37,599 nt of DNA from an uncultured SAR86 cluster bacterium (GTDB lineage: Bacteria; Pseudomonadota; Gammaproteobacteria; Magnimaribacterales; D2472), in the NCBI GenBank assembly GCA_902541365.1, contig CACBQK010000001.1:1-37599 (forward strand), given 5' to 3'. Shown piece after piece: positions 1 to 37,599 of this stretch. The notes below the pieces were generated by a model. That model made no database searches, was not told the DNA's origin, and saw nothing but the letters and a program-made list of their open reading frames with translations. How positions within the stretch are numbered: the stretch's first letter is position 1; every line of letters starts with the position of its first letter. The position numbers and the translations under genes were made by a program.

Positions 1-213
1 CAAGCAGTTGCATCTGGAGGTACTTCAATTGGATTGAAAGGTGCAAAACTAGCAGCAAAAGTTCTCACGAATTCTGCAAAAGACATCTTTTTAGATCCAA
101 AAATTATAGAAGACTCGAAAAAAGAGTTAATAGTCAAGCGAGGTAAAGATTTTTCTTATTATCCTCTGCTTGGTGACAGAAGTCCTCCTTTGGAATATCG
201 ATTAAATAAGTAG
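1..213 (+). CDS. AbgB-like p-aminobenzoyl-glutamate hydrolase, C-terminal end (partial)
   Basis: The open frame enters from the left edge of the window and ends at TAG 211-213, leaving 70 residues. The piece TSIGLKGAKLAAKV, followed by a stretch ending in SPPLEYRLNK, resembles the C-terminus of M20-family amidohydrolases of the AbgB type (p-aminobenzoyl-glutamate hydrolase subunit B), in which TSIGHKG-like and P-P-L motifs close the protein. The family cleaves p-aminobenzoyl-glutamate, a folate breakdown product, to p-aminobenzoate and glutamate. The metal-binding catalytic core lies outside the window, so neither activity nor exact subfamily can be checked. It is followed after 95 bases by a TonB-dependent receptor that has its own promoter, and further on by gamma-glutamyltranspeptidase, another glutamate-releasing enzyme. 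Confidence 0.7.
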   Translation, partial: QAVASGGTSIGLKGAKLAAKVLTNSAKDIFLDPKIIEDSKKELIVKRGKDFSYYPLLGDRSPPLEYRLNK

Positions 214-244
214 TTCAAGAGACACTTTAATAGATACATCTTAT

Positions 245-273
245 TTGATTTAAGTCCAGTTTTAAGTTATAAA
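245..273 (+). promoter_or_regulatory. sigma70-type promoter for the TonB-dependent receptor
   Basis: TTGATT (245-250) and TATAAA (268-273) are separated by exactly 17 bases. This puts the transcription start near 280 and gives a leader of about 29 bases ending in the GGGGGA ribosome-binding site of the receptor gene. The same -35 hexamer with the same 17-base spacer occurs before tRNA-Pro on the other strand. This is a visual match only. Confidence 0.55.
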
Positions 274-308
274 TTAGTAGATTTTCAAATAAATTAATGG
301 GGGAAAAT

Positions 309-3300
309 ATGAAGTTACTTAAACTTTTTTCAATTTTATTATTATTACCTATTACACTTCTTTTTGCTCAAGAGGAATCTGATGTAGAAGAGGTTGTAGT
401 AGTTGGGTCACAAATTAAAGGTGCAAAAATAACTGGAGCTTTGCCAGTAACTGTTATAACCGCAGAGGATATTGAAAGTTTAGCAGTTGAATCTGGTGAA
501 GAACTTTTTGCAGATCTAGCTGAAAATGGAAGTAATAACTTTAACCAAACAGACTTTAGTGGAGGATACAATGCCTCTAGAGGTGATGTTGGATCGTTAG
601 ATTTAAGAAATATTGGAACAGGTAATACTGTTACTCTTCTTAATGGAAGAAGATTAGTGCAATCACCTGGATATGCAACAGAGTGGGTTGGTGGAAGTTT
701 TGTACCTGTTTCTAGCGTTAACTCAAATACAATACCGGTTTATGGGGCAGAAAGAGTTGAGATCCTTCGTGATGGAGCTTCTGCAATCTATGGAGCTGAT
801 GCTGTTGCCGGGGTTATAAACACTGTTCTCAAGGATGACTTTGACGGTCTCACAATGAGAGTGAGACAAAATTGGTATGACAGCTTTGATGCAAAAGACA
901 ACAAAGTTAGTATTCAATGGGGTAGAACTATGGCTGACGGTTCAAATCTATCAATTTATTTCGACAGATACGATAGAGAGAGAATTAGAGGTATTGAGGA
1001 CCCAAAATGGTCTGATGGAGATCTAAGAAGATTATTGCCTAGTCCTGATGAAGGTGGACTTGGAGCTTTTAATGATACTACTTGGAGAAATGCTAGTGCT
1101 AGTTCAGTCTGGGCTCAATTCTATGAAGGAAGTAATATTTTTACAATTTACAGACCGGATGATTCCAATTGTTTAAGTAACTCATCAAGTAATCTTTATA
1201 ATATTCCTGGCTTAGATCATATGTGTTTATATGACTCCAGTTCTATAAGGGCAGCAAGTAGAGCAAGTTATGGTCAAACATATGATAAGAGAGGCCCATT
1301 GTTGAGAAATAATTTAGTAATGTTTTATAACACTACTCTCGATAGCGGCATAGAGGCATACAGTGAGGTAAGTTATTATAAATCAACTGCTAACAAGCAA
1401 CTTTATGGAGGTGCGCCTCTTGGAATGGGGTCTTCCTCAAAAAATGGTGGAAACACTCAACCGATTCTTGTTCCATCAACTAACTATTGGCTCAATCAAC
1501 TCCAAAGACCCAATGGGGACCTTTTTGTAGACAAGGAAGGAGACCACCTTTGGTTTAGGTATTTCAGATTTAATACTCCAAGAAGTTGGGACTCAACTAG
1601 AGAAACTTGGAGAATAGTTCAAGGTTTCAGAGGAACTTATGGTGATTGGGATTGGGATGCTGGTCTGGTTGCGTCAGAAGCAAGTTCTGAGATGGATAAC
1701 CATGGAAGACAAAGTATGACATTGCTTAATGCGGCTTTAGCAGATTCAACACCTAATGCCTACAATCCATTCAATGCTGGTCTTAACAGCAATGAGGAGC
1801 CATTTACAATAAGTATATTTAGGAATAATAATACTGACCTTTATATGGCTGACTTTAAAATGTCTAATCCATCTCTCTATTCAATGCCTGCTGGTGATTT
1901 AGCTGTATTGGTTGGAGCAGAGGTTAGAGCAGAATCTATGGAAGATTTAAGAGATCCTAGAATCAATGGAACAATTGCTTATTCTACTCCTCCAGAGGCA
2001 GCTAATCAGTCAACCTTCCCATATATTTCTGATGTTGTGAATAGTAGTCCATCTCCGAATACAACCGGAGACAGAGTGGTGGCTTCTCTGTTTGCAGAGG
2101 CACAAGTTCCTCTTCTGGAAAGCCTAGATGCTCAAATCGCTGTAAGGGTTGAAAATGCAGATGACTATGGAACGAATACTGTTGGAAAAGTTGCTCTTGG
2201 TTATGCGCCTACAAGTTGGTTCAAACTTAGAACATCAAATTCAACATCGTTTAGAGCGCCAAACTTGATTACAGTTAACGAGGGTTTAGTTGTTAGAAAC
2301 AACTCCCAAGAGGATCCTTTATATACCAAAGCAATTGGTGAGAATTATGAAAACTACTCTATTCAGAGAGTTGCAAAAGGTAACGATGCTTTAGAAGGTG
2401 AGGAGTCTACAAATGCCTCCATTGGCTTGGTTCTTACACCTGGAGATAACTGGATTATTACAATTGATAAATGGCAGATCGAACAGGAAAGTGTTGTAGG
2501 ATTGTTTGGTGAAAGAAATCACATGCTTTTAGATACTCTGATTAGAGTTAATGGAGGACCAAACGAATGTGTCGGTAATCCATTTGTTATAAGAAGTGAT
2601 TTTATACCTGACAGTGATCCAGAATCACCAACATATAACGCAACTTGGGATCCAAATCTTTGTTTAGCTGGAACTGTTCAAAGAGTTGAAGATGTTTATG
2701 TTAATTTAGACGATAGAACTCTTGAAGGAACTGACTATGCCATAGAATATTCTATGGATACAGATTATGGATCTTTTTCTGCAAAGTTCATGAGTGTTCA
2801 ATTTGATTCTTTTGAACAAGATGCTGGAGCGCTAACACAGCAGTTATTTGATGCTGCTGGTGCTGGAGGAGCTCTTGAGGGCCTCATTTCTCCATCCGGC
2901 TTTGGTGATCTTCTTGGAACTTATGACAGAAGAGCATACCCAGAGTATAAAGATTCTATGAGAATTTCTTGGAATCACAATGGTTGGAGTGCATTTCTTT
3001 CAGGAACTGAAATAGCTAGCTTCAGAGAAATTGCTGTTACTAATAATGCAAAAGACTCATCAGGTAACTATGTATGCTCTGGTACAACATCATATTCTGG
3101 TGGAAACTGTGGAGAAAATTGGTTAGTTGAATCAATGATGACTCTTAATTTTACTCTTGGATATAAATTCAAGAATGGTCTAAGAGTTAGAGGTCAAATC
3201 AGAAACCTAGAAGATACTCGAGCACCTTTAGCTGATGAGTATACATGGGGTTTCGTTGGAGACGTTCATAGTGACTACGGAAGAAGTTATGCTATAGAGT

Positions 3301-3317
3301 TTTATCAAAAATTCTAA
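309..3317 (+). CDS. TonB-dependent outer-membrane receptor
   Basis: This is a 1002-residue outer-membrane receptor that would import a substrate using energy from TonB/ExbBD. I chose ATG 309 over ATG 297 because GGGGGA (299-304) sits just ahead of 309 as a ribosome-binding site, and because the protein then starts with a clean signal peptide (MKLLKLFSILLLLPITLLFA). The mature protein opens with the EEVVVVGSQI segment typical of this family, followed by a plug domain (roughly residues 40-170, with LNGRRL and VERVEILRDGASAIYGADAVAGVIN-type signatures) and a long beta-barrel ending in phenylalanine (FYQKF). Six cysteines fall in three close pairs in the barrel region (about 287/306, 754/785, 922/934), suggesting disulphides in outer loops. 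The substrate cannot be read from sequence. The nearby AbgB-like hydrolase, DASS symporter and gamma-glutamyltranspeptidase hint at peptide- or glutamyl-type compounds, which is inference. Confidence 0.93.
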   Translation: MKLLKLFSILLLLPITLLFAQEESDVEEVVVVGSQIKGAKITGALPVTVITAEDIESLAVESGEELFADLAENGSNNFNQTDFSGGYNASRGDVGSLDLRNIGTGNTVTLLNGRRLVQSPGYATEWVGGSFVPVSSVNSNTIPVYGAERVEILRDGASAIYGADAVAGVINTVLKDDFDGLTMRVRQNWYDSFDAKDNKVSIQWGRTMADGSNLSIYFDRYDRERIRGIEDPKWSDGDLRRLLPSPDEGGLGAFNDTTWRNASASSVWAQFYEGSNIFTIYRPDDSNCLSNSSSNLYNIPGLDHMCLYDSSSIRAASRASYGQTYDKRGPLLRNNLVMFYNTTLDSGIEAYSEVSYYKSTANKQLYGGAPLGMGSSSKNGGNTQPILVPSTNYWLNQLQRPNGDLFVDKEGDHLWFRYFRFNTPRSWDSTRETWRIVQGFRGTYGDWDWDAGLVASEASSEMDNHGRQSMTLLNAALADSTPNAYNPFNAGLNSNEEPFTISIFRNNNTDLYMADFKMSNPSLYSMPAGDLAVLVGAEVRAESMEDLRDPRINGTIAYSTPPEAANQSTFPYISDVVNSSPSPNTTGDRVVASLFAEAQVPLLESLDAQIAVRVENADDYGTNTVGKVALGYAPTSWFKLRTSNSTSFRAPNLITVNEGLVVRNNSQEDPLYTKAIGENYENYSIQRVAKGNDALEGEESTNASIGLVLTPGDNWIITIDKWQIEQESVVGLFGERNHMLLDTLIRVNGGPNECVGNPFVIRSDFIPDSDPESPTYNATWDPNLCLAGTVQRVEDVYVNLDDRTLEGTDYAIEYSMDTDYGSFSAKFMSVQFDSFEQDAGALTQQLFDAAGAGGALEGLISPSGFGDLLGTYDRRAYPEYKDSMRISWNHNGWSAFLSGTEIASFREIAVTNNAKDSSGNYVCSGTTSYSGGNCGENWLVESMMTLNFTLGYKFKNGLRVRGQIRNLEDTRAPLADEYTWGFVGDVHSDYGRSYAIEFYQKF

Positions 3318-3333
3318 AAACTCATTAATTATT

Positions 3334-3361
3334 AAAAGGGAGCTTTATGCTCCCTTTTTTT
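3334..3361 (+). terminator. rho-independent terminator after the TonB-dependent receptor
   Basis: GGGAGC (3338-3343), loop TTTAT, then GCTCCC (3349-3354), followed by seven T (3355-3361). The preceding AAAA can pair with the first Ts. It ends only 16 bases before the next start codon, so the next gene needs its own promoter inside or just after this hairpin. Confidence 0.9.
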
Positions 3362-3365
3362 ATCC

Positions 3366-3371
3366 TATAAT
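3366..3371 (+). promoter_or_regulatory. -10 box of a probably leaderless promoter for the DASS symporter
   Basis: A perfect TATAAT ends six bases before ATG 3378, so a start seven bases after the box falls on the A of the start codon. No ribosome-binding site fits in the gap. The -35 region (CTTTAT at 3343-3348) is poor and lies inside the upstream terminator hairpin. Confidence 0.5.
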
Positions 3372-3377
3372 TAATTT

Positions 3378-4808
3378 ATGGCTTTAAGAAAAAGAGGGTT
3401 TTGGATAGGAGTATTTCTTTTTACTGCGATAATCATATTGCCCTCACCTTCAGGTTTAACTGAAAGTGCTTGGTTAGTTGCTGCTGTTGCAGTTTTAATG
3501 GTTACTTGGTGGGCAACAGAAGCCATACCAATACCTGTAACTTCATTATTGCCTTTAGCGCTGTTTCCGATTCTTGGTATTACCTCAATAGAAACAGCTG
3601 CACTACCATATGCCAATAAAAATATTTATCTCTTTTTGGGTGGTTTCCTAATTGCACTAGCAATTGAAAGATCTGGTCTCCACAAGCGCCTTGCATTAAT
3701 TATGATTAAAAGACTTGGGTCAGATGGACCTAAACTTATTGGTGGCTTCATGCTTGTTTCAGCTTTAATTAGCATGTGGGTGATGAATACATCAACCACA
3801 CTGATGTTATTACCAATTGGTCTAGCAATATGTTCGGTTGTAGCAAAAACTGTTCCAAATATGTCTGAAAAAGATAGAGGTAATTTTGATAAAGCTCTTT
3901 TGTTATCTATTGCATATGCTGCAACCATTGGAGGAATGTCTACACTTGTAGGTACTGCTCCAAATATTGTTTTTAGCTCTTTTATGCAAGAAGTTTATGG
4001 TTTGGAGATTTCTATGTTTGATTGGATGAAGTTAGGCGTTCCAGTTTCAATTTGCATGCTTACATTAGCATGGTTAATTCTTACAAAAGTCGTATATCCC
4101 GTAAATTTTGCTTCATCGGATGAAACAAAGAACACTCTTTCAAAAATGTTGACAGATATGGGTCCCATGTCTAAGGACGAATTTAGAGTTGGGATTGTCT
4201 TCTTCATCGCAGCAGGTTTGTGGATGTTTAGAAGTCTTATTGATAACTACGTAATCGGGCTTACAGATGCCGGTATTGCAATTCTCGTAGCAATTGCATT
4301 ATTCATAATTCCTTCTAGTGGAAGGAATGGAGAATTACTCTCATGGGAACAATCAAGTAAACTTCCATGGGGATTATTACTCCTCTTTGGTGGAGGTTTA
4401 TCGCTTGGTGTTCAGATTAATGATACTGGTCTTGGTTTGTGGATTGGTCAAAGCCTTGTTAGTCTTAAAACAGTTCCGTTAATAATTCTCGTTATGGCTG
4501 TAGCTGCACTAATAATATTTTTAACAGAAGTTACAAGTAATGTTGCAACAACCTCAACTTTCTTACCAGTTTTTGGAGCAGTCGCAGTTGCTGTTGGTGT
4601 TGCACCTGAAGTCTTAACTGTTCCTGTTGTACTTGCAGCAAGCTGTGCGTTCATGTTGCCAGTAGCAACACCTCCAAATGCAATTGTATATGGGGCTAAT
4701 AAATTTAAGATCATTGATATGATGCGTGCCGGATTTTTAATTAACATAGCCGGTATTTTTGTAGTGACAGTTTTTGCATATTACTTTGCGAAAGTTATTT
4801 TCGGATGA
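3378..4808 (+). CDS. DASS (SLC13) family sodium/anion symporter
   Basis: This 476-residue inner-membrane protein has about a dozen hydrophobic segments and belongs to the divalent anion:Na+ symporter (DASS/SLC13) family, which takes up C4-dicarboxylates, citrate or sulfate with sodium. Family signatures are present in order: TEAIPIPVTSLLPLALFP, the first substrate/sodium motif NTSTTLMLLPIG, the helix-break motif TLVGTAPN, and the pseudo-symmetric second half with TEVTSNVATTSTFLPV and PVATPPNAIVYG. Both S/T-N-T-type clamp motifs are intact, so it should be functional. The exact substrate cannot be assigned; a dicarboxylate such as succinate, aspartate or glutamate is plausible. Its stop overlaps the start of gamma-glutamyltranspeptidase (ATGA at 4805-4808), so the two are probably translated together. 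Confidence 0.92.
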   Translation: MALRKRGFWIGVFLFTAIIILPSPSGLTESAWLVAAVAVLMVTWWATEAIPIPVTSLLPLALFPILGITSIETAALPYANKNIYLFLGGFLIALAIERSGLHKRLALIMIKRLGSDGPKLIGGFMLVSALISMWVMNTSTTLMLLPIGLAICSVVAKTVPNMSEKDRGNFDKALLLSIAYAATIGGMSTLVGTAPNIVFSSFMQEVYGLEISMFDWMKLGVPVSICMLTLAWLILTKVVYPVNFASSDETKNTLSKMLTDMGPMSKDEFRVGIVFFIAAGLWMFRSLIDNYVIGLTDAGIAILVAIALFIIPSSGRNGELLSWEQSSKLPWGLLLLFGGGLSLGVQINDTGLGLWIGQSLVSLKTVPLIILVMAVAALIIFLTEVTSNVATTSTFLPVFGAVAVAVGVAPEVLTVPVVLAASCAFMLPVATPPNAIVYGANKFKIIDMMRAGFLINIAGIFVVTVFAYYFAKVIFG

Positions 4809-6532
4809 GATTTTTAAAAATAGCTTTTTTTCTTTTTCTTTTTCAGGCACACGATGCTCAGCTTGATGCATATCTAGACTATAAATCACCCTTCCATCCG
4901 ACAATTTCTGAAAATGGGATGGTGGTCTCTCAAAATCTTGAATCTTCAGAAATTGGAACTATGATATTGGAATCAGGAGGTAATGCAGTAGATGCTGCAG
5001 TAGCTGTTGGATTCTCATTAACCACAACTCTTCCAAGAGCAGGAAATATTGGTGGTGGCGGTTTTATGTTAGTTTACATAAAAGAAACTCAAGAGTTGTT
5101 TTCAATTGACTATAGAAGTAGATCTTCTTTAAATTCAAATTTAAAAGATTTATTCGGCTCTAAATCACCAGCACAAATTCAAGATGATGACTATGATCTA
5201 ACTAAATATGATTACAAAGCATCAGCAGTTCCTGGAACCGTATATGGTCTCTTAGAAGCTCATGAAAGATTTGGAGATTTGCCTCTTGAAAAAGTTTTGC
5301 AGCCGGTTATCGATCAAGCAAGAAATGGAATTATTGTTTCCTATGACTTACATAATGCAATTGATAGCTCCTATCAGCTAAAGAAAGACACTGAATCACG
5401 AAAGATTTATTTTCAAAACAATAAACCAGTAGCTATTGGCTCATTAATGAAAAGACCTGATTTAGCTAAAACTTTTGAAGCAATATCCAAAGATGGTAAA
5501 GATGGATTTTATGATGGGTGGGTCGCTGAAAAAATTCAATCCTCTATGAAGGATAATGGCGGTTTTATAGATAGCAATGATCTAAAGCAATATAGCTCAA
5601 AGTTTAGAGATCCAATTGGAGTGAATTACCGTGGATATAGTGTATATACTCAAGGGCCTCCATCAGGAGGAGGAATAACATTTCTAACTGCTTTAAATGT
5701 ACTCAGCTATTATAATCTTGGTAAATATAGAAAAGATTCATCTCTAACCTATCACCTTCTGGCTGAGGCATTAAGAAGAGGACATAATAATAGATCTCAT
5801 CATGTGGGAGATCCAGACTATTATGATGTGCCTACTGAAGGGCTTATATCACAAGGCAGAGCTAAATTATTAGCTAAGAATATTAGTTTTGATAAAGCAT
5901 CAAAGGCATCTTCAATCCAAAAATATAATCACATAGAGGAAAGTAAAGATACCACTCACTATTCTGTTATAGATCGAAATGGAAATGCTGTTTCAAATAC
6001 ATATACATTAGGATATTCATTTGGTTCAGGAGTTACTATTCCAGGAACAGGAATCTTGATGAATAATCAAATGAGAAATTTTGCATATAAGTATGGTGAT
6101 AAAACATCTACAAGCAGAGCTTCAAGCCCAGGAAATAGGTTTGAACCAGGTAAAAGACCAATGAGTACAATGCATCCTATTATGGTATTTAATAAAAAAG
6201 GTGAGTTGTCTTTGATTACTGGATCACCCGGAGGATCTCAAATACCTGCTGCGAATCTAAGAGTGGTAACGGGAGTAATAGATTTTGATTTGCATATAGG
6301 TGATGCAACGATGCTCCCTAGAATACATAAAGATTGGCCTTATGCTGACCTTGATTATGAATCGACAGTTAGTCAGGATAACTTAAATCTTTTAGACAGA
6401 ATTGGTCATCAACTAGAGTTATCAGATACTATCGGCAGCACACAATCAATTCAGATCATTGATGGAATCAATTATGGTTTTGCTGATCTAAGAAGACCTA
6501 ATGCTGGAGTTTCAATAGAAAAGTCTAACTAA
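4805..6532 (+). CDS. ggt: gamma-glutamyltranspeptidase precursor
   Basis: This 575-residue N-terminal-nucleophile hydrolase removes or transfers the gamma-glutamyl group of glutathione and similar compounds in the periplasm. An N-terminal hydrophobic signal segment (residues 1-19) fits export. Family marks are AVDAAVAVGFSLTTT with the GGGGF loop (about 60-87), Arg104 as likely gamma-glutamyl carboxylate ligand, and KDTTHYSVID, in which Thr383 is the expected self-cleavage site and nucleophile of the small subunit. NTYTLGYSFGSG and GSPGG (oxyanion region) follow. Length matches the E. coli enzyme (580). It begins inside the stop of the DASS symporter gene, so released glutamate or its products may be taken up by that symporter (inference). 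The stop codon overlaps the convergent gltX gene by 8 bases with no terminator visible. Confidence 0.95.
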   Translation: MRFLKIAFFLFLFQAHDAQLDAYLDYKSPFHPTISENGMVVSQNLESSEIGTMILESGGNAVDAAVAVGFSLTTTLPRAGNIGGGGFMLVYIKETQELFSIDYRSRSSLNSNLKDLFGSKSPAQIQDDDYDLTKYDYKASAVPGTVYGLLEAHERFGDLPLEKVLQPVIDQARNGIIVSYDLHNAIDSSYQLKKDTESRKIYFQNNKPVAIGSLMKRPDLAKTFEAISKDGKDGFYDGWVAEKIQSSMKDNGGFIDSNDLKQYSSKFRDPIGVNYRGYSVYTQGPPSGGGITFLTALNVLSYYNLGKYRKDSSLTYHLLAEALRRGHNNRSHHVGDPDYYDVPTEGLISQGRAKLLAKNISFDKASKASSIQKYNHIEESKDTTHYSVIDRNGNAVSNTYTLGYSFGSGVTIPGTGILMNNQMRNFAYKYGDKTSTSRASSPGNRFEPGKRPMSTMHPIMVFNKKGELSLITGSPGGSQIPAANLRVVTGVIDFDLHIGDATMLPRIHKDWPYADLDYESTVSQDNLNLLDRIGHQLELSDTIGSTQSIQIIDGINYGFADLRRPNAGVSIEKSN

Positions 6533-7904
6533 TAAAGTCTATTGCTTTCTGTATCCTTTCTAATGACTTTTCTTTACCAAATAGCTCTAACGTTAACCCA
6601 AGAGATGGCGAGACAGTAGAGCCAACAAGAGCTATTCTCATTGGTTGATTAACTTTAGGAATAGGAAGATTGAAATAATCTCTAACTTTTATTAATGCCA
6701 TATCGAGTTCTGTTTCATTCCATTCAGTCACTTTTGATAGTACTTGTAATGCAAAGCTAAGTGTATCGAGGGATTCATTAAGAAACTTTTTAACACCCTT
6801 CTCGTCATAACCATCTAGTTCAAAAAAGAATGGTCTTGTTGCATGAGCTATATCTTTTAAATTTGTTTTTGAAGTTCTCATTGCAAGAAGAATCTGCTTA
6901 TAGTTTAGAAAATCTTCACTGACGCCCTCGTCTTCCATGAATGGTTTGATTACTTCAAAAAAACCATTTTCATCTAGTTTTGCTAATTGCTGAGAACTAA
7001 CCCAGTTAAATCTTTTCTGATCAAAAACCGCTGCAGCTTTTTGAACATTTTCTAGCTTGAATGATTCAATCAATTCATCAATTGAAAAAATTTCATTTTC
7101 AGTTGACCAACCAAGCAATGCTAAGGCATTTATAATTGTTTCTTTCGTAAATCCCATTTCCTTATAGGCATTTAAACTAGTTGCAGCATGCCTTTTGGAA
7201 AGCCTCTTTTTATCTTCACCCAGCACCAAAGGTAAGTGTGCATACTCAAGATCTGGATAGCCAAGTGCTTTCTGGATATGGATTTGTCTTGGTGTGTTAC
7301 TAATATGATCCTCCCCTCGGATCACTGTAGTCACGCCTTGATCAAAATCATCGACAACATTACAAAAATGATATGTTGGAGTACCATCACTTCTCAATAG
7401 AATTAGATCATCTAATTCACTATTGTTAAAAGTTATCTCGCCGCGTATTAAATCATTTACAACCGTTTCTCCTTCAAGTGGCGTTGCTAATCTAAGAACA
7501 GTTTTATCTGATCTTTCAATGCCAAGATTTCTACTTCTTCCATCATACATTGGCTTTTTACCAGCTGCAGCCTGCTGTTCACGCATTTCTTCTAAATCTT
7601 CTGGGGAACAATCGCACCAATAGGCATTTCCTGAATCAATGAGCTTTTCAGCAGCTTTTTGATACTTATCTGATCTTTCCGACTGTCTTATCGGTGTTTT
7701 ATCGGGAGATATACCAAGCCATTCTAATCCAGATATTATGTCTTCTTCATATTCCTTCTTTGATCTTTCTCTGTCAGTATCTTCAACTCTTATTAAAAAC
7801 AAACCTCCAGATTGCTTTGAAAAAACATAATTGAATAAAGCAGTTCTAACTCCTCCAATATGCAGATTGCCTGTAGGGCTTGGCGCAAATCTAGTTACCT
7901 TCAT
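6525..7904 (-). CDS. gltX: glutamate--tRNA ligase
   Basis: This 459-residue class I aminoacyl-tRNA synthetase charges tRNA-Glu in the cytoplasm. The HIGH-type signature is PSPTGNLHIGGVRTALF at residues 9-25 and the KMSKS-type loop is KRLSKRHAA near residue 237. A zinc-site remnant, YWCDCSPEDLEEMR, lies between them as in the proteobacterial enzyme. The C-terminal helical anticodon-binding domain is shorter than average but the total is within the family range (460-490). Its ATG directly abuts the dnaQ stop codon (7905), so it is the last gene of an rnhA-dnaQ-gltX unit. The 3' end overlaps the convergent ggt gene by 8 bases. Confidence 0.97.
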   Translation of the reverse strand: MKVTRFAPSPTGNLHIGGVRTALFNYVFSKQSGGLFLIRVEDTDRERSKKEYEEDIISGLEWLGISPDKTPIRQSERSDKYQKAAEKLIDSGNAYWCDCSPEDLEEMREQQAAAGKKPMYDGRSRNLGIERSDKTVLRLATPLEGETVVNDLIRGEITFNNSELDDLILLRSDGTPTYHFCNVVDDFDQGVTTVIRGEDHISNTPRQIHIQKALGYPDLEYAHLPLVLGEDKKRLSKRHAATSLNAYKEMGFTKETIINALALLGWSTENEIFSIDELIESFKLENVQKAAAVFDQKRFNWVSSQQLAKLDENGFFEVIKPFMEDEGVSEDFLNYKQILLAMRTSKTNLKDIAHATRPFFFELDGYDEKGVKKFLNESLDTLSFALQVLSKVTEWNETELDMALIKVRDYFNLPIPKVNQPMRIALVGSTVSPSLGLTLELFGKEKSLERIQKAIDFIS

Positions 7905-8618
7905 TTAAGAATTCCATAATGTTTTCTTACCAGTCTTTTTCTCAATCTCTTCAAGTCTTTTAGAGTGCAAGAGTTGATCTTCTTCAGAAGTAATAATCTT
8001 AGTAATTTCGAAATCATTTGAAAAATCTCTTGTTTGCTTTTTATTTTCCTCTGTAAGATCAGCCTCAAAGTTATTTGTAAAATTAATTTTACTTTGACCA
8101 CCTGTAAGGTTTGAATAGACATCAGCTAATATATTGGCGTCCAGTAAAGCTCCGTGATAACTTCTATCATAGCCATTGATGTCAAAACGTTTAGAAAGCG
8201 CATCAAGGGAATTTCTCTGTCCTGGAAACTTATTTCTTGCAATTGCAAGTGTGTCTTTAACTTCACAAATCTCAGATATTGATGGATAAGTTGAAGATGC
8301 TATTTTAAATTCAGCATTTAAAAAACCGACATCAAAATCTGCGTTATGAATTACTAATGTTGAGCCATCAATAAATTCTAAAAGATCCTCTGCAATCTCA
8401 GAAAAAAGAGGCTTATCTTGGAGGTCTTCATTAGAAATACCATGAACTTCTTGAGCTTCTTTATCGATTTCTCTCTGTGGATTTATATATACATGAAATG
8501 TTTCGGAGGTTTTTTTTCTACCATTCATTACAACACCTCCTATCTCAATAATTCTATGCCCTTTTTCAACATCTAATCCAGTAGTTTCTGTATCAAGAAC
8601 AATGTGTCTTTTTTCCAT
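7905..8618 (-). CDS. dnaQ: DNA polymerase III epsilon subunit (proofreading exonuclease)
   Basis: This 237-residue DEDDh 3'-5' exonuclease proofreads for the replicative polymerase. Exo I is VLDTETTGLD (Asp9, Glu11), Exo II is IHNADFDVGFL (Asp96), and Exo III is YHGALLDANILADVY (His155, Asp160), so all catalytic residues are present. The C-terminal 50 residues are charged and low in complexity, as in the E. coli tail that binds the alpha subunit. The gene lies one base after rnhA and directly before gltX on the same strand. In E. coli rnhA and dnaQ are neighbours but divergent; here they are co-directional. Confidence 0.96.
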   Translation of the reverse strand: MEKRHIVLDTETTGLDVEKGHRIIEIGGVVMNGRKKTSETFHVYINPQREIDKEAQEVHGISNEDLQDKPLFSEIAEDLLEFIDGSTLVIHNADFDVGFLNAEFKIASSTYPSISEICEVKDTLAIARNKFPGQRNSLDALSKRFDINGYDRSYHGALLDANILADVYSNLTGGQSKINFTNNFEADLTEENKKQTRDFSNDFEITKIITSEEDQLLHSKRLEEIEKKTGKKTLWNS

Positions 8619-8619
8619 T

Positions 8620-9054
8620 TTAAAGTTCGTCTATACCTCTATTTGCAAGCATATCTGCGGTTTCATTGCCTGGATCACCAGAATGACCCTTAACCCAGTT
8701 CCATTTTATATTATGTTCATCTCGAAGTTCATCTAATTCTTTCCAAAGTTCAATATTTTTTACTGGTTTCTTATTTGCACCTCTCCACCCTCTCTTTTTC
8801 CAGTTATGTATCCACTCTTCTATGCCTTGAAGAACATATTTTGAATCTGTGTAAAGAATGATTTTGCAAGGTTCTTTAATTTCTTTTAAAGCCATAATGG
8901 CTGCTGTCAGCTCCATCTTATTATTAGTAGTAGAAATATCTCCTCCATAAAGCTGTTTGCTTGATTCACCATATTTAATAAGCACTCCCCATCCTCCTGG
9001 TCCAGGATTACCTCTGCAAGCCCCATCTGTATAAATAATTACAGTTTTAATCAT
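8620..9054 (-). CDS. rnhA: ribonuclease HI
   Basis: This 144-residue RNase HI cuts RNA in RNA-DNA hybrids. All catalytic residues fall at the E. coli positions: Asp10 ([16 protein letters not shown]), Glu48 (NKMEL), Asp70 (YTDSKYV), His124 (KGHSG) and Asp134 (NETADMLA). The basic handle region ([17 protein letters not shown], about 84-100) is also present. It is first in the rnhA-dnaQ-gltX unit. Its ATG lies only 20 bases from the likely GTG start of the divergent gloB gene, so the promoters of the two genes must overlap each other or the opposite coding region. I see no Shine-Dalgarno sequence. Confidence 0.97.
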
Positions 9055-9062
9055 GTTAGTTG

Positions 9063-9068
9063 TAAAAT
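9063..9068 (+). promoter_or_regulatory. -10 box of a probably leaderless gloB promoter
   Basis: TAAAAT ends six bases before GTG 9075, the start codon that best fits the GloB family alignment. A transcript starting seven bases after the box would begin at that GTG. No ribosome-binding site is visible. The box also sits in the 20-base gap between divergent rnhA and gloB. Confidence 0.4.
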
Positions 9069-9074
9069 TTGCAT

Positions 9075-9836
9075 GTGATTAATATTAAACCATTAAAGGC
9101 CTACACTGATAATTATATTTGGTTGCTTGAAACTAATGAAGATGTTTCTGTTGTTGACCCTGGTGATGCGAAACCTGTTGTAGATTATTTAAGTAAGACA
9201 AATAAAAAATTAAAGGATATTCTTATAACTCATCATCATTTTGATCATACTGCTGGTGTTCCTGAATTAGAAAATATAATATCTGGATCTATTTATGGAC
9301 CTAAAAATAGTTATGAATTAATAAAGGAGAAAGTCACTCAAGGAGATGTACTTTCTAGTTTGGGAATAAAATTTGAAATCATTGAGGTTCCAGGTCACAC
9401 TCTTGACCACATAGCTTTTTACAATGAGGAAAATAATATTCTCTTTTGTGGAGATACCTTGTTTGCAGGTGGTTGTGGAAGAGTTTTTGAAGGTACTTTT
9501 GATCAAATGTTTGAATCTCTTAACAAATTAAAGCAATTACCAGAAAAAACACAAATCTATTGTGGCCATGAATATACAAAGAGTAACTTACAGTTTTCAG
9601 TTGAAGTCGAACCAGAAAATAATGACCTAGTAAAAAGAAATACTGAAATTGACAACCTTATTATGGAAAATGGTTCCTCACTTCCCTCCTCCATTGAGCT
9701 TGAAAAAAAAACAAATCCTTTTTTAAGATGTGATGTATTGAGTGATAACATAAAACTCATAAAGAAAATTGGATTAAATAATCCTTCGGAAAAAGAAATT
9801 TTCAAATATATTCGAGAATGGAAAGACTCAAAATAA
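9075..9836 (+). CDS. gloB: hydroxyacylglutathione hydrolase (glyoxalase II)
   Basis: This 253-residue metallo-beta-lactamase-fold enzyme hydrolyses S-lactoylglutathione to lactate and glutathione, the second step of methylglyoxal removal. The metal motif [11 protein letters not shown] is near residue 56, followed by [19 protein letters not shown] and YCGHEYT, the full metal-ligand set. The open frame can begin at TTG 9069, but GTG 9075 gives [17 protein letters not shown] directly after Met, which aligns with the family N-terminus, and fits the upstream -10 box. The gene is divergent from rnhA and overlaps mltD downstream by 19 bases. The gloB-mltD pair beside rnhA-dnaQ matches E. coli gene order, without the intervening yafS. 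Confidence 0.94.
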
Positions 9837-11326
9837 GATATCTAACTCTAATTCTTCTTTTATCTGGCTGTCAAATTTTAGAAGTTACCAATAGTGAATC
9901 TTTTGAATTAATTCCTGACCTCTCTCTACCACAAAATGAAGAAACTATTGAGGCTAATCAATTAGTTGAAGTTGCTAATATTGAGCCATCCGTTCCAGAA
10001 ATCATCAGTATTTGGGAAGTTTTAAAAAATGAAGCTGTAATTAAAGATTATGAAATCGATGATTTAACCCTTTATTACATGAATCAACATCTTAAAAATG
10101 TGGACCTTTTCGAAAACTATCTTGAAAATTCTTATTATTTCTTATATTACGTTATCGAGGAACTCAAAAGGAATGACTTGCCTATTGAGCTTGCTTTTTT
10201 ACCGTTTATTGAGAGCAGCTATGACCCATTCTCTATATCTTCATCTGGAGCAGTAGGATTATGGCAAATAATGCCTAGAACAGCAGAATTGCTTGGATTA
10301 AAAGAAAATTGGTGGGTCGAAGAGAGGCATGATCCTTTTAAATCAACGGATGCTGCTATTAGGTATATAGACTATCTATATAAAAGATTTAATCAAGATA
10401 TTTATCTTGTTCTGGTTGCATATAATGCTGGTCCAACTTTTACTTCAAAGGCTATTCAAAAAAGCTCTAGAAGGGTTTCATCTCTTTCTTACAAGGACTT
10501 GCCTCTGTCTGCTCAAACCAGAAACTACATTCCAAAGTTTTTAGCATTAATTGAACTTATCAATAACAATGAAAAATATAATATTGATCTTCCAGATATT
10601 CCCTATTCAAAGGTTGTTGATAAAATTTCTTTTGGAGAGCAAATAGAGATCTTAAACTTTAGTAATTTTCTTAATCTAAAACCTGAGCTTCTTTATAAGC
10701 TTAATGCAGGTTACACAAAATGGGCTACTGATCCGAATATGATAAGTACATTTTATATTCCAGTTGAAAATAAAATTAAATATGAGACTAATGGGCAAGA
10801 ATATGTTCAATCTCAAAAAATAAACTGGATTTCTCATGATGTTTCAAGAGGTGAGAGTTTGTGGGTATTGGCAAAAAAATATAAAACAAAGATTGATATT
10901 ATTAGGCAAGTAAATCAGCTCGAGTCAGATACATTGTCAATAAATCAAGTATTGCTTATTCCAGTTGGGCAAGCATCTTCTAATATTCTTATCCCTTTTG
11001 AAGCTCATGTTGTAAGCGAAGGAGACACTCTTTGGAGTTTAGCGAGAAAGTTTGGTGTTTCTGAAAAAAAGATAATAGATATAAACAATCTTGATAATGG
11101 TTCAGTATTAAAAATTGGACAAGTCCTCAACATAGGTAATAAAAATATCTATAGAAATATAGAGTCAAAGAAGAGAACAATACTCTATTCTGTTAAGCAA
11201 GGTGACAACTTATCAAAGATTTCTAAACTTTTTAATGTATCCATTAAAACAATCAAACAGGATAATGAAAATCTCGATATTATAAGACCTGGCCAAATTT
11301 TAAAAATTACAATAAAAGCTTTCTAG
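9818..11326 (+). CDS. mltD: membrane-bound lytic murein transglycosylase D
   Basis: This 502-residue cell-wall enzyme cleaves peptidoglycan glycan strands with formation of 1,6-anhydromuramic acid. The N-terminus is a lipoprotein signal with lipobox LSGC (Cys18). The SLT domain contains LAFLPFIESSYDPFS, with the catalytic Glu in ESSYDP, then SGAVGLWQIMPRTAELLGL and YLVLVAYNAGP. Three LysM peptidoglycan-binding repeats follow: one starting SHDVSRGESLWVLAKKY, one AHVVSEGDTLWSLARKF, and one LYSVKQGDNLSKISKLF. Domain order and lipobox match MltD. It overlaps gloB by 19 bases. Its TAG stop shares the palindrome CTAG (11323-11326) with the TAG stop of the convergent oppC gene. Confidence 0.95.
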   Translation: MERLKIRYLTLILLLSGCQILEVTNSESFELIPDLSLPQNEETIEANQLVEVANIEPSVPEIISIWEVLKNEAVIKDYEIDDLTLYYMNQHLKNVDLFENYLENSYYFLYYVIEELKRNDLPIELAFLPFIESSYDPFSISSSGAVGLWQIMPRTAELLGLKENWWVEERHDPFKSTDAAIRYIDYLYKRFNQDIYLVLVAYNAGPTFTSKAIQKSSRRVSSLSYKDLPLSAQTRNYIPKFLALIELINNNEKYNIDLPDIPYSKVVDKISFGEQIEILNFSNFLNLKPELLYKLNAGYTKWATDPNMISTFYIPVENKIKYETNGQEYVQSQKINWISHDVSRGESLWVLAKKYKTKIDIIRQVNQLESDTLSINQVLLIPVGQASSNILIPFEAHVVSEGDTLWSLARKFGVSEKKIIDINNLDNGSVLKIGQVLNIGNKNIYRNIESKKRTILYSVKQGDNLSKISKLFNVSIKTIKQDNENLDIIRPGQILKITIKAF

Positions 11327-12174
11327 TCATTTGAAGTCTTTGGATCAAGAGCATCTCTCAGACCGTCACCAAAGAAATTTAAAGCAAAAAGGGTTATGGT
11401 AAAAGTTAAGCCAGGATATATCAGAAGCCAATAATGCTCTTCCATTGATTCAACACCATATCTTATAAGGGTTCCCCAACTACTCATTGGTGGCTGGATA
11501 CCCAAACCAAGAAAACTTAAAAAAGCTTCTAATAGCATTACTTGCGGTATTGTAAGTGTTGCATATACGGCTATTGGTCCAAGAATATTTGGAAGTATAT
11601 GCCTTCTAAACATTGAAAAATTGCTGACTCCCATTACTTGAGCAGCCTGTACAAACTCTTGGTTTTTTAAACCAATTACTTGAGCTCTAACAATCCTTGC
11701 CATTGTCAGCCACTCAACAGCTCCTATGGCTGCAAACAGGAGCCATATATTTCTTCCAAAAATAACCATTAAAAGGATAATAAAAATAATAAATGGAAGT
11801 CCGTATAGAACATCAACTATTCTCATCATTATTGAGTCAACTCTTCCACCAAAATAGCCGGCAACAATCCCCCAGCTGACTCCAATCACTAAAGCTACTC
11901 CCGTTGCAACAAAGCCTACCAACAAAGAGATTCTAGCTCCGTATAAAAGTCTGCTTAATAAATCTCTTCCAAGCACATCAGTGCCCAGCAAATGCTCTGC
12001 AGAGGGTGCAGAAGCTCCAATATCTAGATTTTGATACGAATAAGAGTATGGTGCAATCCAAGGAGCAAATATAGCAAGTACGATGAGCACAAGAATTGTT
12101 ATGCCGCCTATCATAGCAGCCCTATTTTGAATAAGTCTTCTTACTGCATCTTGCCAAAGAGAAGAATTATTCAT
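11323..12174 (-). CDS. oppC: oligopeptide ABC transporter permease OppC
   Basis: This 283-residue inner-membrane permease is the C-type subunit of an oligopeptide/dipeptide importer. It has the OppC_N segment (NRAAMIGGITILVLIVLAIFAPWI at 17-40 is the first helix), then HLLGTDVLGRDLLSRLLYGARISL, which is typical of DppC/OppC. The EAA-type cytoplasmic loop, which contacts the ATPase, is QVMGVSNFSMFRRHILPNILGP. About six membrane segments are visible. It overlaps oppB by 4 bases and is the last gene of the unit. The usual oppD and oppF ATPase genes do not follow; instead the convergent mltD gene begins. Subunits OppC and DppC are hard to separate by sequence; OppC is chosen because the binding protein is clearly OppA-like. 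Confidence 0.9.
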   Translation of the reverse strand: MNNSSLWQDAVRRLIQNRAAMIGGITILVLIVLAIFAPWIAPYSYSYQNLDIGASAPSAEHLLGTDVLGRDLLSRLLYGARISLLVGFVATGVALVIGVSWGIVAGYFGGRVDSIMMRIVDVLYGLPFIIFIILLMVIFGRNIWLLFAAIGAVEWLTMARIVRAQVIGLKNQEFVQAAQVMGVSNFSMFRRHILPNILGPIAVYATLTIPQVMLLEAFLSFLGLGIQPPMSSWGTLIRYGVESMEEHYWLLIYPGLTFTITLFALNFFGDGLRDALDPKTSND

Positions 12175-13094
12175 AAATTTTCCCTTGCTCTTGGATTTAA
12201 TAAAAGAACAGCTAAATCTGACAATAAATTAAAAAATATTATCATCGCTGAGAAGAAAATTGTTGTCCCAAGAATCATTGTATAGTCTCTGTTGAAAGCA
12301 GCTTCAACATAGAATCTTCCTAATCCAGGTATTTGAAATATTGTTTCTACAACAAATGAACCACCAAGTAATCCGGCAATTGCAGGACCCATGAATGAAA
12401 CCACTGGCAATAATCCTCCCTGCATAGCATGCCTCGTTACAATACTAAATTCACTTAGACCTTTTGCTCTCGCAGTTCTAATGAAATCTTGACCTAAGAC
12501 CTCTAGCATGCCTCCTCGACTCAACCTCGCTATATATGCAGCGTATGCAAAGCCCAAGGTTATTGAAGGTAAGAGTTTATCTCCTGACAAAGTATCCCAA
12601 CCAGAAACTGGTAGTACTTCAAGATTTATACCGAAAACTAAGACTAGTATTGGACCCATTAAAAATGTGGGAACACATATTCCTAGCATCGCAATTGCCA
12701 TTGGAAAGTAGTCCAAAAAGGTATTTCTTTTTAAAGCAGCTAGAACACCAGAAAATATCCCAAGTGCAACTGCAATCATTAAAGCATAGAATGCCAACTC
12801 AAAGGTTATGGGAAGTCCTGTGTATATCATTTCAGATACAGATCTTCCAGGATATCTAAAAGAAGGACCAAAATCTCCAACAACTACTCCTGACATGTAA
12901 TCAAAGTATTGTTCATGAAGTGGTGCATCAAGATTATAAGCTGCATTTAGGTTTTTCATTACTTGAGGAGAAACAACTTTATCAGCATCGAATGGTCCGC
13001 CAGGAGCCAATCTAATAAAAAAGAATGTAAGACTAGCAACTACAATTAAAACAGGAATTGCTATTAATATCCTTCTTATTAAAACATTAAGCAT
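12171..13094 (-). CDS. oppB: oligopeptide ABC transporter permease OppB
   Basis: This 307-residue inner-membrane permease is the B-type subunit. It starts with the characteristic RRILIAIPVLIVVASLTFFF helix, continues with FIRLAPGGPFD, and has a GLLGGSFVVETIFQIPGLGRFYVEA segment near the C-terminus, all typical of OppB/DppB. The EAA-like loop is RTARAKGLSEFSIVTRHAM. About six membrane segments are visible. It overlaps oppC by 4 bases and starts 7 bases after oppA, so the three are surely co-transcribed. Partner ATPases are not in this window. Confidence 0.92.
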   Translation of the reverse strand: MLNVLIRRILIAIPVLIVVASLTFFFIRLAPGGPFDADKVVSPQVMKNLNAAYNLDAPLHEQYFDYMSGVVVGDFGPSFRYPGRSVSEMIYTGLPITFELAFYALMIAVALGIFSGVLAALKRNTFLDYFPMAIAMLGICVPTFLMGPILVLVFGINLEVLPVSGWDTLSGDKLLPSITLGFAYAAYIARLSRGGMLEVLGQDFIRTARAKGLSEFSIVTRHAMQGGLLPVVSFMGPAIAGLLGGSFVVETIFQIPGLGRFYVEAAFNRDYTMILGTTIFFSAMIIFFNLLSDLAVLLLNPRARENL

Positions 13095-13101
13095 TAATTT
13101 T

Positions 13102-14706
13102 TTAGTCTCGCTCTAGATAAAGTGTTTTCGGGTGATGATGATCTAAATAATTTGGTGAGTATCCTTTTACATCAGGAGAAAGCTGATATGAACGAACATA
13201 GGTATAAACAGGAATTATTGGCAATTCATCAATAAGTATTTTTTCTGCCTCACCAAGAAGCCTATATCTCTCCTCTTGATCAGTAGTTGCATTAGCTTTT
13301 CCAACTAAATCATCAAACTCTTGGTTACTCCATCCAGTTCTATTATTCCCCCTACCAGTTCTCATAATATCTAAGAAAGTATTTGGATCCTCATAATCAC
13401 CAATCCATCCAGCTCTTGAAATTTGATAATCCATTGAATTTTGTCTACTCAGATAAACTTTCCAGTCCATATTCTCTAGCTCTACATTAATACCCAAGTT
13501 TTGCTGCCACATTTGCTGGATTGTTAAAGCTATTTTTCTATGATCTTCAGATGTGTTGTAAAGGATTTGAAGAACTGGAAAATCTTCTGTGCTTTCATAG
13601 CCGGCTTCTGCAAGAAGCTGACGAGCAAGCTCAGGGTCATATGGAATTTCGGTGTTTGGATTATATCCAGCTGCTCCTGGAGGCGTAAAAGAGTATGCAG
13701 GAATTTGTCCACATTGGGTTACCTTTTCAGTTAGTTTTACTCTATCAATTGCATAAGTTAAGGCTTTTCTAACTTTGACATTATCAAGTGGCTTAACATT
13801 CACATTAGCTCTGTAATAATAAGTTCCCATATATGGATCAATTCTAAGATTAGGATTACCTTCCTCTCTCCAAACACCGCACTTCTGAGAAGGAACAGTT
13901 GATGTTAAGTGGAGTTGTCCAGCTCTAAACATTCTTTCTTCAGTATTAATATCTGAAACAGGGTAAAAATGCATTTGGTTTAGCTTTACCTTATCAGCAT
14001 CCCAATATAGAGGATTCTTTTCAACGATAATTTTTTTGTTTAACTCCCATGACTTAAGATTCATTGGTCCATTACAAACAAAATTACCTGGTCTAGTCCA
14101 TAAACCTTGCCTATCATCGATTTCACCAAACTTAAGGACCGTCTCTTTGTGAACTGGCCATGTTGAATAGTGACTAAGAAGCCCAAGAAAAAATGGTGTC
14201 GGGTTATTTAATTTTACCTCAAGAGTTTTGTCATCTAAAGCTTTGACTCCAACCTCAGAGAAATCTGTAGTGACGCCAGTATTGAAATCTTCTGCACCTT
14301 CTAAGTAGTAGAGCATATCTGGATATTGAGAACCAAGACTAGGGGTAAGAACTCTCATCCATGACCAAACCATGTCATCTGCAACAAAGTCATCACCATT
14401 CGACCATTTAGCATCCTTCCTTATATTGAAAATATAGGTTTTGCCATCCTCACTTATTTCCCAACTCTCTGCCATTCCAGGAAGATTTGCTCCACCCTCA
14501 GGATTTGAAATTGTTAGACCTTCGCACATGGTTATAAGAAGATGATGTTCAGGTACTCCCGTTACAATATGCGGATCTAGGCCTTGAGGTTCAGATCCAT
14601 TTCCAATATGCATTACTTGATCAATTAAGCCTTGATCGACCGGAGAAACTGATGAGCCGCAACCATATAAAATGGCAACCAAAAATATAGATATTATTTT
14701 TTTCAT
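13102..14706 (-). CDS. oppA: oligopeptide-binding lipoprotein OppA
   Basis: This 534-residue SBP_bac_5 protein captures peptides for the OppBC permease. The signal ends in lipobox LYGC (Cys16), so it is predicted to be a membrane-anchored lipoprotein, unlike the soluble E. coli OppA. Similarity to OppA is clear over the whole length: LDPHIVTGVPEHHLL, AESWEISEDGKTYIFNIRKD, KWSNGDDF, YYYRANVNVKPLDNVKVRKAL, and the ARAGWIGDYEDPNTFLD region that closes over the ligand. It starts only 6 bases after ppiD, so the opp genes appear to be an extension of the ppiD transcription unit. The peptide preference cannot be judged from sequence. Confidence 0.92.
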   Translation of the reverse strand: MKKIISIFLVAILYGCGSSVSPVDQGLIDQVMHIGNGSEPQGLDPHIVTGVPEHHLLITMCEGLTISNPEGGANLPGMAESWEISEDGKTYIFNIRKDAKWSNGDDFVADDMVWSWMRVLTPSLGSQYPDMLYYLEGAEDFNTGVTTDFSEVGVKALDDKTLEVKLNNPTPFFLGLLSHYSTWPVHKETVLKFGEIDDRQGLWTRPGNFVCNGPMNLKSWELNKKIIVEKNPLYWDADKVKLNQMHFYPVSDINTEERMFRAGQLHLTSTVPSQKCGVWREEGNPNLRIDPYMGTYYYRANVNVKPLDNVKVRKALTYAIDRVKLTEKVTQCGQIPAYSFTPPGAAGYNPNTEIPYDPELARQLLAEAGYESTEDFPVLQILYNTSEDHRKIALTIQQMWQQNLGINVELENMDWKVYLSRQNSMDYQISRAGWIGDYEDPNTFLDIMRTGRGNNRTGWSNQEFDDLVGKANATTDQEERYRLLGEAEKILIDELPIIPVYTYVRSYQLSPDVKGYSPNYLDHHHPKTLYLERD

Positions 14707-14712
14707 ATTTAT

Positions 14713-16563
14713 TTAAATGTTTAAGTTTTTAATATTATCTCTTATTTCCTTATTTATCTCTTTTTCAAGAATCAAATTAAGTTTTACAAGCGATGTGGTT
14801 GAAGAAAAGTCCTCATATTCAGACATAATTGTATTAATAAAATCCTCAGATGGTTCTGTTATTTTTTTCACTTTAAAAATGTATATATCTGAATTAAAAG
14901 TTTTCTGAGTATTTACAGAGTTAACTTTAGACGAAAAAATATTGTTGAGAACATCTGACGGGAAAAGGGTTGATCCTCTTTTTACTGAAATAAAGCTATC
15001 TTTGAGAACATTATTATTTTCTAAAACATATGATTCATCATCCATAGCAATAATGAGACTTCTCTCAAGATCCATGACTTCAATATTAGCTTGATCCTCT
15101 CTAAGACGATCAAAAACCTCATCTGTTACATTATCAAAAGGAAGCACTGAAGGCTCTATAACCTCAGATACAGATGCAACTATTATTTCATTATCAAGCT
15201 CTAATATTTCTGCAAAGTCACTTGAAAAATCAATGCCATATAGAAAATCTTTGACGCTGATGCTATCGTAATTATTGAAATTATTATATCCAGTTGGTTT
15301 AGTGGCTATTAGTTGTTGGTTTACAGCATCTGCAATTTCTTCTACAGACAAACCATTCAATAAAAGATCCTCTATTTCATCTCTTAGATCCAGCATTAAA
15401 GCATAAGATTCTGCCTCAATCAGCTCATCAATAAATTGGTCTCCCATGATTTCTTTTGACTTTGGTGTTTCTTTATTTTCTTCAGTGAATTTGATGATAT
15501 GAAATGACTCATCAAGCTCAATTATCTCTGAGGTTTCACTAACAACCATAGAGTCTAAAGCTTCTTCAAATTCGGGAGGAAAACTGTCACCACTTGAAAA
15601 CCCTAAATCTCCTTCAAGGTCGGCAGAAATTAAGTCTTCGCTAAATTGAGATGCAGCTTCTTCAAATGTAAAGTCGACTCCTAGCCTACTTTGAATTGAA
15701 ATAAGAGCTTCATATGCATCTTCTCTGGAATCATAATTTAAGACATCTATCATAATATGAGAGACTCTTCTTTCAGCAGTAGCATTAATTCGATTAAGAT
15801 AGTCCTCATATTCAGCATCTATGAAACTATCAGGAATCTCAACAGAATCTCTAAATTGATCTTGATTTACAGATAAAATACTAAATGATCTCTTTTCCTC
15901 ATCCATAAATAGCAATTTGTTTTCTTCATAATAATTGACTGCGCTTTCTAAAGTTGGATTTATATTTCTCTTCAATGAATTAAAATCTATTTTAAAGAAA
16001 TCAATATCTCTCTCTTGCTCGATAAGCTTTATCTGTTTTTTTAATTCTGATTCAATTTGGAAACTTGAGTCAGATACAGCTGATAAAAAATCATTAACAA
16101 GTGAAGTATTTTGAACATTTTCTATATATTCATTTGGAAGGATGCCGTTGGCTCTTATAGTTGCTTCAAAGATATCTTGATTAAATCTTCCATCTGTCTG
16201 GAAGGATGGTTCAGACATTATTAGTCTTTTAGCCTCTTCTTCAGAGTTAACTAGTTCCATTTGTTGCGCTTGATAGAGAAGAGCCTTTTGGCTAATGATC
16301 TCATTTCTTACTAAACTATTTAATAACCCATCTTCTAATGTATCAGCATTGAATTCTTCACCATAAATTTGCTGCAATCTTGAAGTGACTGTGTTTATGG
16401 CGATATTCACATCAAGAGCTGAGACTGTAAGTCCATTAACCTTTCCATAATTTGTAAAAACAGTACCAAATGAGCTTGAGCCAAAAAAGACAAAGGGAAT
16501 AGCAAGAAGAATACCAATAATAGCTAGCCTTCTTCCTGATAAAAATGATCTTAGTGCATCCAT
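14713..16563 (-). CDS. ppiD: PpiD-like periplasmic folding factor
   Basis: This 616-residue protein is anchored by one N-terminal helix (about residues 13-30, LAIIGILLAIPFVFFGSSSF) with the bulk in the periplasm. There PpiD helps newly exported proteins fold at the Sec translocon. A SurA_N-type chaperone region (about 35-180) is followed by a parvulin-like domain (about 265-370) with RRVSHIMIDV, FEEAASQFSED and LGFSSGDSFPPEFEEAL. Length matches E. coli PpiD (623), and the position directly after hupB is the same as in E. coli. As in E. coli PpiD, prolyl isomerase activity should not be assumed. A terminator separates it from hupB and a perfect TATAAT lies 10 bases before the ATG. The oppABC genes follow after 6 bases. 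Confidence 0.9.
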   Translation of the reverse strand: MDALRSFLSGRRLAIIGILLAIPFVFFGSSSFGTVFTNYGKVNGLTVSALDVNIAINTVTSRLQQIYGEEFNADTLEDGLLNSLVRNEIISQKALLYQAQQMELVNSEEEAKRLIMSEPSFQTDGRFNQDIFEATIRANGILPNEYIENVQNTSLVNDFLSAVSDSSFQIESELKKQIKLIEQERDIDFFKIDFNSLKRNINPTLESAVNYYEENKLLFMDEEKRSFSILSVNQDQFRDSVEIPDSFIDAEYEDYLNRINATAERRVSHIMIDVLNYDSREDAYEALISIQSRLGVDFTFEEAASQFSEDLISADLEGDLGFSSGDSFPPEFEEALDSMVVSETSEIIELDESFHIIKFTEENKETPKSKEIMGDQFIDELIEAESYALMLDLRDEIEDLLLNGLSVEEIADAVNQQLIATKPTGYNNFNNYDSISVKDFLYGIDFSSDFAEILELDNEIIVASVSEVIEPSVLPFDNVTDEVFDRLREDQANIEVMDLERSLIIAMDDESYVLENNNVLKDSFISVKRGSTLFPSDVLNNIFSSKVNSVNTQKTFNSDIYIFKVKKITEPSEDFINTIMSEYEDFSSTTSLVKLNLILEKEINKEIRDNIKNLNI

Positions 16564-16573
16564 AAACGTTGTT

Positions 16574-16579
16574 ATTATA
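16574..16579 (-). promoter_or_regulatory. -10 box for ppiD, giving a very short leader
   Basis: On the minus strand TATAAT lies 10 bases before the ppiD ATG, so the transcript would start about 4 bases ahead of it. The box immediately follows the T-run of the hupB terminator. The -35 position falls in the terminator loop and is weak. No ribosome-binding site is visible. Confidence 0.45.
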
Positions 16580-16581
16580 AT

Positions 16582-16610
16582 AAAAAAAAGGGTGCATAAT
16601 AAGCACCCTT
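16582..16610 (-). terminator. rho-independent terminator after hupB
   Basis: Reading the minus strand, AAGGGTGC (16610-16603), a seven-base loop TTATTAT, GCACCCTT (16595-16588), then a T-run to 16582. The eight-base stem has four or more GC pairs and the T-run is strong. It separates hupB from ppiD. Confidence 0.92.
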
Positions 16611-16630
16611 ATCGATTTTTAAAGACTTAA

Positions 16631-16909
16631 TTAGCCGTGCTTGACTTTGTCTTTAAGAGCTTTACCAGCTTTGAAACCAGGAACTTTTGATGCAGCAATC
16701 TGCATTGTAGCCCCAGTTTGAGGGTTTCTACCCATTCTAGCTGCTCTATGTCTTACTGAAAATGTTCCAAATCCAACTAAAGAAACAGAATCACCGTTTC
16801 CAAGTGCATCTCCAACTGAACCAAGAACTGCATCTACTGCTCTTCCTGCTTCTGCTTTTGACATGTCTGCTCTCCCAGCAACTGCATCTACTAAATCTGA
16901 TTTATTCAT
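16631..16909 (-). CDS. hupB: nucleoid protein HU (beta-type)
   Basis: This 92-residue histone-like protein bends and compacts DNA. It shows the standard HU layout: [11 protein letters not shown] start, [13 protein letters not shown] core, the GRNPQTG arm signature, and the [11 protein letters not shown] end. It has a strong ribosome-binding site, GAGGAG at 16920-16915 on the minus strand, 5 bases before the ATG. This contrasts with many neighbours that have none and fits a very highly expressed protein. Its base composition is also richer in GC than neighbours. It has its own terminator and lies between lon and ppiD exactly as in E. coli. Confidence 0.97.
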
Positions 16910-16955
16910 TTGATCTCCTCTAAATTGAAAAATTTACCCTTCTATGAAAAGCCAG

Positions 16956-16987
16956 AAACCCTAAAAAGTCAAGTGTTTAAAGGGTTT
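16956..16987. repeat. hyphenated inverted repeat upstream of hupB
   Basis: AAACCCT (16956-16962) and AGGGTTT (16981-16987) are perfect 7-base inverted arms 18 bases apart. Between them lies TTGACT on the minus strand (16972-16967), a possible -35 box for hupB. On the minus strand the distal arm is not followed by a T-run, so it does not look like a terminator for lon. It could be an operator or could be chance; no convincing -10 box lies at 17 bases. Confidence 0.3.
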
Positions 16988-17003
16988 TTTTAGTAATTGA
17001 GAA

Positions 17004-19391
17004 TTAGTGTTTGCTAACAGTTTTTGCCGATTTTTTTGATTTAGATTTAAAGCTTGAGGATTTATTAATTGCTTTTGGTTGCGACTCAAGTGAATGCAAT
17101 ATTACTTCATCAATCCATTCGACTGGAATTATTTCAAGTTTGTCAGTTATCACATCAGGAATTTCTTTTAAATCAGCCTTATTGTCTAAAGGTATAATAA
17201 CTTTTTTTATGCCGCCACGCTTTGCTGCTAGCAATTTTTCTTTTAAACCGCCAATTTTCAAGACTTGACCTCGCAATGTTATTTCACCAGTCATGGCAAC
17301 ATCTGATCTTACTGGAATTTCTGTAAAAGCAGATATCAGTGCAGTTGTCATACCAACTCCAGCACTTGGTCCATCTTTCGGAGTAGCTCCCTCAGGAACA
17401 TGTATATGTGTATCAAACTTTTCGTAAAAGTCTTTCTTAATGCCCAGTGAGTCTGATCTTGATCTTACAACTGTTAAAGCTGCTTGAATTGATTCTTGCA
17501 TTACTTCGCCTAATGAGCCAGTTTTAATTGTTTTACCTTTACCAGAGACTTTTGATGCTTCAATGGTAAGAAGTTCGCCACCAACCTCAGTCCAAGCTAG
17601 TCCACAAACTTGACCAATAGTATTTGAAGACTCAGCTTCTCCAAACTTAAATTTTCTAACTCCAGAGTATTTTTCTAAGATTTTAGAATCTATTTTTGTT
17701 GCTGTTTTCTTTTTAGATAGCAGTCGTTCTTTAACAACCTTTCTTAAAATCTTTGAGATTTGCCTTTCAAGACCTCTGACACCAGCTTCCCGCGTGTAAT
17801 ACCTTATTAGATCTAAAAGGACATTTTTATTTAAATTCAGTTCTTTATCTTCAAGCCCATTTCTTTCAAGCTGTTTAGGAAGAAGATAATTCTGAGCAAT
17901 TTGCAATTTCTCATCTTCAATGTATCCAGGAATTCTAATAATTTCCATTCTATCTAAAAGTGGTCCAGGAATATTTAAACTGTTAGCCGTGCATACAAAC
18001 ATCACTTCTGATAAATCATAATCTACCTCGAGATAATGATCGCTGAATGATGTATTTTGCTCAGGATCTAAAACCTCCAATAGTGCAGAGGCTGGATCTC
18101 CTCTATGATCCATACCAATTTTATCTACTTCATCCAATAAGAATAGAGGATTTTTTACACCAACCTTTGTTAGTTTTTGGATTATTTTTCCTGGCATAGA
18201 GCCAATGTATGTTCTTCTATGACCTCTTATTTCAGCCTCGTCTCTTACACCACCAAGAGACATTCTTATAAATTTCCTATTAGTGGCTCTTGCTATAGAT
18301 TCTCCAAGAGATGTTTTACCTACACCGGGAGGACCTACAAGACATAAAACTGGAGCTTTAAGATTTTTCACTCTTTTTTGAACTGCAAGGTACTCTAAAA
18401 TTCTATCTTTTACTTCTTCAAGCCCGTAATGATCATCATTAAGGGTTTCTAGAGCAGCCTTGATATCTGATTTAACTTTTCCTCTTTTTTTCCATGGAAC
18501 GTCAATTAAACACTCAAGATAAGAGCGAACTACCGAAGCTTCAGCAGAAGTTGGAGACATCATTTTAAATTTTGAGAACTCACTCTTTGCTTTTTTCATT
18601 GCTTCTTTTGACATCCCAGAATTTTCAATTTTATTTTTTAATACCTCAAACTCATCTCCCTCTTCTCCCATCTCACCAAGCTCTTTTTGGGCAGCTTTGA
18701 TCTTTTCATTTAGGTAGTATTCTCTCTGAGATTTTTCCATCTGCTTCTTAACTCTTGACCTTATTCTTTTTTCAACATCTATAACATCAAGTTGAGACTC
18801 TATAAATGTAAGAATACTTTCTGATCTTTTTTGAAGATCAAAGATTTCTAAAATTTCTTGTTTCTGAGAAGTATCTATATTTAAGTGATTTACTATGTTA
18901 TCAATAAGCTTTGAAAGATCATCTATGGCGTCAATTGTAGATAAAATCTCAGGGGGAATTTTTTTTGTAGATGAAACATAATCATTGAACTTTGTTTTGA
19001 TAAATCTTACAAGATTCATTGAATCGGAAACTTTGATAACATCATCATCAATTTCTGTTACTGCTGCTTTAGTTAAACCTTTAGAATCAGAGATCTTATT
19101 AATTTTGCATCTCTTGGCCCCTTCAACTAAAACTTTCATTGTGCCATCAGGCAGTTTGATGAGTTGGAGTAAGTTACTTACAGTTCCAAAGTGATATATA
19201 TCTTTAAAAGTTGGGTCTTCGTTTGAAGCATCTTTTTGAGCAACTAAAACAAGTTTCTTATCAGAAGCCATAGCCGAATTTAAAGCTTCTATCGATTTTG
19301 ATCTTCCAACAAATAATGTTGTGACAATTCCAGGAAAGACAACAACATCTCTTAATGGAATAATTGGATAATCTTTTGTGATTTTAACCAT
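17004..19391 (-). CDS. lon: ATP-dependent protease Lon
   Basis: This 795-residue AAA+ protease degrades damaged and regulatory proteins. The N-terminal LON substrate domain (PIIPLRDVVVFPG at 9-21) is followed by a coiled-coil region and the AAA+ module with Walker A GPPGVGKT (353-360) and Walker B FLLDEVDKIG (417-426). The C-terminal protease domain has Ser676 in PKDGPSAG and Lys719 in GGLKEKLLAAKRGG, spaced as in E. coli (679/722). The last 20 residues form a Ser/Lys-rich tail. It lies 34 bases after clpX; the gap is AT-rich without a ribosome-binding site. Order clpX-lon-hupB matches E. coli. Confidence 0.98.
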   Translation of the reverse strand: MVKITKDYPIIPLRDVVVFPGIVTTLFVGRSKSIEALNSAMASDKKLVLVAQKDASNEDPTFKDIYHFGTVSNLLQLIKLPDGTMKVLVEGAKRCKINKISDSKGLTKAAVTEIDDDVIKVSDSMNLVRFIKTKFNDYVSSTKKIPPEILSTIDAIDDLSKLIDNIVNHLNIDTSQKQEILEIFDLQKRSESILTFIESQLDVIDVEKRIRSRVKKQMEKSQREYYLNEKIKAAQKELGEMGEEGDEFEVLKNKIENSGMSKEAMKKAKSEFSKFKMMSPTSAEASVVRSYLECLIDVPWKKRGKVKSDIKAALETLNDDHYGLEEVKDRILEYLAVQKRVKNLKAPVLCLVGPPGVGKTSLGESIARATNRKFIRMSLGGVRDEAEIRGHRRTYIGSMPGKIIQKLTKVGVKNPLFLLDEVDKIGMDHRGDPASALLEVLDPEQNTSFSDHYLEVDYDLSEVMFVCTANSLNIPGPLLDRMEIIRIPGYIEDEKLQIAQNYLLPKQLERNGLEDKELNLNKNVLLDLIRYYTREAGVRGLERQISKILRKVVKERLLSKKKTATKIDSKILEKYSGVRKFKFGEAESSNTIGQVCGLAWTEVGGELLTIEASKVSGKGKTIKTGSLGEVMQESIQAALTVVRSRSDSLGIKKDFYEKFDTHIHVPEGATPKDGPSAGVGMTTALISAFTEIPVRSDVAMTGEITLRGQVLKIGGLKEKLLAAKRGGIKKVIIPLDNKADLKEIPDVITDKLEIIPVEWIDEVILHSLESQPKAINKSSSFKSKSKKSAKTVSKH

Positions 19392-19425
19392 TATTTATAT
19401 TTAAGGACTAATTAATAATTATCAA

Positions 19426-20676
19426 TTAGCTTGCAGAGGATTTCTTTTTTGGTGTTTTAAAGACTTTTATGGGCTCTGAGCCATTATCAGCAGAGTTCTC
19501 ATCGATGATAACTTTTTCTAAGTCTTCGTTGGGTAACTCAAACATTACATCCATGAGTATATCTTCAAGTATAGACCTTAAGCCTCTAGCTCCAGTTTTT
19601 CTAGCGATAGCTCTTTGTGCAATACTTTTTAGAGCTTCTTCTCTAAAGCTGAGATCTACTGAATCTATTTCAAATAAATATTTATATTGATTTACCAGCG
19701 CATTTTTAGGCTCTTGAAGAATTCTAACAAGGGCATCTTCATCTAATTCATGCAGGGTGCTAATAACAGGAAGTCTTCCTACAAATTCAGGAATTAATCC
19801 AAATTTTACTAAATCCTCAGGTTCAACATTATCAATATTCATTTTAACTTCTTCTTTATCATTAGTAGCATTTACTTCAGCAGAAAATCCAATTCCAGTT
19901 TTATCAGTTCTATCCCTAATAACTTTATCAAGACCAGAAAAAGCTCCACCACAAATAAATAGAATATTTGATGTATCAACTTGAATAAATTCTTGCTGCG
20001 GATGCTTTCTCCCTCCCTGAGGTGGAATTGAAGCAATTGTTCCTTCAATAAGCTTTAAAAGAGCTTGCTGAACTCCTTCACCTGAAACATCTCTTGTGAT
20101 GGAAGGATTATCAGTTTTACGAGCAATCTTATCTATTTCATCGATGTAAACAATACCAAGCTGAGCTTTCTCAGGGTCATATTCACATTTTTGAAGAAGC
20201 TTTTGGATAATGTTTTCAACATCCTCACCAACATAACCAGCTTCTGTTAGGGTTGTAGCATCAGCAATCGTGAAAGGTACATTTAATATTTTTGCAAGTG
20301 TTTGAGCTAAAAGAGTTTTTCCACTTCCTGTTGGTCCCAATAAAAGTACATTACTTTTTTGAAGTTCAACATCATCTGCTTTTGAATTTTTTAATCTTTT
20401 GTAATGGTTATAAACAGCAACTGAAAGAACTTTCTTTGCTTTATCCTGACCAATGACATAATCATCAAGTTTTTGATATATCTCTATAGGTGATAGAAGA
20501 GTATGCTCGCTATCTGATTCCTCATGCTTTACTTCTTCTTCTATTATGTCATTACATAAGTCAACACATTCGTTACAAATGTAGACACTAGGACCAGCAA
20601 TTAGCTTTTTTACTTCATCTTGATTCTTTCCGCAAAAGGAACAATGTAGTTTTTTTTGTTCTTTAGTATCAGTCAT
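19426..20676 (-). CDS. clpX: ClpXP unfoldase ClpX
   Basis: This 416-residue AAA+ unfoldase feeds substrates into ClpP. The N-terminal zinc-binding domain has Cys12, Cys15, Cys34 and Cys37 (CSFC ... CNEC). Walker A is GPTGSGKT at 114-121, Walker B is VYIDEIDKI, and the C-terminal domain includes the conserved [12 protein letters not shown] sensor-2 region. The start codon overlaps the clpP stop by one base (TAATG), so translation is likely coupled. The C-terminal tail (KKKSSAS) is short and basic. Confidence 0.98.
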
Positions 20677-21275
20677 TAGCTTCTTTCTTCTAATATATCG
20701 TCAATGATTCCATATTTTTTTGCTTCCTCAGCATTAAGGAAGTTATCTCTATCAGTGTCTTTTTCAACTGTCTTTAAATTCTTTCCGGTATGCTTTGATA
20801 AAATTTCGTTAACTTTTTTCTTCATTAGCAATATTTCTTGAGCATGAATCTCAATATCTGAAGCTTGGCCTTGGAAACCTCCAAGTGGCTGATGGATCAT
20901 TATTCTTGAATTAGGTAAAGCAAATCGCTTCCCCTTTCCACCACCAGCAAGAAGCAATGCTCCCATTGAGGCAGCTTGCCCAATACATAAAGTAGATATA
21001 GACGGAGATACAAACTGCATCGTGTCATAAATTGCTAAACCAGATGATATGACGCCGCCTGGTGAGTTAATGTAAATGCTGATGTCTTTCTTGGGATTTT
21101 CTGATTCTAGAAATAATAATTGAGCAACTACAAGATTTGAGACTTGATCATTTATGGGTCCGGTTAGGAAAATAACTCGCTCTTTTAATAGCCTTGAATA
21201 TATATCAAAAGCACGCTCACCTCTGGCAGTTTGCTCAACTACCATAGGTATTAAAGTTGAATTATGTTCTTCCAT
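20676..21275 (-). CDS. clpP: ClpP protease subunit
   Basis: This 199-residue serine protease forms the chamber of ClpXP. The catalytic triad is Ser103 ([12 protein letters not shown]), His128 ([11 protein letters not shown]) and Asp177 (DRDNFL). The oxyanion-type segment INSPGG is at about 69-74. Length and motif spacing match the E. coli mature protein with only a short N-terminal extension. It shares one base with the tig stop upstream and one with the clpX start downstream (TAATG at both junctions), pointing to tight translational coupling of tig-clpP-clpX. Confidence 0.98.
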
Positions 21276-22576
21276 TAGTATTTCGATAAATCCTTAAAAT
21301 TAATAACCTTATCTCTTGATTTAAGATCATTATCTAATTTTTCAACCAACTGATTCTCAAGAACTATCATTCTATATTGATCCATCTGATTAGGTTGATT
21401 ATATACCCATGTCTCAAATTGTTTAGGATCTTTATATCTTTTTGCCTCTTCCTCTATAAATTCTTTAAGATCATCTTGATTCACTTTTAAATCATAGTGA
21501 TTTAATAAAGCAGTAAATAAAAGATCAAGTTTAACTCTCTTTTCAGCATTTTCTTTAAAAGTATCGAGAGGAAAAAGGTCATTATCACTCTCCTCTTCAG
21601 GATTTCTTCCTATTCTAGAGAGTGCTTCTTTTCTCATTAGCTCTGATTGCTCTTTGATAGTGCATTGAGGTGCAGAAAATTTATTAATTTTTAAAAGAAG
21701 CTCATACATAGAATCTTTTGTTAGAGCTTTTTCTTGAGTCACAGACTCGTTCTCCATTCTCTTTTTAATCTCATCACGAAATTCTTTTTCGTTCTTAACT
21801 TCCATAGCAAGCTTCTCATAGAGATCCTTATTTATTTTTGATGGGACGTTTTCTTGGACTTCTTTTAAATTTATTTTGAAGACTGCCTCTTTCCCTGCTA
21901 AATCCTTTTTAAAATAGTCATCAGGAAAGTTTGTCTTAATTTCAAAATCAGAATTAATCTTTTTATTGATTAGTTGATCTTCAAAGCCTGGGATCATAGA
22001 TTTAGATCCAATTACTAATTTAAAGTCTTTGGCTGTATTTCCATCAAAGGGCTCACCTTCAATAGTGCCCTCAAAATCAATAATTACTTGGTCGTTTTCA
22101 GCTGAATTTCTATCAACTTTTTCCCAATCACCGTACCTCTCTAAGATATCCTGGATAGCGTGATCGATATCTTCATCGAGAATATTAATTTTATGTTTTT
22201 CAAAAGTTTTCCAACTACTCACTTTTGGCTTAATGTCAGGAAAAACTTCAAATACAGCATTGTATTTAATGCCTTTATCAGGATTATCCTCGACCATTGA
22301 GATAGTTGGAGTATTCGCAGGCCTTATTTTTTTTTCAGCAATTTCTTTTGGGTATGAATCTTGAATAAGATCATTTAAGACCTCTGCATGAACTGATCCT
22401 CCATATCTTTGTTCAATAACATCATTAGGGACTTTGCCCTTTCTAAATCCATCAAGTTTTACATTTTTTTTAAGGTTTGAAATCTTTTCATTGAATTTTG
22501 ATTGGTATAAATCTTTTTCGATTGAAACTGTAAGACTTCTTTCCAGGTCTTTAAGTTTTTTTAAACTGCTTGTCAT
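21275..22576 (-). CDS. tig: trigger factor
   Basis: This 433-residue ribosome-associated chaperone binds nascent chains at the exit tunnel. The ribosome-docking signature appears as [17 protein letters not shown] near residue 45. A FKBP-like PPIase domain follows (about 150-240; [18 protein letters not shown]) and then the long helical C-terminal domain. The open frame extends 20 codons further, but that part lies over tRNA-His, so I start at ATG 22576, which has AAGGGA (22588-22583) 6 bases upstream. The ATG is only 17 bases from the 3' CCA of tRNA-His on the same strand, and the two are probably one transcript. clpP follows with a one-base overlap. Confidence 0.95.
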
Positions 22577-22593
22577 TTTTAATCCCTTATTAA

Positions 22594-22671
22594 TGGGGCG
22601 AGCGATGGGGTTCGAACCCACGGCCTCCGGAGCCACAATCCAGCGCTCTAACCAACTGAGCTACGCCCGCC
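22594..22671 (-). tRNA. tRNA-His (anticodon GTG)
   Basis: The minus strand folds as a complete cloverleaf. The acceptor arm pairs eight bases, GGCGGGCG with CGCTCGCC, including the extra G-1:C73 pair that identifies tRNA-His. The anticodon stem CTGGA/TCCGG encloses loop TTGTGGC, anticodon GTG. The T-arm contains GGGTTCGAACCCC. The 3' CCA is encoded (22596-22594). tig follows on the same strand after 17 bases. Confidence 0.97.
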
Positions 22672-22682
22672 GCGAACTAAGT

Positions 22683-22688
22683 ATTATA
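22683..22688 (-). promoter_or_regulatory. -10 box for the tRNA-His/tig unit
   Basis: TATAAT on the minus strand lies 11 bases before the tRNA-His 5' end, placing the start about 4 to 5 bases ahead of the tRNA. The self-complementary ATTATAAT also offers a -10 box on the plus strand for the divergent dehydrogenase gene. No good -35 hexamer is visible for either direction. Confidence 0.4.
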
Positions 22689-22738
22689 ATGATACATTGA
22701 TAAAAAAATAGTAAAATTTGTTTGGGAGAATAAATTAA

Positions 22739-24154
22739 ATGGCCAATAATGGTTCAAAATATTCATTTTGGGAAAGCACACAATCCATTATTGATGAGTC
22801 CCTCTCCTATACTAAAATCCCAACTAACCTAGCTGATCAAATTAAAACTTGTAACTCGACCTATACAGTAAGGTTTGGTGTGCAGTTAGGAAAAAAAATT
22901 CATAATTTTGTTGGGTGGAGATCGGTCCACTCAGACCATATCATGCCTGCAAAGGGAGGAATTAGATACTCAATAGATGCTAACCAGGATGAGGTTGAAT
23001 CTATGGCAGCTTTAATGTCTTATAAATGTGCAATTGTTGATGTTCCATTCTCTGGCTCCAAAGGAGCTTTGAAAATTGATCCTAAAAAATTTGAACGAGG
23101 AGAAATGGCAAGAATTACAAGAAGATTTGCGCAAGAACTCATTAAAAGAGATCTTATTAATCCAAGTCAAAATGTCCCAGCACCAGATTTAGGAACTTCT
23201 GAAAGAGAAATGGCATGGATTGCAGACGAATATCAAAAGTTACATCCCAATGATATTAACGGCAAAGCATGTGTTACAGGGAAGCCTCTTCATAAAAAGG
23301 GAATAGCTGGAAGAAATGAAGCAACCGGAAGAGGAGTTCAATTTGGTCTTCGCGAGTTTTTTGGAGATAAAAAGCTTCTTGATACAAAAAAAATTGAAAC
23401 TGGTCTTGAGGGGAAGACTGTTATTGTTCAAGGTCTTGGTAAAGTTGGGTATCATGCTGCGAAATGTCTTTCAGAAGATGATGGATGTAAAATAATTTCA
23501 ATTGTCGAAAAAAGTGGCTCTCTCTTCAATGAGGAAGGTCTTCCAGTAAAAAAAGTTAAGAAATGGCTTGATGAAGGTAAAACTCTAAAAAGATGCCCCT
23601 ATGGAAAGTTTTTTAGCAACTCAGCAAAGGAGCTTGAAAGAGAGTGTGACATTTTAATTCCAGCAGCTGTTGAAAATGTTATTAATCAAAAAAATGCTCA
23701 AAATATTAAAGCTAAAGTAGTAGCTGAAGCAGCAAATGGCCCTGTTACATTCAAAGGAGACAAGATTTTAAATAAAAATGGAGTTTTAGTTATTCCCGAT
23801 GTATATCTTAATGCAGGTGGGGTAGTTGTAAGTTATTTTGAGTGGGTTAGAAATATTTCTCAAATGAGATTTGGCAGACTTGAGAAAAGAAGAGATGAGG
23901 CTCAAATTGATCAATTTATAAAAGTTGTTGAAAAAATGACTAATCAGAAGATGTCTAAAGTAGATAAATTAAAGCTATTTGATGGAGTTGATGAAATTGA
24001 TCTTATTAGATCAGGACTCAATGACATGATGGTAGATGCTTATCAAAATATCAGGGGACAGATGCTCAGAAGCAAATTGCCAAATTTAAAAATAGCTTCT
24101 TTTAAACTTGCTCTAGAAAAGATAGCTGGAGCTTACGATACTATTGCTCTCTAG
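22739..24154 (+). CDS. Glu/Leu/Phe/Val dehydrogenase family protein, probably glutamate dehydrogenase
   Basis: This 471-residue enzyme belongs to the Glu/Leu/Phe/Val dehydrogenase family, which interconverts glutamate and 2-oxoglutarate plus ammonia. Substrate and catalytic residues are visible: MPAKGGIRY (Lys72), MSYKCAIVDVPFSGSKGAL (Lys96, Lys108) and NVPAPDLGTSEREMAWI (the catalytic Asp). The Rossmann domain has VIVQGLGKVGYHAAK near 235-250, and the strand-end acidic residue in IVEKSGS leans toward NAD, though cofactor choice is uncertain. The start has a ribosome-binding site GGGAGA (22724-22729) 9 bases upstream. It stands alone between divergent tRNA-His and a convergent GST gene 21 bases away. 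Confidence 0.9.
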   Translation: MANNGSKYSFWESTQSIIDESLSYTKIPTNLADQIKTCNSTYTVRFGVQLGKKIHNFVGWRSVHSDHIMPAKGGIRYSIDANQDEVESMAALMSYKCAIVDVPFSGSKGALKIDPKKFERGEMARITRRFAQELIKRDLINPSQNVPAPDLGTSEREMAWIADEYQKLHPNDINGKACVTGKPLHKKGIAGRNEATGRGVQFGLREFFGDKKLLDTKKIETGLEGKTVIVQGLGKVGYHAAKCLSEDDGCKIISIVEKSGSLFNEEGLPVKKVKKWLDEGKTLKRCPYGKFFSNSAKELERECDILIPAAVENVINQKNAQNIKAKVVAEAANGPVTFKGDKILNKNGVLVIPDVYLNAGGVVVSYFEWVRNISQMRFGRLEKRRDEAQIDQFIKVVEKMTNQKMSKVDKLKLFDGVDEIDLIRSGLNDMMVDAYQNIRGQMLRSKLPNLKIASFKLALEKIAGAYDTIAL

Positions 24155-24175
24155 ACCAACAATTACTTATTAATA

Positions 24176-24823
24176 TTATGTTGATGGAAAGTAGACAGGC
24201 TTTGCTCCTAATTCCCACTCATCATAATTAAACATTATCTTTTTAAATTCTTCTGAATCTAAATAATTGTTTAAAATCTTTTTAATTCTGCTTATCTCTT
24301 CAAGCGAATCAAACCATTCAGGATTTGCAATTCTGAACTGACGAATGAAAGGTAAAATTGAGATATCCAGTTTGTTTAAATTTTCTCCAAAGATCCATTT
24401 TTCATTTGAAGCTATGGCCTCAAGATCAACTAATATCTTTAAACACTCAGCTCTGTGAAAATTCGAATCTGTATTCTTATATCTTGTTGCATATTTATAT
24501 CTGTCTAAGTGATGTTTAAACTCATCATCAAATTTTTTAATTAATGATTCTGTTAAATCTATTTGATCTGATTCCAAATTGTCATTAAAAATATTACTCT
24601 CTTCAATAACCCAATTTACAATATCACAGCTTTCATCAATAACTTTATCTTCCAAAATAAGGATTGGAACAGTGCCTTTTGGTGATACCTCCAACATCTG
24701 TTCTGGTTTATTGCTCAACCTGATTTCTCTTAATTCACATTTTATTTCAGCCAGATGCAAAGCCATTCTTGCCCTCATAGCATAAGGACATCTTTTAAAT
24801 GAGTATAAAATTGGATGACACAT
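24176..24823 (-). CDS. glutathione S-transferase-like protein
   Basis: This 215-residue protein has a thioredoxin-fold N-terminal domain with RCPYAMRARMAL near residue 11, followed by a SPKGTVPILIL segment carrying the cis-proline and DESCDIVNWV for the glutathione-binding end. The C-terminal half is helical as in the GST family. The open frame runs 22 codons further upstream over trhO, but ATG 24823 lies 4 bases after the trhO stop and gives the usual short family N-terminus (MCHPILYSFKRCPYAM). The Cys in CPYAMR, without a second cysteine, suggests glutaredoxin-like monothiol chemistry. The true substrate is unknown. It is probably co-transcribed with trhO. Confidence 0.85.
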   Translation of the reverse strand: MCHPILYSFKRCPYAMRARMALHLAEIKCELREIRLSNKPEQMLEVSPKGTVPILILEDKVIDESCDIVNWVIEESNIFNDNLESDQIDLTESLIKKFDDEFKHHLDRYKYATRYKNTDSNFHRAECLKILVDLEAIASNEKWIFGENLNKLDISILPFIRQFRIANPEWFDSLEEISRIKKILNNYLDSEEFKKIMFNYDEWELGAKPVYFPST

Positions 24824-24827
24824 ATGG

Positions 24828-25760
24828 TTAATTGAAAACTTCTTCTTTTGGTCCGATATGCTTCTGATTTCTTTGTTTTGCCAGGTCAACTTGCTTTTGT
24901 CTACTCATATATCTAGATTTTTGCTCTTCTGTAGTTTGGTCATAACAATTTGGGCATGAAACTCCTCGAATATATTTTTGAGAAGTTTTATCTGTTTCGG
25001 TTATGGGCATCCTACATCCATGACACATATCATAATCCCCAACAGATAAATCATGTTTAACTGAGACTCTGTCATCAAAAACAAAGCATTCTCCATTCCA
25101 AAGAGATTTTTCTTTCGAAACTGATTCAAAATATTTTAAGATGCCACCTTTAAGATGATAAACCTTCTCAAATCCTTCATTTTTCATTAATGATGAGGCC
25201 TTTTCACATCTAATACCTCCGGTGCAAAACATAGCAACTTTTTTATTTTTTTTATCCTCTTGAGTGAAATCCTGATCTTTTAGCCATTTCGGGAAGTCTC
25301 TAAATTTTTGTGTATTTGGATTAATCGAATCTTTAAATGAGCCTATAGAATATTCATAATCATTTCTTGTATCAATAAGAAGAATGTTTTCTTCTTCTAA
25401 AAGCGAATTCCAGTCTTCAGGATCAACATACTCACCTACAATTTTTGTAGGATCTATAGATTTATCACCAATAGTAACTATTTCCTGCTTTAATTTTATT
25501 TTTAACCTTATAAAAGGATTCTTTTTGGAGTCTGAAAATTTTATATCTAAATCATTAAAGCCCTTTAGATTTTTTAGGTAAAATAAGGCTTTATTGAGAT
25601 GTTTTTCATTTTTAGCAGCTATTGTCCCATTAATGCCCTCACTTCCTACTAAAATTGTCCCATAGATAGAAAGCTTTTTTAGAATCTTCTTTAAATAAAT
25701 CTGAACTTCTAATGGATTATCAATTTCAGTGAACTTATATAAGGCTGCTACTTTAAACAT
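24828..25760 (-). CDS. trhO: tRNA uridine(34) hydroxylase TrhO (rhodanese family, UPF0176)
   Basis: This 310-residue protein matches the YceA/TrhO family, which makes 5-hydroxyuridine at position 34 of certain tRNAs, the first step to cmo5U. An N-terminal acylphosphatase-like domain (GSEGINGTIAA near 40) is followed by a rhodanese domain with the active-site signature FCTGGIRCEKA. A C-terminal cysteine-rich end follows (CHGCRMPI and SCPNCYD). I start at ATG 25760; the frame extends to TTG 25766 but MFKVAALYKF is the natural start. The ATG is 20 bases from the CCA end of tRNA-Arg, with tRNA-Pro(UGG) just before. tRNA-Pro(UGG) is a known type of substrate for this modification, so gene and substrate share a transcript (inference). 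A GST-like gene follows after 4 bases. Confidence 0.92.
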   Translation of the reverse strand: MFKVAALYKFTEIDNPLEVQIYLKKILKKLSIYGTILVGSEGINGTIAAKNEKHLNKALFYLKNLKGFNDLDIKFSDSKKNPFIRLKIKLKQEIVTIGDKSIDPTKIVGEYVDPEDWNSLLEEENILLIDTRNDYEYSIGSFKDSINPNTQKFRDFPKWLKDQDFTQEDKKNKKVAMFCTGGIRCEKASSLMKNEGFEKVYHLKGGILKYFESVSKEKSLWNGECFVFDDRVSVKHDLSVGDYDMCHGCRMPITETDKTSQKYIRGVSCPNCYDQTTEEQKSRYMSRQKQVDLAKQRNQKHIGPKEEVFN

Positions 25761-25780
25761 GATCAAATTTAAGCAAAAAA

Positions 25781-25857
<77 letters not shown>

Positions 25858-25858
25858 T

Positions 25859-25935
25859 TGGTCGGGGTAGTAGGATTTGAACCTACGACCACTCGCTCCC
25901 AAAGCGAGTGCGCTACCAGACTGCGCTATACCCCG
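25859..25935 (-). tRNA. tRNA-Pro (anticodon TGG)
   Basis: Acceptor arm CGGGGTA/TACCCCG, discriminator A and encoded CCA (25861-25859). The anticodon stem CTCGC/GCGAG encloses TTTGGGA, anticodon TGG. The T-arm is GTAGGTTCAAATCCTAC. The promoter TTGATT-17-TAAGAT puts the transcript start about 3 bases ahead of the tRNA. U34 of this tRNA is an expected target of TrhO, encoded downstream. Confidence 0.97.
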
Positions 25936-25944
25936 GTGAAATGA

Positions 25945-25973
25945 ATCTTAAAGTTTTAGTGATAAATAATCAA
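25945..25973 (-). promoter_or_regulatory. promoter of the tRNA-Pro/tRNA-Arg/trhO unit
   Basis: On the minus strand TTGATT (25973-25968) and TAAGAT (25950-25945) are 17 bases apart. The predicted start near 25938 is 3 bases before the tRNA-Pro 5' end. The -35 hexamer and spacer equal those of the TonB-dependent receptor promoter. Confidence 0.6.
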
Positions 25974-26014
25974 TCTTCATTGGAATAATTATTTTAAGAT
26001 GAGAAAATATTGGA

Positions 26015-26854
26015 ATGGTGGCACAAATACTTGATGGAAAGAAACTCGCAAGTGAGTCTGAAAAAGAGATCTTGGAATCTGTATCAGTCTTAAAAGAAAA
26101 AGGAATAATTCCCACCTTGGCAACCATTCTTGTAGGCGACGATCCAGCATCTGAAACATATGTAAGAATGAAACAAGAAACTTGCAAAAGAGTTGGCATG
26201 CAATCATTAGCTATTAATTTACCTAATGAAACATCTACAGAGGAACTCCTATTGAAAATTGATGAACTGAATAATGATAAAAATATTCATGGTATTTTGT
26301 TGCAACATCCAGTCCCTAATCAAATCAATGAAAGAGAATGTTTTGAGAGGATTTCTATAGAAAAAGATGTTGATGGAGTTACATGCCTAGGTTTTGGAAG
26401 AATGTCTATGGGTCTGTCTGCATATGGATCATGCACTCCTGCAGGGATTATGAGAATTCTTGAATTTTATGATGTAAATATATCCGGAATGAATGCTGTT
26501 GTAGTTGGAAGAAGTCCTATTTTAGGAAAGCCGATGGCTATGATGCTTCTTAACAAAAATGCAACTGTAACCATTTGTCATTCTCGAACTAAGGAATTAG
26601 AGGATCATGTACGTAATGCAGATTTAGTTGTTGGTGCAGTTGGTGTTCCTAAGTTAATAAAAAAAGAATGGATCAAAAAAGGTGCTGTAGTAATCGATGC
26701 TGGTTACCATCCTGAAAAATGTGGCGATATTGATTTAGATGGAATCGAGGAAATTGCTTCCTCATATACCCCTGTACCGGGTGGTGTGGGCCCAATGACA
26801 ATTAATACTTTAATTCTGAATACTATGGAAGCTGCTAGGAAAACTCTTAACTAG
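26015..26854 (+). CDS. folD: bifunctional methylenetetrahydrofolate dehydrogenase/cyclohydrolase
   Basis: This 279-residue FolD interconverts 5,10-methylene- and 10-formyl-tetrahydrofolate. Key residues are Tyr49 and the catalytic Lys53 in [15 protein letters not shown] with the substrate-binding Asp, NADP-site [24 protein letters not shown], and the closing [16 protein letters not shown]. One signature differs from the common form: the usual QLPLP loop reads QHPVP, followed by [11 protein letters not shown], marking a FolD subgroup. The start ATG has only a weak GGA upstream, in the region shared with the divergent tRNA-Pro promoter. The stop overlaps the convergent DUF4389 gene by 8 bases. 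Confidence 0.96.
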
Positions 26855-27194
26855 TTTCTTCCTTTTCTTCTTTAGGAACATCTTCTTCGATTTCTGAATC
26901 TACAATAACTTCTGAACTCGATTCACCATCAATATCTGTAAAAGGAAATGGGGGTAGATCTGTTTGAAATAGAAGATAAGCAATGATTTGGTTATAAAAC
27001 TTTAACAACCAGGAGCAAACTCTTGATAAAGGTTCATTAACATTACCGGTTAATAAGAAGAAAACAAACTGTATTAAAGCAAAGCCAAAAAGAAAAGGAA
27101 TACTAAAATTAAAAATAAATGCATAAATAAGCATATAGACGAATCTTGCCCACTTACTAGTTTTTGTAATTTCTTCTCTATTAATTTGCTCCAT
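26847..27194 (-). CDS. DUF4389-like small membrane protein
   Basis: This 115-residue protein has a basic N-terminus and two closely spaced hydrophobic stretches (about 17-50), then [18 protein letters not shown] and an acidic tail rich in Glu (about 95-115). The layout ([26 protein letters not shown], then PPFPFTDI) is that of the DUF4389 family, a set of uncharacterised proteobacterial membrane proteins. No function is known. It begins 2 bases after gpsA on the same strand and overlaps the end of folD from the other strand. Confidence 0.75.
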
Positions 27195-27196
27195 AC

Positions 27197-28222
27197 CTAT
27201 GATTCTACATCAAAATTCACATCAACATAAATTTCACTATTTATAATCTGCTCCAAGAGTAATTCTTTGCTTCCGTTATTAAACAATATTTCATATATGC
27301 CAGATACAAGTGGCATCTTGATTTCAGATGAAGAAATCTCGCTGTGAATTATTTTAATAGTATTTAATCCCTCTGCTACCTGACCCACTTTATTTTTTGC
27401 AGCCTCAATATCAAGACCTTCTCCAATAGCCCATCCAAACTGATAATTTCTTGATAATTTTGAAAAGCAAGTTGCAACCAAGTCACCCATTCCTGCAAGG
27501 CCTAAAAAAGTAATTGGATTTGCGCCCTTACTAACAGCAAAGTTGCTCATTTCTGCCATACTCCTTGTCAGTATAAGCCCGATAGCGTTCTCACCCACAT
27601 CAAGAGAATGACAATAACCCGATATAATTGCATAAATATTTTTTAAAGCTCCCGCAAGTTCTATACCTTGAGTATCTGTGCTTGTGTATATCTTAAAAGT
27701 ACTTGAAGACAGAATTTCTCTTCCTAGATTACAAAGATCTGCATGCTTACTTGCTATAACAGTTCCAGCAACCTTTTCATCTGCAATTTCTCTTGCTAAA
27801 TTTGGTCCGCTTAAAACACCCACCTTGATGCTGGAATTTTTAAAGTGTTTTTCAATTGTTTCAGACATTGTCATGAAAGGTTTTTCATTAATGCCCTTAG
27901 TGCATGAAATTATCATCTTATTATCCATCGAGAAATCAGAGATTCTATCAAGGACATCATTAATAATTTTACTAGGAGTAGCTACAAATATTATTTCAGA
28001 TTCTGGAATAATTTCTTCTAGCTTCTCAGAAGCAATAATATTATTAGAGAGTTTGAGTTCAGGATGATATTCAGTATTTCTGCTTTCAGAATTTATTCTT
28101 AAGGCTTTATCAGAATCTTTAACCCACAGAGATACATCATGTCCTTTCGATGCAGCTAAGTTTGCTAATACAGTCCCAAAGCTTCCTCCACCGAGAACGC
28201 AAATTTTGTAATTTTTATTCAT
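27197..28222 (-). CDS. gpsA: glycerol-3-phosphate dehydrogenase [NAD(P)+]
   Basis: This 341-residue cytoplasmic enzyme makes sn-glycerol-3-phosphate from dihydroxyacetone phosphate for phospholipid synthesis. The nucleotide-binding motif GGGSFGTVLANLAASKGHDV lies near residue 10, with VLSGPNLAREIA, ELAGALKNIYAIISGY (the catalytic Lys in ALKN) and FLGLAGMGDLVATC further on. The open frame reaches TTG 28243 inside htpG, but ATG 28222 lies one base after the htpG stop and gives the standard N-terminus MNKNYKICVLGGGSFGT. It sits between htpG and the DUF4389 gene with gaps of 1 and 2 bases, so the three are an operon. Confidence 0.96.
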   Translation of the reverse strand: MNKNYKICVLGGGSFGTVLANLAASKGHDVSLWVKDSDKALRINSESRNTEYHPELKLSNNIIASEKLEEIIPESEIIFVATPSKIINDVLDRISDFSMDNKMIISCTKGINEKPFMTMSETIEKHFKNSSIKVGVLSGPNLAREIADEKVAGTVIASKHADLCNLGREILSSSTFKIYTSTDTQGIELAGALKNIYAIISGYCHSLDVGENAIGLILTRSMAEMSNFAVSKGANPITFLGLAGMGDLVATCFSKLSRNYQFGWAIGEGLDIEAAKNKVGQVAEGLNTIKIIHSEISSSEIKMPLVSGIYEILFNNGSKELLLEQIINSEIYVDVNFDVES

Positions 28223-28223
28223 A

Positions 28224-30047
28224 TTAAGAAAGATATTTATCAAGCTGTCTTAGATATTTAGAGGGATCTTTTGGAGATCCTCCTTCTGCAATTACTGCAT
28301 AGTCATAGAGAAAATCTACAAACGCTTTAAAGTCTTTACCATCTATCTTTGAAAGCTTTTTAATGAGCTTGTGCTTCATATTTAACTCAAATATTGGAAC
28401 TACATCACCCATTTTTTGACCTGCAGCCTCAAGAATCTTTCTAAGCTGTATTCCTGGTTCATTGCTCTGCAGAACTAGACAGCAGGCAGAATCTTTTAAT
28501 CGTGAGCTAGGCAATACTTCAGAGACTCTTTCTCCTAAATGATCAGCAACTTTTGTTAAAAGCTCATTTTGATCTTTTGTTGTTTTAGGTTTTTCTTCGG
28601 TTTCATTGCTAGTTTTTGCCACATTAATAAAACTCTTGCCTTTGAATTCAAAAAGAGTAGACATCAACCATTCATCTATTCTATCGGTTAGTAATAATAC
28701 CTCTGTATTTTTAGATTTAAGTGATTCAAGATGTGGAGAGTTTAAAGCTCCCTCAAATGTATCAGCAACGCAGTAGTAAATGTCCTTTTGATCTGAAGGC
28801 ATTCTAGAAATGTAATCATCAAGAGTTTGATCCACTTCATGTGTTTCTTTATTTGATGTAGCAAATAGTAGAAGTTCTGCAATTGCTTCCTTATGTTCAA
28901 AATCTTCAGCAGGTCCCTCCTTCAGAACAAGACCATACTCCTTCCAAAATTCTTTATATGCATTGATATCATTGTCTTTAAGTTTTTTGAGAGCATCTAT
29001 AACTCTTTTAGTTAAAGCTTTCTTTATTGAATCTACTAGAGGATGATCTTGAAGGATTTCTCTTGACACATTTAAAGGTAAGTCGCTTGAATCAATAACG
29101 CCTCTAATAAACCTTAAATAAAGGGGTAAAAAGTGGACGGCATCATCCATAATAAAAACTCTTTGTATATAAAGCTTTATTCCTCTTGGAGATTCTCTGT
29201 TCCATAGATCAAAAGGCGGCTTTTTTGGGATATATAAAAGATTAGAATACTCCTGTTTGCCTTCAACTTTATTATGAATTGTTAGCAATGGATCATCCTG
29301 ATCAAAACTTATAAATTTATAAAATTCATTATATTCATCTTCTTTAATTGATCTTTTGGGTTTGAGCCATAATGCATCAGTTTCATTAACAACCTCCTCT
29401 TCCTCATCAATATTTGAAAGATGGATTGGGAAATTAATATATTGTGAATATTTGTTAATGAGAAAACTTATCCTTTGCTTGTTAGCAAAATCATGATTTT
29501 CTTCACTCAAATAAATTATTATGTCAGTTCCATGTGATTTTTTTTCAACTTCAGTAAGCTTATATTTATCTTCACCACTGCTTTCCCAAAGAATAGGTTG
29601 TGATGATTTCTTTTGTGCTGATTTAGAGAGTACTTGTACTTTCTCTGCAATCATAAAGACAGAGTAAAAACCAACTCCAAACTGTCCAATTAAATTTGAA
29701 TCTTTCTTTTTATCGCCGGTGAGTTTTCCAAGAAATTCTGCAGTACCAGATCTAGCAATTGTCCCAATATTTTCAATTATTTCCTCTTCAGACATTCCGA
29801 TACCATTATCAGATATGGTTAAAGTCTTATTTTCTTCATCAACAATTACCTTAATTTTTAAGTCATCAGATAGACTTGCTAATTTAGAGCTGCTTATAGA
29901 TTTAAATCTAAGCTTATCAAGTGCATCAGATGCATTAGAAATTAATTCTCTTAGAAAAATCTCTTTATTTGAGTAAAGAGAATGAATCATCAACTGAAGC
30001 AACTGCTTAGTTTCAGTCTGGAAACTTTTTGTTTTACTTTTTCCCAT
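28224..30047 (-). CDS. htpG: chaperone HtpG (bacterial Hsp90)
   Basis: This 607-residue Hsp90 homologue is an ATP-driven folding chaperone (E. coli protein 624). The N-terminal GHKL ATPase shows ELISNASDALDKLR (ATP-contacting Glu/Asn/Asp), ISDNGIGMSEEE, and GQFGVGFYSVF. The middle domain includes RGVIDSSDLPLNVSRE, with the conserved catalytic Arg further on, and the C-terminal dimerisation domain ends near residue 607. The ribosome-binding site AGGGGA lies 7 bases before the ATG. A perfect CTTGAAA at 30094-30088 on the same strand resembles the -35 box of heat-shock sigma32 promoters. It is the first gene of htpG-gpsA-DUF4389. Confidence 0.97.
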   Translation of the reverse strand: MGKSKTKSFQTETKQLLQLMIHSLYSNKEIFLRELISNASDALDKLRFKSISSSKLASLSDDLKIKVIVDEENKTLTISDNGIGMSEEEIIENIGTIARSGTAEFLGKLTGDKKKDSNLIGQFGVGFYSVFMIAEKVQVLSKSAQKKSSQPILWESSGEDKYKLTEVEKKSHGTDIIIYLSEENHDFANKQRISFLINKYSQYINFPIHLSNIDEEEEVVNETDALWLKPKRSIKEDEYNEFYKFISFDQDDPLLTIHNKVEGKQEYSNLLYIPKKPPFDLWNRESPRGIKLYIQRVFIMDDAVHFLPLYLRFIRGVIDSSDLPLNVSREILQDHPLVDSIKKALTKRVIDALKKLKDNDINAYKEFWKEYGLVLKEGPAEDFEHKEAIAELLLFATSNKETHEVDQTLDDYISRMPSDQKDIYYCVADTFEGALNSPHLESLKSKNTEVLLLTDRIDEWLMSTLFEFKGKSFINVAKTSNETEEKPKTTKDQNELLTKVADHLGERVSEVLPSSRLKDSACCLVLQSNEPGIQLRKILEAAGQKMGDVVPIFELNMKHKLIKKLSKIDGKDFKAFVDFLYDYAVIAEGGSPKDPSKYLRQLDKYLS

Positions 30048-30087
30048 AAGTTTATCCCCTGCTAATAGTTAATGCTAAATTAAGATA

Positions 30088-30094
30088 TTTCAAG
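30088..30094 (-). promoter_or_regulatory. possible sigma32-type -35 element for htpG
   Basis: CTTGAAA on the minus strand, 40 bases before the htpG ATG, equals the -35 consensus for heat-shock sigma32. The matching CCCCATnT -10 box is not convincing: only a CAT at about the right place is seen, with a spacer that is too short. htpG is a sigma32 target in E. coli. Confidence 0.25.
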
Positions 30095-30107
30095 TTTTGT
30101 AATTGCT

Positions 30108-30515
30108 TTAGGCAAGCGAAATTCTAACTATTTCCGTAATTGAAAAAATAAAGACGGAGATTGTGATGTAAACACTTAGCCTGTGAAGAAAAGTGAAAAG
30201 TCTATCCCATGACCTGTCTCTAGCAGAGTTTGTCATAGGAATAATTATGTATCCTATGAATGCAAGGCTGCTGTTTATTGCTGCCATTATCAAGAAACTT
30301 CTTTCTAGAAAAAGATAAGAAATTAATACCGCTAGAAGACAAAATAAGAAAATTATTAAGTAATATCTTGGAAATATTCTTCTTAAGAATTTTGAAGCAG
30401 TCTCATTGTCAAGAACTTTAAATACAACAGGAGCTGTAAGTAAAGCTTGAGCAAAAATAATTCCTATAATTAACGAATAGGTAATTGATAAAAGTATTAC
30501 AACAATTGTATCCAT
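30108..30515 (-). CDS. DUF4149-like four-helix membrane protein
   Basis: This 135-residue protein has four predicted membrane helices (about 3-28, 50-70, 74-94, 112-133). The pattern of an N-terminal FAQALLTAPVVFKVLD, followed by FPRYYLIIF and a late FLHRLSVYI segment, resembles the DUF4149/TMEM205-like family, whose function in bacteria is unknown. Its ATG lies only 6 bases after the encoded CCA of tRNA-Asp on the same strand, with no ribosome-binding site in between. After tRNA processing the mRNA would start just six bases ahead of the start codon. Confidence 0.75.
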   Translation of the reverse strand: MDTIVVILLSITYSLIIGIIFAQALLTAPVVFKVLDNETASKFLRRIFPRYYLIIFLFCLLAVLISYLFLERSFLIMAAINSSLAFIGYIIIPMTNSARDRSWDRLFTFLHRLSVYITISVFIFSITEIVRISLA

Positions 30516-30521
30516 AATAAC

Positions 30522-30599
30522 TGGCGGACCGGACGGGACTCGAACCCGCGACCTCCGGCGTGACAGGCCGGCATTCTAACCAAACTGAACTACCGGTCC
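30522..30599 (-). tRNA. tRNA-Asp (anticodon GTC)
   Basis: Acceptor arm GGACCGG/CCGGTCC, discriminator G and encoded CCA (30524-30522). The anticodon stem CCGGC/GCCGG encloses CTGTCAC, anticodon GTC. The body is close to E. coli tRNA-Asp (GTAGTTCAG and GGTCGCGGGTTCGAGTCC). It lies 59 bases after tRNA-Val and 6 bases before the DUF4149 gene, all on one strand. Confidence 0.97.
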
Positions 30600-30658
30600 G
30601 CATAAATATATGTTTGCGAATAATATCTTTTTAAAATAATTCTGCAAGTATATTTGAA

Positions 30659-30735
30659 TGGTGGGTGATGACAGGCTCGAACTGCCGACCCCCTCGGTGT
30701 AAACGAGATGCTCTACCAAACTGAGCTAATCACCC
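30659..30735 (-). tRNA. tRNA-Val (anticodon TAC)
   Basis: Acceptor arm GGGTGAT/ATCACCC, discriminator A and encoded CCA (30661-30659). The anticodon stem TCTCG/CGAGG encloses TTTACAC, anticodon TAC. The body is close to E. coli tRNA-Val(TAC). It is the first gene of a Val-Asp-DUF4149 unit. U34 is another expected cmo5U site needing TrhO. Confidence 0.97.
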
Positions 30736-30745
30736 ACGGAGTTGT

Positions 30746-30773
30746 ATTATATTGGCTAATTTAGACTATACAA
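30746..30773 (-). promoter_or_regulatory. promoter of the tRNA-Val/tRNA-Asp unit
   Basis: On the minus strand a perfect TATAAT (30751-30746) places the start about 4 bases ahead of tRNA-Val. TTGTAT (30773-30768) lies 16 bases upstream as a fair -35 box. Confidence 0.5.
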
Positions 30774-30828
30774 ATGAAATTTTGTAATTTTTGTATCCAT
30801 TTAAAATGTCTTAGTATTATTGAATAAG

Positions 30829-31707
30829 CTATTTTGCAATGCTTAGTCTTGCAAAATATATTCCAACGAGGGTAACAGCAGCAAAAATTATTTGAGCAAG
30901 ATTGAGCCATTCTGAGAATAAGAAGGCAGCTAAAATTGTTGCTGTAAGTGGCTGCATTAACAATCCAATAGAACCGTTTGATGGTGAGATCTTTCCAATA
31001 CCAAATGTTATTAAAAACTGGCCGCCAAATTGACAAACTAAAGCAAGCAAGAATAAATTAATCCATTCAAAATTTGATTTAGGAAAATTAACTCCTGAAT
31101 CTAGCATCATTGGAATAATTGAAAAAAGGCAGCAGAAAAGAGTTGTATAAAATATTAAGTTAAGGGATGTTTCTTTTCCAAGCTTGGCAATTATTAACAA
31201 ATATATTCCATAGCCAATAGCGGCTATGATGCATAATAAATCTCCAATTATTTTTCCATTTGCATAATTGCTAGAAAAAATAATTAGTCCAGTTATTCCC
31301 AGGTATGTTATTAAAAAAGAAATACCGAAACCTTTTGCGGGCACTTCCTTGAAAATGAGATAGGCAAAAAGAGCAACAAATATTGGAGCAGAGTTCACAA
31401 TTATCGTTGCATTTGAAACTGAAGTTATATTCATACTGTAGTGCCAAAGAATTAGATCAGTTGTGAATGCAAGAGAAGCTATTGCGGTATATAAAATAGT
31501 ATTTTTATTTTTGACCTTAAAAATAAAAGTCTTGTTAATAAAATAATTAAGAATGGCTAGCATTGGTAATGCCAGAAACATTCTCCAAAATAATATAGCT
31601 GAAGAAGAAAGCTCACTCCACTTTACAAATACTGGCGCGAATCCTATCAACATTGCTCCTAGGGACAGTATTAAAAAGAAATTTGCTCCCTGTAAATTTT
31701 TTAACAT
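30829..31707 (-). CDS. EamA-family (drug/metabolite superfamily) transporter
   Basis: This 292-residue inner-membrane protein has ten hydrophobic segments in two repeats of five, the EamA layout. Typical marks are IGFAPVFVKWSELSSSAILFWRM in the first repeat, with the W-R pair near the end of helix 2, and the second repeat ending with QPLTATILAAFLFSEWLNLAQIIFAAVTLVGIYFA. These proteins export or import small metabolites and amino acids; the substrate cannot be read from sequence. The start codon is only 17 bases from the xseA start on the other strand. No operon partner; the tRNA-Val unit follows on the same strand with its own promoter. Confidence 0.9.
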   Translation of the reverse strand: MLKNLQGANFFLILSLGAMLIGFAPVFVKWSELSSSAILFWRMFLALPMLAILNYFINKTFIFKVKNKNTILYTAIASLAFTTDLILWHYSMNITSVSNATIIVNSAPIFVALFAYLIFKEVPAKGFGISFLITYLGITGLIIFSSNYANGKIIGDLLCIIAAIGYGIYLLIIAKLGKETSLNLIFYTTLFCCLFSIIPMMLDSGVNFPKSNFEWINLFLLALVCQFGGQFLITFGIGKISPSNGSIGLLMQPLTATILAAFLFSEWLNLAQIIFAAVTLVGIYFARLSIAK

Positions 31708-31712
31708 CTAGC

Positions 31713-31718
31713 TATACT
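31713..31718 (+). promoter_or_regulatory. -10 box of a probably leaderless xseA promoter
   Basis: TATACT ends six bases before ATG 31725, so a transcript starting seven bases on would begin at the A of the start codon. A weak CTGTAA (31690-31695) lies 17 bases upstream. It lies in the 17-base gap between two divergent starts. Confidence 0.45.
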
Positions 31719-31724
31719 CTGTTC

Positions 31725-33086
31725 ATGGACAAAGATATTGTAGAGCAGAATAATGAAATAATCTCAGTTGGGGAATTAAATAGATCTGCGAAATCCCTCC
31801 TAGAAAGTAACTTTCCAGCTGTTTCAGTTATTGGAGAAATCTCAAATTTAGCAAGGCCAGCATCTGGTCATATTTATTTCTCTCTGAAGGATGATGAAGG
31901 TTCAATTCAGTGTGCAATGTTTAAAGGGAGCAACATGGGCCTTAATTTCAATCCCAAAGATGGTGATGAATGCATTGTCTCAGGAAATATAAGTCTATTT
32001 GTTCAAAGAGGTAATTATCAACTTATTGCAAAGAAAATGATTCTTGCTGGCCAGGGAAATCTAATGCAAGAGTTTGAAAAGCTTAAGAACAAGCTAAAAG
32101 ATGAAGGCCTCTTTGATGATGCAAATAAACTTCCTATTCCCGAAGCGCCAAAACATGTTGCTGTTATTACTTCTACTTCGACTGCTGCGTTACAGGATAT
32201 ATTATCAACGATTGAAAGAAGAGCTCCAAGTATGAAAATTTCAGTAAGTCCTGCAACAGTTCAAGGTGAAAATGCATCCGAAACAATCATTGAAGCCTTT
32301 AAAAGAATACAAAATTATAATAACAACTCTTCAAATAAGGTTGATTGTGTTCTTTTATGCAGAGGCGGAGGTTCAATAGAAGATTTGTGGTGTTTTAATA
32401 ATGAAGATTTAGCTAGGGAAATATTTAGCTTTGAAATTCCTATCATTTCTGGTGTTGGACACGAAATAGACTTTACGATTGCTGATTTTGTATCGGATCT
32501 CAGAGCCCCTACTCCAACTGCAGCTGCAGAAATTGTAAGTGAGTTTAATTTTAATCTTATCGAAAAGCTTTCAGAAATATCAAAAGATTTAGTTTCCAGT
32601 ATCAATAATATCTTGAGAGATAAAAATCAAACCCTTGATTACCAAAGCTCTCATTTAAAACATCCAGCCCATGCAATAAGAGAACAATATAGAATTCTTA
32701 TGTCGACTTATGAAAAAATAAAAATGCTTGTTAAGCAAAAAATCATGGACTCTAAATTGTCCTTTAAAGAAAATACAAACTCTTTAATGATAGAAAACCC
32801 TAAATATTTAATTCTTGATAGAAAAAATGCTTTTCAAAAGTATCATCAATCTTTGAAAACTTTAATTCAGGTCTTCCTAAGCAAGTCTCAATCAAAACTT
32901 ATTACTTATGAAAAAGTTATAAAATCAATCGATCCTCAGAATGTCCTTGATAGAGGATATTCTTTAATAACTGATATAAAAGGAGATGTAATTAAAGATT
33001 CTGCGCAAATTAACGAAGGCGAAGAAATAACTGCTAAGTTAGCCAAGGGATCTTTTGAAGCAAAAGTAGGAAAGAAGAATGTTTAA
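31725..33086 (+). CDS. xseA: exodeoxyribonuclease VII large subunit
   Basis: This 453-residue subunit of exonuclease VII degrades single-stranded DNA with XseB. The N-terminal OB-fold begins ISVGELNRSAKSLLESNFPAV and contains GEISNLARPASGHIYFSLKD. The catalytic domain shows VAVITSTSTAALQDIL, a second conserved stretch CRGGGSIEDLWCFN, ISGVGHEIDFTIADFV and DLRAPTPTAAAE. A long helical coiled-coil region and the C-terminal DRGYSLI motif complete it. The open frame extends 24 codons upstream to 31653, but that overlaps the EamA gene, and ATG 31725 gives the usual family N-terminus. The M23 peptidase gene overlaps its end by 8 bases. No xseB is visible in the window. Confidence 0.95.
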   Translation: MDKDIVEQNNEIISVGELNRSAKSLLESNFPAVSVIGEISNLARPASGHIYFSLKDDEGSIQCAMFKGSNMGLNFNPKDGDECIVSGNISLFVQRGNYQLIAKKMILAGQGNLMQEFEKLKNKLKDEGLFDDANKLPIPEAPKHVAVITSTSTAALQDILSTIERRAPSMKISVSPATVQGENASETIIEAFKRIQNYNNNSSNKVDCVLLCRGGGSIEDLWCFNNEDLAREIFSFEIPIISGVGHEIDFTIADFVSDLRAPTPTAAAEIVSEFNFNLIEKLSEISKDLVSSINNILRDKNQTLDYQSSHLKHPAHAIREQYRILMSTYEKIKMLVKQKIMDSKLSFKENTNSLMIENPKYLILDRKNAFQKYHQSLKTLIQVFLSKSQSKLITYEKVIKSIDPQNVLDRGYSLITDIKGDVIKDSAQINEGEEITAKLAKGSFEAKVGKKNV

Positions 33087-33897
33087 ATTTTTAGCCTTAT
33101 TTTTATTCTCAAGCTCCATATTTGCTGTCGTATATGAGGGAGATTCTGGAGGTATTTTTGCACTACCTGTTTCTAGTGATTATATTTCGAATGAATATCT
33201 TCTGTTTGAAATAGATGGAAAAAGTTATGTAATTGCTGGCATGCCTTATGTCTTGGAAGAAAAAGTAATAAAAATAGATGATAAAGAAATAAAAGTTTTG
33301 CCAGTAAATTATGGAGAATCACGAATCACAATCGAGAACGATAGTCTTGTAAATCCTTCCTCATCAGATCAGGAGCGAGCAGCTAAAGAGAGAAAATTAT
33401 TACAGTCAGCTCTTACAAAAAAAAGTAATTTTATTTTGAGCGATTTAAGATTTTTAAGGCCAGTTGAAGGAGCCGTAACTAGCGGTTTTGGTAAAAAAAG
33501 ATTCATAAATGATCTTCCAAGAGCTCCTCATTTAGCCTTAGACTTGGATGGGTTTGATGGAGATCCTATTGTTGCACCCTTGGATGCAAAAGTAGTTCTA
33601 GTCGATGATTTTTTTTATAGCGGCAACATTATCGTTTTAGATCATGGAAGTAATGTTTTTACTTCCTATAGTCATATGAGTAAAAGTCATAGAGAGGTTG
33701 GAGATTTTGTAAAAAAAGGTGATTTAATTGGTGAAATTGGCTCTACTGGAAGGGTCACCGGACCTCACCTACATTGGGTAATTTACATGAATGGAAATCG
33801 AATTAATCCAGAAATAGTATTAAATAAAGATTTTCCTATGAATCTCCTTGCAGACTATCAAGATGTTCCTGCAGACTTGCCTCAGTCTGTGGAGTAA
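33079..33897 (+). CDS. secreted M23-family (LytM) peptidoglycan endopeptidase
   Basis: This 272-residue protein starts with a signal peptide (FKFLALFLFSSSIFA, cleavage near residue 16). It has an N-terminal beta-rich region and a C-terminal LytM domain (about 125-250). The zinc motifs are His151 and Asp155 (HLALD), His199 (SYSHMS) and His230/His232 (GPHLHW), so it should be an active metallo-endopeptidase cutting peptidoglycan cross-links rather than a degenerate activator. The start overlaps the xseA stop by 8 bases; AAGAA just upstream may serve as ribosome-binding site. The last 62 bases overlap the convergent TlpA-like gene. Confidence 0.92.
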   Translation: MFKFLALFLFSSSIFAVVYEGDSGGIFALPVSSDYISNEYLLFEIDGKSYVIAGMPYVLEEKVIKIDDKEIKVLPVNYGESRITIENDSLVNPSSSDQERAAKERKLLQSALTKKSNFILSDLRFLRPVEGAVTSGFGKKRFINDLPRAPHLALDLDGFDGDPIVAPLDAKVVLVDDFFYSGNIIVLDHGSNVFTSYSHMSKSHREVGDFVKKGDLIGEIGSTGRVTGPHLHWVIYMNGNRINPEIVLNKDFPMNLLADYQDVPADLPQSVE

Positions 33898-34288
33898 GAA
33901 GACTTAGCACAACCTCTCCCCCTGGTTTAATAAAATATGTTGCAGGTAAAATTGCTGGAGATTCTATGCCCCATACCTCTCTTGGGTGGGAGGTTATTGA
34001 TGGAATATCAACTCCAAATCTTAATATCAAAGGATCTAAGTATTCTTGTTCAAGGCGGTCAAAATTGTATGCAAATACTTCAATGTCAGGATTTGATTGA
34101 GCAAAATTAACTAATTCTGGCATTTCCTTTAAACATGGTGGACACCAGTCGGCCCAATAATTGATGACTATCCAGCTTTCATCAAGATCATTCTTGAATT
34201 GGCTATTTGATTTATTAAAATGGACATCGCCTGAACTGCAAGAATAAAAGAGTATAAAAAGTGGTAATATTTTTATAAAATTTCGCAT
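33836..34288 (-). CDS. TlpA-like thioredoxin-fold lipoprotein
   Basis: This 150-residue protein has a lipoprotein signal with lipobox FYSC (Cys17) and a thioredoxin-fold domain with active site WCPPC (Cys49, Cys52) and cis-proline in ILPATYF. TlpA/ResA-type proteins reduce disulphides in the periplasm, for instance in cytochrome c maturation. The central insert typical of TlpA is short. I start at ATG 34288 (TTG 34291 is possible). A -10-like CAAAAT lies 7 bases upstream, hinting at a near-leaderless transcript. Its ATG is 17 bases from the divergent DUF2069 gene, and its 3' end overlaps the M23 peptidase gene by 62 bases, the longest antiparallel overlap in the window. Confidence 0.88.
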   Translation of the reverse strand: MRNFIKILPLFILFYSCSSGDVHFNKSNSQFKNDLDESWIVINYWADWCPPCLKEMPELVNFAQSNPDIEVFAYNFDRLEQEYLDPLILRFGVDIPSITSHPREVWGIESPAILPATYFIKPGGEVVLSLLTPQTEASLQEHLDSLQGDS

Positions 34289-34305
34289 CAAACCTATTTT
34301 GAGAC

Positions 34306-34638
34306 ATGTTAAGCTTTTTTCAATACCCTTCTTCTAGCTTATTAATAATTTCTCTCTTAATTATTAACAAGCTGGTAATCTTAATCCTATATAAGCTGCC
34401 TTTATTAATATTTAGTTTTTGGGCAATTCCTCTTTTGTGTTTTTCTTTTTTTCTCCACAAAAAGTCAATTAGAAGCTATCAATCCTATGCATTTATACTC
34501 TTGCTTTATTTCATGTTTTCAAGCTTACGAGTTTTTGGTGTTCCAAATCCATTACCTTTTGATATTACTGAACTTGTTTTAGTTGTTTTAGCTTTTATTA
34601 ATGCTTTATATGGACCAAAAAATATAAATAGCAATTGA
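34306..34638 (+). CDS. DUF2069-like small membrane protein
   Basis: This 110-residue protein has about four hydrophobic segments. The arrangement, with a short basic loop (HKKSIRSYQSY) before a YFMFSSLRVFG segment and a final ELVLVVLAFINALYG helix, resembles DUF2069, a family of predicted proteobacterial inner-membrane proteins of unknown role. A TATTTT hexamer lies 5 bases before the ATG and no ribosome-binding site is seen. Its TGA stop overlaps the TTGACA half-site (34635-34640) that begins the regulatory region of the following genes. Confidence 0.65.
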   Translation: MLSFFQYPSSSLLIISLLIINKLVILILYKLPLLIFSFWAIPLLCFSFFLHKKSIRSYQSYAFILLLYFMFSSLRVFGVPNPLPFDITELVLVVLAFINALYGPKNINSN

Positions 34639-34658
34639 CATGTCAAGCATACTTGACA
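34635..34658. repeat. triple TTGACA half-site array, probable operator
   Basis: TTGACA (34635-34640) is followed directly by its inverse TGTCAA (34641-34646), forming a perfect 12-base palindrome. After GCATAC a third copy, TTGACA (34653-34658), follows. The second and third copies also make a second inverted pair, TGTCAAG-CATA-CTTGACA. Such spaced inverted half-sites are typical of dimeric HTH regulators, and a small XRE regulator is encoded 565 bases downstream. Confidence 0.65.
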
Positions 34659-34664
34659 TAACAT
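34635..34664 (+). promoter_or_regulatory. promoter inside the TTGACA array
   Basis: Consensus TTGACA (34635-34640), an 18-base spacer and TAACAT (34659-34664) form a fair sigma70-type promoter. The predicted start is 34671, which is the A of an ATG. The other two half-sites fill the spacer, so a bound regulator would block polymerase. Confidence 0.5.
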
Positions 34665-34670
34665 AGCTAC

Positions 34671-34754
34671 ATGATTTTTTTAATAACCCTGACAATATGG
34701 TGCTTCTCTGCACTTGCATTGAAGTTTTTACCGCTTTTAATTAGCTTAATTTAA
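34671..34754 (+). CDS. putative 27-residue single-helix membrane peptide
   Basis: This short open frame starts with ATG at 34671 and stops with TAA at 34752-34754. The peptide begins MIFLITLTIWCFSALALK and ends with a second hydrophobic stretch around a proline. It is hydrophobic almost throughout with one lysine at position 18, as expected for a small single-pass membrane protein. The ATG lies exactly at the predicted transcription start, so the mRNA would be leaderless; no ribosome-binding site is possible. It precedes a four-helix membrane protein gene by 16 bases. AT-rich DNA often encodes hydrophobic short frames by chance, so this could be only an untranslated leader. Confidence 0.35.
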   Translation: MIFLITLTIWCFSALALKFLPLLISLI

Positions 34755-34770
34755 TATTTAATTCTTTCAT

Positions 34771-35226
34771 ATGGCCAAGATTACTTATAAAGGAATGTGG
34801 ATAGAGCTTAAATCTTTAGATAAAGATGCAAAAAGCAAATACATACTATGCCATGTCTTTCTCTTTGCAGGAGGTCTTTTTTTTGGCGTTCATCTGGCTG
34901 CAGTAGGTGGACTTGGTATTGAAGTAAGTGAAGAAGTTTCACCATCTCCAGTTTTAGTTATCGTCAGAGTCTTATCACTAACCTTTATGCTGATAGCTGC
35001 ATGGTTATATAAAGAATTTTTTGCAACACAAGATGAATTTCTAAACAGATATAATGAATTTGTACTTAGCAATGGAGCTATCGGCTTTCTTTTTGTTGGT
35101 TTTCTTATTTCTATCCTGTCTCCATATATTGATTATCAAGTAACTTTTTACGAATACTTTCTTGGCTTTGCCCTTGGGACAATTATTGGTGGATATAGAT
35201 TCCATAATAAATTTATTGGTCAATGA
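34771..35226 (+). CDS. four-helix membrane protein paired with an XRE regulator
   Basis: I do not recognise the family. The 151-residue protein has a short charged N-terminus (MAKITYKGMWIELKSLDKDAK) and four predicted membrane helices at about 24-48, 58-82, 98-121 and 124-146. It has one cytoplasmic-looking loop with YKEFFATQDEFLNRYNEF between helices 2 and 3. The ATG has no clear ribosome-binding site; TTTAAT (34757-34762) just upstream could be a -10 box giving a 2-base leader. Its stop overlaps the start of the small XRE regulator (ATGA, 35223-35226), so the two products are made together. Small XRE regulators next to short multi-helix membrane proteins are a recurring bacterial arrangement, mostly without known function. 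Confidence 0.8.
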   Translation: MAKITYKGMWIELKSLDKDAKSKYILCHVFLFAGGLFFGVHLAAVGGLGIEVSEEVSPSPVLVIVRVLSLTFMLIAAWLYKEFFATQDEFLNRYNEFVLSNGAIGFLFVGFLISILSPYIDYQVTFYEYFLGFALGTIIGGYRFHNKFIGQ

Positions 35227-35426
35227 ATAATTCAATCAAGCAGTTAAGAGAGCAAATGGGTTTAAGTCAGGCAGATTTAGGCAGTTCTGTAGACGTTAGT
35301 AGACAAACAATTAATTCAATTGAAAATGGTAAATTTGACCCGAGTTTGCCATTGGCACTTAAACTGGGTCAATTTTTTAACACTCCTGTTGAACAAATTT
35401 TTTCAACAAATAACTTTAATAAATAG
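35223..35426 (+). CDS. small XRE-family (HTH_3) transcriptional regulator
   Basis: This 67-residue protein is almost entirely one helix-turn-helix domain: LREQMGLSQADLG, then VSRQTINSIENGKFDPSLPL as recognition and following helices, ending with ALKLGQFFNTPVEQIF. It matches the short YozG-like/COG1476 type with the SRQTINSIENGK signature. Its start overlaps the stop of the four-helix membrane protein. The likely target is the TTGACA half-site array at 34635-34658 upstream of that gene, giving an autoregulated unit (inference). sppA follows 8 bases downstream with its own ribosome-binding site. Confidence 0.92.
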   Translation: MNNSIKQLREQMGLSQADLGSSVDVSRQTINSIENGKFDPSLPLALKLGQFFNTPVEQIFSTNNFNK

Positions 35427-35434
35427 GATAAATT

Positions 35435-37279
35435 ATGGAAAAAGCTAAAAGCATAATCACATTTGTAGATAATCTTCTTGGAAAATTTAGAAGAGTGTTT
35501 CTAAATATTTTTACAGTTCTTCTTTTAATGCTCATCACTTTGGGTATTTTTGGCAGTTTAGATTCTCTGTTTCAATCTGATGAAATAGAAACAGAAGATC
35601 AAATCCTCTATTTAGAGCCTAATGGAGTAATTGTAGATAAGGCAATAAATAGAAATGATCCATTTGAAGAATTCGAAATTTTTGGAAGCTCTACAAACCA
35701 AATTGAGTTAGAAAATATCTTGAAAGTTATCAATAATGCTGGAACTGATGATGATCTTAAAGCTATTTATCTTGATGTTGATGGCATTAGAGCTTATTAC
35801 ACTTCTGCATTAAAAATTGCAGATGCATTGTATAAAGCTAGAGAGAATGGAAAAGAAATAATTGCTTACACCAGTGGGTTGGGAACAACTAACTATCTTA
35901 TGGCCTCTCAAGCTAATGAAGTAATTCTTGAAAAAGATGCATACGGATCTGTTTTGCCTTTTGGTTTTAGCAGAGTAAGGCAATATCAAAAAGATTTTTT
36001 TGAAAATATTAAAGTTGATATGAATGTTTATGCTGCTGGTGATTTTAAGTCTGGCCCTGAGGGCTTTACCAGAAATGATATGTCTGAAACAGATAGGCTA
36101 GCGTGGGTAGAGTTTGTTACTCCAGTTTGGGAAAAGTATAAAGCTATGATGGAAACAGGCAGAGGTTTTGACTCAGGAACTATTCAATACATTGGAGATA
36201 ATTATCACTTATTAGCAACTGAGAATGGTGGCGATGACAATGAAACTGCTCTGGCAATTGGCTTAGTTGATAAGCTAATGACAAAACAAGAAATTAGAAA
36301 CTATATGATTGAAAAGTTTGGCAGTGAGGATGACTATGAGTGGCCTGAGGGAATAACTGGTAGAGAGTATCTTTCAACTCTGAAAGATGAAGAAATTAGT
36401 AGAAAACAACAAAGAGCTCAGGATAAAAATAAGATTGCTGTTATCCATGTTGAGGGAGCAATTGTCACAGGTGGCATAGACTTTAATACCGCTGGTTCTG
36501 GAGGTATCGTTAAAAATATTAATAAAGCCAGAGATGATAAAAATGTTAAAGGAATTATTTTAAGAGTAAATAGCCCTGGTGGAGATGTTTACGCTTCATC
36601 AATGATTACGAATGCTTTAGAAGAATTTCAATCTACTGGAAGACCTGTATATACATCTATGGGTGATATTGCAGCATCAGGCGGTGTTTGGGTTACAACA
36701 ACTTCTGAAGAAATATGGGCTGAAGATACAACGCTTACTGGCTCAATTGGAGTATACAGTATTGTTCCTGATGTCAGTCCCCTTGAGAATTGGGCTGGTA
36801 TCAACTATGACGGCGTTAGCATGACAAAAGCAGGTGATATTTATGATTTAAGTAGAGGAATGAATGAAGAGCTTAATAAGCAATTCAGAGAAAATACTGA
36901 GAACTTCTATAAAGAGTTTGTTACCAAGGTAGCTGAAAATAGAAAGATGGAATTCTCAGAAGTCCTCAAATTTGCTGGTGGAAGAATATGGCGAGGCAAT
37001 ACAGCTCTTGAACTAGGTTTAGTCGATAAATTGGGCTCACTTGATGATGCTATTGACTCTATGGTGACAAAACTTGGACTAGAGGACTATAAAGTCTTTT
37101 CGTACAACACTGAAGTTGAGTTTGAGTTCGATTTGAATTTACTGATTCAAAATAAACTCCCCTCTCAGATTCAGGACTTGTTGAATGAAATTAGTGGTCT
37201 TAATAGGATGCTTTTATCTGGTGAAGACAGATATGTAGTGGCCTATTGTTTTGATTGTGGCTTTAAGAACTTCGAATAA
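35435..37279 (+). CDS. sppA: signal peptide peptidase SppA (67K type)
   Basis: This 614-residue inner-membrane serine protease cuts signal peptides and other hydrophobic fragments in the membrane. One N-terminal helix (about 21-43) anchors two ClpP-like S49 halves. The dyad is Lys205 in AGDFKSGPEGF (first half) and Ser415 in DIAASGGVW (second half), matching E. coli Lys209/Ser409. LRVNSPGGD near 376-384 is a further conserved motif. The ribosome-binding site AGGA (35425-35428) overlaps the xre stop codon, so it is probably in the same transcript as the XRE module. Its stop overlaps the convergent hda gene by 17 bases. Confidence 0.95.
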   Translation: MEKAKSIITFVDNLLGKFRRVFLNIFTVLLLMLITLGIFGSLDSLFQSDEIETEDQILYLEPNGVIVDKAINRNDPFEEFEIFGSSTNQIELENILKVINNAGTDDDLKAIYLDVDGIRAYYTSALKIADALYKARENGKEIIAYTSGLGTTNYLMASQANEVILEKDAYGSVLPFGFSRVRQYQKDFFENIKVDMNVYAAGDFKSGPEGFTRNDMSETDRLAWVEFVTPVWEKYKAMMETGRGFDSGTIQYIGDNYHLLATENGGDDNETALAIGLVDKLMTKQEIRNYMIEKFGSEDDYEWPEGITGREYLSTLKDEEISRKQQRAQDKNKIAVIHVEGAIVTGGIDFNTAGSGGIVKNINKARDDKNVKGIILRVNSPGGDVYASSMITNALEEFQSTGRPVYTSMGDIAASGGVWVTTTSEEIWAEDTTLTGSIGVYSIVPDVSPLENWAGINYDGVSMTKAGDIYDLSRGMNEELNKQFRENTENFYKEFVTKVAENRKMEFSEVLKFAGGRIWRGNTALELGLVDKLGSLDDAIDSMVTKLGLEDYKVFSYNTEVEFEFDLNLLIQNKLPSQIQDLLNEISGLNRMLLSGEDRYVVAYCFDCGFKNFE

Positions 37280-37599
37280 CTTCTTTTATAAGATTTAAAC
37301 CTATAGATTTTTTTCTTTCTAGGGACTCTTTCTCAAGCTGAGATAGAGTCCTGAATATAGTTTTAATATCTCTTCTTGAATTATTTATAAGATAATTCAA
37401 ATTTTTATCAGAAATTTCTATATTAAGATTTTTAGAGATTGCTTGGGTGGCTTCTAACAGCTCATCATCATCAATAGCCTCCAATCTTAATATTTCCATT
37501 TTTTTTATTCTAGAGACAAGATCAGGGATTGCTTCAAGCTTATTAATGCTGCCTGAAAATAAAAGAAGGCACTCTTTTTCATAGCATTCGTTAATGAGA
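37263..37599 (-). CDS. hda: DnaA-related regulator Hda, C-terminal part (partial)
   Basis: The frame runs off the right edge and ends at 37263, leaving 111 complete codons. The segment IPDLVSRIKKMEILRLEAID with DDELLEAT just after it resembles the E. coli Hda stretch LPDLASRLDW followed by IYKLQPLSDEDKL. DIKTIFRTLSQLEKES and a final LIKEVIRSS also match the end of Hda. Hda inactivates DnaA-ATP at the replication fork with the beta clamp. The clamp-binding N-terminus and Walker A region lie outside the window. An internal ATG at 37499 is not the start, because the frame is open upstream with conserved sequence. The stop overlaps sppA by 17 bases. Confidence 0.88.
   Translation of the reverse strand, partial: LINECYEKECLLLFSGSINKLEAIPDLVSRIKKMEILRLEAIDDDELLEATQAISKNLNIEISDKNLNYLINNSRRDIKTIFRTLSQLEKESLERKKSIGLNLIKEVIRSS

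Follow-up and report, generated by a model that had tools for sequence, protein, structure and literature searches.

What does a small XRE-type regulator, coupled to a four-helix membrane protein, do directly ahead of the gene for the membrane protease SppA in a genome of SAR86, a group of abundant and largely uncultured bacteria of the surface ocean? The question arises from a stretch of 37,599 nucleotides (contig CACBQK010000001.1, henceforth the window) belonging to a genome assembly of 1.02 Mb in 34 contigs. An initial annotation had pointed there to a possible module of promoter half-sites, a 27-residue hydrophobic peptide, the membrane protein, the regulator and SppA, and had read it as a membrane-stress sensor. 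After comparison among 107 genomes of the SAR86 family the module does look like an envelope or membrane-stress system. The reading that we favour, with moderate confidence, is that a repressor and a membrane sensor control a regulon for envelope or peptide stress in a manner like the CylR1/CylR2 pair. Comparison supports the candidate operator, the link between it and the XRE gene, and the predicted regulon; the direction of control, the signalling and the stimulus are what we infer. The parts of the module are of known kinds.

Table 1. Features of the locus in the window (positions of the whole stretch)
Feature	Positions	Strand	Basis and remarks
−35 box TTGACA	34635-34640	+	Consensus scan and comparison; doubles as right half of an apparently decayed second operator copy
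Candidate operator, 18 bp, TGTCAAGCATACTTGACA (TGTCAAG-CATA-CTTGACA)	34641-34658	.	Occupies the whole promoter spacer
−10 box TAACAT (18-bp spacer)	34659-34664	+	Promoter scan; putative function
27-codon frame, hydrophobic microprotein, predicted leaderless	34671-34754	+	Genus comparison
151-codon frame, four-helix membrane protein, predicted XRE partner or sensor	34771-35226	+	AlphaFold2, family comparison
67-codon XRE (Cro/CI-type) gene, predicted operator-binding repressor	35223-35426	+	HTH_3, CylR2 homology
sppA, 67K-type membrane serine protease, predicted co-transcribed target	35435-37279	+	TIGR00705

The coordinates initially given for the promoter, the frames, the XRE gene and sppA were all correct. 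The ATG of the XRE gene overlaps the stop of the membrane gene as ATGA, sppA starts 8 nt past the XRE stop, and the DUF2069 gene upstream ends in a TGA within the −35 box. Transcription is predicted, solely from the spacing of the −10 box, to start at 34671. Five loci, leaders included, gave no match to Rfam at the gathering threshold.

The pair and its candidate operator

The 151-residue membrane protein matched no Pfam or NCBIfam family, and no toxin family among those databases. Its AlphaFold2 model (pLDDT 89.1) has an N-terminal hairpin and helices at residues 18–45, 60–85, 89–120 and 126–149, in agreement with the four helices first proposed. When 41 of the 53 homologues described below, picked by hand, were aligned, M1, A2, G8, S15, L16, Q87 and D88 were among 11 invariant residues; judging from the positive charges, both termini and the Q87-D88 turn would be cytoplasmic. 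Weak matches to DUF2157 appeared in 20 of the 41 (best 4.2e-5) and were set aside as a name for the protein, since a hydrophobic profile picks up membrane proteins with little specificity. No solved relative emerged when PDB chains were searched by profile, Foldseek gave no match to the model at E ≤ 0.001, and the best VIA-align Z, 8.1 (rmsd 3.7, 100 residues), is one that common helical matches also reach.

The XRE protein matches HTH_3 (E 1.7e-15) and is homologous to CylR2 (1utx, E 1.3e-15, residues 3–61 of 67). By sequence its closest solved XRE relative is 9k3w (2e-17), named as a PbsX-family protein. Across the aligned XRE sequences (30 of 53) the residues VSRQT-NSIE--KFDPSL are invariant. 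Two overlapping, apparently autoregulated genes, one of them for a small XRE protein similar to antitoxin models, could also make up a self-contained pair of the toxin-antitoxin type, with the membrane protein as toxin and the regulator as autoregulating antitoxin. The best such model, however, that of the Y4mF family, is reached with 44.4 bits against a cut-off of 71.65, and the protein passes the cut-off of none among the 20 NCBIfam models listed. As the partner has no Pfam or NCBIfam toxin family and a regulon of many loci (see below) is not typical of such pairs, we consider this extremely unlikely.

A profile search (E ≤ 0.001) found the membrane gene in 53 of the 107 SAR86-family genomes, including 8 of the 10 in the window's genus, while in a sample of the class no match at E ≤ 1e-5 was obtained in 368 other genomes (369 including the window's own). 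The membrane gene is followed directly by the XRE gene, on the same strand, in every one of the 53 loci. The dedicated XRE protein (E < 1e-30) is present in 54 of the 107 genomes, namely the 53 with the pair and G046, in which the XRE gene begins at base 59 of its contig and no membrane gene was found there.

The promoter consensus scan gave the pair-promoter site the joint best score of the region (10/12), but promoter-like sites are not in excess there (8 found, 10.0 expected in shuffles); since consensus matching alone therefore proves nothing, the scan was dropped as evidence. What speaks against chance is the comparison of loci. With up to 260 nt ahead of the membrane gene examined, 50 of the 53 loci were readable (contig ends cut L041, L044 and L045). 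The inverted repeat TGTMAAG-N4-CTTKACA is perfect in 48 of them and scores 13/14 in the other two (L015 and L050), so that no readable pair locus was without it; of 100 dinucleotide shuffles of the same upstream stretch, no more than one per locus equalled the observed score. The pair loci were selected by protein and the letters of the pattern fitted by eye to these same loci, which makes the genome-wide counts given below the more independent test.

Many loci have a second copy of the operator, contiguous with the first (genera g5 and g6) or overlapping it by one base (g4); it is perfect in L052–L054 and scores 12–13/14 in the g4 and g6 loci. In the window's genus the upstream 18-mer (34623–34640) scores 11/14 and looks like a decayed second copy whose TTGACA serves as the −35 box. 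What had been described as a three-part array of half-sites thus consists of sites that are real and conserved, and is better read as a −35 box and one intact 18-bp operator with an apparently decayed copy upstream. The −10 box is TAACAT in seven of the eight genus loci and TAATAT in L006.

Across the 107 genomes there are 177 perfect operator sites, against 1 for the reversed pattern, and 66 genomes have at least one. A site is present in 52 of the 53 genomes with the pair and in 14 of the 54 without it (Fisher p = 3e-16, kinship not corrected). G089, in which a contig end interrupts the pair, is the one pair genome that lacks a site, and in 51 of the 53 at least one site stands elsewhere than at the pair promoter. 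The association is carried mostly by genus g8, in which pair and site are both absent from 33 of 34 genomes, while the remaining one, G084, carries the pair and a site at the S9/TonB promoter; without this genus it is weaker, and when g8 and g10 are left out sites occur in 51 of 52 genomes with the pair and 14 of 19 without (p = 0.004, kinship not corrected). Apart from G046, with its XRE gene near a contig end, the genomes having sites and no membrane gene are 13 drafts, 70–90% complete. They belong to genera with pair-bearing members, though in g3 only one of three genomes has the pair, and it is likely that missing contigs explain its absence. In two g3 genomes, G011 (90% complete) and G012, the operator stands before sppA and no dedicated regulator was found. 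The window's own genome has only two perfect sites, at the pair and upstream of tolC. Allowing up to two mismatches gave 16 sites against 18 for the control, with no excess, and these imperfect sites were dropped; neither the exporter promoter nor the TonB one was located in this genome.

From this comparison we predict, with high confidence, that the XRE protein binds TGTMAAG-N4-CTTKACA. The initial proposal that the regulator controls its own membrane partner is very probably right.

Predicted targets and direction of control

Pair promoters hold 51 of the 177 sites (48 loci, three with two perfect copies) and 126 lie elsewhere. The latter, together with 20 pair sites, were mapped to their neighbouring genes (146 sites), and 123 of the 126 fall within ~330 nt of the start of a member of a recurrent gene set. 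Because the neighbours of the sites served to define the classes, what counts as evidence is that the classes recur between genera, not this fraction. The most frequent class is an S9 peptidase and/or TonB receptor (31 genomes, six genera), followed by a MacB-type ABC-MFP-FtsX exporter (28 genomes, four genera), TolC (24 genomes, four genera; divergent from parE in 23), an RND adaptor (17 genomes, in g4 and one g1 genome, with the pump next in both loci read, L276 and L277), SppA with its own operator (17 genomes; g2, g3 and g9), SPFH (three genomes; g5 and g9) and M16 (two genomes; g6). An F420H2-quinone-reductase-like gene comes first in 12 of the 28 exporter genomes, and leads the exporter genes in both loci read (L280 and L281). 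Of the three sites outside the set, two (g5 and g7) lie beside a shared uncharacterised family and the third stands at a contig end. Within a genus, sites are largely inherited together, and kinship among the genomes swells the counts. To the local unit that the initial annotation described must therefore be added a predicted regulon of efflux pumps and peptidases elsewhere in the genomes, invisible to a reader of the window.

Examined by eye, the operator occupies the spacer at the pair, covers the predicted −35 at sppA (L259) and tolC (L056), and abuts the exporter start codon in L077. Such scatter relative to predicted promoters fits steric repression better than activation, and we regard the XRE protein as quite probably a repressor. 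Some activators do use the place upstream over the −35 that the operator takes at sppA and tolC, but the positions in the spacer of the pair and at the start codon of the exporter should block polymerase, and the relative CylR2 represses (PMC3709268); an activator of the regulon is thus highly unlikely.

In the mechanism that we propose, the XRE repressor would bind the operator and shut its own promoter by filling the spacer between −35 and −10, the same operator lying on or beside predicted core promoters for TolC, the MacB-type exporter, the RND pump, SppA, S9/TonB and sometimes SPFH or M16. The four-helix protein, made from the same operon, would sit in the inner membrane, sense a membrane-active compound or its damage, and capture or release the repressor via its conserved cytoplasmic faces. 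Pumps and SppA would then clear the peptide or amphiphile, after which the system would reset. That the membrane protein modulates the repressor seems to us fairly likely. A membrane-active peptide or amphiphile as the class of stimulus is the least certain step, a tentative and nearly balanced judgement; a defence regulon against such compounds is suggested by the parallels with CylR1/CylR2, B. subtilis SppA and sigma-W discussed in the last section.

Since a TonB receptor and an S9 peptidase also fit nutrient uptake, the main rival is a peptide-scavenging regulon. Here the pair would sense usable oligopeptides and derepression would raise the TonB receptor and the S9 enzyme, with SppA and M16 as further peptidases. 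It would account well for the S9/TonB class being the most frequent and for the two M16 genomes, and one S9 protein is weakly similar to Dpp5 and lasso-peptide isopeptidase models, though far below the cut-off of both. The ABC-MFP-FtsX, TolC and RND classes, however, are exporters, a poor fit to uptake in 28, 24 and 17 genomes respectively, and we judge scavenging unlikely.

SppA and the tiny hydrophobic frames

The sppA product of the window passes TIGR00705 (SppA_67K) with 340.9 bits against a cut-off of 311.45. Its gene follows the pair in the same orientation in 33 of the 53 loci (g1, g4, g5 and g6), and has an operator of its own in 17 other genomes (g2, g3 and g9), no pair being detected in G011, G012 and G102. 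That SppA belongs to the module, as first supposed, is borne out by both figures, and because the two routes (an operon with the pair, or a separate operator) give the same predicted control, SppA would be a core target; we take this as the strongest argument. The sppA promoters of three pairless genomes (G006, G053 and G048) have no perfect operator. Among 20 stretches examined for sppA, the gene was not found in four, three of these from g2, g3 and g9.

SppI belongs to the RDD family. In PMC7568657 it is described as a membrane protein inhibiting SppA, and the 33 loci with sppA downstream could be taken to mean that the SAR86 membrane protein likewise acts mainly on SppA, the XRE protein only setting the dose. 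In g2, g3 and g9, however, sppA carries an operator apart from the pair, whereas all 53 loci keep the membrane gene next to the XRE gene; moreover, the window's protein has no RDD match at E ≤ 1, and RDD is absent among the 25 listed of the 34 families matched by the 41 homologues. A role of this kind is distinctly unlikely. So is the suggestion of the initial annotation that SppA is there only to dispose of the microprotein: in 10 stretches of g2, g3 and g9 the operator is near sppA and no convincing tiny hydrophobic frame comes just after it.

The 27-codon frame itself has the same length in all eight loci of the genus, with its ATG 12 nt past the operator and its stop 15–16 nt before the membrane gene, and neither frameshifts nor stops break it in these close relatives. 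The last 19 residues are invariant. Six distinct sequences differ by 16 distinct changes, of which 12 are synonymous, four non-synonymous and none a stop, whereas random placement of the same changes gave a mean of 5.1 synonymous and reached 12 in 0.025% of 20,000 trials (P = 2.5e-4). The frame is thus conserved with a synonymous bias and is probably coding, although known from one genus. A search of the pair loci found the peptide in no other genus, all matches below E 0.1 being same-genus loci (duplicate genomes included, and L208 from another record); given this restriction, the mechanism probably does not centre on the peptide.

The frame might instead be a mere translation-coupling leader for the membrane gene, its peptide having no function. 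An ATG at the predicted start site and a stop so close to the membrane gene in 8/8 loci are what such a leader would look like, and presence in one genus with just 16 changes agrees with it. Against this stand the invariant residues, the bias towards synonymous changes and the presence of different tiny hydrophobic frames in this operon in other genera, so that a leader is possible but somewhat doubtful. In the SppA-linked operons of the other genera such frames come after the XRE gene and before sppA: those of 22 g4 and g6 loci encode 68–75 aa, with 75–82% A/V/I/L/M/F/W/C, and in g5 there are 45 aa in two loci and, by eye, an apparent 23-codon frame in a third.

These frames are an argument for giving the tiny hydrophobic proteins next to SppA some role. 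One speculative version, which we regard as a long shot, is that SAR86, with genomes of ~1 Mb, runs its envelope or peptide defence by a sensor-repressor pair free of phosphorelay, and that the tiny proteins of the SppA-linked operons (27 aa in g1, 23–45 aa in g5, 68–75 aa in g4 and g6) serve SppA as built-in substrates, which would pile up when SppA is busy with foreign peptides and hold the sensor on. If this were true, the cell would be reading the free capacity of its own membrane protease.

Comparison with known systems

The closest parallel to the repressor and membrane sensor proposed here is the CylR1/CylR2 pair, which regulates the cytolysin operon in Enterococcus faecalis. CylR2 has an inverted-repeat operator in the promoter that it controls, and to our knowledge signalling of this type is known mainly from one Gram-positive toxin operon. 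The SAR86 pair is alike in having a ~66-residue XRE protein homologous to CylR2, an adjoining gene for a small membrane protein (53 of 53 loci) and a candidate inverted-repeat operator in the controlled promoter. PMC3709268 and PMC5454873 describe CylR2 as a repressor and CylR1, a suspected membrane protein, as required for induction by a lantibiotic subunit; a signal through the membrane protein without phosphorelay is proposed there. Unlike that system, the SAR86 locus has no divergent lantibiotic operon, and its predicted targets are efflux and peptidase genes across the genome. Its membrane protein has four predicted helices against three for CylR1 (PMC3709268). Since the neighbours of the pair in the window are DUF2069, a thioredoxin-like protein, M23 and sppA, we class the XRE protein as a CylR2 homologue that would work like the pair, and not as a cytolysin regulator.

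The content of the predicted regulon recalls a different system. YknXYZ is an MFP-ABC-FtsX exporter. According to PMC8144471, B. subtilis sigma-W controls SppA, YknWXYZ and the flotillins FloA and FloT, and the overlap with SAR86 is in SppA, an MFP-ABC-FtsX transporter and SPFH, the last in only three SAR86 genomes. Sigma-W is an ECF sigma factor of a Gram-positive, whereas the SAR86 regulator is an unrelated HTH_3 XRE protein. For SppA, PMC7568657 reports that in B. subtilis it gives resistance to the lantibiotics nisin and subtilin and to a cationic peptide. SppA-SppI, tied there to antimicrobial peptide resistance, resembles the SAR86 locus in that SppA and a membrane protein come from one operon; it differs in that the SAR86 membrane protein lacks an RDD match and the SAR86 pair can be unlinked from sppA.

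In a literature search of titles and abstract openings, with few subscription journals covered, no genome-wide envelope regulon under a CylR2-type pair was described among the top-ranked papers. For SAR86, sequence alone has yielded a predicted transcription factor together with an operator and a list of predicted targets. The comparison points to CylR1/CylR2-type signalling in a Gram-negative group as well, where it would control an envelope regulon spread over the genome whose content overlaps that of sigma-W.

Sequences flanking the membrane protein and XRE genes

Between the XRE gene and sppA, 22 loci of two genera of the SAR86 family, g4 and g6 (e.g. L010, L021, L024, L046), encode small proteins of 68–75 amino acids, 75–82% hydrophobic and with 0–3 charged residues, whose reading frame is conserved across divergent genomes. 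On the other side of the pair, the conserved leader found in part of g4 (see table) has a predicted fold in which a long stem (AACGTTTGCAT...ATGCAAACGTT) forms the outer part around a conserved interior; its tail is T-rich. Two-sided changes occur at 4 of the 29 predicted pairs, and the leaders of L021 and L029 gave no match in Rfam. This leader may act on the pair as a regulatory RNA or as an attenuator.

Features by locus or genome position
Feature	Position	Remarks
Conserved leader, ~140 nt	between operator and membrane gene	L015, L018, L019, L020, L021, L022, L027, L029, L030; part of genus g4
S9 peptidase gene	L282:3267-5345	divergent from TonB receptor gene; operator in between
TonB receptor gene	L282:21-3071	divergent from S9 peptidase gene; operator in between
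Second small XRE family, examples	G097:C1:190189, G071:C1:37207, G040:C1:23629	

Other XRE genes and a near-identical locus

Many genomes of the family carry a second small XRE family, more distant from the XRE of the pair (E ~1e-15 to 1e-18) and present also in some genomes without the pair. A locus with 96% identity (L208, CAJWWR010000043.1) lies in a bin labelled Prochlorococcus, and is probably a mis-binned SAR86 contig.

Genes adjoining predicted operator sites

Two operator sites (L183 and L120, in genera g5 and g7) adjoin a common uncharacterised family of ~206 amino acids that falls outside the main set of envelope targets. Within that set, the S9 peptidase that shares its operator region with a TonB receptor in L282 resembles, weakly and below the cut-off in both cases, the Dpp5 and lasso-peptide isopeptidase models.
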